From assembly GCA_001821935.1 (NCBI GenBank), contig MHOU01000002.1:23484-58773 (forward strand): 35,290 nucleotides of DNA. The letters run 5' to 3'. Of the stretch, positions 1 to 35,290 are shown in pieces. This DNA comes from Candidatus Staskawiczbacteria bacterium RIFCSPHIGHO2_02_FULL_43_16. Its GTDB lineage: Bacteria; Patescibacteriota; Minisyncoccia; Minisyncoccales; Staskawiczbacteraceae. The notes below the pieces were generated by a model. The model was not told the DNA's origin. It worked only from the letters and a program-made list of their open reading frames with translations, and searched no databases. The position numbers were made by a program, and so were the translations under genes. How positions within the stretch are numbered: the first letter of the stretch is position 1; every line of letters starts with the position of its first letter.

Positions 1-4
1 AGAT

Positions 5-406
5 TTGAAATTTTCTTCACCAGAACCAAGCGTTGTTGTTACTGACAACAATAATGTGATTACACTAGCCGACCAGGCAGGCAATGTAACCGAGTTGAAA
101 TTAAAAAGTAACAATGGCAAAGGATTTATGCGGGCGGAAATAATATCGCTAAATTACAACGGGGTACCCGCCGACATTAATAAAAATACTATGATGTTTG
201 TGTGGAGTTTTGATAAGCAGGATAATTTAAAACAATTCATCCAACAGGTAATATCCAAAAAAGATTATATGATTACCACTGTTTTTGACGGCAAAACCAC
301 CAAAGTTATCGGCAAAGACTCCTCGGGCCGAATTTACGAAACGTTCAGCGGTTTAAAAATGATCAAAATTTCAATCAACAAAGGGGATTTTGGGTGGAGT
401 TATTAG
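5..406 (+). CDS. Hypothetical protein, probably 5'-truncated by the window edge
   Basis: I do not recognise this protein. The frame is open to the first base of the window and the earliest possible start is a TTG at position 5 with no visible ribosome site, so this is probably the C-terminal 133 residues of a longer protein. The visible part has alternating short beta-like segments with many N, T, D and K residues and no hydrophobic segment, suggesting a soluble or exported beta-rich domain. It ends in GWSY and is followed within 30 nt by a hairpin terminator. No catalytic motif is visible. Confidence 0.5.
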   Translation: MKFSSPEPSVVVTDNNNVITLADQAGNVTELKLKSNNGKGFMRAEIISLNYNGVPADINKNTMMFVWSFDKQDNLKQFIQQVISKKDYMITTVFDGKTTKVIGKDSSGRIYETFSGLKMIKISINKGDFGWSY

Positions 407-431
407 GTGGGAATGTTGCAGTGGGCCGTGT

Positions 432-465
432 AAACGCTTCAGACTATGTTTGAAGCGTTTATTTG
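432..465 (+). terminator. Rho-independent terminator
   Basis: A 10-bp stem (AAACGCTTCA, 432-441, with TGAAGCGTTT, 451-460) closes a 9-nt loop and runs into T-rich sequence. It lies between the first gene and the promoter of the nuclease gene. Confidence 0.75.
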
Positions 466-480
466 TGATAGAATAGTTTC

Positions 481-1365
481 ATGGCAGACATAAAACCCCC
501 CTTCGCGCAAGGCTTCGGCGGGGCGAAGCAAGATAAATATAATGCGGTGTGGGTGAGCCACAGCTCAATTAATGACTTTTTAAAATGTCCGCGGGCTTAC
601 TTTTTACACAATATGTATAAAAATGAGCGGGGCAGGAAGGTGAATATTGTAAATGTACATTTGTCACTGGGAATTTCTGTGCATGAAACACTGGAAGGTT
701 TATTAAACTATAAAGCAGAGGAACGCTTTAAAAAGCCTTTGTTACAAACATTTGAAGAAAATTGGGTGAAAGTTTCAGGCAAAGTGGGCGGATTTAAAAG
801 TATGGAAGAAGAAATGGAAGCTAAAGAACGCGCGAGGCGCATGATTGAACGTGTGGACGCGCACCGCGGGCCGTTGGAAAAGCTGGCCGTTAAATTGCCA
901 CCGCATGCCAATAATATGCCACCGAATTTTTATTTATCAGAAAAAGATAATATTATTTTATCCGGGAAAATTGATTGGCTTGAATATGTACCGGAAAACG
1001 ATAGTGTGCGCGTGATTGATTTTAAAACCGGTAAGAATGACGAAGATAAAGATTCGTTACAATTGCCGATTTATACGTTGTTATTGAATGCCTTGCAAAA
1101 AAGGAAGGTTTCAGGCGCAGGTTATTGGTATATTGAGAGAAACGATGAGCCGACAGATGTTGAATTGCCGGATATTAAAAGTGCGCATAAGCGGGTGCTA
1201 GAAGCGGCTTTAAAGGTGAAACAAGCCAGGGAGGTGGGAGTGTTTGAATGCCCGCGTGGAGCCGGGGGATGTTTTGCCTGTAAACCGTTTGAAAAGATTA
1301 TCAATGGGGAAGCCCAGTTGGTAAAGGTGGATGAGGAGCGCAAAACGGAGTTGTATTTAATTTGA
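481..1365 (+). CDS. PD-(D/E)XK nuclease family protein (RecB/Cas4-like)
   Basis: This 294-residue protein has the hallmarks of the RecB/AddB/Cas4 nuclease fold: an early CPRAYF motif (about residue 39), a GKIDWLEY strand whose Asp is a metal ligand, the VIDFKTGK motif, and QLPIYTLLL as the QxxxY motif. Three more cysteines near the C-terminus (FECPRGAGGCFACK) with the first Cys could hold an iron-sulfur cluster, as in AddB and Cas4. It probably acts as an exonuclease in DNA repair. No cas genes are nearby, so a Cas4 role is not supported. A Pif1-like helicase follows and may be a partner. The -10-like TAGAAT (469-474) lies only 6 nt before the ATG. Residues 5-16 come from a palindromic GC-rich insertion (497-529), and the stop codon overlaps an AT-rich repeat. 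Confidence 0.85.
   Translation: MADIKPPFAQGFGGAKQDKYNAVWVSHSSINDFLKCPRAYFLHNMYKNERGRKVNIVNVHLSLGISVHETLEGLLNYKAEERFKKPLLQTFEENWVKVSGKVGGFKSMEEEMEAKERARRMIERVDAHRGPLEKLAVKLPPHANNMPPNFYLSEKDNIILSGKIDWLEYVPENDSVRVIDFKTGKNDEDKDSLQLPIYTLLLNALQKRKVSGAGYWYIERNDEPTDVELPDIKSAHKRVLEAALKVKQAREVGVFECPRGAGGCFACKPFEKIINGEAQLVKVDEERKTELYLI
497..529 (+). repeat. Palindromic element inside the nuclease coding sequence
   Basis: A GC-rich near-palindrome (core CCTTCGCGCAAGGCTTCGGC, then GGGGCGAAGC) sits just after the start codon. It aligns with few differences to 23722-23753 inside the ABC transporter gene and is read in the same frame there (FAQGFGGAK versus FAKAPASQAK). It resembles protein-invading palindromes known from Rickettsia (RPE) in behaviour, not in sequence. 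Confidence 0.65.
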
Positions 1366-1501
1366 AATTTGAAATTTACAATTTGAAATCAATTTGAAAA
1401 AAGAGAATTTGAAATATTAAAAACCCGGCGGCGCGTTTTCAAATTACAATATTGTAATATTTAGATATTGATTTCAAATTTCAAATTGTAAATTGTAAAT
1501 T
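1362..1501. repeat. AT-rich inverted repeat between nuclease and helicase genes
   Basis: The left arm (1362-1393, units AATTTGAAATTTACAATTTG) and the right arm (1469-1501, units GATTTCAAATTTCAAATTG) are imperfect reverse complements built from repeated AAATTTGAAATT units. A smaller palindrome ATTACAATATTGTAAT lies between them. The left arm covers the stop codon of the nuclease gene. It could form a cruciform or an RNA stem; there is no T-run typical of a terminator. Confidence 0.7.
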
Positions 1502-1507
1502 CGTGTT

Positions 1508-2776
1508 ATGAACCAAGATCAGGCATTAGAAATTTTAAAGAAGGGGCATAATGTGTTTTTAACCGGCGCGCCTGGGGCGGGGAAGACTTTTTTATTGAAT
1601 AAATTTATTGCGGAGTTGCGCAGCACCGAAAAAACGGTTGCTATCACCGCTTCAACCGGAATTGCCGCCACGCACATGAACGGAGTGACGATTCATTCTT
1701 GGAGCGGGCTTGGTATTAAAGAAACCATTACAGACCAGGAAATAAAAGGCTTGATGAAACGAAGGTATCTTTTTAAACGCCTGCGCAAAACCGATGTGTT
1801 GATTATTGACGAGGTTTCTATGTTAAAGGCCAGTCAGTTTGATGCGGTAGATAAAATTTGCCAATATTTTAAAGCCAGTTTTATGCCGTTTGGCGGAATG
1901 CAGGTGGTGCTTTCGGGTGATTTTTTCCAACTGCCGCCGATTGACAGGAATGGCGGTGAAGTGAGCTTTATTACCAATTCGGCCGCCTGGAAAAATTTGG
2001 ATATTAAAGTGTGCTATTTGCAGGGGCAGTTTCGGCACAGCGATGAAAAGCTGGGGGCGCTTTTAGAAAGCATTAGGGAGAATGATATTGTCCTTGCAAA
2101 AAATATTTTGCAAGCGCGGAACTACGCGGAATCTGACGCGGAACTACGCGGAAAAAATGTGACGAAATTGTACACTCATAACGTGGATGTTGATGCTATG
2201 AACACGCAAGAACTGGGAAAAATTGATGGGAAGGAGTTTACCTATCACATGCAATCATACGGCAAGCAGGAATTATCAGATACATTAAAAAGAGGCTGCT
2301 TGGCACAAGAGAAGTTAGTCTTGAAAAAAGGCGCGCAGGTAATGTTTATCAAAAATAATTTTGAGGAAGGCTATGTGAACGGCACCCAAGGCACAGTGGT
2401 AGATTTCGATGTGCTGGGGATGCCGATTATAAAAATCACCGGCGGCCAGAAAGTGTCCGCGGTAAAAGCGTCATGGAAGATAGAAAATGAAGAAGAAGAG
2501 GTGGTGGCGGAAATTACCCAAATTCCGCTACGCCTGGCCTGGGCCATCACCGTGCACAAAAGCCAGGGTATGAATTTGGACGCGGCTCAGGTTGACCTTT
2601 CCAAATGTTTTGTCAAAGGCATGGGCTACGTGGCACTAAGCCGCTTACGGTCGTTTGACGGGTTGCACGTGCTGGGAGTCAACGACATGGCCTTTATGGT
2701 AAATGATGAGGCGGTGGCGCTGGACGGCAAGTTAAAAGACGCCTCCGCCCGGGCGTTGAAATTATTGGAGGCGTAG
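1508..2776 (+). CDS. Pif1-like superfamily 1B DNA helicase
   Basis: The 422-residue protein is an ATP-dependent 5'-3' DNA helicase of the Pif1/RecD family. Walker A is GAPGAGKT (residues 20-27), followed by ITASTGIAA (motif Ia), VLIIDEVSML (Walker B), and FGGMQVVLSGDFFQLPP (motif III). The C-terminal half carries the AWAITVHKSQGMNLD and GYVALSR motifs (V and VI). Its length fits the compact bacterial Pif1-like proteins that lack accessory domains. Pif1 helicases unwind G-quadruplexes, R-loops and stalled replication intermediates; that role is inferred here. It follows the RecB-like nuclease on the same strand across a 142-nt repeat-filled gap, so the pair may cooperate although co-transcription is not proven. 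Confidence 0.9.
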   Translation: MNQDQALEILKKGHNVFLTGAPGAGKTFLLNKFIAELRSTEKTVAITASTGIAATHMNGVTIHSWSGLGIKETITDQEIKGLMKRRYLFKRLRKTDVLIIDEVSMLKASQFDAVDKICQYFKASFMPFGGMQVVLSGDFFQLPPIDRNGGEVSFITNSAAWKNLDIKVCYLQGQFRHSDEKLGALLESIRENDIVLAKNILQARNYAESDAELRGKNVTKLYTHNVDVDAMNTQELGKIDGKEFTYHMQSYGKQELSDTLKRGCLAQEKLVLKKGAQVMFIKNNFEEGYVNGTQGTVVDFDVLGMPIIKITGGQKVSAVKASWKIENEEEEVVAEITQIPLRLAWAITVHKSQGMNLDAAQVDLSKCFVKGMGYVALSRLRSFDGLHVLGVNDMAFMVNDEAVALDGKLKDASARALKLLEA

Positions 2777-2785
2777 GTTTTTAGC

Positions 2786-2816
2786 GCCGCCGCGCCCGCG
2801 GGCGCGGCGGCTTTCT
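2786..2816 (+). terminator. Strong GC-rich terminator after the helicase gene
   Basis: An 11-bp GC-only stem (2786-2796 with 2801-2811, loop CGCG) is followed by TTTCTTGCTTTT. It insulates the helicase gene from the tRNA locus. Confidence 0.85.
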
Positions 2817-2821
2817 TGCTT

Positions 2822-2850
2822 TTCTGAAATTTTTATGGTAAAAATATGAT
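2822..2850 (+). promoter_or_regulatory. Putative promoter of the initiator tRNA
   Basis: TTCTGA (2822-2827), a 17-nt spacer and TATGAT (2845-2850) resemble a sigma-70 promoter with a weak -35 box. Transcription would start near 2857, leaving about 10 nt of leader before the first tRNA base. Confidence 0.5.
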
Positions 2851-2901
2851 GTGCTCTTCACAACATCGCGCCCTGGAGGAATAGTACCTCGGCGGTCTCA
2901 T

Positions 2902-3175
2902 ATTTAGCCCCGTGCAATCCGGGGGAGATGTGACCCCATGTGGTAACACGTGGAGGAAAAATTCCTGAACATGCTGGAAACCCATAAAGCTTTTTTCACT
3001 ACAACATGGCCCGCAAGGGCGAGTGTGAAAGTTTGAAAAGAAAAAAGATTTGGCAATCAGCAGCCAAGCTTCGAAAAGTTCGGAGAAGGTTCAGAGACTA
3101 TAATAGGAATTACCAATTCACGCGAATTGGTAAATGGTATAGTCCATTCCTTTTAGAAATAAAAGGTAGCAAAAG
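2902..3175 (+). ncRNA. Group I self-splicing intron in tRNA-fMet
   Basis: A complete group I core folds by eye. P1 pairs exon TCAT (2898-2901) with GTGA (2930-2933), giving the required U-G wobble at the 5' splice site. P2 is CCATGTG-GTAA-CACGTGG (2936-2953, GNRA loop). P3 is 2960-2967 with 3104-3111 (8 bp). P4 is 2972-2976 with 3058-3062. An extended P5 has a GCCC-GCAA-GGGC tip. P6 includes 3069-3075 with 3079-3085. P7 is GACTATA (3096-3102) with TATAGTC (3138-3144), inside the conserved R and S elements (GTTCAGAGACTA, TATAGTCC). P8 is 3111-3119 with 3124-3132, and P9 is CCTTTT/AAAAGG. The intron ends in G3175 as expected. It encodes no protein. Group I introns at anticodon loops are known from bacterial tRNAs. 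Confidence 0.9.
2908..2924 (+). repeat. T-arm copy within the intron P1 extension
   Basis: CCCCGTGCAATCCGGGG (2908-2924) differs by one base from the T arm of the host tRNA, CCCCGTGCAATTCGGGG (3187-3203). It forms the same 5-bp stem and 7-nt loop, including the odd G at the position equivalent to 55, and lies in the intron just beyond the 5' splice site. Confidence 0.85.
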
Positions 3176-3207
3176 AAGCCGCAGGTCCCCGTGCAATTCG
3201 GGGGGGC

Positions 3208-3232
3208 GCAACATGAATGTTGCACTATTTTT
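3208..3232 (+). terminator. Possible terminator after tRNA-fMet
   Basis: GCAACA-TGAA-TGTTGC (3208-3223) overlaps the tRNA 3' end and is followed by ACTATTTTT. The stem is short, so this is a weak call. Confidence 0.4.
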
Positions 3233-3248
3233 AAACCAACGTTATAAT
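3220..3248 (+). promoter_or_regulatory. Consensus promoter upstream of the homing-endonuclease-like gene
   Basis: TTGCAC (3220-3225), a 17-nt spacer and TATAAT (3243-3248) form a near-perfect sigma-70 promoter. It now points at the gene starting at 3280. Its last ten bases, ACGTTATAAT, are repeated directly before tRNA-Met at 3949-3958, suggesting that it originally served the tRNA unit. Confidence 0.6.
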
Positions 3249-3279
3249 TAATTTATATTATATAACGTTGGTTTAAAAA
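3228..3279. repeat. Perfect 19-bp inverted repeat before the endonuclease-like gene
   Basis: The arms 3228-3246 and 3261-3279 are exact reverse complements (core AAACCAACGTTATA) around a 14-nt AT-only loop. The right arm touches the ATG at 3280, and the left arm contains the -35/-10 spacer and part of the TATAAT. It could be a mobile-cassette end, an operator or a translation-controlling hairpin. Confidence 0.75.
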
Positions 3280-3957
3280 ATGGCAAAATTTAAAGAAAAA
3301 ATCAAAGCAATAGAGCTTCGCAAGAAAGGCAATAGTATTGGAGAGATTGCGCAAGAAATTGGTGTTTCAAAAAGTATCGTAAGCAAGTGGTGTAGGGATA
3401 TCGCTCTTACAAAAACACAAATAGGGAATCTTCATGAAAAAATGAAGATAGGTAGCTATAAGGGTAGAATGAATTTTCTAGAAAAAATTAGAAAAATAAG
3501 AAAAGATGAAACTGCTAGGCTGGGGGAAGAGGGTAAAAGGGAAATCGGAAAAATTAGTAGAAGAGATCTTTTAGTTGGCGGCATTGCGCTTTATTGGGCC
3601 GAAGGCACAAAATCTCCGAATGCGGAAGAAACAAGTTTTTCAAATTCAAATCCCGGAATGATACTTTGGATACTAAGATGGTTTGAAGAAATATGCGGGG
3701 TTTCAAGTGATAGATTTATTATCCAGATTAGGATCAATAAAATCCACAGAAATAGGATAAAAGAAGTAGAAAGTTATTGGTCAAAATTGATCGGCATACC
3801 TTTCAACCAATTTACAAAAACGGTTTTAATCAAAGCTCAAGCAAAGAAAGTATATTCTAATAATAATCATTATGGCACTGTCAGGGTCAGGGTGAGAAGC
3901 GGAACTCAACTAAGAAGGAAGATAATTGGGTGGATTGAGGGTTTGGCGACGTTATAA
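3280..3957 (+). CDS. Putative LAGLIDADG-like homing endonuclease with N-terminal HTH
   Basis: This is a basic 225-residue protein. Residues 8-40 look like a helix-turn-helix (IELRKKGNSIGEIAQEIGVS, then KSIVSKWCRD). Around residues 103-116 is LLVGGIALYWAEG, which fits the single-motif LAGLIDADG helix pattern with an acidic residue before the last Gly; the rest alternates strands and helices as in that fold (FIIQIRIN, GTVRVRVRSGTQL). Single-motif members act as dimers. The gene lies outside the intron but directly after the split tRNA and before two more tRNAs, where a homing enzyme would be expected. It is flanked by direct repeats ACGTTATAAT (3239-3248, 3949-3958), suggesting insertion. Its AT-rich, AAA-rich codon use differs from neighbours. 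The endonuclease call rests on motif pattern and context only. Confidence 0.55.
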   Translation: MAKFKEKIKAIELRKKGNSIGEIAQEIGVSKSIVSKWCRDIALTKTQIGNLHEKMKIGSYKGRMNFLEKIRKIRKDETARLGEEGKREIGKISRRDLLVGGIALYWAEGTKSPNAEETSFSNSNPGMILWILRWFEEICGVSSDRFIIQIRINKIHRNRIKEVESYWSKLIGIPFNQFTKTVLIKAQAKKVYSNNNHYGTVRVRVRSGTQLRRKIIGWIEGLATL

Positions 3958-3958
3958 T
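3949..3958 (+). repeat. Direct repeat ACGTTATAAT, downstream copy
   Basis: Identical to 3239-3248. It ends four bases before tRNA-Met and supplies a TATAAT box with no recognisable -35 at the right distance. The two copies bracket the homing-endonuclease-like gene. Confidence 0.65.
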
Positions 3959-3962
3959 GCGG

Positions 3963-4038
3963 GCCGGCGTAGCTCAGTTGGTAGAGCGGAAGAATCATAA
4001 ACTTCAGGTCACAGGTTCGATCCCTGTCGTCGGCACCA
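3963..4038 (+). tRNA. tRNA-Met (CAT), elongator type
   Basis: A full cloverleaf with encoded CCA: acceptor GCCGGCG/CGTCGGC (one G-U pair), D arm GCTC-AGTTGGTA-GAGC, anticodon arm GAAGA-ATCATAA-ACTTC, variable AGGTC, T arm ACAGG-TTCGATC-CCTGT, discriminator A. The paired 1-72 position and standard T loop separate it from the initiator. The last anticodon-stem pair is an A31-A39 mismatch. A lysidine-modified tRNA-Ile2 also reads CAT in DNA, but the body resembles elongator Met. Confidence 0.85.
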
Positions 4039-4116
4039 CGAAAAAATAATTTCGTAAAACAAAATTATTCTCGTGGTAGCCACGCGGAAAAGTTTAGAAA
4101 ACTTTCTTTGCGTGGC
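4036..4116. repeat. Two tandem hairpins between tRNA-Met and tRNA-Asp
   Basis: The first, 4036-4076, pairs CCACGAAAAAATAATTT with AAATTATTCTCGTGG and begins within the encoded CCA of tRNA-Met. The second, 4079-4116, pairs GCCACGC with GCGTGGC and GAAAAGTTT with AAACTTTC. Neither has a clear T-run. They may guide tRNA 3'-end processing or be remnants of repeats. Confidence 0.65.
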
Positions 4117-4136
4117 ACATGAAAGAAATAAATTAT

Positions 4137-4210
4137 GCGGGCGTAGCTTAGTTGGATAAAGCGCTGCCCTGTCACGGCAGAGATCAGGGGTTCGAGTCCC
4201 CTCGCTCGCG
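4137..4210 (+). tRNA. tRNA-Asp (GTC)
   Basis: Cloverleaf: acceptor GCGGGCG/CGCTCGC (one G-U pair), D arm GCTT-AGTTGGATA-AAGC, anticodon loop CTGTCAC giving GTC, T arm AGGGG-TTCGAGT-CCCCT, discriminator G. CCA is not encoded, unlike the preceding tRNA-Met. A terminator follows within 10 nt. Confidence 0.93.
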
Positions 4211-4218
4211 CATTTTCT

Positions 4219-4241
4219 AAAACCACCGAAAGGTGGTTTTT
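4219..4241 (+). terminator. Terminator of the tRNA unit
   Basis: AAACCACC-GAAA-GGTGGTTTTT: an 8-bp stem with GNRA-type loop followed by T residues, directly after tRNA-Asp. Confidence 0.88.
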
Positions 4242-4410
4242 GATTAAATACACACCCGCTATATCAATGCGGTGGTTATAAGAGTATGCTTACAGCATAG
4301 AGGTATCTTTAAAGCATGATGATATGTTTGTTCATAAAGAGTTAATAATTAAACATGTATCATTGCTTAACCGCAAGTGATCAAGTTTTTATACTTCTTA
4401 TATTAAATAT
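4242..4410 (+). other. Leader region of the histidine kinase gene
   Basis: No gene is visible in these 169 bases. An imperfect stem-loop spans 4313-4368, pairing AAGCATGATGATATGTTT with AAACATGTATCATTGCTT. A -10-like TATATT (4399-4404) ends 6 nt before the ATG, which would give an almost leaderless mRNA starting downstream of the stem-loop. The stem-loop is therefore more likely DNA-level regulation or a repeat than a riboswitch. Confidence 0.4.
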
Positions 4411-5877
4411 ATGAATAAAAAAGCTATTATTCCCGTATCAAAAAATACTATCTTCAGGCTCAAAGTTTTGGCCAAAGAAAAAGAAACTATCAGGCGCAAA
4501 CTGGTGGTGACAGCCAAACAACTTGCCAAGACAGCCAAAGAGAAGGAAGGTACCCGAAGTAAATTGGCGTTAACCGCTAAACGACTCGCTGCAGTGGCCA
4601 AGGAGAAGGAAAGTGTCAGGCGGAAGTTGGTAGTGACAGCACAGATATTTCGCCTAAAAGCCAAACAACTTGCTGTAATCGCCAAGGAAAAGGAAGGCAT
4701 CAGGCTTAAGCTTGTGGCGACGGCAGAAAAACTTCGTTTCAAAGCCGAAGAGCTTGCCATGGCTATCGTGGAAAAAAAAGCGATTTTAGCTTCCATTGGA
4801 GATGCGGTTATGGCCTGTGATAAAGATGGCAAGGTAATATTGTTTAACCGTAAAGCGGTAGAGATGACCGGTTTTTCTGCTAAAGAGGTTATTGGTAGAC
4901 ACTATAACCAGGTCATAAAATTTGTAAGAGAATTAGATAATAAGCCGGTTACCGATTTTATCGCCGAAGCTATGAAAACCGGCCAAAAAACCACCATGGC
5001 TGATAATACGTTACTTATCAGAAAAAACGGTTCCAAAATTCCTGTGGCTGACTCGGCCGAACCAATAAGATATCTTACTGGAATACTCGTTGGGTGTGTT
5101 ATTGTTTTTCGAGATGTCACCCAGGAAAAAGAAACTGATAAAGCAAAAAGTGAATTCATATCAGTTGCCTCCCATCAGCTTAAGACCCCAGCGACGATTA
5201 TAAGTTTATATACAGAGATGTTGTTAAAAGACAGTGGCGGCATTGTCACTCCGAAACAGAAAGAATATATTACCGAGGTTCACAATGCTAATCAGCGCAT
5301 CGTGGATATCATAAACACCCTGCTTAATATTTCTCGTATAGAAATGGGCATTTTTTCTATGGATAAGACGCCGATAGATATTATTGCTTTTTTAAAAAAT
5401 GGCATTTACGAATTACAAGCAGGTTCAAAAGAAAAGAATATTATCTTTCAGGAGGAATATCACCAGCAAAAACATATTATGTTTATTGATAAATTACTGC
5501 TTAACATGGTTTTTTCTAATCTGCTTTCTAATGCTATTAAATATACTCCGGTGGGCGGCACCATATCGGTAAAAAGTTCAGAAGTAAAAAAAGATGAGAA
5601 AGTTAATAACAAGATTATACAAGAAAACAGTCTATTAATTAGCATATCTGATAATGGCTGTGGAATTCATAAAGATTCGCAAGATAAGATTTTCACTAAA
5701 TTTTTCAGATCTGAAAATGCGCGCAGTCAGCATACTGACGGTACCGGGCTTGGGCTGTATATTGTCAAATCAATTTTAGACCATATAGGGGGCCAAGTGT
5801 GGTTTTGGTCAAAAGAAAAAGAAGGTACTATTTTTTATTTCACCATTCCACTAAAAACAATTAAAAAATCCCGATGA
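4411..5877 (+). CDS. Soluble PAS-domain sensor histidine kinase with N-terminal coiled coil
   Basis: This 488-residue kinase has no transmembrane segment. Residues 15-125 are a charged helix made of AKEKE...RRKLVVTAK repeats spaced 21, 21 and 28 residues, all multiples of the heptad. A PAS domain follows (about 128-240: ILASIGDAVMACDKDG, VILFNRKAVEMTGF). The dimerisation/phosphoacceptor helix has FISVASHQLKTP with His255. The ATPase domain has the N box NLLSNAIKYTP, G1 DNGCGI and G2 GTGLGLYIV. It should autophosphorylate and pass phosphate to one or both response regulators encoded next. The lack of membrane anchor suggests a cytoplasmic signal. A 73-bp palindromic element overlaps its stop codon. 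Confidence 0.92.
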   Translation: MNKKAIIPVSKNTIFRLKVLAKEKETIRRKLVVTAKQLAKTAKEKEGTRSKLALTAKRLAAVAKEKESVRRKLVVTAQIFRLKAKQLAVIAKEKEGIRLKLVATAEKLRFKAEELAMAIVEKKAILASIGDAVMACDKDGKVILFNRKAVEMTGFSAKEVIGRHYNQVIKFVRELDNKPVTDFIAEAMKTGQKTTMADNTLLIRKNGSKIPVADSAEPIRYLTGILVGCVIVFRDVTQEKETDKAKSEFISVASHQLKTPATIISLYTEMLLKDSGGIVTPKQKEYITEVHNANQRIVDIINTLLNISRIEMGIFSMDKTPIDIIAFLKNGIYELQAGSKEKNIIFQEEYHQQKHIMFIDKLLLNMVFSNLLSNAIKYTPVGGTISVKSSEVKKDEKVNNKIIQENSLLISISDNGCGIHKDSQDKIFTKFFRSENARSQHTDGTGLGLYIVKSILDHIGGQVWFWSKEKEGTIFYFTIPLKTIKKSR

Positions 5878-5941
5878 TTAAATTTTAAAATTTAATCATA
5901 CGGGATCCCGTATCAAAATTTATATTAAATTTTTATCGGGA
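5869..5941. repeat. 73-bp palindromic element at the end of the kinase gene
   Basis: The element begins and ends with TCCCGAT/ATCGGGA. Its centre is the perfect palindrome ATACGGGATCCCGTAT, and inside the left half is GATTAAATTTTAAAATTTAA followed by TC. It overlaps the kinase stop codon. It may act as an mRNA-stabilising or attenuating structure between kinase and regulator genes. Confidence 0.7.
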
Positions 5942-5958
5942 CAAAAAAATAGAGCATT

Positions 5959-6354
5959 ATGATAGACAATAAAAAACAAACGATATTAATTGTTGAAGAC
6001 GAACTTCCTTTATTAAAAGTATACGCTGATCGGTTCAGTGAGGAAGGGTTTTTAGTATTGAAAGCCAGTAACGGTCAAGAAGGGCTTGATCTTGCGATCA
6101 AAGAAAAGCCTGACCTTATTTTATTGGATATTCTCATGCCAGTAATGGATGGCTTAACGATGATGCAAAAATTGCGGGAAAATACTACCTGGGGCAAAAC
6201 AGTGCCGATTATGCTCTTGACTAATTTATCTGCCGATGAGAAAAAGATTAAAAAGATAATCAACGAAAATGGGCCGGCATATTATTTAGTAAAATTAGAT
6301 TGGAGCTTAAGCGCCATTATTGAAAAAGCCAAAATGGCAGTTTTGATACAGTAA
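5959..6354 (+). CDS. Single-domain response regulator (CheY-like receiver)
   Basis: A 131-residue stand-alone receiver. The acidic pocket is EDE near residue 13, the phosphorylated residue is Asp57 in LILLDILMP, the switch Thr is in MLLTNLS, and the conserved Lys is in YYLVKLDW. There is no output domain, so it works by protein contact or as a phosphate relay. It sits 81 nt after the kinase and 23 nt before an OmpR-type regulator, suggesting a branched kinase-to-two-regulators pathway. Confidence 0.92.
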   Translation: MIDNKKQTILIVEDELPLLKVYADRFSEEGFLVLKASNGQEGLDLAIKEKPDLILLDILMPVMDGLTMMQKLRENTTWGKTVPIMLLTNLSADEKKIKKIINENGPAYYLVKLDWSLSAIIEKAKMAVLIQ

Positions 6355-6377
6355 AAAAACTAATTAATTAAAAACCC

Positions 6378-7058
6378 ATGCGAATACTCATTGTAGAAGA
6401 CGAACAAGCATTGGCTAAGATAATTAAGGATAGTTTAGAAACCGAAGGTTACGCTGTTGACCATCTATCGGATGGACAAAAAGCTTTTGGCCGCATTCAA
6501 TCAACCCATAATGAATATGATTTAATCATGCTGGATCTTATGTTACCCAATAAAGGGGGGCTTCAAATATGCCAAGAGATGCGAAAAATGAATATAGATA
6601 CTCCGGTATTAATTTTAACGGTGAATGATGACTTAGAAAGCAAAGTTTCTCTTTTTGATGCCGGTGCTGATGATTATCTGGTAAAACCCTTTGAATTTAA
6701 AGAACTTTTTTCAAGAATAAGGGCTATAACCAGGCGCCCCAAAAAAGCCCTTTCTATAGAACTGAAAGTCGCAGACATTGTCTTAAATCCTGCCACCCAA
6801 AAAGTATTGCGGGCGAGCAAGGAAATTAAATTAACCCTAAAAGAATTTCGTATTTTGGAATATTTCATGCGTCATCCAAACATAGCTGTATCTCGTGAAG
6901 ACTTGGTGAGGAACGTATACGATTTTGACTATGATTCTTTTAGTAATGTGTTAGATGTTTTTATTAATAGATTGAGAAATAAAATAGATAGTAACAGAGC
7001 AAGAAAGCTCATAGAGACTGTGCACGGCATTGGCTACAGATTAAATGCTCATACATAA
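6378..7058 (+). CDS. OmpR/PhoB-family DNA-binding response regulator
   Basis: The 226-residue protein has an N-terminal receiver (1-120) with Asp53 in LIMLDLMLP, switch Thr in VLILTVND, and Lys in DDYLVKPFEF. A C-terminal winged helix (about 130-225) has the family pattern LTLKEFRILEYFMRHPN, then SREDLVRNVYDFD and the recognition helix/wing NVLDVFINRLRNKID...ETVHGIGYRL. It is the transcriptional output of the two-component cluster. A tandem CGTTCA repeat with 11-bp period, 74 nt beyond its stop, is a candidate target. Confidence 0.94.
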   Translation: MRILIVEDEQALAKIIKDSLETEGYAVDHLSDGQKAFGRIQSTHNEYDLIMLDLMLPNKGGLQICQEMRKMNIDTPVLILTVNDDLESKVSLFDAGADDYLVKPFEFKELFSRIRAITRRPKKALSIELKVADIVLNPATQKVLRASKEIKLTLKEFRILEYFMRHPNIAVSREDLVRNVYDFDYDSFSNVLDVFINRLRNKIDSNRARKLIETVHGIGYRLNAHT

Positions 7059-7093
7059 GACATGCATTAGATTATTTTTTTCAAAACTATTTT

Positions 7094-7122
7094 ATAACCC
7101 CTTTAAGAGGGGTTATTTTTTT
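7094..7122 (+). terminator. Terminator of the two-component cluster
   Basis: ATAACCCCT-TTA-AGAGGGGTTAT followed by seven T residues. Confidence 0.88.
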
Positions 7123-7131
7123 CGTTTATAT

Positions 7132-7172
7132 CGTTCACATAACGTTCATGGCAGAGGGTTTACTATTACAAT
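7132..7172 (+). promoter_or_regulatory. Probable OmpR/PhoB-type operator and promoter
   Basis: Direct repeats CGTTCA at 7132-7137 and 7143-7148 have the 11-bp period used by OmpR/PhoB regulators. A -10-like TACAAT (7167-7172) lies downstream with no good -35, the arrangement of activator-dependent PhoB-type promoters. The adjacent response regulator is the obvious candidate activator; this is inference. Confidence 0.5.
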
Positions 7173-7232
7173 TGTAAGGCAAAAGTATTTAACACGTCAA
7201 AATATTAACTAGGAAGGAAAATAATGAAAGTC

Positions 7233-7247
7233 GAATAGTAACATAAT
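7233..7247 (+). other. Four-codon minigene with strong ribosome site
   Basis: AGGAAGGAAAATA precedes ATG AAA GTC GAA TAG. This is one of the better Shine-Dalgarno sequences nearby, yet it serves an ORF encoding only MKVE. It lies between the putative operator and the next gene and could be a translational leader or the remnant of a lost gene. Confidence 0.35.
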
Positions 7248-7271
7248 CATATACTTCGCTTTGCGATTTAT

Positions 7272-7499
7272 ATGTTCAAAAATATGCCAACAGTAATCAA
7301 TAATCCAGGTACCACAGAAGATTCTGGTTCAAACTTAGTATTAGGTGTTATTTTAGTAATGGTAATTTTAGGAGGTTTTGCGCTGTTTTTTATCTATGGG
7401 GTGCCAATGATTCAAAATAATAAAAATCCTGATAGCACCGACATAAATATTACCGTGCCCCCCGCCACGACACCAACCACCCAAACCCCAGCGCAGTAA
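7272..7499 (+). CDS. Small single-pass membrane protein
   Basis: Not recognised. This 75-residue protein has one strong hydrophobic segment (about residues 22-45, VLGVILVMVILGGFALFFIY) and a Pro/Thr-rich C-terminal tail (VPPATTPTTQTPAQ) that is probably extracytoplasmic. The start at 7272 lies at the end of an AT-rich hairpin; ATG 7284 is an alternative. It is the first real gene behind the putative response-regulator operator and may be part of an envelope-stress regulon. Confidence 0.65.
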   Translation: MFKNMPTVINNPGTTEDSGSNLVLGVILVMVILGGFALFFIYGVPMIQNNKNPDSTDINITVPPATTPTTQTPAQ

Positions 7500-7567
7500 A
7501 GAGCGCGTAGGGAAACTTAATCATGAAGAAAGTAAATATTTAGTATTAAAAAGTGAATAATAAAAAA

Positions 7568-7720
7568 ATGTTAACGCTTATTATTGTCATCTTACTGGTA
7601 CTATGGCTCCTGGGATTAGTTTCTTCTTATACGTTATCTGGGTTTATACATATACTCTTGGTTATTGCCATTGTGCTTGTATTGGTTCGTGTGATCCGCG
7701 GTCAAAATCCTTTAAAGTAG
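7568..7720 (+). CDS. lmo0937-family small membrane protein
   Basis: A 50-residue protein with two hydrophobic helices separated by SSYTLSGFIHI. The pattern VLWLLGLVSSYTLSGFIHIL followed by LVIAIVLVLVRVIRG matches the small lmo0937-type membrane proteins widespread in bacteria, whose function is unknown and which are often linked to envelope stress. It lies in the cluster behind the response regulators. The upstream sequence is A-rich without a clear Shine-Dalgarno. Confidence 0.85.
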   Translation: MLTLIIVILLVLWLLGLVSSYTLSGFIHILLVIAIVLVLVRVIRGQNPLK

Positions 7721-7757
7721 AATAATATATGCAGAGCATATAATTAATCGTGCGGTC

Positions 7758-7783
7758 GATATGAAAAATTCGTTTTTCATATC
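7758..7783. repeat. Hairpin with TTCG loop
   Basis: GATATGAAAAA-TTCG-TTTTTCATATC is an 11-bp perfect stem with a stable-type UUCG loop. It contains the first ATG of the next gene (7761), so it either terminates the upstream unit or masks that start. Confidence 0.65.
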
Positions 7784-8117
7784 TCACTTACTCATAATTA
7801 TGATTGCTATTTTAGATAATGTAATTAATGCATTGGCGCTCCAAGTGGGCTTTATGTTAGGTGACATGATCCGCTTGTTGCTTACTCCCGTGGGTGCTGT
7901 TATGGCAGTATCACTATTGGCGTATTTAGGGCATGTAACGATTAAAAGCATTACTAAAGATATGCAAGGAGTCCTTATTTATCTAAAAAATCATAAGTTA
8001 AAGAATGCGTTTTTTGCCCCTTTTCAATCAACAATCCTCCCCATAATTTTAAAAAAGAAGAATAGTGCTATTAAAGGCATACCAAGTATTATTGGCATTC
8101 CCCTAGCAGATACATGA
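7761..8117 (+). CDS. Hypothetical membrane protein
   Basis: Not recognised. There are up to 118 residues; the ATG at 7761 lies inside a hairpin, and ATG 7800 (MIAILDNVINALALQVGFML) is a plausible alternative. Two hydrophobic segments are visible (about 8-35 and 40-62), the second ending in LLAYLGHVTIKS, followed by a basic amphipathic tail. It belongs to the membrane-protein cluster downstream of the two-component system. Confidence 0.55.
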   Translation: MKNSFFISHLLIIMIAILDNVINALALQVGFMLGDMIRLLLTPVGAVMAVSLLAYLGHVTIKSITKDMQGVLIYLKNHKLKNAFFAPFQSTILPIILKKKNSAIKGIPSIIGIPLADT

Positions 8118-8174
8118 AGGTCGAAAAGATAAATCTTAAAGGAATTAAAAGTCCACTAATAAAATGTTTTAACA

Positions 8175-8226
8175 TACAATCACCCTTATTATCAAATATT
8201 GGGGGGATTGTTGTGGGTGGTATAAA
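8175..8226 (+). promoter_or_regulatory. Stem-loop and -10 box before the xylanase gene
   Basis: An imperfect stem ACAATCACCC/GGGGGGATTGT spans 8175-8212. TATAAA (8221-8226) lies 9 nt before the ATG at 8236, consistent with an almost leaderless transcript. Confidence 0.45.
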
Positions 8227-8235
8227 TACTTTAAT

Positions 8236-9951
8236 ATGCAAAATGCATCACAATTTAAGTTAGCCAAGTTAATTATAAAAACCCTATTTCTTGTTTTGAC
8301 TTTGGGTATTATCTTAGCAATTTATGGTTTTATGCAATATAACAATAGAAATATTGATTTTGTAACGCAGGATAAAGATTGGCAATATTTTCCGGGCGCT
8401 GTCGTAACAGAAAAGGGTATCCACTTTTCGCCCCTAAACCGTATTATTGTTCACCAGGACGGTTCATGGGGCCAGCCGAATCCGCCAGTCAATATCGGTG
8501 GGCAACACCTACATGTTAAGGGGGACTTTAAAATCACTGCCATAGCATTAGAAATAGACCAACAAGCTTCTTTTAGGCTCTATGCAAGTCCGCCCATTGT
8601 ATACGACCAATGGAGGTATGAAAGTCCTAGTGTTGAAGTCATGGTTGATACAGTAAAAAACCTTACTACGGTTCGCATTTGGGATGGCAGTTCATCTCAT
8701 TCTATGGACACAAGAACGTATGCGACTCCTTTTAAACTTAAAACCGTTATTTCGCTAGAACACATAGGAGGCCAAATTAATATTATCGTAAACAATCAAA
8801 TACTAGGAAGTATGCCCGATCACCATATTTTTGACAGTGGCAACATTTGGTTTGGTGCAGATGGAAAAGCTGGAAGTAATGGCTGGACACTAAAAGAGCT
8901 ATATGCCGAGGCTCTCGGAACTGGACGCATTGAAATTATACCACCTCCGTCATTAATTGTAGACCAGAGCGATCAAAATAGTCTGGGTAATTTGGCAAAC
9001 AAACACTCCAAGAAACTAAAAATCGGTGCGGCAATATCGGTAGGGCCCCTGCTTACCGATGAAAAGTATGGAGCTTTGGCTATCGGTCAATTTAATATGT
9101 TGACTCCGGAAAATAGCATGAAGCCTCAGTTCATTCACCCCGAGGCCAATATCTATTCATTTGAGCAAGCCGATCAACTTGTTGATATTGCGCTAAAAAA
9201 TAATATGACCGTGCATGGCCATGCATTAGTCTATGACAAAAGCAGTCCCGAATGGATGACTAAAAGCCCTGTGGCCGACCGCCAAAAAATTATGGTAGAT
9301 CATATAAACACGGTGGTGGGCCATTTTAAAGGACGTGTGGCAGAATGGGACGTAGTGAACGAACCATTTTCCAAGAAACACGCTCTTTATAAAAATGGAA
9401 AAACGGGACTGGAACCCAATATTTGGTTTGAGGCCATGGGAGAAGAATACATTGACCTGGCATTTAGAGCAGCACATGAAGCTGACCCTGGAGCAAAACT
9501 TTACTTAAATGACTACGGAGTTGAAAAAGATGGCCAGCATTGGGACGCTTTACTGGCTTTGGTAAAAAGACTTAAACAGCGTGGCGTACCTATCGATGGG
9601 GTGGGATTTGAGGCACATGTCTATACTGACGGCGATTACTTTGATGCCAGCCAACTTAAACAACACATGGAAAATTTAAATAGGATTGGCTTATTGGCTC
9701 GCATATCAGAAATTGATGTCACGGGCGACGATCCAAAACAGCAGATTAATCAATATGTAATGGCGCTAGATGTATGCTTGCGAACTCCTAATTGCACCTC
9801 GTATAGCACATGGGGCATTACTGATAAATATGGCTCTACGACTCGATCAGATAGGTACCCATTGGTTTATGGCACCAGTTTATTGTGGGATAAGAATATG
9901 AAGGCCAAGCCTGCCTATGGCGCACTACAAGAAAGACTGCGACAGCCCTAA
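8236..9951 (+). CDS. Membrane-anchored GH10 endo-1,4-beta-xylanase-like glycoside hydrolase
   Basis: The 571-residue protein starts with a signal anchor (about 14-34). Residues 45-225 form a beta-rich domain resembling a concanavalin/LamG-type or carbohydrate-binding fold (GNIWFGADGKAGSNGWTLKE). Residues 258-568 are a GH10 barrel: TPENSMKP near the first active-site strand, HGHALVYD, WDVVNEPF with acid/base Glu376, and ISEIDV with nucleophile Glu492; STWGITDKYG matches the conserved late strand. GH10 enzymes retain stereochemistry and cleave xylan or related beta-1,4-glycans. It would act outside the cell, tethered to the membrane. An Fn3-like surface protein follows. The specific substrate cannot be told from sequence. 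Confidence 0.88.
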   Translation: MQNASQFKLAKLIIKTLFLVLTLGIILAIYGFMQYNNRNIDFVTQDKDWQYFPGAVVTEKGIHFSPLNRIIVHQDGSWGQPNPPVNIGGQHLHVKGDFKITAIALEIDQQASFRLYASPPIVYDQWRYESPSVEVMVDTVKNLTTVRIWDGSSSHSMDTRTYATPFKLKTVISLEHIGGQINIIVNNQILGSMPDHHIFDSGNIWFGADGKAGSNGWTLKELYAEALGTGRIEIIPPPSLIVDQSDQNSLGNLANKHSKKLKIGAAISVGPLLTDEKYGALAIGQFNMLTPENSMKPQFIHPEANIYSFEQADQLVDIALKNNMTVHGHALVYDKSSPEWMTKSPVADRQKIMVDHINTVVGHFKGRVAEWDVVNEPFSKKHALYKNGKTGLEPNIWFEAMGEEYIDLAFRAAHEADPGAKLYLNDYGVEKDGQHWDALLALVKRLKQRGVPIDGVGFEAHVYTDGDYFDASQLKQHMENLNRIGLLARISEIDVTGDDPKQQINQYVMALDVCLRTPNCTSYSTWGITDKYGSTTRSDRYPLVYGTSLLWDKNMKAKPAYGALQERLRQP

Positions 9952-10019
9952 TCATTAAAGATATTATATGAAAATAACAAGGTCGGCTAAACTACCAAAA
10001 TTAACTTAAAAAATAAAAA

Positions 10020-10790
10020 ATGAATAAAAATCTTATTATTATATTAAGTATTGTGGGGATAATAGCGCTAGCGGGGATTGGGTATGCAATCTGGAACGCT
10101 TCTGATAACCCCCAAGTTGTTAATCAAGAAAATCCAGGAACGACAACGAACACCGCTAATACTAACACCATCCAAGCAGGAGCGCCAATCGTACAAACAG
10201 ACTCAACTACTGCACCCTATATTTCAACGGTTGTGGTAAATGGCACTGTTAATCCAAATGGAGCTGCAACAACATACTGGTATGAGTATGGAGAAACTTC
10301 AGCGCTAGGTACTCAAAGCTCAAACTATTTAGTTGGTTCGGGATATACAGCAATTTACACCCCCGCTTATATTATCGGACTCAAGTCCAACACCAATTAC
10401 TATTTCAGACTTGGCGCCAAAAATATTTTTGGAACGGTTAATGGAACAACCCATAGTTTCAAAACTAATACTACTCCATCTCCAATAGGAACCGCCCCAG
10501 TCACCACTACTAATGCTGCGACAAATATTAGTAGCACCAACGCTGACGTGCGCGGCCAAGTTAATCCAAAAGGATCAGAAACAACGTTTTGGTTTGAATA
10601 TGGTTTAACTGCCGAATTGGGAGCGGTTACTGGTTTTCAATTAGCGGGCAGTGGTAATGCTTTGTTGCCAATTTCAGCTTTAATCTCAAATCTACAGCCA
10701 TTTACCAAGTATTATTTCCGCTTGAATGCAAATAATCAGTTTGGTACAACAAATGGTGAAATTATGAATTTCACTACCAAAAAGAAGTAA
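10020..10790 (+). CDS. Surface protein with two fibronectin-III-like repeats
   Basis: A 256-residue protein with an N-terminal hydrophobic segment (4-25, signal or anchor), a Thr/Asn-rich linker, and two repeats of about 90 residues (about 60-145 and 165-254). Each repeat has the order VNGTVNPNG / VRGQVNPKG, YWYEYG / FWFEYG, a Gly-rich turn, then SNTNYYFRLGAKNIFGTVNG / PFTKYYFRLNANNQFGTTNG. This is the Fn3-like module common in secreted glycan-binding proteins. With the preceding GH10 enzyme it suggests a cell-surface function, perhaps polysaccharide or host-surface binding. A strong terminator follows. Confidence 0.75.
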   Translation: MNKNLIIILSIVGIIALAGIGYAIWNASDNPQVVNQENPGTTTNTANTNTIQAGAPIVQTDSTTAPYISTVVVNGTVNPNGAATTYWYEYGETSALGTQSSNYLVGSGYTAIYTPAYIIGLKSNTNYYFRLGAKNIFGTVNGTTHSFKTNTTPSPIGTAPVTTTNAATNISSTNADVRGQVNPKGSETTFWFEYGLTAELGAVTGFQLAGSGNALLPISALISNLQPFTKYYFRLNANNQFGTTNGEIMNFTTKKK

Positions 10791-10818
10791 ATTGTTAGTT
10801 GAATGTAGGTGAACAACC

Positions 10819-10852
10819 CCAAAAAGCGGACATTTTCATGTCCGCTTTTTGG
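10819..10852 (+). terminator. Strong symmetrical terminator
   Basis: CCAAAAAGCGGACA-TTTTCA-TGTCCGCTTTTTGG: a 14-bp perfect stem with A-run and T-run, able to work in both directions. Confidence 0.9.
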
Positions 10853-10910
10853 TCTGGATATAGTACACCCAATCGCGCATCAATAAAAATCGTTGATTTA
10901 TGCGTTACAG

Positions 10911-10950
10911 CTTCGTCCAAAAAAATACGATCGTATCTTTTTGGACGAAG
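10911..10950. repeat. 40-bp palindrome without loop
   Basis: The arms 10911-10930 and 10931-10950 are reverse complements with one mismatch (CTTCGTCCAAAAAAATACGA against its partner), centred on CGATCG. It lies upstream of the M3 peptidase promoter and next to a weaker hairpin, CGCATCAA...TTGATTTATGCG (10876-10904). Confidence 0.75.
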
Positions 10951-11010
10951 TTATTTTTAGTGAAGTACGCCCGTAACTTATTTTTTCTTTTTTATGATAC
11001 AATGCGATAT

Positions 11011-12864
11011 ATGAATTCTGCGGAACGGTTTTTGGAACAATTAAACAAGGAATATTTACAGCTTCATAAACAATATGAAGAGTTGTTTTGGATTTCGTAT
11101 ATGGGTGACCATTCCGTGGACGACGCAAAAAACAAAGCCCTGGCCAAGCGTGATGCGTTCAGGGGGAATGGAGAATATTACCAAGAAGTTAAGAGGTTAA
11201 AGGGAAAAGGTGAAAGTTCCAAGATTAACGAGCGGCTTAATATTTGGTTGGATTTTTTTGAGCGTTACCAATTGCCGCCGAAAGCGCTGAAATTAAAAAA
11301 TAAGATTGACGCCCTGGAAACCCAAGTGCTAAAAAAGCAGGGGACTCGTAAGGAAGGTTATATTGACCCCTATACAAAAAAGTTCATGGAAGCCTCAACC
11401 CTACGCATGCGCACCATGATAAGCACCCATAATGACGAAAAAATCCGTAAAGCTTGCTGGCAGGCGCGGGAAACATTGGCCACGGGATGCCTGAAAGAAT
11501 ACATTAAGTTAATTGGCCTGCGCAACCAGTTTGCCAAAACCCTGGGATTTGAAGATTTTTATGATTTTAAAGTCCGGCGCGAAGATGGCATGACCAAGAA
11601 AGAATTATTTTCACTGTTTGACCATTTATACCAAAAAACAAAGTATGCGTTTGCCGATATTAGAAAATTGGAAAAGAAAACCCCGGGTTTACGCAAGCCC
11701 TGGAATTTTGGTTATTTAATGACCGGAGATTTTACTAAAGAAGAAGACCCCTATTTCCAATTTGACGAGGCGCTGATAAGATGGGGCCGGTCATTTGCGG
11801 CGCTGGGCATTGATTATAAAAAGGGAACCTTAACCCTGGACTTACTGGATAGGAAAGGCAAGTGGAATAATGGTTTTTGCCATTGGCCTAATTTAGTGCA
11901 TTTTAAGGGTGCCAAAAGAATCCCAGGCAGCTCCAATTTTACCTGCAATGTGGTGGCGGGACAGGTGGGCAGCGGGGTGATTGGTTATAACACGCTGTTT
12001 CATGAAGGCGGGCACGCGGCCCACATGTTAACGGCAGAGCAGCCCGATGTGATTTTAAACCAGGAATATGCCCCCATGAGCACCAGCTGGGCGGAAGTGC
12101 AAAGCATGTTTTTAGACACCCTGTTTTCCAGCATTGAATGGAAAACTCGTTACGCCGTTAACGCCGCCGGCCAACCATATCCCTTTGAATTATTTGAAAG
12201 AAAGCTGAAAAAACTGCATGTGCTGGCGCCTTCACGCATGAATTCCATTTTATTTGTGGCGGCTTATGAGCGCGATATTTATGAAACTAAAAACTTAAAC
12301 GCCCAAAAAGTGCTGGCCATTGCCAAAAAACATTACAAAAAATATTTTGATATGTCTATTGATTCGCTTTCGGCTTTAAATATTCCCCATATTTACTCAT
12401 GGGAAAGTTCGGCCGCCTATCATGGCTATGGTTTGGCGGAATTGGGGCTTAGCCAGTGGCGCGAATATTTTTACAAAAAATACGGCTATATGGTAGACAA
12501 CAAAAATGTGGGCAAAGAAATGGCCAAAGTGTGGAAACTGGCCGCCCGCCACACCTACAAAGAGTTTATCAAAATGGCCACCGGAAAACCCATTTCCGCC
12601 GAACCATTTTTAAAAGATGTCACCATTTCCATTGAACAAAAACTAAAGCAGGCAAAAGAAAAAATCAAGCGCCTTCAAAAGGTGCCGCACCATCGCGGCC
12701 CGGTGCGTTTGAATGCCATAGTGCGCATGGTGCATGGCAAAAAAGAAATCGCCAATTCAAAGCAGAGTTTTGAAACCATGGCGGCAAAGTATAAGAAGTG
12801 GGTGATGGGGCAGGCACGGCAGTTGCGCTCAAAGGGCGTTTTTAGTGGTGTGCCCAGTCATTGA
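11011..12864 (+). CDS. M3-family zinc oligopeptidase (PepF-like)
   Basis: I place the start at ATG 11011 (MNSAERFLEQ, 617 residues) because TACAAT (10998-11003) ends 7 nt before it; longer frames begin within the palindromic region. The zinc motif is FHEGGHAAHM with His331, Glu332 and His335, and Glu362 in SWAEVQSM is the likely third ligand. The N-terminal two-thirds is helical, as in the M3 fold. Oligopeptidases of this family degrade short peptides in the cytoplasm, useful to an organism importing peptides or amino acids. The last codons overlap the -35 box of the next gene's promoter (12861). Confidence 0.9.
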   Translation: MNSAERFLEQLNKEYLQLHKQYEELFWISYMGDHSVDDAKNKALAKRDAFRGNGEYYQEVKRLKGKGESSKINERLNIWLDFFERYQLPPKALKLKNKIDALETQVLKKQGTRKEGYIDPYTKKFMEASTLRMRTMISTHNDEKIRKACWQARETLATGCLKEYIKLIGLRNQFAKTLGFEDFYDFKVRREDGMTKKELFSLFDHLYQKTKYAFADIRKLEKKTPGLRKPWNFGYLMTGDFTKEEDPYFQFDEALIRWGRSFAALGIDYKKGTLTLDLLDRKGKWNNGFCHWPNLVHFKGAKRIPGSSNFTCNVVAGQVGSGVIGYNTLFHEGGHAAHMLTAEQPDVILNQEYAPMSTSWAEVQSMFLDTLFSSIEWKTRYAVNAAGQPYPFELFERKLKKLHVLAPSRMNSILFVAAYERDIYETKNLNAQKVLAIAKKHYKKYFDMSIDSLSALNIPHIYSWESSAAYHGYGLAELGLSQWREYFYKKYGYMVDNKNVGKEMAKVWKLAARHTYKEFIKMATGKPISAEPFLKDVTISIEQKLKQAKEKIKRLQKVPHHRGPVRLNAIVRMVHGKKEIANSKQSFETMAAKYKKWVMGQARQLRSKGVFSGVPSH

Positions 12865-12889
12865 CATAGTTCCTGTTGTAATGTACAAT
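12861..12889 (+). promoter_or_regulatory. Consensus sigma-70 promoter
   Basis: TTGACA (12861-12866), a 17-nt spacer and TACAAT (12884-12889). Transcription would start near 12896, giving a leader of about 60 nt before the GTG at 12955. Confidence 0.75.
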
Positions 12890-12954
12890 CAAAATAAATA
12901 ACCAGCGTTGTTGCTCGTTAAAAAGAATCATCCACCAAAAGAAAGGGGATTGCC

Positions 12955-13476
12955 GTGAAGAAAGTTACAGCCAGTACTCTGTTTTGCATTCTTCCTCTTT
13001 GCCTGGCAGTATTCTTCCTTCGCCAAAGGGCCGAAATATTGCAAAAGGGAGAAGAATTAACCAGTCAAATCTGGCTTCCTGAAGGAGCCGAGGTTGAAGT
13101 CTGTGCGCAGCCAGCGCCACCACAAGAAAGCCTCCCTTTTAAGGAGCCGGGGAATTTCTACATTGATGTTTCCGTTGATCAACACAAACACTTCTTTGGC
13201 CAAGACGGCAAACACTTTGTGCGGCTAAACAGAAACAAGGCTTTTTATCACACCCAACAAGGGAAAATTATCATCCGTTCATGGCAATACATCCCCGATA
13301 CGCCCCCGTGGGTGACGATCACCGAATTTAAGCACCTTGGAGAGGGCAAGTTGCTTTGGAAAATCCAAGATAATTGGGAAAATTTCTTGTTGACGATTGC
13401 CATAGGCCTTTTCTTCGGGTTCGGGATTGGAGTCCTTCCCTGCCTATTTCTGTGCATTATCTTGGAAGTTTTTTGA
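12955..13476 (+). CDS. Hypothetical protein with membrane segments at both ends
   Basis: Not recognised. The GTG start is preceded by AAAGGGGATTGCC. The 173-residue protein has a hydrophobic N-terminus (7-22), a soluble middle of about 115 residues (beta-rich, HFFGQDGKHFVRLNRNKAF), and a C-terminal hydrophobic segment (about 146-173). It belongs to a set of genes in this window with a consensus promoter, a leader of roughly 40-60 nt and a Shine-Dalgarno sequence. It stands alone between its promoter and a terminator. Confidence 0.6.
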   Translation: MKKVTASTLFCILPLCLAVFFLRQRAEILQKGEELTSQIWLPEGAEVEVCAQPAPPQESLPFKEPGNFYIDVSVDQHKHFFGQDGKHFVRLNRNKAFYHTQQGKIIIRSWQYIPDTPPWVTITEFKHLGEGKLLWKIQDNWENFLLTIAIGLFFGFGIGVLPCLFLCIILEVF

Positions 13477-13507
13477 ATAGGGCGTGCAGGAGGCACCAAC
13501 AAACACC

Positions 13508-13550
13508 AAGCCCCGCGATTGACACCGGTCGTCGCAGGGCTTTTTTATTT
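13508..13550 (+). terminator. Rho-independent terminator
   Basis: AAGCCC-C-GCGA...TCGTCGC-A-GGGCTTTTTT: an interrupted stem followed by six T residues, behind the unknown membrane protein gene. Confidence 0.75.
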
Positions 13551-13569
13551 GCTTTATTTTTTGAAAAAA

Positions 13570-13769
13570 TGCAAAATAACTTAACGAAATCCTAAATCCG
13601 AAACCCTAAATCCTAAATATGCAAAGCATATTTTCTTCGCCGCTTGGCAATAAATATTTGTGAATCTTTATTGCCTTCGCTTGCTAGAAAATAAATCTAA
13701 AATTCTAAATCCAAAAACGTTTAGAGTTTAGTGTTTAGGATTTAGAGTTTCTTTTGCGGAGCAAAAGCT
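13570..13769. repeat. Repeat-rich, highly foldable leader region of glmS
   Basis: No gene is seen here. The outer arms AAACCCTAAATCCTAAA (near 13600) and TTTAGGATTTAGAGTTT (13735-13751) are near-perfect reverse complements. Between them are TATGCAAAGCATA and a larger hairpin with GGCAATAAA/TTTATTGCC in its stem. Directly before the glmS ATG, CTTTTGC-GGA-GCAAAAG (13751-13767) exposes GGAG at the loop edge. Repeated CTAAAT/TTCTAAAT units resemble an insertion inside glmS itself. Confidence 0.7.
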
Positions 13770-15587
13770 ATGTGCGGAATTATTGGCTATATTGGGAAAC
13801 AACAAGCATTACCAATTTTGATTGATGGTTTGAAAAAACTGGAATACCGCGGATACGACTCCGCCGGTTTTGCGGTACATTCGGGCGAAGGGGTGGTAGT
13901 TAAAAAAGCCGTCGGCCAAGTGGCGAACTTAGAAAAAGCAATTCTAGATTCTAGCTTCCAGATTCTAGATTCTAATATAGGTATCGCTCACACCCGCTGG
14001 GCCACCCATGGCGTTCCCAATGAGGTAAATTCTCACCCTCACACCGATTGCAAACAACGCGTGTTCGTCGCCCACAACGGCATTATTGAAAATTACAAAG
14101 AATTAAAACACTATTTGCAAGAAAGGGGGCATACGTTTACTTCTGCAACGGACACGGAAGTGGTTGCGCATTTAATAGAAGATTTTATCAATCAGGGAGA
14201 TGACTTTGAAAAAGCCCTGAAGCTGGCCTTGAATATGTTGCGCGGGGCGTACGCCTTTGCCATTATAGATGCCGAAAACTCCGCCGTTTTGTACGCGGCC
14301 AAATGTCAGAGTCCCCTGGTGATCGGTTTGGGCCAGCAAGAGCATTTTTTAGCTTCAGACCCCAGCGCCCTGATTACTCACACTAAAAACGCGGTGTATT
14401 TGAATGACTTTGAAATGGCGAAAATTTCCGCGGGTGAAATTACCATTGAAAATATCCGCCGCGAGCCCACTGACACCAAAGTGGTAACCTTAGAATGGAA
14501 TTTAGAGCAAGCTCAAAAGGGAAACTATCAGCACTTTATGCAAAAAGAAATTTTTGAAGGGCCGGAAACGGTCAAGTTAGCTTTTGCCGGCAGATTGCAT
14601 GAGGCTGGAGTGAAATTGGGGGGGCTTGAGCAGGTAAAAGAAAAGTTGGAAACTATCAAGCGTGTTATCATTTGCGCGTGTGGAACTTCTTATTATGCGG
14701 GGCTGGTGGGGGAATACCTGTTTGAAGAAATTGCCGGCATTCCTGTTGAAACGCATTTTGCTTCGGAATTTCGTTATCGCCAAGAACCCTTTGAGCCGGG
14801 CACGGCGGCGATTTTCATTTCCCAATCCGGCGAAACGGCTGACACGTTGGGGGCGCTACGCAAAGCCAAAGAAAACGGATTATTGACTTTGGGCATTGTG
14901 AATGTGGTGGGCTCTACCATTGCGCGGGAAACAGACGCGGGGGTGTATAACCACGCGGGGCCGGAAATCGGGGTGGCTTCTACCAAAGCTTTTTTGTCGC
15001 AGATTACCGTTTTAGCGTTAATGGCTGAATACCTGGCCAAGGTAAAGCGCCCCGGCTTATTGGAAGAGCTGCGCAATATACCCGGGAAAATCGGCGCCAT
15101 TTTAGCCAGGGCAAGTGAAATAGAAAAGTTGGCGGAAAAATATCTATATCACAAAAATTTTATTTTCTTGGGGCGCAGGTACAACTATCCCACAGCCTTG
15201 GAGGGCGCGTTAAAATTAAAAGAAATTTCTTATTTGCACGCGGAAGGTTATGGGGCGGGGGAGTTAAAACATGGCCCCATTGCCATGATTGGCAAAGAAT
15301 TCCCCACCATTGCGCTGGTGCCGGGCAACGGAGTTTTGGAAAAAATGTATTCTAATTTGGAAGAAATTAAAGCCAGATCCGGCCCCATTTTAGCCATTGC
15401 CACCGAAGGTGACCAACATATTAGCGCCATTGCCAGTGATGTGTTTTACATTCCCGCAACCTTGGAACCCTTAGAACCCTTGCTGACGGTGGTGCCATTG
15501 CAGTTATTGGCCTATTACATTGGCGCCAAGTTGGGCTATAATGTGGACAAGCCAAGAAATTTGGCTAAAAGTGTGACTGTAGAGTAA
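13770..15587 (+). CDS. glmS: Glutamine-fructose-6-phosphate aminotransferase (isomerizing)
   Basis: This enzyme makes glucosamine-6-phosphate from fructose-6-phosphate and glutamine, the first step to UDP-GlcNAc and cell wall. The 605-residue protein begins MCGIIGYIG with the nucleophile Cys2 of the glutaminase domain; EYRGYDSAG, AHTRWATHG and AHNGIIENY are family motifs. Two SIS sugar-isomerase domains follow (CGTSYYAG, ISQSGETADT, GPEIGVASTKAF), and the C-terminus PRNLAKSVTVE is typical. Residues 58-69 (ILDSSFQILDSN) are an unusual stretch encoded by a duplicated ATTCTAGATTCTA sequence. No glmS ribozyme was recognised upstream; the leader instead holds repeats and a hairpin touching the start. 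Confidence 0.97.
   Translation: MCGIIGYIGKQQALPILIDGLKKLEYRGYDSAGFAVHSGEGVVVKKAVGQVANLEKAILDSSFQILDSNIGIAHTRWATHGVPNEVNSHPHTDCKQRVFVAHNGIIENYKELKHYLQERGHTFTSATDTEVVAHLIEDFINQGDDFEKALKLALNMLRGAYAFAIIDAENSAVLYAAKCQSPLVIGLGQQEHFLASDPSALITHTKNAVYLNDFEMAKISAGEITIENIRREPTDTKVVTLEWNLEQAQKGNYQHFMQKEIFEGPETVKLAFAGRLHEAGVKLGGLEQVKEKLETIKRVIICACGTSYYAGLVGEYLFEEIAGIPVETHFASEFRYRQEPFEPGTAAIFISQSGETADTLGALRKAKENGLLTLGIVNVVGSTIARETDAGVYNHAGPEIGVASTKAFLSQITVLALMAEYLAKVKRPGLLEELRNIPGKIGAILARASEIEKLAEKYLYHKNFIFLGRRYNYPTALEGALKLKEISYLHAEGYGAGELKHGPIAMIGKEFPTIALVPGNGVLEKMYSNLEEIKARSGPILAIATEGDQHISAIASDVFYIPATLEPLEPLLTVVPLQLLAYYIGAKLGYNVDKPRNLAKSVTVE
13941..13976 (+). repeat. Tandem ATTCTAGATTCTA repeats inside glmS
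   Basis: Two 13-14 nt units of TTCTAGATTCTA separated by GCTTCCAG are translated in frame as ILDSSFQILDS just before the conserved GIAHTRWATHG. The units resemble the AT-rich repeats of the glmS leader. Confidence 0.65.
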
Positions 15588-15592
15588 CCTAT

Positions 15593-16009
15593 ATGATGAT
15601 AAGAAATTTAGAAAAAAAAGATGCGGCGGCGGCGGCCTTGCTTATTGTGCAGTTAACGAAAAACATTGTTGAACCGGAAAAACTGGCCGGCCGGATTGAG
15701 GCGCTGGTTGATGCCTCAAACTGCCAGTGGCTGGTGGCTGAATTAGGCGGGCAGGTGGCGGGTTTTGGGGGCTTAACCTGGTATGCCATTCCTTCCAAAG
15801 GCCTGATTGCCTGGGTTGATGAATTGATTGTTGATGAAAAATTCCGGCGCCAAGGCATTGCCAAATTGCTCATGCAAGAATTATTAGCCATTGCCCGGCA
15901 AAACAACATACGGCAGGTGAAACTGACATCTACGGGCGGGCCCGCCAGCAGTCTTTACGAATCGTTGGGATTCATAAAAAAGGACCAAGAGTATTTTATA
16001 AAAAAATAG
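15593..16009 (+). CDS. GNAT-family N-acetyltransferase
   Basis: The 138-residue protein has the GNAT fold pattern: a beta strand WLVAELGGQVAGFGGLTW, strand IAWVDELIVDEKFRRQGIAKLL with the acetyl-CoA loop (RRQGIA), and C-terminal VKLTSTGGPASSLYESLGF. It transfers an acetyl group from acetyl-CoA to an unknown amine. It begins 5 nt after the glmS stop, so co-transcription is likely. GlmS product acetylation is normally done by a different enzyme (GlmU or Gna1), and nothing in this sequence shows that role. The start may be 15593 or the adjacent ATG 15596. Confidence 0.85.
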   Translation: MMIRNLEKKDAAAAALLIVQLTKNIVEPEKLAGRIEALVDASNCQWLVAELGGQVAGFGGLTWYAIPSKGLIAWVDELIVDEKFRRQGIAKLLMQELLAIARQNNIRQVKLTSTGGPASSLYESLGFIKKDQEYFIKK

Positions 16010-16066
16010 GGGCGTGTGGATAACCGTATTGCCATCTTGTTTGGGTTTTTGGTAACATAAAAGCGT

Positions 16067-16378
16067 ATGATAACTCTTGGTATTATCTATTTTCTTTTGG
16101 CGGGGTTTTTGGGGTATGTGATTGGCAGGTGGGGAGATAACTACCTTAATTTTTGGATTGGTAATCGGTCATGGTACTACTATTTTCCCGACCACTGGAT
16201 TTACGGTTTAATTCTGATGATAGTGGGGCTGTTTGTGTTTACCACATCATTGGGATGGCTGGTGTTTTCATTTGGCTTGGGCCATTTTATCAGTGACTTG
16301 AAAGATTTTTGGAATTTGAAATTTTACGGGTCAGACGGCAAAGATAAGTCTAAGGTGAGATTCTGGCATATTGATTAG
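16067..16378 (+). CDS. Hypothetical membrane protein
   Basis: Not recognised. It has 103 residues with two hydrophobic segments (about 2-22, LGIIYFLLAGFLGYVIG, and 46-80, YGLILMIVGLFVFTTSLGWL), an aromatic-rich loop (WYYYFPDHW) and a charged C-terminal tail. The promoter-like TTGCCA (16029-16034) and TAACAT (16053-16058) ends 8 nt before the ATG. A strong terminator follows. Confidence 0.6.
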   Translation: MITLGIIYFLLAGFLGYVIGRWGDNYLNFWIGNRSWYYYFPDHWIYGLILMIVGLFVFTTSLGWLVFSFGLGHFISDLKDFWNLKFYGSDGKDKSKVRFWHID

Positions 16379-16401
16379 AAAAGAGTGGTATTTAAATCTA
16401 T

Positions 16402-16437
16402 AAAAACGTCGCGCGCCAAAAGGCGCGCGACGTTTTT
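16402..16437 (+). terminator. Strong symmetrical terminator
   Basis: AAAAACGTCGCGCGCC-AAAA-GGCGCGCGACGTTTTT: a 16-bp perfect stem, probably functional in both directions. Confidence 0.92.
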
Positions 16438-16446
16438 GGTTATTGT

Positions 16447-16475
16447 TTGACAATATAAATTTTATAGTGTATATT
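16447..16475 (+). promoter_or_regulatory. Consensus sigma-70 promoter
   Basis: TTGACA (16447-16452), a 17-nt spacer and TATATT (16470-16475), about 60 nt before the GTG start at 16536. Confidence 0.75.
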
Positions 16476-16535
16476 CAAAACCACACCATTTGAAAAATCT
16501 GTTCTTTAAAAGCCCAATAGGGCAGGAGGTATCGC

Positions 16536-17957
16536 GTGAATGTTGGCAGTCAGCCCGGTATTATCAGCAGTTTTGAGCTTCCCGTTTCCCAATCACTGGA
16601 TGATATCAAGAAAGCGGCCCAGGTTGCTCTTGATAACATCAACCAAAGAGAATTTTCCCTGAAAATGACCGCAAAGGAAGTGGATCTTAACAAGCAGTTT
16701 CTTGACGGCGAATACCATTGCCGCAGGCAACAGCTGGAAAGACAGGAAGCTGCATCGGCTTGTTTTTTCAAGGATAATCCCCTTGCGTCTTACATTAAAG
16801 ACGAATTGGTTGTTCCCTTGATTGAATTAGGCCAAGGCAAGCGGGAAAACGTGGACAGCCTTTTGGAACCGCTCCCCCGTGGCACAGCGCTGACAGAAGA
16901 GATTAAAGAGGTAATCGCTTCTGCCGAACATGCCTATAACGAACCCTTTTCTGCCATGTCACGGACGATGGTTGTCGTTCGGGAAATTAACTATGCCTTA
17001 GAAGATGCGAGCCAGTCCATCAGGTTGATCCGCATTGACGGTGTACAGAAAACCGAAGATCGTAATACGTTTGGTATTGCCCAGGTTATTCAGAAAGGTT
17101 TTTGGCAGGACGGCGAAAGTATGGTGGATTTTTACTTTCTTGATGTCATGTTTCCCACTCGACTCACCTTAAGGCCGGCTGGTAGCCATGACAGCAACCT
17201 TGCGATTTCCTGGGTGAATACGACCACTTTTTTCAATGAAGCGGTTTTGGCCTTCGCTAGGAAAGAGGGTCGCATGTCTACGGCCGGAGGCTTTGAGAAT
17301 CTGGTAAAGATTGCCGGCCGCCACGATAGTGTTGAATCATTGGCCAATGCCATGGCTCAAGACGCTCTGGTTGAAGAGGTCAGGCACCAGATGAATTTTA
17401 ATCGTTCGTGTTGTTTGGGAGAGCGCCTACATCAACGCTATCCCCGCTTTTTTCACGAACGCGTTGCCAAGGGGCACTGGTTGGCTGACTTTTGGAGATT
17501 ATGTCAATATGATAGTGATCGCTACCAACTGGCTCGGGCGGTTGAAGAAGTGGAATCAAAGCTTGTTAGTGTGGCGGCCAGTCCAGATTCATTACTGTCG
17601 GTAGCATTAATGGATCCACTTCTTAAAAGAGCTTTTCTGGGTGCTCGACAGCTTCCTACGGAGTGGGAAATTATCGCCGCGTTGCTCAATGGTGTTCATG
17701 TTACTCGTGTTACCCAGGACGCTTTTGCGGACATATTTGGCCTTACGCGCGAAGAGGTCCGCACGAGGGCTATGAAGGCTTTGAAAGAAACCTTTAGAGA
17801 AGACCTTGAAAATACCCCCTTTTGTTCGGTTGATGAACGGGGGGTGTTGCACCGAACCAACAAGACTCATGCCATGTTTGCAGGCTGGGCCCAAAAAGAC
17901 GACCGGTCTTGGCTGCAAAAAATCAAATCAAGTTTCGTAGATTGGCTTTCGGGCTGA
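16536..17957 (+). CDS. Hypothetical protein with possible C-terminal HTH
   Basis: Not recognised. A 473-residue, mostly helical, soluble protein. The GTG start follows AGGAGGTATCGC, one of the best Shine-Dalgarno sequences in the window. The N-terminal 90 residues look like a coiled coil (DDIKKAAQVALDNINQREFS). Residues about 390-425 (TQDAFADIFGLTREEVRTRA, then MKALKETF) resemble the helix-turn-helix of sigma region 4, but no other sigma regions are visible. It is a single-gene unit between its own promoter and terminator. Confidence 0.65.
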   Translation: MNVGSQPGIISSFELPVSQSLDDIKKAAQVALDNINQREFSLKMTAKEVDLNKQFLDGEYHCRRQQLERQEAASACFFKDNPLASYIKDELVVPLIELGQGKRENVDSLLEPLPRGTALTEEIKEVIASAEHAYNEPFSAMSRTMVVVREINYALEDASQSIRLIRIDGVQKTEDRNTFGIAQVIQKGFWQDGESMVDFYFLDVMFPTRLTLRPAGSHDSNLAISWVNTTTFFNEAVLAFARKEGRMSTAGGFENLVKIAGRHDSVESLANAMAQDALVEEVRHQMNFNRSCCLGERLHQRYPRFFHERVAKGHWLADFWRLCQYDSDRYQLARAVEEVESKLVSVAASPDSLLSVALMDPLLKRAFLGARQLPTEWEIIAALLNGVHVTRVTQDAFADIFGLTREEVRTRAMKALKETFREDLENTPFCSVDERGVLHRTNKTHAMFAGWAQKDDRSWLQKIKSSFVDWLSG

Positions 17958-17963
17958 TCCGGC

Positions 17964-17995
17964 GGCTCCATTTGCAACGCAGATGGAGCCTTTTT
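17964..17995 (+). terminator. Rho-independent terminator
   Basis: GGCTCCAT...ATGGAGCC with inner TGC/GCA pairs, then five T residues. Confidence 0.88.
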
Positions 17996-17998
17996 ACT

Positions 17999-18027
17999 TT
18001 GCAATTTTTTTGTAAATTTGTCACAAT
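17999..18027 (+). promoter_or_regulatory. Promoter giving a leaderless hydrolase mRNA
   Basis: TTGCAA (17999-18004), a 17-nt spacer and CACAAT (18022-18027). Only 6 nt separate the -10 box from the ATG at 18034, so transcription should start at or next to the start codon. Confidence 0.6.
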
Positions 18028-18033
18028 GAAACC

Positions 18034-18660
18034 ATGAAAAAACAAGTGGTGGTGATTCATGGTGGCAGAACATTTTTGGCCTACCAAGACTATATTGATT
18101 CCTTGAAAAAAAGGGAAGTGGTTGCTGAAAAATTCAAGGCCCATAAAAGTTGGCGGGATGGCCTGCAAGAAAAATTGGGGGAAGATTTTGAGGTGTTTGC
18201 CCCTAAAATGCCCAATGGTTTTAATGCGGTGTATGAAGAATGGAAAATCTGGTTTTTACGCCTGGCGGAATTTTTACATGATGATGTGGTGCTGGTGGGC
18301 CATTCGTTGGGAGGTATTTTTTTGGCAAAGTATCTTAGTGAAAATACCTTTGCCAAAAAAGTGCGTGCGGCGGTGCTGGTGGCCGCTCCGTTTGATGATA
18401 ACAACCTTAACGAGTCGCTGGGGGATTTCATTCTTCCCGATTCTTTGGAACATTTTTCTGTTCAAGCGGGCCGAGTTTGTTTATGTTTCAGTAAAGATGA
18501 CCCGGTTGTGCCATTTAGCCATATGGGTAAGTATAAAAAGGTGTTGCCAAATGCCATTGAAATGCCCCTTGAAAATCGCCAACACTTTGAGCAGGAAGAT
18601 TTTCTGGAATTAGTTAAGTTGATAAATAATATATTTAATAGTAATATACATGTAATATAA
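18034..18660 (+). CDS. Alpha/beta hydrolase (RBBP9/YdeN-like serine hydrolase)
   Basis: This 208-residue protein has VVVIHGG near the N-terminus, the nucleophile elbow GHSLGG with Ser91, the acid strand VCLCFSKDDPVVPF and a late His in NRQHFEQED. Length and layout fit the small RBBP9/YdeN serine-hydrolase family, whose substrates are mostly unknown. It is probably cytoplasmic (no signal peptide). The start is fixed by the close-set promoter. Confidence 0.85.
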   Translation: MKKQVVVIHGGRTFLAYQDYIDSLKKREVVAEKFKAHKSWRDGLQEKLGEDFEVFAPKMPNGFNAVYEEWKIWFLRLAEFLHDDVVLVGHSLGGIFLAKYLSENTFAKKVRAAVLVAAPFDDNNLNESLGDFILPDSLEHFSVQAGRVCLCFSKDDPVVPFSHMGKYKKVLPNAIEMPLENRQHFEQEDFLELVKLINNIFNSNIHVI

Positions 18661-18675
18661 ATTAACCCTCAAAAA

Positions 18676-19431
18676 ATGGAAAACTATATGCAAACAAACA
18701 TGCAAAACCAGGGGATTAATAAAAATTTGGCTTTGGTGTGCCTGACGGTTATTGTTATTTCGGCCATTATTAGCGGGACGGTGTTGTACATGGATTCCAA
18801 GGCGCCAAATGCGCCAGCTAATAACCAGCCAACCGATAACCAGCCAACCGGCCCGGTGAAAGTTTCTATGGATGATGATGCGGTGCTGGGCAGCGCTTCG
18901 GCTCCGGTAACCTTAATTGAATTTTCCGATTACGAATGCCCATTTTGCAAACGGCACTTTACCCAGGTGTATCCTGAAATCAAGCGCGATTACATAGATA
19001 CCGGGAAAGTGAAATTGGTATTTCGTGATTTGATTGCCGTATCGGGACACAATCCGTTGGCAACTTCCGAAGCTATGGCGGCCCAGTGCGCTAAAGACCA
19101 AGGCGGGGATGCAGCCTATTTTAAATACCACGATGAATTGTTCAAGCGAACTACCTCAAATGGCAATGGCCTTGCTCTGAGCCAGCTTCCGGTGATTGCC
19201 ACTGCTGTGGGATTGAATACCACCCAGTTTAACCAGTGTTTGAATTCTGAAAAATATAAAGACGAGGTTGCCAAAGACCAGGCCGATGGAAATAAGGCCG
19301 GCGTAACGGGCACCCCTTCATTTTTTGTGGGCAAATCTACGGCCGATGGAGTGATTGACGGCACCATTATTGTGGGAGCCCAGCCGTATTCGGCATTTAA
19401 AGCCGCCATTGATGCGGCATTAGCAAAGTAG
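18676..19431 (+). CDS. DsbA-like thiol:disulfide oxidoreductase, membrane-anchored
   Basis: The 251-residue protein has a cytoplasmic stub, one hydrophobic anchor (about 21-41), a Pro/Asn-rich linker (NNQPTDNQPTGP) and a thioredoxin-fold DsbA domain. The active site is YECPFCKRHF with Cys88 and Cys91; the cis-Pro loop is GVTGTPSFFVG. It should oxidise or isomerise disulfides of exported proteins. Two further Cys (AAQCAKD, FNQCLNS) may form a structural disulfide. It lies 15 nt after the hydrolase gene and is followed by a strong terminator. ATG 18688 is an alternative start. Confidence 0.92.
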   Translation: MENYMQTNMQNQGINKNLALVCLTVIVISAIISGTVLYMDSKAPNAPANNQPTDNQPTGPVKVSMDDDAVLGSASAPVTLIEFSDYECPFCKRHFTQVYPEIKRDYIDTGKVKLVFRDLIAVSGHNPLATSEAMAAQCAKDQGGDAAYFKYHDELFKRTTSNGNGLALSQLPVIATAVGLNTTQFNQCLNSEKYKDEVAKDQADGNKAGVTGTPSFFVGKSTADGVIDGTIIVGAQPYSAFKAAIDAALAK

Positions 19432-19460
19432 TATTCAGTATCAAGTATTGAGTATAAAAA

Positions 19461-19490
19461 CCCCGCGCCTTTTGGCGCGGGGTTTTTTTT
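19461..19490 (+). terminator. Strong terminator
   Basis: CCCCGCGCC-TTTT-GGCGCGGGG followed by eight T residues. Confidence 0.93.
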
Positions 19491-19504
19491 GTTACAATAG
19501 GAAC

Positions 19505-20923
19505 ATGAGAAAGGAAAATATCCACCCGGAAAAATACCCCGAACCCGAAATCAAAACTCTCCACAAGGCTCCGCACTGGACCCGCGCCCTTGGCGTGGGA
19601 GTGGTGGTGATGGGGCTGGCCATTGGCACCGGCGAATTGATTTTATGGCCCCATTTAATCACCAAACACGGCCCGCAACTGTTATGGGCGGCATTTATGG
19701 GAATCACCTTTCAGTATTTTATTAACCAGGAAGTGGCCCGCCACGCCCTGGCCACCGGTGAAAGTTTTTTTACCTCTTCTTCAAGGGTATTTAAATGGTT
19801 TGCGCCTTTTTGGCTGTTGTCGGCTATTTTGCTCTATATCTGGCCGGGGTGGGCGGCTGCCATCGGAACCATTTTACAAGAATTGTTAGGGTTTGGTAGC
19901 CACATTCTGTGGGCCGCCGCGAGCCTCGCGCTGGTCCTAGTGCTGACATTTATGGGAAAGGCAGCCTATACTTTACTGGAAAGATCACTCAAAGTTATCA
20001 TCCCTATTTTTTGCGCCCTTTTGTTGGTGAATAGTTTTTTGACGCTTTCATTGGTTAATATCCAAGAAGCGGTTTTAGGTATGGTGAATTTTGGATATTT
20101 GCCGGAAGGCATAGATATTACGGTGTTGATTGGCGCCATTGTTTTTGCGGGAGCCGGCGGCCTTTTAAACTTATGCATTTCACTTTGGTATCGCGACAAA
20201 CAGGCCGGCATGGGAAAATACGTGGGGCGGATCATCAACCCCATTACCGGAAAAACCGAATCAGTTTCTTTCAAAGGATATGCCTTCCACCCTGACGCGC
20301 AAAGTATGCGGCGCTGGAAAGAATGGATGCGGTTTATCAGAATTGACCAGGGTATTATTTTTTGGCTGCTGGGGTTGGTAACCCTGGTGCTGTTAAGTTT
20401 GAACGCCTATGCGGTGCTTGGTCCCCGGGGTATTGTTCCTGAAGGATTGAACGTAGCGGTGGCTCAAGCCCATATTTTTGGCCAGCACTGGGGCGGGCTT
20501 GGGTTCAATTCCTTTTTAATCATGGCCTTTTTAATGCTGTTTTCCGTCATGTGGACTATTGTGGATGCGTTTTGCCGGATTGTCAGTGATATTGTTTATG
20601 TTAATTCCCACGCAGGGCCGTTCAAAAAATATCTTGGCGCCCTGGAACCTATTTCTGTCAGCCATTTATATTACGGGCTGGTGGTTATTATGGTGTTGAT
20701 GAGCGGCCTGTTGCTGCCTCTGCGACAACCCCTGGTACTGCTTACCATTAGCGCGGTTTTAGGGGGGATGGTGATGGCGGTGTATACCCCGGTTCTTATA
20801 TACTTAAATAATGCCAGGCTGCCGAAAGCTCTGCGCCCGGGCATTATTACCAATACCATGATGGTTTTGGCTTCACTGTTTTATGCCTACGCCAGCATTG
20901 CTATTATTGTCCACTATTTGTAA
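19505..20923 (+). CDS. Nramp-related transporter lacking the canonical metal-site motif
   Basis: I choose ATG 19505 (473 residues), 6 nt after TACAAT (19493-19498); frames opening at 19448 run through the terminator. About eleven transmembrane helices are visible. The first helix, LGVGVVVMGLAIGTGELILW, aligns with the Nramp TM1 but has GTGE where metal-transporting Nramps have DPGN. FQYFINQEVARHALATGE corresponds to the conserved region around TM3, and a TM6-like helix holds MAFLMLFSVMW. The family relationship is likely; the substrate may not be Mn/Fe because the usual Asp and Asn ligands are absent. Confidence 0.7.
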   Translation: MRKENIHPEKYPEPEIKTLHKAPHWTRALGVGVVVMGLAIGTGELILWPHLITKHGPQLLWAAFMGITFQYFINQEVARHALATGESFFTSSSRVFKWFAPFWLLSAILLYIWPGWAAAIGTILQELLGFGSHILWAAASLALVLVLTFMGKAAYTLLERSLKVIIPIFCALLLVNSFLTLSLVNIQEAVLGMVNFGYLPEGIDITVLIGAIVFAGAGGLLNLCISLWYRDKQAGMGKYVGRIINPITGKTESVSFKGYAFHPDAQSMRRWKEWMRFIRIDQGIIFWLLGLVTLVLLSLNAYAVLGPRGIVPEGLNVAVAQAHIFGQHWGGLGFNSFLIMAFLMLFSVMWTIVDAFCRIVSDIVYVNSHAGPFKKYLGALEPISVSHLYYGLVVIMVLMSGLLLPLRQPLVLLTISAVLGGMVMAVYTPVLIYLNNARLPKALRPGIITNTMMVLASLFYAYASIAIIVHYL

Positions 20924-20953
20924 GCAATATGCCCTCCACATCGTCTTTAATAT

Positions 20954-21199
20954 ATGGAACTGCTTGAATTATCGCAAATTATTTTTAACGTTACGCTTTC
21001 CATTACAGCTACCATAATTGGCGTGACAATCTTAATTTTTATAGACAGGACATTCAAAGCCATTAAAGCCGTTGAAAACTTTTTTATCACGTTGGACGAA
21101 AAAACCCAAGGCGTATACCGCAACGTGAATCTGCTATTGGAAGGCATACCCATTGTTTCGTTTATATCAAAACTATTTAAAAAAAAGAGTAAAAAGTAA
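20954..21199 (+). CDS. Small membrane protein, DUF948-like
   Basis: An 81-residue protein with one N-terminal hydrophobic helix (about 8-30), a helical region and a Lys-rich end (FKKKSKK). The layout resembles short DUF948-type proteins that often sit beside YtxH genes, as here. Function unknown. Confidence 0.6.
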   Translation: MELLELSQIIFNVTLSITATIIGVTILIFIDRTFKAIKAVENFFITLDEKTQGVYRNVNLLLEGIPIVSFISKLFKKKSKK

Positions 21200-21216
21200 A
21201 TATAAATATAATTAAC

Positions 21217-21315
21217 GCGAGCAAGGTATCCAGCGCAAATGGGGTCACAAGGTATATTATAGATATCAACCCCATTTGCGAGGTGAATTTCCTCGCTTCG
21301 CTCCGGAAATTCATG
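21217..21315 (+). ncRNA. Structured leader element, copy 1 (upstream of the YtxH gene)
   Basis: The order is GCGAG(C)AAGGTATCCAG, a 12-bp stem (21234-21245 with 21269-21280) around a 23-nt loop CACAAGGTATATTATAGATA..., then GAGGTG, then a second hairpin GAATTTCC...GGAAATTC ending at the ATG at 21313. The element at 24299-24398 has the same order and loop but a different stem sequence. The loop also contains TATATTAT, so a promoter reading (-10 box inside an inverted repeat) is possible. I do not recognise it as a known riboswitch. Confidence 0.7.
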
Positions 21316-21627
21316 AAAACAGCAACAAAATTGTTAGGGGGCGCGGCGGCAGGACTGGCTTTGGGGGTGGCTGCCAGCATGTTTTTGTCATCTAAAAAAG
21401 GAAAGGCTTTGAAGGAAAATGTAAAAGAAACGGTGGCGGATTTTTACAAGCATATTTCTCCGCAGCTTAAAAAAATAGGCACCATGGGCCAGCAGGAATA
21501 TCAGGAATTCATGGAAGCCGCGGTCCAAAAATATGCCAAAGCAAAAAAACTTTCAAAAGAAACCGGTAAAGAATTGGCCAGCCAGATCCAAAAATCGTGG
21601 CGACATTTTGCACAAAATTTAGAGTAA
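21313..21627 (+). CDS. YtxH domain-containing protein
   Basis: A 104-residue protein from ATG 21313: a Gly/Ala-rich hydrophobic helix (LLGGAAAGLALGVAASMFL) followed by SSKKGKALKENVKETVADFY and a long charged helix, as in YtxH family proteins associated with envelope stress. An in-frame GTG at 21283 would add ten residues encoded by the repeated leader element; the same extension occurs in the gene at 24396, so it is ambiguous whether it is translated. Confidence 0.8.
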   Translation: MKTATKLLGGAAAGLALGVAASMFLSSKKGKALKENVKETVADFYKHISPQLKKIGTMGQQEYQEFMEAAVQKYAKAKKLSKETGKELASQIQKSWRHFAQNLE

Positions 21628-21641
21628 TTAATTAAAAAAAT

Positions 21642-22007
21642 ATGTCAGAATCATCATACAGTTCACCAACTACCAAGCCGTTGTATAAAGGCACGCAAAT
21701 TGTTTGGTACGCGCTTGGCATTCTGGAATTTTTATTGGCCTTCCGCTTTGTGTTAAAGCTTTTGGGCGCTAATCCGGTCGCGGGGTTTGTTAGTTTTGTG
21801 TACGCGATGACCCAGCTATTTGTTGCCCCGTTCATAGGAATATTCCCCAGAGTCCAGGCGCAAGGGATGGTGTTTGACTGGGCTGCGTTGCTTGCCATGT
21901 TAGTATATTTATTTGTAGCCTGGGCGATTGTGAAACTATTTTTGATCAGCAAAACGGTTTCCACACCAGAAGCCGCAGAACATCTTAAAAAACAAGAAGA
22001 CAAATAA
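21642..22007 (+). CDS. YggT-family membrane protein
   Basis: A 121-residue protein with helices at about 22-42, 52-72 and 82-106. The segment LLGANPVAGFVSFVYAMTQL, then FVAPFIGIFP and the final AWAIVKL are typical of YggT-like proteins. It lies 14 nt after the YtxH gene, suggesting one envelope-related operon. Confidence 0.75.
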   Translation: MSESSYSSPTTKPLYKGTQIVWYALGILEFLLAFRFVLKLLGANPVAGFVSFVYAMTQLFVAPFIGIFPRVQAQGMVFDWAALLAMLVYLFVAWAIVKLFLISKTVSTPEAAEHLKKQEDK

Positions 22008-22008
22008 C

Positions 22009-22146
22009 ATGCGCAAGTATTTTTATAAAAATTTCCAAAAGGTAAAATCCCAGGCTCAAAGTTTTGGGGCAGGGGTTTATCATCGGGTTTGGAATTTGGC
22101 TAAACGGCTGGACCCCAGCCGCATAAAAAAGGACAAGAAAAAATGA
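22009..22146 (+). CDS. Small basic protein
   Basis: A 45-residue ORF beginning one base after the YggT stop codon: MRKYFYKNFQKVKSQAQSFG... ending in RIKKDKKK. It is strongly basic with one amphipathic helix. Tight spacing favours translation coupled to the YggT gene, but the product is unknown and chance cannot be excluded. Confidence 0.4.
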   Translation: MRKYFYKNFQKVKSQAQSFGAGVYHRVWNLAKRLDPSRIKKDKKK

Positions 22147-22206
22147 TTCTCCTGGGTTTGTAAGAAATGATATTCGTCTTCGTCATTGGTAATGTAACCC
22201 ATCTTG

Positions 22207-22260
22207 GCGCCCTGCGCTTTATCATCGCAAAATATAATTAGGATAAAACGCAGGACGCCC
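22207..22260 (-). ncRNA. Possible minus-strand structured RNA
   Basis: An 18-bp inverted repeat surrounds an 18-nt loop. Read on the plus strand it has two C-A mismatches; on the minus strand both become G-U pairs, so all 18 positions pair. This suggests that RNA from the minus strand is what is constrained. A minus reading frame across it and downstream (DDKAQGAKMGYITNDEDEYH) could also be a gene relic. Confidence 0.35.
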
Positions 22261-22304
22261 GAATGGGTGTAAAAGCTCTTTATAGTAAGGGTTTGTAAAA
22301 ATCC

Positions 22305-22345
22305 AAAACAAAAAACCTGTGTATAAACCGCAGGTTTTTTGTTTT
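22305..22345. terminator. Bidirectional terminator
   Basis: AAAACAAAAAACCTG...CAGGTTTTTTGTTTT, a 15-bp perfect stem with T-rich flanks in both directions, just before the ABC transporter promoter. Confidence 0.88.
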
Positions 22346-22371
22346 ACATAAAAAGTGATACTATTGATAAA

Positions 22372-24216
22372 ATGCAAAATAAAATTACCTATCCAAAAGT
22401 AAAATTACGAGATGTCCTCTCGGCTTTTTGGGCCGGAATTAAACCGCAAAAGTTCAAACTTTTTGTGATGATTTTTGGTGTGGCTGTCACTAATTTGCTT
22501 TACATCATTACTCCGCTGTTTTACAAGCGTTTTTTTGATGTGATTATGGCAGGGGGCAACACCCCTTCAGTAGCTCAAGTTCTTGTGAGAATTATTATCT
22601 ATATTGGGTTTTTGCATGGGGCGGCCTGGCTTTTTACTCGTATCGCCGAATTCGCTAACAATACGTATGTTCCCATGACCATGGCCAATTTAAAACAACA
22701 AGCATATGACCATTTAATTGAACATTCGTATAGTTTTTTTGCGAACAACTTTGTTGGCGCGCTTGTTCAGCGGATCAGCCGTTTTAGCAGAGCCTTTGAG
22801 ATTCTTTCCGATGAGGTAGTGTGGAATTTACTGCCATTGCTTGTCAGAGTGAGCGGCATTTTAGTGGTGCTATTTTTCATTAATAAATGGATTGATTTGG
22901 TGGTTTTGGTTTGGATTATTATTTTTATTTCTTTCAATGTTGTTTTTTCACTTTGGAAGTTGAAATATGATATTAAGGCAGCGGCGGTTGATTCAAAAGC
23001 CACCGGATATTTAGCTGACACTATTACTAATCAGAATACGGTTACATTGTTTAATGGCATTGAAAGAGAAAAACGCGGTTATAAAAATGTCACAGGCGAG
23101 CAGGCATCATTACAGCGTTTTAGGTGGAATTTAGGTGGTACTATTAATGCGGTGCAAAGCGCTCTTTCGTTTGGCATTGAGCTTCTACTATTTTACATTG
23201 CCATCAGATATTGGAGTCTTGATATTATCACTGTTGGGGTATTCGTTTTACTGCAAGCATATGTTGTAAATTTAATTGACCAGTTATGGGGGTTTGCCAG
23301 GGTTGTGCGCCATATCTATGAAGCCTACGCTGATGCCAAGGAAATGGTGGAGATTATGAAGCTGCCCCATGAGATTGTTGATGTTCCGGGAGCAAAAGAG
23401 TTGGTGGTTAAAAACGGCCAAATAGAATTTAAAAAACTGAATTTCGCGTTTAACAGCACGCGCAAGGTGTTGGAAAAAATAAACATTGTTATCAAGCCCG
23501 GGGAAAAAGTGGCGCTCATTGGCCCTTCCGGGGCAGGCAAAACCACCTTTGTAAAATTACTGCTAAGGCTGTATTCGCCAACTTCCGGCCACATTTTCAT
23601 TGATGGCCAGGATATCCAGAAAGTGACCCAGGGCAGTTTGCGCCAGAATATTTCCATGGTGCCGCAGGATCCGGTACTGTTTCACCGCACCTTGGCGGAA
23701 AATATTGCCTATGGGGCGCCTGCCGCCTTCGCCAAGGCTCCGGCGAGCCAAGCAAAAAAAGAAATTGCCAAAGCGGCAAAGCTGGCCCACTGCGATGAAT
23801 TTATCAAAAACTTGCCGCAGGGCATGGAAACCTTTGTGGGTGAGCGGGGAATTAAATTGTCCGGCGGCGAGCGCCAGCGGGTGGCCATTGCCCGGGCTAT
23901 CTTAAAAAACGCGCCGATACTGGTGTTGGACGAAGCAACCAGCAGTTTGGATTCTCATTCTGAAATGTTGATCCAAGACGCGTTAAATACCTTAATGAAG
24001 GGAAAAACCACCATTGTTATTGCCCACAGGCTTTCTACCATTCAAAAAATGGACAGGATTATTGTGGTGGACAAGGGAAAGATTATTGAAGAAGGCAGTC
24101 ATGATGAATTGTTGCGTAATGAACGGAGTTTGTATAAAAAATTATGGACCTTGCAAGCAGGAGGGTTTTTGGCAGAGGAAGATGAGGAGAAAGTGGAAGA
24201 AAATGATGAATTGTAA
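22372..24216 (+). CDS. ABC exporter, fused permease and ATPase
   Basis: I start at ATG 22372 (614 residues), 7 nt after TACTAT (22359-22364). Residues 1-320 form a six-helix exporter permease. Residues about 345-600 are the ATPase: Walker A GPSGAGKT, Q-loop MVPQDPVLFHRT, signature LSGGERQRVAIAR, Walker B ILVLDEATSSLD, and H-loop IAHRLSTI. Such half-transporters dimerise and export lipids, peptides or drugs. Residues about 451-461 (AAFAKAPASQA), between the Q-loop and signature, come from a palindromic element also found in the nuclease gene. The C-terminal tail is acidic (EEDEEKVEENDEL). Confidence 0.93.
   Translation: MQNKITYPKVKLRDVLSAFWAGIKPQKFKLFVMIFGVAVTNLLYIITPLFYKRFFDVIMAGGNTPSVAQVLVRIIIYIGFLHGAAWLFTRIAEFANNTYVPMTMANLKQQAYDHLIEHSYSFFANNFVGALVQRISRFSRAFEILSDEVVWNLLPLLVRVSGILVVLFFINKWIDLVVLVWIIIFISFNVVFSLWKLKYDIKAAAVDSKATGYLADTITNQNTVTLFNGIEREKRGYKNVTGEQASLQRFRWNLGGTINAVQSALSFGIELLLFYIAIRYWSLDIITVGVFVLLQAYVVNLIDQLWGFARVVRHIYEAYADAKEMVEIMKLPHEIVDVPGAKELVVKNGQIEFKKLNFAFNSTRKVLEKINIVIKPGEKVALIGPSGAGKTTFVKLLLRLYSPTSGHIFIDGQDIQKVTQGSLRQNISMVPQDPVLFHRTLAENIAYGAPAAFAKAPASQAKKEIAKAAKLAHCDEFIKNLPQGMETFVGERGIKLSGGERQRVAIARAILKNAPILVLDEATSSLDSHSEMLIQDALNTLMKGKTTIVIAHRLSTIQKMDRIIVVDKGKIIEEGSHDELLRNERSLYKKLWTLQAGGFLAEEDEEKVEENDEL
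23722..23753 (+). repeat. Palindromic element inside the ABC transporter gene
   Basis: GCCGCCTTCGCCAAGGCTCC followed by GGCGAGCCAAGC is inserted in frame where related ATPases have a short acidic loop after NIAYG. It aligns to 497-529 with a few substitutions and small indels. Confidence 0.65.
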
Positions 24217-24298
24217 GATTTTGGCAGGCCTACCGTCTTCTATTAATCATATCTTAATAAAGGTCGGACATTATGGAATTCAAAATTTAAAAATAAAT

Positions 24299-24398
24299 GC
24301 GAGATAAGGTATCCAGCGAAAGTCAAGCCACAAGGTATATTATATATCTTAGCTTGATTTTCGAGGTGAATTTCCTTGCTTCGCTTAGTAAATTCATG
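24299..24398 (+). ncRNA. Structured leader element, copy 2 (upstream of the secreted protein gene)
   Basis: Same order as 21217-21315: GCGAGATAAGGTATCCAG, a 12-bp stem (24317-24328 with 24352-24363, one G-U), a 23-nt loop CACAAGGTATATTATATATC..., GAGGTG, and a hairpin GAATTT...AAATTC ending at ATG 24396. Relative to copy 1, six stem positions differ: five are double substitutions that keep pairing and one is A-U to G-U. The loop differs at only about four of 23 positions. Confidence 0.7.
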
Positions 24399-25058
24399 GA
24401 TACAAAAAAATATGTCATTGGCGTGGGATTGATTGCATCAATGTTAATTGCAGGTTCTTCGATGGTTCTGGCCCAAAGTACTGCCGTGGCTATGCCGCAG
24501 ATAGAGCATAAAATGGTGGTGGAAATTGGGCCTTCCGGCCGTACGTTATTGCGAGGAACGGTGGGAGCGGTTGCTGCCAACTCATTAACCGTAAAAAGCT
24601 GGGGCGGGGATTGGGTGGTGAATGTTGGAGCCGGCACCAAGTTAACGCCTGGCAACGACATAGCCCAGTTTCAAGTGGGTGATTTTGTTGGCGTGCAAGG
24701 GGTAACCAGCCAAAGCGCGCTATGGACCATTGACGCCACGTTGGTGCGCAATTGGTCAATTAGACAAGTGTGGCTGGATGCTAAAAAAGAGGTAAAGGAA
24801 CTCATCAGATCCGTCATGCCGCGCAATTGGCAAGGTGTGGTGGTGGGTGATGTGAATGCGGATGGATCATTTAAATTGAAAATCGGGGAAAAAACGTATG
24901 ATATCAAACTGGCCGCTAATGCCATGGTGGTCAACCAAAAGTATATGGCTATTGCCTCAAGCCAAATTAAAACGGGCGATACCGTACGGGTGTACGGCCC
25001 GGCAACAGAAACTAGCATTACCGCTTCGGTGGTGAGGGATGTTTTCATTATGCCGTAA
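24396..25058 (+). CDS. Secreted protein, DUF5666-like beta domains
   Basis: A 220-residue protein from ATG 24396 with a signal peptide (KKYVIGVGLIASMLIAGSSM, cleavage near VLAQS). Two beta-rich repeats follow (RGTVGAVAANSLTVKSWGGD and GVVVGDVNADGSFKLKIGEK), each with a short strand order and a GD turn (FQVGDFVGVQG, IKTGDTVRVYG), as in DUF5666-type exported proteins of unknown role. A longer frame from 24297 runs through the structured leader element and is less likely. Confidence 0.7.
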   Translation: MDTKKYVIGVGLIASMLIAGSSMVLAQSTAVAMPQIEHKMVVEIGPSGRTLLRGTVGAVAANSLTVKSWGGDWVVNVGAGTKLTPGNDIAQFQVGDFVGVQGVTSQSALWTIDATLVRNWSIRQVWLDAKKEVKELIRSVMPRNWQGVVVGDVNADGSFKLKIGEKTYDIKLAANAMVVNQKYMAIASSQIKTGDTVRVYGPATETSITASVVRDVFIMP

Positions 25059-25080
25059 AACTAGAGAGTAGTTACTTAAA

Positions 25081-25116
25081 AAGTGGCGCGCGCCTTTCAG
25101 GCGCGCGCCGCTTTTT
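25081..25116 (+). terminator. Strong terminator
   Basis: AAGTGGCGCGCGCC-TTTCA-GGCGCGCGCCGCTTTTT: a stem of about 14 bp including one G-U, followed by T residues. Confidence 0.9.
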
Positions 25117-25155
25117 ACCCTCGCGCAGAAGATTGCCCCTTCGGATTTTTTTTGC

Positions 25156-25161
25156 TATAAT
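25156..25161 (+). promoter_or_regulatory. -10 box of the ZIP gene
   Basis: TATAAT lies 8 nt before the ATG at 25170. The 17-nt block GGATTTTTTTTGCTATA that contains it is identical to the block before the beta-CASP RNase gene (33424-33440). Confidence 0.65.
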
Positions 25162-25169
25162 AACCGAAT

Positions 25170-25919
25170 ATGATTACCCCATACATTTACGCACTTTTAG
25201 CGGTTGTGTTTGTGAGTCTGGTTTCGCTGGCCGGGGTTTTTACCTTGTCGCTGCGAGAAGATGTGCTGCGAAAATACTTGTTTGTTTTCATCAGCTTGGC
25301 CGCCGGGGCCTTGCTGGGAGATGCTTTCATCCATTTAGTGCCTGAAGCCTTGGAGGCCTCGGTAAACCCCGCCCTCACCAGTACCTTGGTGATCGTGGGC
25401 ATCTTAGTTTTTTTTATCGTAGAAAAGTTTTTCCATTGGCACCACCACGGCGAAGATGTTCACGAACCTCACGCTATCCACCCTATTGGCAAGTTGATTT
25501 TGCTTTCTGACGGCATTCACAATATTACCGACGGCATTGTCATTGGAGCCAGTTTTTTGGTCAGTGTTCCTTTGGGAATTGCCACTACCATTGCGGTAGT
25601 GCTACATGAAATTCCGCAGGAGGTGGGGGACTTTGCTGTATTGCTGCATGCCGGTTATCCCCGCAAGAAAGCTTTGTGGCTGAATTTTCTTTCCGCGCTA
25701 ACGGCCATCGGTGGCGTATTGATTGCTTTTGTGGTGGGGAACCTGGACGGTTACAATACCTGGCTCTTGGCCATGGTGGCCGGAGGTTTTATTTACATTG
25801 CTATTGCGGACCTGGTACCCGAACTCCACAAAACTAAAGAATTGAAGCATTCCTTGATACAGATTGCGGTGGTTACTGTTGGTATTTTTTCCATGTTAGT
25901 GTTAACCTTTTTCGAATAA
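25170..25919 (+). CDS. ZIP-family divalent metal transporter
   Basis: A 249-residue, eight-helix transporter for Zn or Fe. Helix 4 has LLSDGIHNITDGIVIGASF and helix 5 VVLHEIPQEVGDFAVLL, matching the ZIP metal-site motifs HNxxDG and HEIPQExGD. A His-rich loop (WHHHGEDVHEPHAIHP) between helices 3 and 4 is typical. It is followed after one base by the PheRS gene, so these unrelated functions share an mRNA. Confidence 0.93.
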   Translation: MITPYIYALLAVVFVSLVSLAGVFTLSLREDVLRKYLFVFISLAAGALLGDAFIHLVPEALEASVNPALTSTLVIVGILVFFIVEKFFHWHHHGEDVHEPHAIHPIGKLILLSDGIHNITDGIVIGASFLVSVPLGIATTIAVVLHEIPQEVGDFAVLLHAGYPRKKALWLNFLSALTAIGGVLIAFVVGNLDGYNTWLLAMVAGGFIYIAIADLVPELHKTKELKHSLIQIAVVTVGIFSMLVLTFFE

Positions 25920-25920
25920 C

Positions 25921-27036
25921 ATGCGCCAGGATATTGTTATTGATGAAACTCAACATCAATCGGATATTGCATCCGGGCGTGTTAAAAAGCTTTTGGCCTT
26001 TTCGGATCTGACAAAAAAAGAGGGTTCACCAATTAAAATATTGGTGGATACGGTAATGCAACTGCCCCGGTTTGCCGGTTTTGATACTATTGAATTTCCC
26101 AAAATTGTTACCGTGGAAGAAAATTTTGATGTGTTAAATACTCCCAAAAACCATCCCAGCCGCCGCCCAACCGATACCTATTATGTTGATGATAGCCATG
26201 TGCTCCGCACCCAAATGACCGTCATGTGGCCGTACTATTTACGCCATCAAGGCATTAAGGAAAAATTGGAAAAAGAGGGAAGTGTAAGCCTGATGGCTCG
26301 GGGGATTGTGTTTCGCAAAGATGAAATTGACAGCAAGCACTTTCCGGCTTTCCACCAAATTGATTTTCTTTACATTTGCAAAAATTCGCAAAAAGTGATT
26401 TCTTTGGAAGAGTTGCAAGAAGTACAGGCTGACGCGGTCAAAGCCATTTTCGGCGATATTGAGTTCAGGTTTTTAACGGACTCGTTTCCCTTTACTGACC
26501 CTTCAACGCAAGTAGAAATCAATTGGAATGGCAAGTGGATGGAAGTGACTGGCGCGGGCTTGGTGCACACCCAAGTGCTGAAAAATTTCGGGTTAGATCC
26601 CGAAGTTTACAACGGCTGGGCGTTTGCGTTCGGCATTGAAAGATTAGCCATGATTAAAATGGAGATTCCGGACATCCGGGTTTTTTGGTCACAAGATTCG
26701 CGCATCACCAGTCAGTTCAAAGATATTGATAGTAAGTATAAAGAAGTCAGTAAGTATCCGGCTGTTGAGCGCGATATTTCATTTATTATTGACAAAAGCG
26801 TGGCACTTAACAACTACTATGAACTGGTGCGCGATGAATCGGGGGATTTGGTTGAGCAAGTTGAGTTGGTGGATGAATACGAAAACGACGAAAAATTCGG
26901 CGCCGGTAAAAAATCATACACCTTTCATATTGTGTACAGAAGCCTAGAAAAAACTCTCACCAATGAAGAAGTGAACGTGATTCATGGCAAAATTACAGAG
27001 AAGACGAAAAAAGAACTTAATGCTGTAGTGAGATAA
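25921..27036 (+). CDS. pheS: Single-chain phenylalanyl-tRNA synthetase (PheS core fused to FDX-ACB domain)
   Basis: The 371-residue protein holds the class II catalytic core: HPSRRPTDTYYV, motif 2 GIVFRKDEIDSKHFPAFHQI, and motif 3 NGWAFAFGIERLAMI. From about residue 275, YPAVERDISFIIDKSVALNN through ...YRSLEKTLTNEEVNVIHGKI is a ferredoxin-fold anticodon-binding (FDX-ACB) domain, which in ordinary bacteria forms the C-terminus of the separate PheT subunit. The bacterial PheS N-terminal coiled coil is missing. This is the layout of monomeric mitochondrial PheRS. No pheT is adjacent, and the next gene encodes a regulator. Confidence 0.88.
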   Translation: MRQDIVIDETQHQSDIASGRVKKLLAFSDLTKKEGSPIKILVDTVMQLPRFAGFDTIEFPKIVTVEENFDVLNTPKNHPSRRPTDTYYVDDSHVLRTQMTVMWPYYLRHQGIKEKLEKEGSVSLMARGIVFRKDEIDSKHFPAFHQIDFLYICKNSQKVISLEELQEVQADAVKAIFGDIEFRFLTDSFPFTDPSTQVEINWNGKWMEVTGAGLVHTQVLKNFGLDPEVYNGWAFAFGIERLAMIKMEIPDIRVFWSQDSRITSQFKDIDSKYKEVSKYPAVERDISFIIDKSVALNNYYELVRDESGDLVEQVELVDEYENDEKFGAGKKSYTFHIVYRSLEKTLTNEEVNVIHGKITEKTKKELNAVVR

Positions 27037-27040
27037 ATTT

Positions 27041-27721
27041 ATGAGAAGTGAATCATCAGGATTAAATATAGAGTATCCAGAAGATAGTATCCCAAAAGAA
27101 GTTTTGGAGAAGATTGAACCGATAACTTTTGGCGATTTTTTGCGCAGGAAGAGAAAAGCTGGTAAAGAGCTCTTAAAAGATATTGCCACCAGGGCTCTAC
27201 CTTTTGCTGATAACCATTTTTCCACCCTAGATTTGGGGGTAACCCATTTTGGACAACTTGAAACGGGTCTGCGTAAACTTCCAGAAGATTTAAACTACAT
27301 TATAGTTGGATACCAACTTAATGATGATGAAGTTATCCAGCTAAAACGTGCCAATGAGTTGGAGTTAGTATTAGAGGAAGATAAAGAATCCGATGTGGAG
27401 CTGACCAATTATGGTAAGAAAATTTATCGTGTGCCAGCCCGGGTTGAAGACAATCCAACTGTTTCTGTGGCAAATGCGGAAGAATCAGAAAAAGAAAGGG
27501 ATGAATTTGAAAAAAAACTAGCCAAACTTGAACCTCGCCTAAGGTGCATTATTGAACTTAGATTTGGTCTTGGAGATGATGGTAAACTTCATACTCTCAG
27601 GCAAGTGGGAGACATTATTAGTCTTACGCCGGAGAGGGTAAGGATCCTAGAACATAAAGGACTAAAGAATATGGGGCTCAGTTATGAACAAGTAGAGCGC
27701 TTAAGGCGATCTGTGTTTTAA
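27041..27721 (+). CDS. HTH protein with C-terminal sigma-70 region 4 domain
   Basis: A 226-residue protein. Residues about 27-110 look like an XRE-type helix-turn-helix with an enlarged loop (FGDFLRRKRKAGKELLKDIA ... VTHFGQLETGLRKLPEDLNY). After an acidic linker (about 115-160), residues 165-220 match sigma-70 region 4: LEPRLRCIIELRFGLGDDGK, then HTLRQVGDIISLTPERVRIL and EHKGLKNMGL. Regions 2 and 3 are absent, so it is not a full sigma factor. It may regulate transcription by contacting the RNA polymerase flap or -35 DNA. It begins 4 nt after PheRS and is probably co-transcribed. Confidence 0.75.
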   Translation: MRSESSGLNIEYPEDSIPKEVLEKIEPITFGDFLRRKRKAGKELLKDIATRALPFADNHFSTLDLGVTHFGQLETGLRKLPEDLNYIIVGYQLNDDEVIQLKRANELELVLEEDKESDVELTNYGKKIYRVPARVEDNPTVSVANAEESEKERDEFEKKLAKLEPRLRCIIELRFGLGDDGKLHTLRQVGDIISLTPERVRILEHKGLKNMGLSYEQVERLRRSVF

Positions 27722-27740
27722 TAAGAGCGGGTGATCGAAT

Positions 27741-27772
27741 ACAAACCAATAAACTCAAGTTTGTTGGTTTGT
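27741..27772. repeat. 32-bp palindrome, upstream copy
   Basis: ACAAACCAATAAACTC followed by AAGTTTGTTGGTTTGT. It matches the palindrome at 28092-28123 in 30 of 32 positions and lies 11 nt before the -10 box of the winged-helix gene. A probable operator or repeat. Confidence 0.75.
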
Positions 27773-27795
27773 AAAAAGTATAGTAAAATGGAGGT

Positions 27796-28092
27796 ATGGA
27801 AAAATTAAAAACCCCAAAGCAAATTGAGCGCCATATTAAAGGCGTAGCTAACCATCGTCGAATTCAGATTTTGCTTTTAATTGCCGACAGTGAGGGGATA
27901 ACCTTAGATGAGATCATTGAAAAAGTAGAAGCTAATCCAAAAACCATTGGCGAACACACCCGCCGCTTGCATAATGCCGGATTAGTGGAAAAAAATTACA
28001 ACGGGAGGTTTATTCAATTATCCCTTTCTCCGTACGGAAAAATTTTCATTAAATTTATTAAAGAATTTCAGAAATATCATTACAGCAAATGA
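27796..28092 (+). CDS. ArsR-like winged-helix regulator
   Basis: A 98-residue protein with a winged helix: IERHIKGVANHRRIQILLLI, SEGITLDEIIEKVEANPKTI as helix-turn-helix, then GEHTRRLHNAGLVEKNYNGR as recognition helix and wing, and a C-terminal dimer helix. There are no metal-binding Cys. TAAAAT (27784-27789) ends 6 nt before the ATG, and GGAGGT occupies the gap. The gene is bracketed by two near-identical 32-bp palindromes, suggesting autoregulation or a cassette. Confidence 0.85.
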   Translation: MEKLKTPKQIERHIKGVANHRRIQILLLIADSEGITLDEIIEKVEANPKTIGEHTRRLHNAGLVEKNYNGRFIQLSLSPYGKIFIKFIKEFQKYHYSK

Positions 28093-28123
28093 CAAACCAA
28101 CAAACTTGAGTTTGTTGGTTTGT
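28092..28123. repeat. 32-bp palindrome, downstream copy
   Basis: A perfect palindrome (15-bp arms ACAAACCAACAAACT/AGTTTGTTGGTTTGT with TG at the centre) starting on the last base of the winged-helix stop codon. It has no T-run, so terminator function is doubtful. Confidence 0.8.
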
Positions 28124-28142
28124 AGTGGCGAATTTGGTTTTA

Positions 28143-28173
28143 TAAAAAATGGAGCGATTTTGTGGGTCGCTCC
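28143..28173 (-). terminator. Terminator of the zinc-ribbon gene (minus strand)
   Basis: GGAGCGA...TCGCTCC with a T-run on the minus strand (plus AAAAAA, 28144-28149), downstream of the minus-strand gene. Confidence 0.75.
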
Positions 28174-28189
28174 TTCATTCTGTTGCTTT

Positions 28190-28390
28190 TCACCACGTCT
28201 GATGGCAGTTTGGGCAACGATTGGGATTTTCCAGATTAGCAAGTTCTTCCATGCTAACTATGTCTTTGCAGAGCTGGCATTCTTTGACCATGTTGGTTGC
28301 GATGCCTGGATAATCCAATCGCATTTTTTTCTCTGTGTCGAGCAGTTTTGCTGAATCCTTTGAGACAAGAATCATGTGTAACCGATACAT
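28190..28390 (-). CDS. Small zinc-ribbon protein
   Basis: A 66-residue minus-strand protein. CQLC (Cys38, Cys41) and CPNC (Cys59, Cys62) form a zinc ribbon at the C-terminus; the N-terminal half is basic and unrecognised. AAGGAGAAGGC immediately before the ATG is a strong ribosome site. A possible promoter on the minus strand is TTGATT, 16 nt, TAGCAT (plus 28457 down to 28430), giving a leader of about 35 nt. Function unknown; nucleic-acid or protein binding is plausible. Confidence 0.75.
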   Translation of the reverse strand: MYRLHMILVSKDSAKLLDTEKKMRLDYPGIATNMVKECQLCKDIVSMEELANLENPNRCPNCHQTW

Positions 28391-28460
28391 GCCTTCTCCT
28401 TGGTTTCAGGGGAAATTATCTCTGGTGATATGCTACCATATCTCTAAGGAAAATCAATAG

Positions 28461-30605
<2,145 letters not shown>

Positions 30606-30633
30606 AAAATAGTATATAAATTTTTTAAAAAAG

Positions 30634-30663
30634 GCGGCAGGCTGATTGCAATCAGCCTGCCGC
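30634..30663. terminator. Bidirectional terminator between convergent genes
   Basis: GCGGCAGGCTGATTG followed by its exact reverse complement: a 30-bp perfect palindrome between gyrB (plus) and the NT5C-like gene (minus), with an A-run on the left that is a T-run for the minus-strand gene. Confidence 0.85.
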
Positions 30664-30669
30664 TTGGGT

Positions 30670-31260
30670 TTACGGACGCGAAAGGATTTTGAAGATTTCA
30701 TCCCATGAGTGCACTCTGGTGATTAAATCATGCGTTTCCTCTGAACGGTTCCAAGTGCGGTCAAAAAGCAAAACCGGAACACCTTTATCTGCGCAACGCC
30801 TCGCTGTTTCCGGATGGTCTTCAATGTGCAGCGCAACGTCAATTTCTTTGCAAGCCATAGGTTTGGGGCGGTGCAAAATCGCACCGTTGTCACTGCTGCA
30901 AAAATGCACATCTTTGAACATTTTCGGAAAATGCCGGTCAATCATTTCGCGCGTTCCTTCGGCAATTTCCACTGGTCGAGCGGTGATGATGTGTAGTTCG
31001 TGGATTATCGCCAATCCCTTAATCGCTTTTTGCGCCCCAAGCATTGGGCAGATGTTTCTTTTGGCTTCGGAATTATCAAAGGCAATGAAACGTTCCCTGC
31101 CCTGTTCTTTGGTGATTTTCCACACGCCGTCGTACCGGAAAGAAGTAAACTCTTCCACGCGGAACTGTTCGTTGTAGCGTTCATTGCAGAAGGCAAGAAA
31201 CGCCGGGAAAGTATCCACAGCTACGTCGTCAAAATCAATGCCGATTTTCCGTTTTGTCAC
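30670..31260 (-). CDS. HAD-superfamily 5'(3')-nucleotidase-like protein (NT5C-like)
   Basis: A 196-residue minus-strand protein. IGIDFDDVAVD supplies the nucleophile Asp9 and acid/base Asp11; LHIITARP is motif II with Thr; LHRPKP may supply the Lys; and ALHIEDHPETARRCADKGVP is motif III, followed by VLLFDRTWN. This resembles cytosolic deoxyribonucleotidases of the NT5C type, which dephosphorylate nucleoside monophosphates. The GTG start follows AAAGGGAAAAACC. Its promoter on the minus strand is TTGCAA, 17 nt, TATAAA (31328 down to 31300). Confidence 0.8.
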   Translation of the reverse strand: MTKRKIGIDFDDVAVDTFPAFLAFCNERYNEQFRVEEFTSFRYDGVWKITKEQGRERFIAFDNSEAKRNICPMLGAQKAIKGLAIIHELHIITARPVEIAEGTREMIDRHFPKMFKDVHFCSSDNGAILHRPKPMACKEIDVALHIEDHPETARRCADKGVPVLLFDRTWNRSEETHDLITRVHSWDEIFKILSRP

Positions 31261-31299
31261 GGTTTTTCCCTTTCGTAAAAAAAGTAGGTACTGGTTAAT

Positions 31300-31328
31300 T
31301 TTATATCATACCTTATCACTCATTGCAA
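31300..31328 (-). promoter_or_regulatory. Sigma-70 promoter of the NT5C-like gene
   Basis: On the minus strand, TTGCAA (31328-31323), a 17-nt spacer and TATAAA (31305-31300), with a leader of about 33 nt. It is divergent from the promoter of the histidine phosphatase gene. Confidence 0.7.
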
Positions 31329-31341
31329 TTGTGGCGTTACG

Positions 31342-31370
31342 TTGAAATTTCAATAAAAAAAGAGTAAATT
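31342..31370 (+). promoter_or_regulatory. Promoter of the histidine phosphatase gene
   Basis: TTGAAA (31342-31347), a 17-nt spacer and TAAATT (31365-31370), 7 nt before the ATG at 31378. A leaderless mRNA is expected. Confidence 0.6.
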
Positions 31371-31377
31371 TAAGTAT

Positions 31378-31986
31378 ATGAAAGTTATTATTGTCAGGCA
31401 TGCGAAGACCAATGAGAATGCGCAGGATAGGTTAGCTATTGCCAAATCAAATATTTTGTTGAATGAAGAGGGGGTAAAGCAAGCTGAAAAGCTGGGGCAT
31501 TATTTGAAAGGCCACCGGATTTCACATGCGTATTCCGGCCCATTAAAACGCGCCGTGCATACGGCTGAAAAAATTTTACAGCATCACCCGGATGCACAGC
31601 TGATTGTTTCTGACCATTTAAACGAGCAAAATTTGGGGGTGGCTGAAACCATGCCCAAAGCCGTTTGGAAAGAGATGAAGAAAAAATCCACAGACCCGTG
31701 GCATTTGTTTAAAGAGGAAAAAGGGGAGTCGTACAGAGACATGCAGGCTCGGGTGGCAAAATTTTTCCACGAACTAATTGCCAAGCACGGGCCCAATGAT
31801 ACTATTTTAATGGTCAGCCATGGCGGTACGTTGGGAGTTTTATTGTTGCATATTTTGAAAAAAGAACTGACCGAAGAAAATTACCGCGCCCACCAGCCCA
31901 AAAATACAGAGTTTACGATTGTGGAAATTAGTGAAGATGGGCAAAAGAAAATTCACGATTTAAATAGTAATAAACATTTAAATTAA
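31378..31986 (+). CDS. Histidine phosphatase family protein (phosphoglycerate-mutase-like)
   Basis: A 202-residue protein with the catalytic VRHAKTNEN (His8), SGPLKRAVHTAEKIL (second Arg) and the late MVSHGGTLG. It could be a broad phosphatase or a cofactor-dependent mutase; the sequence does not separate these. It is followed 6 nt later by the YbaB gene. Confidence 0.88.
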   Translation: MKVIIVRHAKTNENAQDRLAIAKSNILLNEEGVKQAEKLGHYLKGHRISHAYSGPLKRAVHTAEKILQHHPDAQLIVSDHLNEQNLGVAETMPKAVWKEMKKKSTDPWHLFKEEKGESYRDMQARVAKFFHELIAKHGPNDTILMVSHGGTLGVLLLHILKKELTEENYRAHQPKNTEFTIVEISEDGQKKIHDLNSNKHLN

Positions 31987-31992
31987 AAAACT

Positions 31993-32256
31993 ATGCTAGA
32001 CGCATTTAAAAATTTGGGAAAGTTGAATGAATTAAAAAAGATGCAGGATGAATTTAAGAAGGAGCGCATGACCATTGAAAAAAGGGGAGTGGTGGTTACC
32101 ATGAATGGAAACTTCGGAGTTGATGAAATAAAGTTAAATCCTGAATTGGGCATTGAAGACCAGCAGAGCGCACTGAAAGAGGTTATAAATGAGGCTCGAG
32201 AAGAAATACAAAAGACATTGGCAAAGAAGATGATGGCTAGTGGAATCGGGTTTTAA
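31993..32256 (+). CDS. YbaB/EbfC-family nucleoid-associated protein
   Basis: An 87-residue protein with KLNELKKMQDEFKKERMTIE as the N-terminal helix, VVVTMNGNFGVDEIKLNPEL strands and a C-terminal helix EVINEAREEIQKTLAKKM. YbaB proteins form dimers that bind DNA. In many bacteria they pair with dnaX and recR, which are not adjacent here. A terminator follows. Confidence 0.88.
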   Translation: MLDAFKNLGKLNELKKMQDEFKKERMTIEKRGVVVTMNGNFGVDEIKLNPELGIEDQQSALKEVINEAREEIQKTLAKKMMASGIGF

Positions 32257-32267
32257 ATCTTAGTCAA

Positions 32268-32294
32268 AAAAAACCGCTCATTGAGCGGTTTTTT
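32268..32294 (+). terminator. Rho-independent terminator
   Basis: AAAAAACCGCTCA-T-TGAGCGGTTTTTT, symmetrical, behind the YbaB gene. Confidence 0.88.
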
Positions 32295-32301
32295 GGTGTA
32301 A

Positions 32302-32330
32302 TTGACATGGGCGTGGATACCTGATATAAA
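32302..32330 (+). promoter_or_regulatory. Consensus sigma-70 promoter
   Basis: TTGACA (32302-32307), a 17-nt spacer and TATAAA (32325-32330), giving a leader of about 63 nt before ATG 32400. Confidence 0.78.
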
Positions 32331-32399
32331 AACACCAGTACCATGATATTTTTACGCCCCAGTGTTTGGGGTGTATGGGCTTTAACTACGGGGGTAATC

Positions 32400-32825
32400 A
32401 TGGCATTGGTTTTGCCTAAGGATTTTGACGGGCCGGCGTGGGATGCTTGCGGACAATTTTTGCGTCAATTTCACGAGAAGGCCAATGAGGTCTTTAAGGC
32501 AATGCACCAACCCGAATTCGGGTTCGTTGTTGCCCATTGGCAAAGTGAGACTGCAAAAATCCCCACACATTACTTGCGTCGTGTGGGATACTCCAGCCCC
32601 GCGTACGTTCTCCTGGACAATTTTGTTGGATTTGGGGTTGGGATTGAAGACCCCTTTCGACCCAAAACTTTTTCGGCGGCGGAAAACCTTGTCAAGGTTG
32701 CCAAGAAAAAGTTTGAGTTGAAATTTGGGTTGATCTTCTGGACTAAGCCCGGTTTCGATTTTGTTCCCAGTAAGTATTACCGGGTAATGATAGGGGAACA
32801 ACTTGCGGGAAGCGCCAAGAAGTAG
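32400..32825 (+). CDS. Hypothetical protein
   Basis: Not recognised. I favour ATG 32400 (MALVLPKDFDGPAWDACGQF, 141 residues), which has GGGGG upstream and a leader length like similar genes here; ATG 32343 would add a hydrophobic segment (VWGVWALTTGVIMALVL). The protein is soluble and alpha/beta-like, rich in Phe and Lys. It is preceded by its own consensus promoter. Confidence 0.6.
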   Translation: MALVLPKDFDGPAWDACGQFLRQFHEKANEVFKAMHQPEFGFVVAHWQSETAKIPTHYLRRVGYSSPAYVLLDNFVGFGVGIEDPFRPKTFSAAENLVKVAKKKFELKFGLIFWTKPGFDFVPSKYYRVMIGEQLAGSAKK

Positions 32826-32876
32826 TGTCGTTAGTAAGCCATTCGGATTTCCGCGTGGCTCTTTTTTTGAATATTA

Positions 32877-32905
32877 TAGACATTAATAGCTCTTGGTTGT
32901 ATTAT
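32877..32905 (+). promoter_or_regulatory. Sigma-70 promoter of the lipoprotein gene
   Basis: TAGACA (32877-32882), a 17-nt spacer and TATTAT (32900-32905), about 65 nt before the ATG at 32971. Confidence 0.65.
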
Positions 32906-32970
32906 ACATTCAAGTCGCTCTTAACATCGTCTGGCTACCAAGAACCATTTTCTCATAAAGGGAGAGATAC

Positions 32971-33390
32971 ATGCTCAATCGCATCGGTTTTGTGGCGTTT
33001 TTCATCATGGCCTTGGCTTTCGCGGGTTGCTACAGGAAGCATGCGGATGACCCTACGCAAAAGTGGGTCAACATCCACCGGCTGTTCATGAACGAACCAC
33101 ACTCCTACACGTTTATGATCAAGGATGACCCTGCGAGCAAGGATTTTAAGATGATTCGTGTCGTCAATCGCGGGTTATCCAGTGTTGGCAGGCCAAGTCC
33201 GCGAATCATCGAAGATGTCCTCAAGGGAGAGTTGATGTGGGCCACGGCAAAAATTGGTGAGTACTCTGAAGGGTCTTACCTTTACGATCTGGAAATCCAC
33301 ATTCACAGTGTCAAGGATGTCGAGCCGGGCGGATGGGAAAAAATGGAGGGGAAGACTCTCCGAAAAGGTCAAAACGCCGTAATTGAGTGA
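32971..33390 (+). CDS. Hypothetical lipoprotein
   Basis: A 139-residue protein with a type II signal peptide: MLNRIGFVAFFIMALAFAGC, where Cys20 would be lipidated (lipobox FAGC). The mature part is not recognised; it has alternating strands and no catalytic motif. AGGGAGA lies before the ATG. It belongs to the same promoter/leader class as the preceding unknown gene. Confidence 0.75.
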   Translation: MLNRIGFVAFFIMALAFAGCYRKHADDPTQKWVNIHRLFMNEPHSYTFMIKDDPASKDFKMIRVVNRGLSSVGRPSPRIIEDVLKGELMWATAKIGEYSEGSYLYDLEIHIHSVKDVEPGGWEKMEGKTLRKGQNAVIE

Positions 33391-33396
33391 CGCAGG

Positions 33397-33416
33397 CCAT
33401 GGTGAAACCATGTTTT
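33397..33416 (+). terminator. Weak terminator
   Basis: CATGGT-GAA-ACCATG then TTTT, after the lipoprotein gene; the T8 run at 33425-33432 may contribute. Confidence 0.55.
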
Positions 33417-33435
33417 CGCCAGGGATTTTTTTTGC

Positions 33436-33441
33436 TATACT
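33436..33441 (+). promoter_or_regulatory. -10 box of the beta-CASP gene
   Basis: TATACT lies 8 nt before ATG 33450, within a block shared with the ZIP gene promoter (25145-25161). Confidence 0.6.
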
Positions 33442-33449
33442 AATCATAC

Positions 33450-34856
33450 ATGCGGATTACATTTTACGGTGCGGCGCAAACGGTGACGGGGTCTAAATAC
33501 TTACTGGAAGTTGGGGACTTTAAATTACTGTTGGACTGCGGCATGCACCAGGGCAAGCGTGATGTTGCCAATGAATTAAACGAACATTTTCCTATTAATG
33601 CAGATAAGGTTGATGCTGTGATACTTTCGCACGCCCATGCAGACCACTGCGGCATGTTGCCGGTGCTGGTGCGGGAAGGTTTTAAGGGAAAAATTTATTG
33701 CACCGCCGCTACGGCTGACATTGCCAAATTTATTTTAGAAGATGCGGCCAATATCCAGGAACATGACGCGTTTTATTTTAATAAACATTTGCCCGAGGGG
33801 CACAAGCCGATTGTGCCATTATATAGCCACCAAGATGTAAAGAAGGTGGGCGGCCATTTTGAGCCCGTGCCATATTTTAGGTTAAGCGGGCAATGGACCC
33901 AATTAAACCCGAACATCCGTTTTAAATTTTATGACGCGGGGCATATTTTGGGGTCTGCGGTGACACTTTTAGAGATAACCGAGGCCGGGCAAACCAAGCG
34001 TTTGGTGTTTACGGGTGACTTGGGCAGGCACTTTTTGCCTATTTTGCGGGATCCCGAATTCGTCCAAGAACCGGCAGAAATGTTAATTACTGAAGCAACT
34101 TATGGCGGCAGGGCCCACAAACCAGTGGCAGATTTAGAGGGCGAACTAAAAACCATTATCACCCAAGCCGTGGTACAAAAAAGTAAAATTATTGTGCCGG
34201 CGTTTTCATTGGGAAGAACGCAGGAATTATTATATGTGTTGCATAAAATGCTGGATGCAAAGCAAATTCCTGCACTACCCATTTTTGTAGATAGCCCATT
34301 GTCACAAAAAATCACTCGGGTGTTTAACACCTATACCAATGACTTTGACGAACAATTTTGGGAAGATTTTGGTGAAAAGGGCGAAAAAGCTTTTTTCTTT
34401 GACGGCTTAACTAGTACGGCTTCTATTGAAGAATCAAAAAGCATTAACGACAAGCTTGGCCCGTATATGGTGATTGCCGGCAGTGGCATGTGCGAAGGTG
34501 GCCGTATTTTGCACCATTTAAAAAACAACATTGATAACCCTAATAATATTTTGTTAATTACCGGATATCAGGCGGAAGGTACGCTGGGCAGAAAGTTGAT
34601 TGAAGGCATTACACCCGTTAATATTTTTGGTTTGCCGCATCATGTAAAGGCAAAAATAATTGTTTTAAATGAACTTTCCGCCCACGCCGACCAAAAAGAT
34701 TTATTGAATTATGTGGCGCACATTGAAGGGCTTAAAAAAGTATTTTTAGTGCACACTGAACTTCCTCAGGCAACAGCATTTAAGGGGTTAGTTTCGGCCG
34801 CGCATCCTAATATTGAAGTGAATATCCCGGAGTTTAGGGAGGAGTTTGATGTTTAA
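33450..34856 (+). CDS. Beta-CASP metallo-beta-lactamase ribonuclease
   Basis: A 468-residue protein of the CPSF73/Ysh1-like class. The metal motif is LSHAHADHCG (His61, His63, Asp65, His66), with AGHILGSA, VFTGDLG, and the beta-CASP motifs EATYGGR, VPAFSLGRTQELLY, IAGSGMCEGGRI, and the C-terminal NELSAHADQKDLL. These enzymes are endo- or 5'-3' exoribonucleases in RNA maturation and decay. The last codons overlap a short ATG frame that probably is not a gene. Confidence 0.93.
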   Translation: MRITFYGAAQTVTGSKYLLEVGDFKLLLDCGMHQGKRDVANELNEHFPINADKVDAVILSHAHADHCGMLPVLVREGFKGKIYCTAATADIAKFILEDAANIQEHDAFYFNKHLPEGHKPIVPLYSHQDVKKVGGHFEPVPYFRLSGQWTQLNPNIRFKFYDAGHILGSAVTLLEITEAGQTKRLVFTGDLGRHFLPILRDPEFVQEPAEMLITEATYGGRAHKPVADLEGELKTIITQAVVQKSKIIVPAFSLGRTQELLYVLHKMLDAKQIPALPIFVDSPLSQKITRVFNTYTNDFDEQFWEDFGEKGEKAFFFDGLTSTASIEESKSINDKLGPYMVIAGSGMCEGGRILHHLKNNIDNPNNILLITGYQAEGTLGRKLIEGITPVNIFGLPHHVKAKIIVLNELSAHADQKDLLNYVAHIEGLKKVFLVHTELPQATAFKGLVSAAHPNIEVNIPEFREEFDV

Positions 34857-35147
34857 GTTTCGCTCGGGTATTCCGCTAAAAGATGACGCGGTTAATTTTG
34901 CCAGCGCAAACCGGCTGCGGGCCCGCGCGCTCGTGCGCGCAGCTCCCTTCGCCTATTACCGCTCATCTCTCGGCAGAAAACCCCGCCCAGGCGGGGACCA
35001 TGCTTTTCTGCCTGCGAGGTGCACTTTTGGCGCAATACCCTCGCTTCATGCCGACCCAAAAAGCTTTTTTGGGTCGGCATCTAGTTTTTCCCAAAGCTTT
35101 GTGTTATAAAAAAGTTAGCCCATTACTTATTTGTAAAGGAGGTTATC
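34857..35147 (+). other. Intergenic array of GC-rich hairpins
   Basis: I see no convincing gene in these 291 bases. Hairpins are GCGCGC-TCGT-GCGCGC (34925-34940), a two-step stem GGCAGAAAA/TTTTCTGCC enclosing CCCCGCC/GGCGGGG (34972-35012), and the terminator at 35048-35080. An ORF starting at 34849 runs through all of them and encodes a low-complexity Arg/Ala-rich peptide. A weak -10 (TATAAA, 35105-35110) precedes the last gene. Confidence 0.6.
35048..35080 (+). terminator. Strong symmetrical terminator
   Basis: ATGCCGACCCAAAAA-GCT-TTTTTGGGTCGGCAT with a 15-bp perfect stem. Confidence 0.88.
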
Positions 35148-35290
35148 GTGATTGGTTATGGTAGGGGATACGGCCTTTTGCTCTGGTGTACGTTGTTGGT
35201 GAATTTGGCAATTGTCATTTCGATGTCTGTTTTGGTCGGACTTAGGATTGGCCTCGATGGCTTCGAACAAAACCCAAATCTACACTGGTG
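35148..35290 (+). CDS. Hypothetical membrane protein, 3'-truncated by the window
   Basis: The GTG start at 35148 follows AAAGGAGGTTATC, a near-perfect Shine-Dalgarno. The first 47 residues contain a hydrophobic helix (GLLLWCTLLVNLAIVISMSV) and then LGLDGFEQNPN-like polar sequence (read IGLDGFEQNPNLHW). It belongs by start type to the consensus-promoter class of unknown genes. Confidence 0.6.
   Translation, partial: MIGYGRGYGLLLWCTLLVNLAIVISMSVLVGLRIGLDGFEQNPNLHW

Follow-up and report, generated by a model that had tools for sequence, protein, structure and literature searches.

Group I introns of bacterial tRNA genes (RF00028), including those of cyanobacterial tRNA-fMet, are inserted in the anticodon loop and share a catalytic core, an internal guide sequence (IGS), a U-G pair at the 5' splice site, and a terminal G. 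The intron described here, from a window of 35,290 nucleotides (the whole stretch of DNA that was analysed) of Candidatus Staskawiczbacteria bacterium RIFCSPHIGHO2_02_FULL_43_16, likewise has these features, but differs from the described introns in that its P1 bears a T-loop hairpin whose sequence is a near copy of the host tRNA's T arm, and no such case was found in the open-access papers searched. The hairpin can also be compared with two other kinds of RNA. The T-loop hairpin of cobalamin riboswitches (RF00174 and RF01689) may have the identical 17-mer CCCCGTGCAATYCGGGG, which in those RNAs is part of the aptamer; no report of a T-loop motif in cobalamin riboswitches was found in open-access papers, which says little. 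The T-loop of the tRNA elbow and the elbow mimics share the T-loop sequence and stem length, whereas in the present intron the T arm alone is copied, without an acceptor or D arm.

The host gene encodes an initiator tRNA-fMet(CAU) (2867-3211) and is interrupted between U36 and A37 (Table 1). ARAGORN, run with introns allowed, and Rfam RF00028 concur on the gene and the intron, the Rfam match reaching 67.2 bits (E = 4e-15; gathering cut-off 50) over model positions 1-253 of 253, and the interruption of this start-codon tRNA is on these grounds a predicted self-splicing group I intron. At the 5' splice site U36 (2901) forms a wobble pair (U-G) with G2930 inside P1, and the intron-final G3175 lies directly 5' of A37 A38; a terminal G was required by the boundary search in the homologues and hence is not independent evidence there. 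Intron/core patterns and Rfam together gathered 42 homologous introns, each interrupting an initiator tRNA at this same position, among which exon and IGS covary (UCAU/GUGA versus CCAU/GUGG), the IGS changing from GUGA to GUGG to match initiator tRNAs that have C33 and not U33 (for example L165, L168, L180, L184, L196, and L197). The joined exons, CGCGCCCTGGAGGAATAGTACCTCGGCGGTCTCAT^AAGCCGCAGGTCCCCGTGCAATTCGGGGGGGCGCAA, fold into a cloverleaf of -33.9 kcal/mol and are identical in sequence to the intronless tRNA-fMet gene of the congener G009. As read from the spliced sequence, the CAU anticodon, the C1 x A72 mismatch, and A11:U24 are all present, the last two being as expected for a bacterial initiator tRNA, and the anticodon stem (29-31:39-41) has two G-C pairs and U31-G39 in place of the three consecutive G-C pairs of the initiator criterion. 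No second initiator tRNA was found among the tRNA regions fetched from the 740-kb genome.

Table 1. Features of the interrupted tRNA-fMet gene, in window coordinates.
Feature	Position	Strand	Basis
5' exon of tRNA-fMet, from C1 through the anticodon (CAU) base U36	2867-2901	+	ARAGORN with introns
D loop AATAGTA; A18 = 2883, G19 = 2884	2880-2886	+	
P1: exon UCAU and intron AUUU (2898-2905) with IGS AGAUGUGA (2926-2933)	2898-2933	+	Fold; covariation
Group I intron, 274 nt, no internal ORF, terminal omega-G 3175	2902-3175	+	RF00028; cloverleaf and homologues for boundaries
T-arm-like hairpin capping P1, CCCCG-TGCAATC-CGGGG (G000, host genome)	2908-2924	+	Motif search; conserved with compensatory stem changes in 5/7 family introns
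P2 hairpin with a GUAA loop, immediately following the IGS; its end is approximate	2934-2957	+	RF00028 alignment and fold
3' exon of tRNA-fMet, A37 to A73	3176-3211	+	ARAGORN; joined exons equal the intronless G009 homologue
Exon T arm CCCCG-TGCAATT-CGGGG; G55 = 3193	3187-3203	+	Motif search and ARAGORN

Several other elements were noted at or near this locus. The P8 of the intron (3110-3133) is the palindrome TTACCAATTCACGCGAATTGGTAA, a near copy of which occurs at a locus of G002 (L035) without a detected tRNA gene, and the arms of which recur in the P8 of the G019 intron; it is perhaps a small mobile palindrome. An ORF of 225 amino acids (3280-3957, + strand) with an N-terminal HTH (Pfam HTH_23/HTH_28) and an ALYWAEG motif is preceded by the inverted repeat AAACCAACGTTATA...TATAACGTTGGTTT and sits between the tRNA-fMet and tRNA-Met genes, which are adjacent to each other in some congeners. 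The genome has a second group I intron, in tRNA-Phe(GAA) (G000:C3:7874-8108, L006), the P1 of which is without a T-arm-like hairpin.

The initial annotation had reported a near-identical copy of the T arm within a P1 extension next to the 5' splice site, and both the copy and its position are borne out. The intron hairpin CCCCGTGCAATCCGGGG agrees with the exon T arm in 16 of 17 letters, the sole difference being C/T at T-loop position 60, and at fewer than three mismatches the motif occurs in only two places in the 740-kb genome, namely these two. Folding predicts a 5-bp hairpin atop P1 with pair probabilities of ∼0.96-0.98, and the hairpin is likewise predicted for all five mimic-bearing 5' segments when folded alone, its probability being only ∼0.4 in the fold of the G003 precursor. 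A random G+C-rich hairpin of 5 bp and 7 nt reaches at least 16/17 identity to the T arm with a probability of ∼2e-6, and this, together with conservation in the family, led to the rejection of a chance match. When the T-loop is assumed to be selected and the stem random, at least 16/17 is reached in ∼0.4% and at least 14/17 in ∼4.6% of cases. Strand swapping between mimic and T arm has a predicted probability of no more than 0.04, so a folding trap by strand exchange was rejected and the suggested competition in folding found no positive evidence. A full tRNA-like element at P1 was also rejected, the bases 3' of the mimic not pairing with the acceptor strand.

The loop had also been called unusual, a description that did not hold, as TGCAATT is the ordinary initiator T loop in most relatives and its G55 is matched by A18 in 30 of 30 cases. 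Among the 42 intron-bearing initiator tRNAs, 30 combine A18 G19 with G55 C56 and 12 combine G18 G19 with U55 C56, with none mixed, and the A18/G55 combination is also found in tRNA-Cys, tRNA-Tyr, and tRNA-Thr(UGU) of the host genome. Position 18-55 of tRNA is usually called universally conserved. From these sequence patterns A18/G55 may represent an alternative 18-55 elbow contact, of which no report was found in open-access papers, although this says little.

Among relatives, a T-loop hairpin sits on P1 in five of the seven introns of the host's family (f1), which takes in named Staskawiczbacteria, and in none of the 35 introns outside it, where P1 loops are short or carry unrelated inserts. 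In addition to the host genome, the hairpin is present in G003 (ACCCG-CGTAATT-CGGGT), G008 (GCCCG-TGTAATT-CGGGC), G019 (CCTCG-TGCGATT-CGAGG, plus one G-C), and G024 (GCCCCG-TGTAATT-GGGGC, a 16-nt hairpin with one base fewer), and two homologues from named Candidatus Staskawiczbacteria, L041 and L058, agree with the G008 and G024 genes in their exons and at the ends of the intron, which marks the host as a Staskawiczbacteria-like member of the Patescibacteria. The two remaining family members have other caps, GGCC-AAA-GGCC in G016 and a short unrelated hairpin in G020. Elsewhere, no convincing case was found in 380 genomes sampled across the phylum, the one extra hit, in G847, not appearing to be the same P1. 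Unrelated P1 extensions beside an unchanged T arm had been named as the sign of coincidence, and that pattern was seen in part, in G016, G020, and all 35 outgroup introns, most of which have the same T loop, but the five hairpin-bearing introns rule out coincidence for the family. In an intron tree built without P1, the seven f1 introns group together (84/94), with mimic-bearing G008 branching first and G016 and G020 nested within the family; within f1 the branches have moderate support, and G019 sits on a long one. The simplest history that this tree suggests is one gain and two losses.

The stem and loop have been kept in a manner consistent with a conserved fold. In the four ungapped hairpins (G024 was left out of the pair counts, MAFFT having misplaced its one-base deletion), 20 of 20 stem cells are paired, two of the five pairs are changed on both sides (pair 1 C-G/A-U/G-C; pair 3 C-G/U-A), and all six stem substitutions in G003, G008, and G019 fall within three compensated pairs. 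The observed covariation score was reached by 10 of 500 control shuffles, and the chance that three pairs of changes would all be compensated is ∼4e-4 by a rough hand estimate (two changes among ten positions, 2/27 each). Mean pairwise identity is 0.74 for the hairpin, 0.63 for P2, 0.61 for P5 with its extension, and 0.30 for P8, so that conservation of the hairpin exceeds that of P2, the P5 region, and P8 but falls short of that of the catalytic core. All five loops follow the T-loop rules YGYRATY, with variation confined to positions 54 (Y), 56 (Y), 57 (R), and 60 (Y), transitions only, and with G55, A58, and T59 invariant; this constraint is estimated from few independent changes in five sequences related by descent. 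With respect to the T-loop signature (5-nt core, closing G-C, U54/A58, and purine 57), position 54 is C in G003 and the closing G-C is present in four of five (G024 has no C61), while the remaining sequence signature is that of a putative T-loop. Because the hairpin is common to most relatives in the family and its shape is kept while its letters change, the comparative evidence marks it as a true structural component, at the level of the family, of an intron whose kind is known, its origin likely being unusual.

As for that origin, the mimics agree with their own T arms in 16, 11, 14, and 14 of 17 letters (16 in the host genome and 11-14 in G003, G008, and G019), so near-perfect identity is peculiar to the host genome, and the mimics of the family cluster around CCCCGTGYAATTCGGGG, the commonest f1 T arm, which favors copying. 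An exact search of the genome collection for the 17-mer gave 62 matches, 8 of them inside cobalamin or AdoCbl-II riboswitches, and since T-loop hairpins can reach the same 17 letters independently, as those riboswitches and the random stems above illustrate, copying is preferred rather than proven. The mimic thus probably originated as a T-arm copy, and convergence to a T-loop without copying is a possible alternative origin, the riboswitch 17-mers indicating that such convergence happens.

The most probable account, held with modest confidence, is that the hairpin serves as a structural extension of P1 in the tRNA-fMet group I intron, and that this extension was copied once, has been kept for its fold, and is helpful but replaceable. 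The copy would have entered the P1 loop a single time, in or near the ancestor of the family, its most likely source being the T arm encoded ∼280 nt further downstream within the host gene itself. It is proposed that the hairpin was retained because a T-loop hairpin would fold fast and rigidly, closing the 5'-splice-site helix and insulating it from the surrounding G+C-rich tRNA strands, so that the cap would help P1 to form and to stay apart from them. The state of the tRNA part of the precursor is relevant here because pairing of the exons in the anticodon stem, as Zaug et al. (1993, cited in PMC3984707) reportedly described, matters for the splicing of a cyanobacterial pre-tRNA. Two relatives carry different short caps at this position, so the hairpin would be useful but open to replacement, and its two losses indicate that it is not required; its fold appears to have been maintained, and its identity to the exon T arm not.

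It is possible, though fairly unlikely, that the hairpin is a neutral relic, a T arm copied into a permissive P1 loop and drifting without function, as might be expected from P1 loops that accept unrelated inserts (L141 and L164) and from its loss or replacement in G016 and G020; against such drift stand the confinement of the six stem substitutions of G003, G008, and G019 to compensated pairs and a conservation exceeding that of P2, P5, and P8. A doubtful alternative is that the T-loop serves as a docking module in the unspliced, perhaps nascent, precursor, where it would temporarily take the role of the T arm by binding either the D loop of the 5' tRNA half or an intron-internal receptor. 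T-loops often dock (PMC4810234), all five mimic loops have G at the position equivalent to 55, the partner of the host A18, and Y at 56 opposite G19, and all mimic-bearing hosts have A18 G19. However, formation of the anticodon stem would turn P1 away from the D loop, position 56 is U in three of the five mimics, the D loops are unchanged where the mimic was lost, and no covariation backs docking. No intron feature divides mimic-bearing from mimic-less introns, and the comparison of the two sets yielded no receptor for the loop; the P5 extension was rejected in this role because it is present, with CUACA or CGACA, whether or not an intron has the mimic. The more specific proposal, that before splicing the P1-borne T-loop docks on the 5'-half D loop in the A18/G55 manner and forms a provisional elbow, which would guide the folding of the precursor and later give way to the true T arm, seems improbable.

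Recruitment to the precursor of a protein that binds or modifies T arms (the m5U54 enzyme, RNase P, IF2, or another), as the initial annotation had envisaged, is quite improbable; T-loop enzymes can act on other RNAs with a T-loop (PMC7912444), but the mimic is not followed by an acceptor-like strand, G003 has C at residue 54, pseudouridylation is impossible at G55, the mimic can be lost without harm to the lineage, and there is no candidate protein. Ongoing gene conversion as the cause of the likeness between mimic and exon T arm, for which the 16/17 identity in the host genome might speak, was rejected as highly improbable because the mimic does not track the host T arm, the G003, G008, and G019 mimics being no closer to their own T arms than to the commonest family T arm CCCCGTGCAATTCGGGG and the T stems of G003 and G019 having changed without the mimic changing in step; of the suggested gene conversion or partial duplication at intron insertion, an initial T-arm duplication is plausible and gene conversion is not supported.

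Under the preferred reading of a copied P1 extension, the intron seemingly adopted a structural module of the RNA that hosts it, and the fold of this module was kept through the drift of its sequence. Should the hairpin prove to matter for splicing, it would link tRNA architecture to intron folding, and the family would offer a simple test system of seven introns, of which five have the module and two lack it.
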